A stretch of DNA of 10,563 nt. Origin: Eutypella sp. D-1. Lineage: Eukaryota; Ascomycota; Sordariomycetes; Xylariales; Diatrypaceae. Both the position numbers and the translations under genes were made by a program. Numbering within the stretch: position 1 is the stretch's first letter; each line of letters opens with the position of its first letter. The notes below the pieces were generated by a model, which saw nothing but the letters and a program-made list of their open reading frames with translations, made no database searches and was not told the DNA's origin. The DNA is taken from positions 1-10,563 of the forward strand of contig JAJTTP010000071.1 of NCBI GenBank assembly GCA_023313575.1, in the 5' to 3' direction. Below, in pieces: positions 1 to 10,563 of the stretch.

Positions 1-425
1 TTTTAGCTGCTATTATTAAAAGAAAAGCATTTCCATCTTTAACTTTTCTGACACTTCCAAAACCCAAACGTCTTTTAATGTAATAAGCTAAAGAAGCATC
101 TAATGAATGAAATACAATAACCAATTGTTGTTTACCATTAAATTCTCCACCACCATCTATTAAACCAGCCAAGTAATGCCCAAATTGATCATCGCAGAGA
201 GGTTTAGAATGTTTAGGTACATGCACAGAAATTAATTTCACGTTTTCTGTGTTTACTACAGTTTCGTTGCGTAAAGTCTCGGAGGTTTCATACTTAATAT
301 ATCTGTCACCTGCTGATTTACCTCATTGTTTTAACTTTTTAACTGTATCATTTAAATTGAAGTATTTAAAACTAGATATCAAAGTAGTTCCAGCATATAG
401 CAACGTTAAGAGGCCTACTTTTTCG
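1..425 (-). mobile_element. Group I intron i6 of cox1 (5' part only)
   Basis: The intron starts after HPE-GT with the guide sequence GCCTCT at 414-409. The segment GGTAAATCAGCAGGTGACAG (about 325-306) looks like the R side of the core and is itself translated as part of the intron gene. The intron continues past base 1, so its 3' end is not seen. Confidence 0.82.
1..425 (-). CDS. LAGLIDADG protein of i6, fused to exon 6 (partial)
   Basis: The frame continues without a stop from exon 6 through the core to the window edge: VGLLTLLYAGTTLISS, VKKLKQWGKSAGDRYIK, SETLRNET, then KLISVHVPKHSKPLCDDQFG and the first LAGLIDADG motif, HYLAGLIDGGGEF (about 168-133), followed by QQLVIVFHSLDASLAYYIKR and RLGFGSVRKV. 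This is the intron family whose endonuclease N-terminus is coded through the ribozyme core. The residue at the catalytic Asp position is Gly (LAGLID-G-GG). This suggests that DNA cleavage by this motif is lost, while a maturase role could persist. Only the first half is visible, so integrity cannot be judged. Confidence 0.85.
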
Positions 426-447
426 ACCTCTGGATGACCGAAGAATC
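426..447 (-). CDS. cox1: cox1 exon 6 (22 nt)
   Basis: The exon reads GA-TTC-TTC-GGT-CAT-CCA-GAG-GT: the last two bases of Trp, then FFGHPE and the start of Val. This is the invariant Cox1 motif HLFWFFGHPEVY, whose His is a CuB ligand and whose Tyr (beyond this exon) is cross-linked to it in known structures. The 5' edge follows G at 448. The 3' edge is fixed by a perfect P1 helix, AGAGGT (431-426) with GCCTCT (414-409), ending in U.G. Confidence 0.93.
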
Positions 448-1782
448 CAATTCCGTATTATATAATTATTTATAACATCCCTTTAATTATATAACTTAGT
501 ATAATATACTAACCTAGGGTAAAATACCTAGAGGAATCCGACAGTACATTAAGCAGCATTTCAGCCACCCACCGGTGAACCAGTCTGTAGCGATTTCTTA
601 GAAAACCGACGGTCTTAATTTTATTGGGAAAATTTTTGACCGTTAGACTATATTTATTATAATAGTCACACCAATATTGCTCAAGCATTTTATTGTTTCT
701 TTCTAAGAATTGCACAATAAATAATATAGCAAGAACTAGGGTTAAGATATACTTAATAGTATTTATCATCTAAGGTCTTATTTTTATTTTCATCTGCCTT
801 AGACAATTATAATAGATTGTAGCTGCTAAATCTTACCCTTTTTTCCTAATTTATATAAATTATCTCGTTTTATTAATTTGTTTAGCTAAATTAATTAATT
901 CTAATCTAGTATCATTACTTAAATGATCTTTATTGACTAATCTATTATAAAGTGATTTTCACTTCAAATAACTATCTTTCTTTTTAGAAATAAGATTATA
1001 ATTCTCAAAATAAATAAATAAACCTTTACAATTTTTTAGTCCATTTATCCTAAGTTCTCATACATTATCTGCATGATGACCCACTACAGAACCCTCAATT
1101 GAATGTTTATTTAATAATCTCAAGATATGTTCAAAAACATATTTATTTGCTTCCCACTTTTGAGTTAATATAAATCTAAATCTAAAAGCAGAACTCTTAG
1201 AAAGTAATGAACAAGTAAAAGAACCTTCTCCGTCACTTATACCAGATAGTCAACCATCTTCTAAAGTAGGTGTTACACAATTATCCAAAGGAATTATAGT
1301 ATTAAGATTCTTTCTTATTAACCTTTCATTAAAAGTAGATAAAAAAATTAAAAATCTCGCTTTCCTTGTAGGAAATACCATGTTCCCATTGAAGAGTAAA
1401 CAAATTAGATAAAGATTTTTAAAATCTTGTATAACAAATCTATGCGTATTTTGTTTAATAGATTGTTTAATCACTCTACCAAAACCTAAATTATCTTTAA
1501 TGTAATTTAATACTTCTATATCTGAACTAGATTGAGTAACAACAAAAGATAAGTCACCTCTTTTAGCTAGAATAAAAGAACCTTCTCCTTCTGAAAAACC
1601 TATTAGTCATTCTAAAAATCTACTATCAGGTTCCTTTAAATCTGGATAATATTCTTTAAATTTAGAGTAAAAAGAAGAAAACTCAAAAGATTTTTGAATT
1701 GTACTATCTAATCCTAAAGATATGCAAGTTATGAAAAATTTTGTAAACCAAACTAATAAAACTATTTTTAATAAACTTCTTA
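448..1782 (-). mobile_element. Group I intron i5b (second of the tandem pair)
   Basis: It begins directly after the apparent 3' end of i5a and ends with ATACGGAATTG, G at 448, immediately before exon 6. The endonuclease gene fills the 5' part (to 860). Bases 859-448 are core and 3' structure without a gene. The block at 616-531 is about 85% identical to i5a 2106-2022 (CCGTCGG, ACAGACTGGTTCACC, GTCGGATTCCTC). The upstream P4-P6 part looks shorter than in i5a. The 5' boundary is uncertain because no cox1 exon sequence can be seen before it. Confidence 0.7.
531..616. repeat. Direct repeat, copy in i5b
   Basis: This 86-bp block is about 85% identical to 2022-2106 in the same orientation and contains the P7-region of the intron core. 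It shows that i5a and i5b are related introns. Confidence 0.88.
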
Positions 1783-1792
1783 CAATTCCGTA
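860..1792 (-). CDS. Double-LAGLIDADG homing endonuclease of i5b
   Basis: An uninterrupted code-4 frame of 310 codons from after a TAG at 1795 to TAA at 860. The hydrophobic N-terminus (SLLKIVLLVWFTKFFI) is followed by motif 1, [12 protein letters not shown] (about 1602-1567), and RGDLSFVVTQ, then HRFVIQDFKNLYLICLLFNG. A TGA-coded Trp comes before motif 2, LSGISDGEGSF (about 1257-1225), and the end carries FILTQKWEANKYVFEHIL and WELRINGLKNC. The i5a protein shows the same order of blocks ([19 protein letters not shown]), so the two are paralogous but well diverged. Both acidic positions are kept. No in-frame ATG occurs near the 5' end, so translation must use an alternative start or a spliced or read-through precursor; the frame stays open back through the last bases of i5a. 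Confidence 0.88.
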
Positions 1793-1867
1793 CTATATAA
1801 TTATTTTTATTCTACCCTAATTATAAGCTTAATTTCCTAAAAAAAAATTTTTTTATTTTTACTCTTA

Positions 1868-1935
1868 TCAATCCCTATCCCGATCACCAGGAGGGTGCGG
1901 GATTACCCTACGGGTATAAAAAAAAATTTAGGGAT
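1868..1935. repeat. GC-rich hairpin cluster near the 3' end of i5a
   Basis: Outer arms AATCCCT and AGGGATT enclose two smaller complements: CCC...GGG around GATCACCAGGAGGGTGC, and TACCC-TAC-GGGTA. AGGAGGG and ATCCCT also occur in the hairpin at 8830-8856, so the two clusters may be related. Confidence 0.55.
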
Positions 1936-2021
1936 TAGGAGGAGCTAACTTCGTACACACAAAAAATGAGTAGCTTGCTCCTTCAAGAGAAAAAAGGAAA
2001 CTAACCTGGAATAACTTACCA

Positions 2022-2106
2022 GAGGAATCCGACTATACATTAAGCAGCGTTTCAGCCACCCATTGGTGAACCAGTCTGTAACGGTAAGTAAATAACCGAC
2101 GGTCTT
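2022..2106. repeat. Direct repeat, copy in i5a
   Basis: Partner of 531-616. Shared landmarks on the plus strand are GAGGAATCCGAC, TTCAGCCACCCA, GGTGAACCAGTCTGTA and ACCGACGGTCTT. Confidence 0.88.
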
Positions 2107-2797
2107 GTCGCGGTAAAGCGGTTTTAACCGTTAACACCAACATAGCTATATGAATATATGGATTATATGTAATTTATATTCATACTTACCTTCTAGGCAA
2201 ATAATCCTTTATGATAAATAGTTATTTCCGTCTAGATATAGAACCGAGAAACTATTATAATATAATTCCTTCTACCAGTTACTTATATTAAGAGATTACA
2301 ACTAAACAGTAGCTTCTTTTTATTTACAGAGGGTAACCCAGCTGTGCCAAAAAGAATATAATAATATAGTCTTTTGATATTATAATATCCAACAAATTTA
2401 TAAATATATTTCATAAACCAACACCTGCTATATTATTATAGATTGATACATTAGAATCATCTAATGATTTAGTTAAGATTTAGCTTCACTACCCTTCAAA
2501 GTATATAATAGGAAAAGGATAAATGCTCCAGCTTTTTATTTTACGTCCCCAACCCAACTTCACCCCTTGACGAAAAATAATTTTATACCTGTAACCTTAC
2601 GTAGCGCGCCTACGTTGAAAAAAAAATAAATCGACGTGCCTAACTCAGTACGCGATTTTTTTTTAACTCAAAGCATCCCATTTAGTAGTACGAAATACGA
2701 AGTAATGGTCTTTCCTTATTAACATAACGAGGTAGTGCTAAAGCCTCCACTTAACGGACTACTGCTTCCGTTTTTCCAATTGTTTAAATTAATCTTA

Positions 2798-3810
2798 TTA
2801 AGAATACTTATTTACAGTTTTAGACAGACTTATCAATTTTTGTCTTTGTACAGGATCTAAATGTTCTTCTTGCTTTATAGAATTACGTATTTGTTTTCAT
2901 AATAAATAACTAGAAGCTTTTTTAGTTAATAATGTAAAATCTGAATTTTCCAAATAATTAATAACAGCTAAAGTATCATATAAACCATTTACTCTAAAAT
3001 ATCAAATATTGTCATGGTAATGTCTATTTATAATCCCTACTTTGAAAAGTTCAAAAAGTCTGTCTAAAACCACTTTTTTATTATCAACCCCTTTTTGAGT
3101 TAAATCGAAACCAAGGCGATAATACCGGTTTTCCTCACGCAGTGAGGAAAATCCTACATGAAAACACCCCTCTGCGTCTATAAACCCTAGTAATCATGTA
3201 TCATCTAAGGTTATAGTTTTTGTTGTTTTAATAGGTTCTATATATTCATAAACACTTGTATCTAATCCAAATTCTTTCAACTTACTTAAGGCACGACTTC
3301 TAGACTTTTTAATACTTATGTTAAGCGCATATAAAAATTTATTAAAAGACTCCAGCTTATCCGGAGTTCTAAGATTACCATTAAAAATTAAAGCAATCAA
3401 ATACAAACCTAATTTATCTTGAACTACAAATCGTGAAGTAGTTTTTCCTTGAGATAGAACTTTCCCAAGGTTAAGTTCTTTTTGAATATACTCTAAGACT
3501 TGTTTATCTCTGGTATCTTGACTAATTACAAAATAAAGATCACCTCTTGTTGATTTAATAAAACTACCGTCTCCTTCACTAAACCCAATTAACCAGTTTA
3601 GAAACTCAGGGCTCGGTTGTTTATTTTTTCCTGCATCTGTATTTTTTACGGCTACGCATCTGGCATTTAATTGATAATATTTTTTAAACATATCTTCTTT
3701 ATCTCCTTTATACAGTAACTGCGCAGATATTGAAGTATGTAATGCCTCTAAAGTCGGTTGATAATTAAAATAAGTACCGCAATAATAAATAAAAATAAAA
3801 ACAGGGCCGT
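2798..3810 (-). CDS. Double-LAGLIDADG homing endonuclease of i5a, fused to exon 5
   Basis: The frame runs unbroken in code 4 from exon 5 (3904) to TAA at 2798, 368 residues including 31 from Cox1. After the Cox1 part come a hydrophobic stretch ([14 protein letters not shown]) and a linker, then motif 1, [12 protein letters not shown] (about 3597-3562), and [14 protein letters not shown]-coded Trp precedes motif 2, [11 protein letters not shown] (about 3192-3160), which is followed by [20 protein letters not shown] and the C-terminal HYHDNIWYFRVNGL and SSYLLWKQIRNSI. Both acidic catalytic positions are present (Asp in motif 1, Glu in motif 2), so the enzyme looks active. A GC-rich palindrome at 3129-3151 is embedded in frame just after motif 2. 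Expected role: homing at the HLFW/FFGHPE target and perhaps splicing help. Confidence 0.9.
3129..3151. repeat. GC-rich 10-bp palindrome inside the i5a endonuclease gene
   Basis: TTTTCCTCAC at 3129-3138 pairs perfectly with GTGAGGAAAA at 3142-3151 around a 3-nt loop. It encodes FSSLREEN in frame just downstream of the second LAGLIDADG motif. Confidence 0.85.
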
Positions 3811-3904
3811 AGAAAAGATGTTGGAACAGAATAGGATCACCCCCACCTGCTAATTCAAAAAATGAGGTATTGAAATTTCTATCTGTCAATACCATAGTTA
3901 TTCC
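3811..3904 (-). CDS. cox1: cox1 exon 5
   Basis: The 94-nt exon encodes [20 protein letters not shown] then [11 protein letters not shown] and the first base of the next codon, clear Cox1. The start at 3904 follows ...acag-g, so the protein reads LPVLAG-GITM; many Cox1 proteins have Ala at that junction residue. The end is placed at T 3811 because exon 6 begins GATTC, which makes TGA = Trp in the invariant HLFWFFGHPE. The frame continues into the i5a endonuclease. A weak P1 (TTTCT with GGAGA about 95 nt downstream) is possible but not convincing. Confidence 0.92.
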
Positions 3905-4035
3905 CTGTTTTTCGCATTAATCTACCTACCTTAGTACTTATAATAATCTTTGTTCAAAGAATTTTAAAAATTCTAAAAAAAATCAATAATTTTCGGTAGA
4001 TATTCAACACATCACTACGTTGGTTGGACTATCTC

Positions 4036-4218
4036 TTATATATTTTTTTCTTTTTTTTTTTTTTTACCTGTACTTATACTGATACCGAAGGGATATGGCA
4101 GGCCTAATTTATTAGAAAATAATGAATTTAGATTATCTTGATTCCAAATATTGTCACGATTATTTTCTAATTTAAAAATAAGTTCCTCATAAGATATATG
4201 AGGGTTTTTTTTCTGAGA
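4036..4218 (-). pseudogene. Short ORF relic beside the P8 3' arm
   Basis: A 60-codon open frame (stop at 4036) reads SQKKNPHISYEELIFKLENN, then NRDNIWNQDNLNSLFSNKLG and LPYPFGISISTG, ending in a run of Lys from the poly-A arm of the inverted repeat. The mix of polar and hydrophobic residues is more protein-like than random AT-rich DNA. NKLGLPYP loosely resembles DKLGLPHS, which precedes the GIY domain in the i2 protein. It may be the leftover of an earlier intron gene. It has no ATG start and I cannot name a family. Confidence 0.35.
4039..4065. repeat. Left arm of a 27-bp perfect inverted repeat (P8 stem of i4)
   Basis: On the plus strand this arm is TATA, seven T, one C, fifteen T. It is the exact reverse complement of 5418-5444, including the lone C/G at the same place. 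It lies just before the 3' strand of P7 in transcript terms, as expected for P8. Confidence 0.85.
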
Positions 4219-4301
4219 TTATTATTATAATATACAAAAAATTTTTGAGATATTTCCTATTTTATTTCAACTCTAAAGATATAATTCCTAATCTTAATTA
4301 A

Positions 4302-5399
4302 CTAATTGTTATTATTATTATTATTATTTAATGATGAAACAGCCTGAAGTGTAGGTGAATTATTATTCACATGATTTATAAGATCTTGTCTAAATCTACG
4401 CATACTATCTAATGTACGCTCTTGAGATTGCACAACAGCAGGACTTCGAGTAGCCCCTTCGGTTTCCATAATGTCTTCAAAATTTGCTATTACAACATTA
4501 AGTCTACTTACTCCAAATCTTGCGTGATCTAGAGGCATTTGATTCATAGCAGTAACTCTACCTCAAATATATCAAGGTGAAGTTGGATTATCTATGAAGG
4601 GACCACCTATATGATTTGTAGTTCCAGGTATTCCACTACCTGGCATTAACGCAGCACGCCACACGCGATTAAGAGATATATCTAAAGCAGCTACAGCTTT
4701 ACTTCGAACACCTCGTTGACCAAAATATTCAGCTGTAGCTTGATGAGGCATTTGAGGGTGATTCTCCGCACCCACATCCAAACCATCATACGGTCGAGGG
4801 TCATAATCCGCTCTGTTGTCCACACTACTATTACGAGAAGATGCTTGAGAACTTGGTCTAGAATTCCCGGGATTCATAGAATTAGGAGATTCTGACCTCC
4901 TTGACTCTAATATTTCCTTTATATTACTCTCCTTTAATGAGTCTGCTCCATTATCTAATGATATACCACCTAACGGTAAACCTAAAAATTTACCTTCACA
5001 ACCAGCTAATAAGTTTGATATTTTTATATTAAAGAATTTACCTGCGAAAGGTAAATGTAGTGAATAAATAAAACCCGGTATACTAACTATATTAGTTAAT
5101 ACATAAAAATCAAAAATATAATGAATACCGCACTTTATAAGAAAACCATACAAACCAGAACACAAACAAGTTAATAACATTAATCAAGTAAACTTAGGAA
5201 TTATCCCCCTTCATATTCCACTTTGTAAAGGTAGACTTACAAAGGCGTGAGGTTTAGGTGGACTATTTAAAGCCAAACCTAAGATCATATGACCTCTTAA
5301 AGAGGGATTTCTAGCTACTCCTAAAATTAATGCACCTAAAAATCAAAAAATTAATACACCTGAAAATACATAAAAAACAGAGAGAATTCCCAAGTTTAA
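4302..5399 (-). CDS. Chimeric ORF: ATP9 piece + Cox1 C-terminal tail + unknown domain
   Basis: Open for 365 codons in code 4, from TTA at 5399 (after an in-frame TAG) to TAG at 4302. Start options are TTA or TTG upstream, or ATG at 5288 (328 codons). Residues 5-28 are a hydrophobic helix; 22-36 read GALILGVARNPSLRG, matching helix 1 and the polar loop of mitochondrial ATP synthase subunit 9. Residues 44-60 read LNSPPKPHAFVSLPLQS, matching the extreme C-terminus of fungal Cox1. Subunit 9's second helix with its proton-carrying Glu is absent, so this is not a working c-subunit. Residues 72-120 contain one or two membrane segments. About 130-360 are hydrophilic, Ser/Asn/Pro-rich at first, then VRSKAVAALDISLNRVWRAA and FEDIMETEGATRS, ending in eight Asn. 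The distal domain is unrecognised. Trp is TGA in LIFW, SGIW, KFTW and TSPW, suggesting translation under code 4, but expression is unproven. Confidence 0.8.
4309..4329. repeat. ATT/AAT trinucleotide microsatellite
   Basis: About seven ATT units on the plus strand. On the minus strand they encode the run of Asn that ends the chimeric ORF just before its TAG stop. Slippage here would change Asn count without altering frame. Confidence 0.9.
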
Positions 5400-5417
5400 C
5401 TATGGTATATACTAGAT

Positions 5418-5444
5418 AAAAAAAAAAAAAAAGAAAAAAATATA
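5418..5444. repeat. Right arm of the 27-bp perfect inverted repeat (P8 stem of i4)
   Basis: On the plus strand this arm is fifteen A, one G, seven A, then TATA. It pairs with 4039-4065 across a 1352-nt loop containing the chimeric ORF, and it lies just after the 5' strand of P7. Confidence 0.85.
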
Positions 5445-5562
5445 CTTTGGCATATAGTCTCTGAAGGTTATAGAAAACATTATTTTCTAGCTTTCCTGCT
5501 GATTGTCATTATTAAAAGAGTTTCCAGCAATTAGCCAAATTTAGAGCCGGCAGAACTGATTT

Positions 5563-5637
5563 ACCGGCTAATACAGGTAAAGATAATAATAATAATACAG
5601 CTGTAATAACTACAGCTCATCCAAATAAAGCTAATTT
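5563..5637 (-). CDS. cox1: cox1 exon 4
   Basis: Twenty-five codons, KLALFGWAVVITAVLLLLSL then PVLAG, form the conserved helix before the ITM-LTDRNFN loop of Cox1. The Trp of FGW is TGA, direct evidence for code 4. The start follows G at 5638. The end after GGT at 5563 is fixed by a perfect P1 helix, GCCGGT (5568-5563) with GCCGGC (5551-5546), closing with U.G. Confidence 0.95.
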
Positions 5638-7015
5638 CAATTTTATAACTAAAATCCATATATTCAAGTCGCAAAAAGCCCCTGATATTTTTTTGTTTAT
5701 TAGTACCCTAGCGTATTTACCTTAAGGTACAAGAGTCTACTAATAAATTAAAATATTTATCTTCATGCATAATATCATATTCTACTTTCTATTAAAATTC
5801 ATATTAGATTTTATTGCTAATATTTCATCTAATCCTTCTTTAGTTAAATGAGATTTCCGAGCCATTAAATCAGATACTCTTTTAAAATCCTCATAATTTC
5901 TTAATTTATCCCCTACTAAAGAATATTTATCAAAAAAAGGGATAATTTTATTTTGTATGTCTGACAATTTTGTTACTGCAAATCTTATAACAGATGAAGA
6001 CTCACTAATTGTGATAGATCCACAACCTAGTGCTAATTTTATTTCTTCCATTAATTGCATATCTCTTAGACCTTGCACCACTATAAAATTTAAAGTTACA
6101 CTTAAACCTAATTTGTGAGTTTTAGATTTACTAGTTTTTACATAAAAACAACCCTCCCCATCTACAAATCCTGCTATTCAATAATTTATATCGAATAATT
6201 TATCATTTTTATCTAAAGTAAATTCTGGTCTTACCTCTGGATTAGCATTAGGAAATTCTGATAATAATCTTTCAGGTAAACCTTTATTCATCGAAGCTCT
6301 GATATTGACTAAATTTCTCATATCCTGTAAATGTTCTTTATTTGCTATAAGATCGTAAGCTTTTTTAAATAATATAAAATCACTATGTTTTTGACTTCTT
6401 AAAGGGTACGAATTAAAATGCTCCATTACTCTTAATAAATCTGTCAAAGATACTACTTGATAATTAGCAGCATCTTTATGTATAGTCACATTACCCACCA
6501 AAAAAAATTTTTGTATCTTATATAAAACATCAACTTCTTTTACATGAAGGTGTATAGAAAAGACCAATCTTACACTCCATCCTGATCTCACTTTAGGGTT
6601 TTTATATATAACTAGTTGAAAACATGACTCCGCGTCACAAAACCCTGTCACTCAATTTGGATTTAATTTTTCATTGTATGTAGAATATTTCGTTAAATAA
6701 TTATACGCCACATAAAATACGGCGAGGAAAATTAATATATAACTTCCAATAACCAGATTTCCTGGTCTCTAGAGCACACCTTACAATTATGACTGAATAA
6801 TTGAAGAACCATCTACTCGTTGCTCTTTTGCAGACTTTAAAATTAAATCTGACTTAGATCCGCGATCACCCATTACTACTGCCGTAATCTCTAATAATGT
6901 TACTATACCCTAAGTCATTAATCAGGCCGGATGTAAAGTTTCCTGTACATCTTTAGTTATTAGAGCTTTAGGGCTTTCCCGGAATTTGGCTCTTTTGCAC
7001 AAATTAGCTACATTT
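5638..7015 (-). mobile_element. Group I intron i3 of cox1, with an intact LAGLIDADG gene
   Basis: This 1378-nt intron sits between Leu-His and Lys-Leu-Ala-Leu of Cox1. The 5' site is backed by the six-base P1 pairing TTGCAT/GTGCAA; the intron ends in G at 5638. The core lies at about 6990-6770, with CAAATTCCGGGAAAGCCC as P/Q-like segment and a segment (6860-6780) that still translates as MGDRGSKSD...AKEQRVDGS, the same core-coded peptide as in i1. i3 and i1 are therefore related introns. In i3 the exon frame meets a stop after only two intron codons, so the core peptide is no longer joined to the exon. The 5781-5638 tail shows no gene. Confidence 0.87.
5782..6768 (-). CDS. Double-LAGLIDADG homing endonuclease of i3
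   Basis: Reading TGA as Trp gives one uninterrupted frame of about 328 codons from after a TAG at 6771 to the stop at 5782. Under the standard code it would break at TGA codons, including the one just before the second motif. The hydrophobic N-terminus (LVIGSYILIFLAVFYVAYNY) precedes KLNPNW and motif 1, VTGFCDAESCF, in which the acidic residue is kept but the following Gly is Ser. Family blocks follow: RLVFSIHLHVKEVDVLYKIQ, FFLVGNVTIHKDAANYQVVS, NKEHLQDMRNLVNIRASMNKG and FPNANPEVRP. Motif 2, IAGFVDGEGCF (about 6175-6143), has both acids. The protein ends with HLTKEGLDEILAIKSNMN. No ATG lies near the N-terminus, so the start is uncertain (GTG at 6651 or an alternative code-4 start upstream). 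Likely role: homing of i3 and possibly maturase help. Confidence 0.88.
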
Positions 7016-7062
7016 ATGCAATTTAATACCAGGAGTTCTCATATTAACTATTGTAGTTATGA
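7016..7062 (-). CDS. cox1: cox1 exon 3 (47 nt)
   Basis: This mini-exon encodes the end of a Phe codon, then ITTIVNMRTPGIKLH, matching the conserved Cox1 loop segment NM-RTPGI-LH. Its 5' end follows the G at 7063. Its 3' end after T at 7016 is supported by a P1 helix: TTGCAT (7021-7016) pairs with GTGCAA (7000-6995) and ends with U.G. Together with exon 2 it makes 144 nt, exactly 48 codons, and exon 4 continues with Lys-Leu-Ala-Leu. An annotation pipeline could easily miss an exon this small. Confidence 0.93.
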
Positions 7063-8673
7063 CACTTAAATTCATTTTCACCCTCCGGTCCCACGTAACT
7101 CTGAGGAGATTCGCTTACCTGACAATTATACCCCGCTCTATTCCCCTTTTACCGGGCTAGGCGGAAGTAAAATAATAGGGTGAAATCCAGGAATGTCTTT
7201 TCCGGATTATATTTAGATATTAACATAATATTACTACTATGGTTGGACCATATCTTAAGCGCATCGATAAATCGACACGGTCTATAACGTATGGCCTCTG
7301 AAGATCTTACTAATAAAAAAGTAAGTTTCCTGCTGATTGTCCTAAATATTCTATATACTATTAATAGTGATTTAGGATATCCCAGCAAACAGTTAAAAAT
7401 TTTATATCAACCTCATATTAACTACTAAATTTTTTTCATAATTAATTATATTATTTTACAAAAGTTTTACAAATATACCCATGATAAGTTATATTCGTAT
7501 CTAACCGCTTAACTATTGTTTTTTGAGAAACCGGGAAACCTTTACTTGAAAAAAACTTTACACATTGACCTAAGCTTTCCAATACTATTTCCTCTCTACT
7601 TTCAATATTAATTAACAATATAGATTTACTTAAGCTGTTAACAGGTTTACTTCTATTAAACTTAACTCTATCCTGTTGTAACATTATAGATATTTCTGGT
7701 AAAGTCATCTCGGTGACTTTAGCTGTATCTACCCGTTCTCTTAAAAATAAATACTTACCTAAATAATAAGTACCCTCAGTAAGGTGTTTAGTAAATGTAA
7801 AATGACTAATATTAAGTTTAGATATAAAATCTTTTTGTTGTAAAGTAAAATAATAAAGTATGGATTTGTCCCTGTTATACATGTATAAAGGTTTAGCTGT
7901 AGATCCACTAGGATTGTTTGCAACTTTTATAGTGTTTAAATTAAAAGTAGGATCTAATAGAAAATATTGTTCTAGAACTATCTCTGGCCTAAACTCAGGG
8001 TAATAAGGTAAACATATTACTTCTAATCTAAACCAAGCTAGACCTTTTTGGTCAATTAAAGGAATTAGTTGACCTGTATCTTTATGTGTTTTATTTAAGT
8101 AACCTCTTAATCTCAAAGCCAACTGAGAAGATGAACCTACATATTTTTGGTTCGTATCCAAACAAGTAAATATATAAACACCTCGTCGTTGTGTTTTACT
8201 ATGAGGCAAACCTAGCTTATCATCAATTAAAGTTCTAGTTTCTTTTTTATGTAAATCATTAAAAACCATCCTAGGCATATTTATTAAAGAATTCAATGTC
8301 TCTTCACTAACTAATATATTAGAGTAAGCTAATATTTCATTTAACACCTTTATAGTTAACTGTTTACCGCTATTAATCTGAGCTTTAGCTAACTCATGAG
8401 CATAAACACTGTTTCCTTTTCTACCTAAAATAAGACCCCAGTCTAGTTTTTTATTAGAATCTTTAAAAGGTTCTATTTCAGATTCCAGGTCTGAACACTT
8501 CTCTGAGCGAGAGAAGTTATTAGATTTACTACTATAGTTAGCTGTAAATATTAAACTACCTCCATAATAGTTAAATCCTCCTGGTCCACAAGAATAGTTA
8601 AATTTGTGCGAAGCGGCGACTTTGTATTTTTCATTATTAAAAATTAATAAAAATTGAGAAAAAAAGAACTCGA
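7063..8673 (-). mobile_element. Group I intron i2 of cox1, carrying a GIY-YIG gene
   Basis: This 1611-nt intron splits the Phe codon of Cox1 INF/ITTIV and ends in G at 7063. The endonuclease gene fills the 5' part (8673-7451). The catalytic core follows at about 7395-7230: TTTGCTGGGAT and AATCAGCAGGAAAC can form P4 (GCTG/CAGC), and CTTCAGAGGCCATA can form P7 with TAAGATATGGTCC (GGCCATA/TATGGTC). This is a classical group I core. Bases 7230-7063 are the 3' P9 region, including a G+C-rich stretch around 7150-7080. No other gene is visible in 7450-7063. Confidence 0.87.
7451..8673 (-). CDS. GIY-YIG homing endonuclease, fused in frame to exon 2
   Basis: The frame is continuous from exon 2 (8770) to the stop at 7451. 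A fusion precursor of about 439 residues would be processed to release the nuclease, which cleaves intronless cox1 to spread i2. Counting from 8773, residues 1-34 are Cox1; 35-195 are a linker without a motif I can name; about 198-285 form the GIY-YIG domain, with GVYIF (198-202), KYVGSS (210-215), an Arg-rich helix [11 protein letters not shown] and a catalytic-type Glu268 in [10 protein letters not shown]. The C-terminal third contains two NUMOD1-like DNA-binding repeats: KPLYMYN...[19 protein letters not shown] and SILLIN...[20 protein letters not shown]. No frameshift is present, so the gene appears intact. Mature start unknown; no Met occurs near the splice site. Confidence 0.9.
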
Positions 8674-8770
8674 AATTGATAGCTCCTAAAAGTGAAGAAA
8701 CACCCGATAAATGAAGAGCAAATATAGCTAGATCTACACTAGGTCCACTATGACTTTGTACTCCTGCTAA
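8674..8770 (-). CDS. cox1: cox1 exon 2
   Basis: This 97-nt exon encodes [20 protein letters not shown] followed by [12 protein letters not shown] plus the first base of a Phe codon. It is the transmembrane segment around helices III-IV of cytochrome c oxidase subunit 1, the haem-copper catalytic core of complex IV in the inner mitochondrial membrane. The start at 8770 follows a G-ending intron (...gccgtg). The end at 8674 (aat-t) was chosen because exon 3 begins with tc, restoring Phe in the Cox1 sequence INFITTIVNM. No clear P1 partner was found for this 5' site, so it could be off by a base or two. The reading frame runs on into the GIY-YIG gene of i2. Confidence 0.93.
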
Positions 8771-8829
8771 CACGGCAATAAAATTTATCCAACAAATTCT
8801 TAATAGTCTTCTTTTTATTATTAACCTGG

Positions 8830-8856
8830 ATCCCTGCCTACGAAGTCAGGAGGGAT
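8830..8856. repeat. GC-rich hairpin near the 3' end of i1
   Basis: ATCCCT (8830-8835) pairs with AGGGAT (8851-8856), with a further CCTG/CAGG complement inside. The neighbouring sequence is AT-rich. It may be a P9-type stem or an inserted GC cluster. Confidence 0.6.
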
Positions 8857-9282
8857 AAGAATAAAAGCAAAGCTTGTGCCCTACTTTGCTTTAACCTTCT
8901 AGTAGTAAATATACAAAAAGAAAACTAATCTTACAGTAAATAAATAGATTATTAACCTGTTAAATTTCCATAATCTCCCTACTTAACCAAAATCTTATTC
9001 TGAATATCGAGGATACATACCTGAGATACCGTGTATTACAGATGACTACCGTCTTCACTACCAGAACAAAAAAGAAGTAAAAAGCTAGCCTGAAAAAGGG
9101 GAATTTTATACCCCACCTGAATGAAATTAGCCACCCTCAGACTACACATCTAAAAATGCAAAGCAATGTGACCTACTGTGTCGTCTTACTCGGTAAAAAC
9201 TCCCCTGAAATAGTAAAAATAAACTTTACTAAAAATAGCTACAATGCAACAATAACAGCAAACAATAAGCAGCCAAATAAAG

Positions 9283-10556
9283 CTAAAGTTGTCTTCCTTT
9301 ATTTATACCTGATTTTAAGGTAATAATCCGATTTAACCCTTCTTCAGTTGTATGTTGCTTAGCTTTTATTATTTCAGCAGCTCTACATCAATCTTTGAAG
9401 TTATCCGATTTCACCCCAAAAACATTACACTTTTGAAAAAATGGAATTATTTTTTCATAATTATCTGAAAACTTGTAAACCGAAAAATTAACAATAGGAT
9501 CTCTAGAAGATGCCTCTAATATTCCACACCCAAAAAAAGCAATAAAACTCTCCAGTAATCTCTCATCACGAGAATGTTGAGTGATTTGGAATACTAAATA
9601 TACCTGGTCTATTCTTCTGTTGGGTCGTTTTACTAAAGTTATTTTAAAACAACCTTCAGCAGAAGTAAATCCGGCCATTCACTGGCCATCTGGTACTGTT
9701 TTATTTTCTACACAAGGTCTAAAAGTAGGTATAACGTCAGGAAAGTAAACCTGTAATTCAGCTGGCAAACCAAGATTAATAACAGCTTTAATTGATACAA
9801 TTTTATTTAATCCTTTCTTAGTTAAATGTTCTTTATTATCATCATGTTAACAACTTCTCTGATAGAATATAATCTGCTAACTTATGAGTTATTAAAGGGT
9901 ATTTATCAAAGTGTGGGATTACTTTATTAACAATATCCTTTACAGATTCAACTTTAAATTTGACTTTATTATTTAAATCATTCTTATGTAACCTACTCCG
10001 AAATATGTTTGAATCTCTTGCAAAATCATAAGATCTTTTTTATGTAGAGTTATGAAAAACCAGCTTCAACCGTAAAACCTAAACGATATTTAGGTTTCTT
10101 CTTACTCTAATCATAAATGAACCCTCTCCATCTACAAACCCTGTAATAAATCAAGGATGAAGAGCACAACTCGTCACCTCAACCTCAGATTTTTAATTGA
10201 AAGACTGAGAAGAACTTGAAGAAAATTCTCGGAATATAGGTAAGCAAATTTGATTAGAAAGGATTTTCATTTGATAATTTCTCGCGAAACCCGTGTAGAG
10301 TACATCTTAATTGTATACTGTTTATACAACAACTACCATTAACTCGTTGCTCTTTTACAACAACACCTTCGGATATTGCTGACTTAGATCCGCGATAACC
10401 CACCTCCTTTTCAGAATCCTCCAAGCTTGTTACCGTACATGAATAATTACTTCATCCACTTATACTTCCTAAAGCATAGCTTGGTACTTGGTGTTCAAGG
10501 GTGTCCCCGGAATTTGATAGTTTATCCCGCACGAATGATCTCCCACATCGTTCAGC
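9283..10556 (-). pseudogene. Broken double-LAGLIDADG homing endonuclease gene of i1
   Basis: A LAGLIDADG endonuclease/maturase of the family whose N-terminal extension is coded by the intron core. In frame with exon 1 come SNSGDTLEHQVPSY, YRGSKSA, KEQRVNGS (about 10357-10334) and LRCTLHGF, then a frameshift near 10295 into NYQMKILSNQI and a TAA. The first catalytic motif, ITGFVDGEGSF (about 10150-10120), is followed by at least three more frameshifts or stops (near 10105, 10055, 9975). NKVKFKVESVKDI and FDKYPLITHKLADY remain recognisable, with a last shift near 9850. The C-terminal half (9846-9283) is open in code 4 and carries the second motif, MAGFTSAEGCF (from 9678), where the usual first Asp is Ser but the catalytic Glu is present. 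With this much damage a full-length protein is unlikely unless the shifts are sequencing errors in A runs. Confidence 0.8.
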
Positions 10557-10563
10557 AGGAGGG
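10557..10563 (-). CDS. cox1: cox1 exon 1, last 7 nt (partial, runs off the window)
   Basis: The minus strand enters the window as c-cct-cct, giving Pro-Pro, the end of the conserved Cox1 stretch ...IYPP before LAGVQSHSG. The 5' splice site is set after the final T at 10557 because the exon end CTCCT (10561-10557) can pair with GGGAG (10544-10540) just inside the intron. That makes a P1 helix ending in the U.G pair typical of group I introns. Exon 2 then resumes with Leu-Ala-Gly-Val-Gln in frame. The call rests on only seven bases plus this pairing; the rest of the exon lies outside the window. Confidence 0.75.

Follow-up and report, generated by a model that had tools for sequence, protein, structure and literature searches.

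The window (the whole stretch of DNA analysed here, 10,563 nt) is contig C69 of a 48.5-Mb assembly in 72 contigs, and its minus strand carries two cox1 exons separated by a group I-like intron. Within this intron lies an uninterrupted frame of 365 codons plus stop in the mould mitochondrial code (code 4), referred to here as the composite frame. The features of the locus, in reading order, are as follows.

5563..5637 (-): cox1 exon 5′ of the intron, ending in LPVLAG (5′ limit provisional); 94.7% to the fungal-type cox1 in NZ_CP053901.1
3905..5562 (-): group I-like cox1 intron of 1658 nt between LPVLAG and GITM; boundaries set by eye, with P4, P7 and the closing stem in RNAfold
5518..5530 (-): P-like core element TTGCTGGAAACTC, pairing as P4
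5490..5504 (-): Q-like core element AATCAGCAGGAAAGC, from motif by eye and fold
5455..5465 (-): R-like core element TTCAGAGACTA, from motif by eye and fold
5414..5444 (-): 5′ arm of the 31-nt inverted repeat closing the loop, 97% complementary, paired in the whole-intron fold
4302..5399 (-): composite frame
5323..5370 (-): 24-nt tandem repeat, two copies 83% alike, overlapping the start of the atp9-like stretch (family D20)
5268..5342 (-): atp9-like stretch GALILGVARNPSLRG(HM)ILGLAL, corresponding to Atp9 residues ~27-55 but short of 12 nt, from DNA match
5286..5288 (-): first ATG of the composite frame, codon 38, from which database protein P0001 is called
5220..5270 (-): Cox1 tail LNSPPKPHAFVSLPLQS, from DNA identity to the cox1 3′ end
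4875..5219 (-): extension, membrane part, codons 61-175; related by BLAST to the Cox1 extensions of P0002 and P0003, with membrane character from hydropathy
4305..4874 (-): linker and C-terminal part (codons 176-365) with an Asn run at its end; relatives in the window's own family only
4039..4069 (-): 3′ arm of the inverted repeat, paired in the whole-intron fold
4022..4036 (-): S-like core element AGAGATAGTCCAACC, from motif by eye and fold
3834..3904 (-): cox1 exon 3′ of the intron, beginning GITM (3′ limit approximate), from frame reading

The four core elements, which we take to be those named P, Q, R and S, were recognized by eye and are joined by the expected pairings in RNAfold: both P4 (5530-5524 with 5502-5496) and P7 (5459-5454 with 4032-4027) form in the whole intron and in the core alone. 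The repeat stem (5444-5414 with 4069-4039) also forms in both. The Rfam group I covariance model gave no match to the intron at E<=1; the class therefore rests on motifs and stems and is held with lower confidence, and we describe 3905-5562 as an apparent group I-like intron of cox1. Within this limit, the initial report of an intact 365-codon frame in a cox1 group I intron was confirmed. The frame sits between the R and S elements, that is, in the P8 loop, a position that homing endonuclease genes often occupy in group I introns. Neither a target-site duplication nor an empty site was seen for the intron.

No endonuclease was visible in the initial annotation, and closer analysis agreed. Pfam detected no endonuclease family in the composite frame, be it LAGLIDADG, GIY-YIG or another nuclease domain. 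Only one other minus-strand frame of at least 80 aa overlaps the intron, namely the LAGLIDADG frame of the next intron, by its first 12 nt. An endonuclease remnant in the intron was rejected after Pfam analysis of the composite frame and inspection by eye of the other minus-strand frames of at least 24 aa. A 60-aa frame (window 4036-4218, minus strand) reading SYEELIFKLENNRDNIWNQDNLNSLFSNKLGLPYPFGIS is found after the stop of the composite frame, ahead of the closing repeat; its genome matches are redundant copies of the locus only (7/7).

These copies lie on seven contigs (C43, C47, C50, C52, C55, C63 and C69), of which six are 100% identical over the composite frame and C52 differs by indels only. 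Compared with about 8 kb of the window, C52 shows 53 gap openings and 4 mismatches, resembling an unpolished long-read copy; an A run near the closing repeat has 15 residues in C69 and 16 in the other six contigs. The possibility of several genomic copies of the frame was set aside, and the seven contigs were taken as a redundant assembly of one locus. The cox1 exons of one gene are dispersed on overlapping contigs (C55/C50 and C49/C37).

The composition of the frame is that of coding sequence. Five of its six Trp codons are TGA and one is TGG, and GC content by codon position is 0.44/0.43/0.18, a signature shared by the first 60 codons holding the atp9 scrap and the tail (0.42/0.40/0.15). In 2000 Markov sequences modelled on the intron no frame exceeded 186 aa, and in 2000 modelled on the composition of the frame itself none exceeded 254 aa. 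Since 365 codons exceed every frame in the 2000+2000 sequences, a chance frame is ruled out, and the non-random, coding character first noted by inspection is upheld.

The 5′ part of the frame combines pieces of two mitochondrial genes. Compared with the genome's intact mitochondrial atp9 (C36/C38), the atp9 scrap shows 88% identity across 50 nt, and 87.5-88.7% across 53-56 nt in a second comparison. No ATG lies 5′ of the scrap within the frame, and the hydrophobic residues preceding it stem partly from the 24-nt tandem repeat. The Cox1 tail is identical at 41/51 nt to the genome's own cox1 3′ end, with one residue different. The initial annotation had set out beforehand that it would fall if its two strings had no homology in atp9 or cox1 of this genome, and both homologies are present. 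Its proposal that the 3′ ends of two genes were captured holds for the Cox1 part, while the atp9 part proved to be internal. A third atp9 relative in the genome (C15, 64% identity, a 120-codon frame) looks nuclear. PDB sequences gave weak matches only to the window protein, the best (E 0.095) being ATP synthase subunit 9/c over residues ~3-46, and a structure model of the protein was too poor for use (pLDDT 39.7, pTM 0.26).

The remainder of the frame was initially regarded as an unknown domain. This does not hold for the membrane part, which contains one hydrophobic segment (70-88, by hydropathy) and, even when the tail is excluded, is homologous to the Cox1-fused extensions of P0002 and P0003 (E 1.4e-12 and 3.7e-15; 36% over 214 columns with the tail). 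The frame is therefore more aptly seen as a cox1 3′ end captured together with its extension and joined to an atp9 scrap. The frame thus shows the arrangement of a group that we call the Cox1 C-terminal extension family, a tail of the form PPKPHxF..LQS followed by a homologous extension. The initial label of an unknown domain still applies to the last ~190 residues (codons ~176-365), for which no relative was found beyond P0001, P0016 and P0022; past the membrane part, BLAST detected no similarity to the Cox1-fused members, and weak look-alike stretches were seen by eye. The idea that the extension is a copy of the present local cox1 extension was ruled out, as the two share no similarity outside the tail; the donor was therefore not the local cox1 in its present form. 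Searches with the window protein, P0001 or P0028 found no relatives in viral_contigs, genome_contigs or plasmids.

Close relatives of the window protein differ in how they vary. P0001 (ENA, a cluster of 20 members) departs from it at 3/328 residues. P0016 is identical at 93/102 positions over codons 73-175 and at 67/97 thereafter, and none of 20000 shuffles was as uneven. This pattern fits protein-level constraint on the membrane part, in a comparison of the window protein, at the protein level, with database proteins (P0016 and P0001) preselected as open frames.

The tail is present elsewhere in the genome. A scan with the tail DNA pattern returned 12 contig matches (reversed control 0), which represent three loci: the cox1 3′ end, a site just after atp6, and the cox1 intron. 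The tail of the composite frame is identical to the copy after atp6 at 41/51 nt. At this second site (L036:2059-3363, contig C37) a Cox1 tail and extension directly follow atp6, in the -1 frame relative to it. The extension there matches both the atp9-fused P0028 (1.7e-28) and the Cox1-fused P0002 (6.2e-27; 2e-36 with tail), so that modules of a single type are found after three genes. The window shares with P0002 the membrane part, and the atp6 copy shares mainly the C-terminal part; by these matches, parts of the extension seem to shuffle.

Further along the same contig (L036:4007-5677 on C37; also on C33 and C57) a single 556-codon frame runs from an atp9 copy through a degraded Cox1 tail into an aminotransferase of class III (Aminotran_3, E 1.6e-78). 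This atp9 copy has lost its polar loop, 48 nt between short direct ATTTTGGGA repeats. An 810-codon stop-to-stop frame at L011:4846-7278 (C36) overlaps the intact atp9 in its -1 frame and likewise has an aminotransferase of class III at its end (E 6.9e-78). Since atp9 is also open in the -1 frame in the unrelated record L040, the overlap in L011 may mean little. The gene order in this mtDNA is atp9, class III aminotransferase frame, cox2 N-terminus, and a class III aminotransferase between atp9 and cox2 appears in the accessible description of Annulohypoxylon stygium (PMC6140425). This order suggests that the source of the window is a filamentous ascomycete.

The extension following the genome's own cox1 lies in the -1 frame (L037:2207-2249, on C37 and also C49), and the 43-nt overlap contains A AAA AAG GGT TTG, with heptamers of the slippery type. 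In L042 (reverse strand, just after the cox1 tail) a second, degraded tail and a helical frame likewise occur in the -1 frame, over AAAGGGTTT. The -1 arrangement after cox1 could reflect either programmed frameshifting or, in the window's genome, a one-base assembly error in the A run. Relatives of this Cox1 extension (P0012, P0013, P0014, P0017 and P0019) have a mosaic look by eye, P0013 starting like P0012 and finishing like P0019, which suggests recombination between extension alleles in this group.

To survey such fusions we used P0010, which comprises a nearly complete atp9, the tail and the extension, as a query; it gave 833 matches at E<=1e-6, and the best 120 were inspected. Among these 120, with the query included, at least nine have an atp9 part followed by a recognizable tail (P0010, P0023, P0024, P0025, P0028, P0029, P0048, P0050 and P0051), with several atp9 breakpoints. 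P0023 and P0029 were recognized by eye, and P0048 and P0051, which are one residue apart, include some 55 residues of the Cox1 end. Many of the remaining matches in the set are simply atp9, or carry the name nuclear subunit 9, or have an atp9 part with a different extension. The joining of atp9 to a Cox1 tail, taken by the initial annotation from this one frame, is on these comparisons recurrent and not unique. The tail itself is degraded in several fusions (P0023, P0029 and that on C37) and therefore may be a passenger; a role for it as a conserved cleavage or sorting signal was not adopted for the same reason. Cox2 can be named only weakly as another partner: the start of P0007 resembles the Cox2 N-terminus (42% over 38 columns, E 3e-4), and Pfam gave no COX2 match in P0007.

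Two sequences connect the tail with endonucleases. P0006 consists of the tail, a hydrophobic part and a LAGLIDADG_1 domain. In addition, the tail pattern found three stretches in viral_contigs, each with a mitochondrial cox1 3′ end, and in L043:4513-5963 this end occurs in two copies that agree at 90% over 163 nt and flank a LAGLIDADG frame of 325 codons (E 1.4e-44). L043 is filed as viral (IMG/VR), and it appears to hold a gene-end-carrying endonuclease element at cox1. Its layout equals that described in the available text on the hybrid genes of Allomyces and Rhizophagus (PMC3630166).

According to the same text, mobile ORF elements with duplicated C-termini occur in Allomyces and Glomus/Rhizophagus mtDNA and affect atp6, atp9, cox2 and nad3 (PMC3630166). 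The window resembles these systems, as far as they are described there, in that a duplicated core-gene 3′ end (here the tail copy, 41/51 nt) travels with extra coding sequence to give hybrid genes. It differs in two respects. The described elements contain an endonuclease, as L043 does and the window does not; and they sit at the 3′ end of the copied gene, whereas the window frame, built from the cox1 end and atp9, lies in an intron loop in mid-cox1. Lacking an endonuclease frame, the window is therefore not filed as an element of the Allomyces/Rhizophagus type. The comparison with these fungi, already drawn in the initial annotation, is strengthened by L043, and for the window itself it goes no further than a presumed ancestry. 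Like homing endonuclease genes in group I intron loops, the composite frame is a free frame in a peripheral loop beside an intact core; unlike them, it encodes no recognized endonuclease. In our view the frame is best regarded as a chimeric relative of the mobile elements that duplicate gene ends, one that lacks an endonuclease and lies within the loop of an intron.

The reading we favour, and regard with some reserve as the probable one, is that the frame is a relocated copy of a portable cox1 3′-end module, lodged in the loop of an intron and retained as a gene for a membrane protein. Its anatomy, homologies, recurrence, coding composition and uneven protein-level conservation are observed. 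The module would consist of the cox1 3′ end (the last ~17 codons) and the C-terminal extension that follows Cox1 in several fungi. Recombination in mtDNA would have joined an internal atp9 scrap to its 5′ side, and the module would have landed in the P8 loop of the group I-like cox1 intron, where the core, although split, can be kept together by the 31-bp stem and the intron may have stayed able to splice. Portability would arise because endonuclease elements, inserting at the cox1 3′ end as in L043, probably carry a duplicate of that end, and recombination on short repeats may re-use such duplicates. We infer that endonuclease elements made cox1 ends portable and that recombination placed them elsewhere, the window intron having no element boundary that proves it. 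Translation would most likely proceed from intron RNA, as with intron endonucleases. It would begin either at a non-ATG codon close to the atp9 scrap or at the ATG that immediately precedes the tail, and its product is predicted to reside in the inner membrane, its C-terminal part being soluble. The inferred side of this reading comprises splicing, translation, the part played by endonuclease elements and any selected function.

The same anatomy could be recent neutral recombination debris, a duplicate of the cox1 end and a piece of atp9 brought together in the intron loop, in a frame that has not yet decayed. The atp9 part is indeed broken, by a deletion and a tandem repeat, and is without an ATG, and truncated gene copies are described as common in such mtDNAs in the accessible parts of two reports (PMC4162613, PMC7999263). 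Debris of this kind, however, would not be expected to look like P0016, which keeps the frame at ~80% protein identity and is conserved above all in the membrane part, nor to have a coding-like third-position composition across the whole frame. We consider this explanation possible but, on balance, unlikely.

Two functional proposals fare worse. The yeast Cox1 C-terminus takes part in Mss51-dependent feedback, and the frame might accordingly encode a mimic of the Cox1 end with an influence on how Cox1 synthesis or assembly is controlled. The tail is perfect in the window frame, where catalysis does not need it, yet its degradation in several other fusions makes such a role quite unlikely. It is similarly improbable, and slightly more so, that the frame is itself a homing element, still active, with a nuclease of an undescribed kind as its C-terminal part: the location is one where endonuclease genes often lie, and P0006 has the same layout with a LAGLIDADG domain, but the window frame has no Pfam nuclease, the only nuclease-like match is a sub-threshold one to PDDEXK_3 in P0002 (E 0.03), and a membrane segment precedes the C-terminal part. 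An alternative 3′ end of cox1, with the upstream exon spliced or read into a frame that bears a Cox1 end and lies within cox1, is scarcely credible, because the preceding exon stops at LPVLAG, far upstream of the Cox1 tail, so that a large part of Cox1 would be missing, and because the frame starts after the R element, inside the loop.

Partial parallels to the window frame are known from other fungi. The Cox1-tail module itself was not found in the open-licence literature as represented by titles, abstracts and passages, which is weak evidence of absence. The nearest published cases found, in the accessible text, are ORF 0044 of Sclerotinia borealis, an atp9 copy without stop joined to an unrelated 213 aa, and the atp9 and atp8 copies of Ciborinia camelliae; between them the two species have truncated atp9, atp6 and atp8 copies with foreign C-termini (PMC4162613, PMC10512376). 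These copies are described there as free-standing, not intronic, and the descriptions, on which the comparison is based, mention no Cox1 tail. The cox1 CDS lengths of 2073 and 1995 bp given for these species (PMC4162613, PMC10512376) would be consistent with an extended Cox1. In Tremella fuciformis, a cox1 intron and other introns carry duplicated N-termini of host genes (PMC7315562); as described in the passages available, those pieces are N-terminal and derive from the same host gene, whereas the window combines a C-terminal tail, a second gene and a new part.

The module would tie scattered annotation oddities, namely atp9 copies with foreign C-termini and overlong cox1 CDS, to a single recurrent unit. 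It would also suggest, in a testable way, how gene-end duplications borne by endonucleases could give rise to new membrane proteins of mitochondria, and the window would exemplify an intact chimeric gene lodged, in place of an endonuclease, in the loop of a group I-like intron. A broader proposal is speculative and, taken as a whole, unlikely: that endonuclease elements at the cox1 3′ end have seeded fungal mtDNAs with a family of portable Cox1-tail/extension modules, and that these repeatedly make chimeric membrane proteins by joining atp9, atp6 and perhaps cox2, and now an intron loop, with products that are selfish or nucleus-interacting factors, a fungal counterpart of plant CMS genes. One such gene is petunia pcf, a chimera of atp9, cox2 and urfS (PMC11312923). 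As described in the accessible text, plant CMS genes are likewise chimeric mitochondrial frames in which recombination has combined atp9 or cox pieces with novel sequence. The likeness is one of analogy: the plant genes belong to another kingdom, no phenotype is known for the window frame, and common descent is not implied.

Several of the records used here are mitochondrial DNA under other names. NZ_CP110133.1 and NZ_CP053901.1, from the plasmid collection, and L041-L043, from IMG/VR, are fungal by their cox1 and are filed as bacterial plasmids or viral contigs; in the two fungal-type mtDNA records with bacterial plasmid names, cox1 ends without a long extension.
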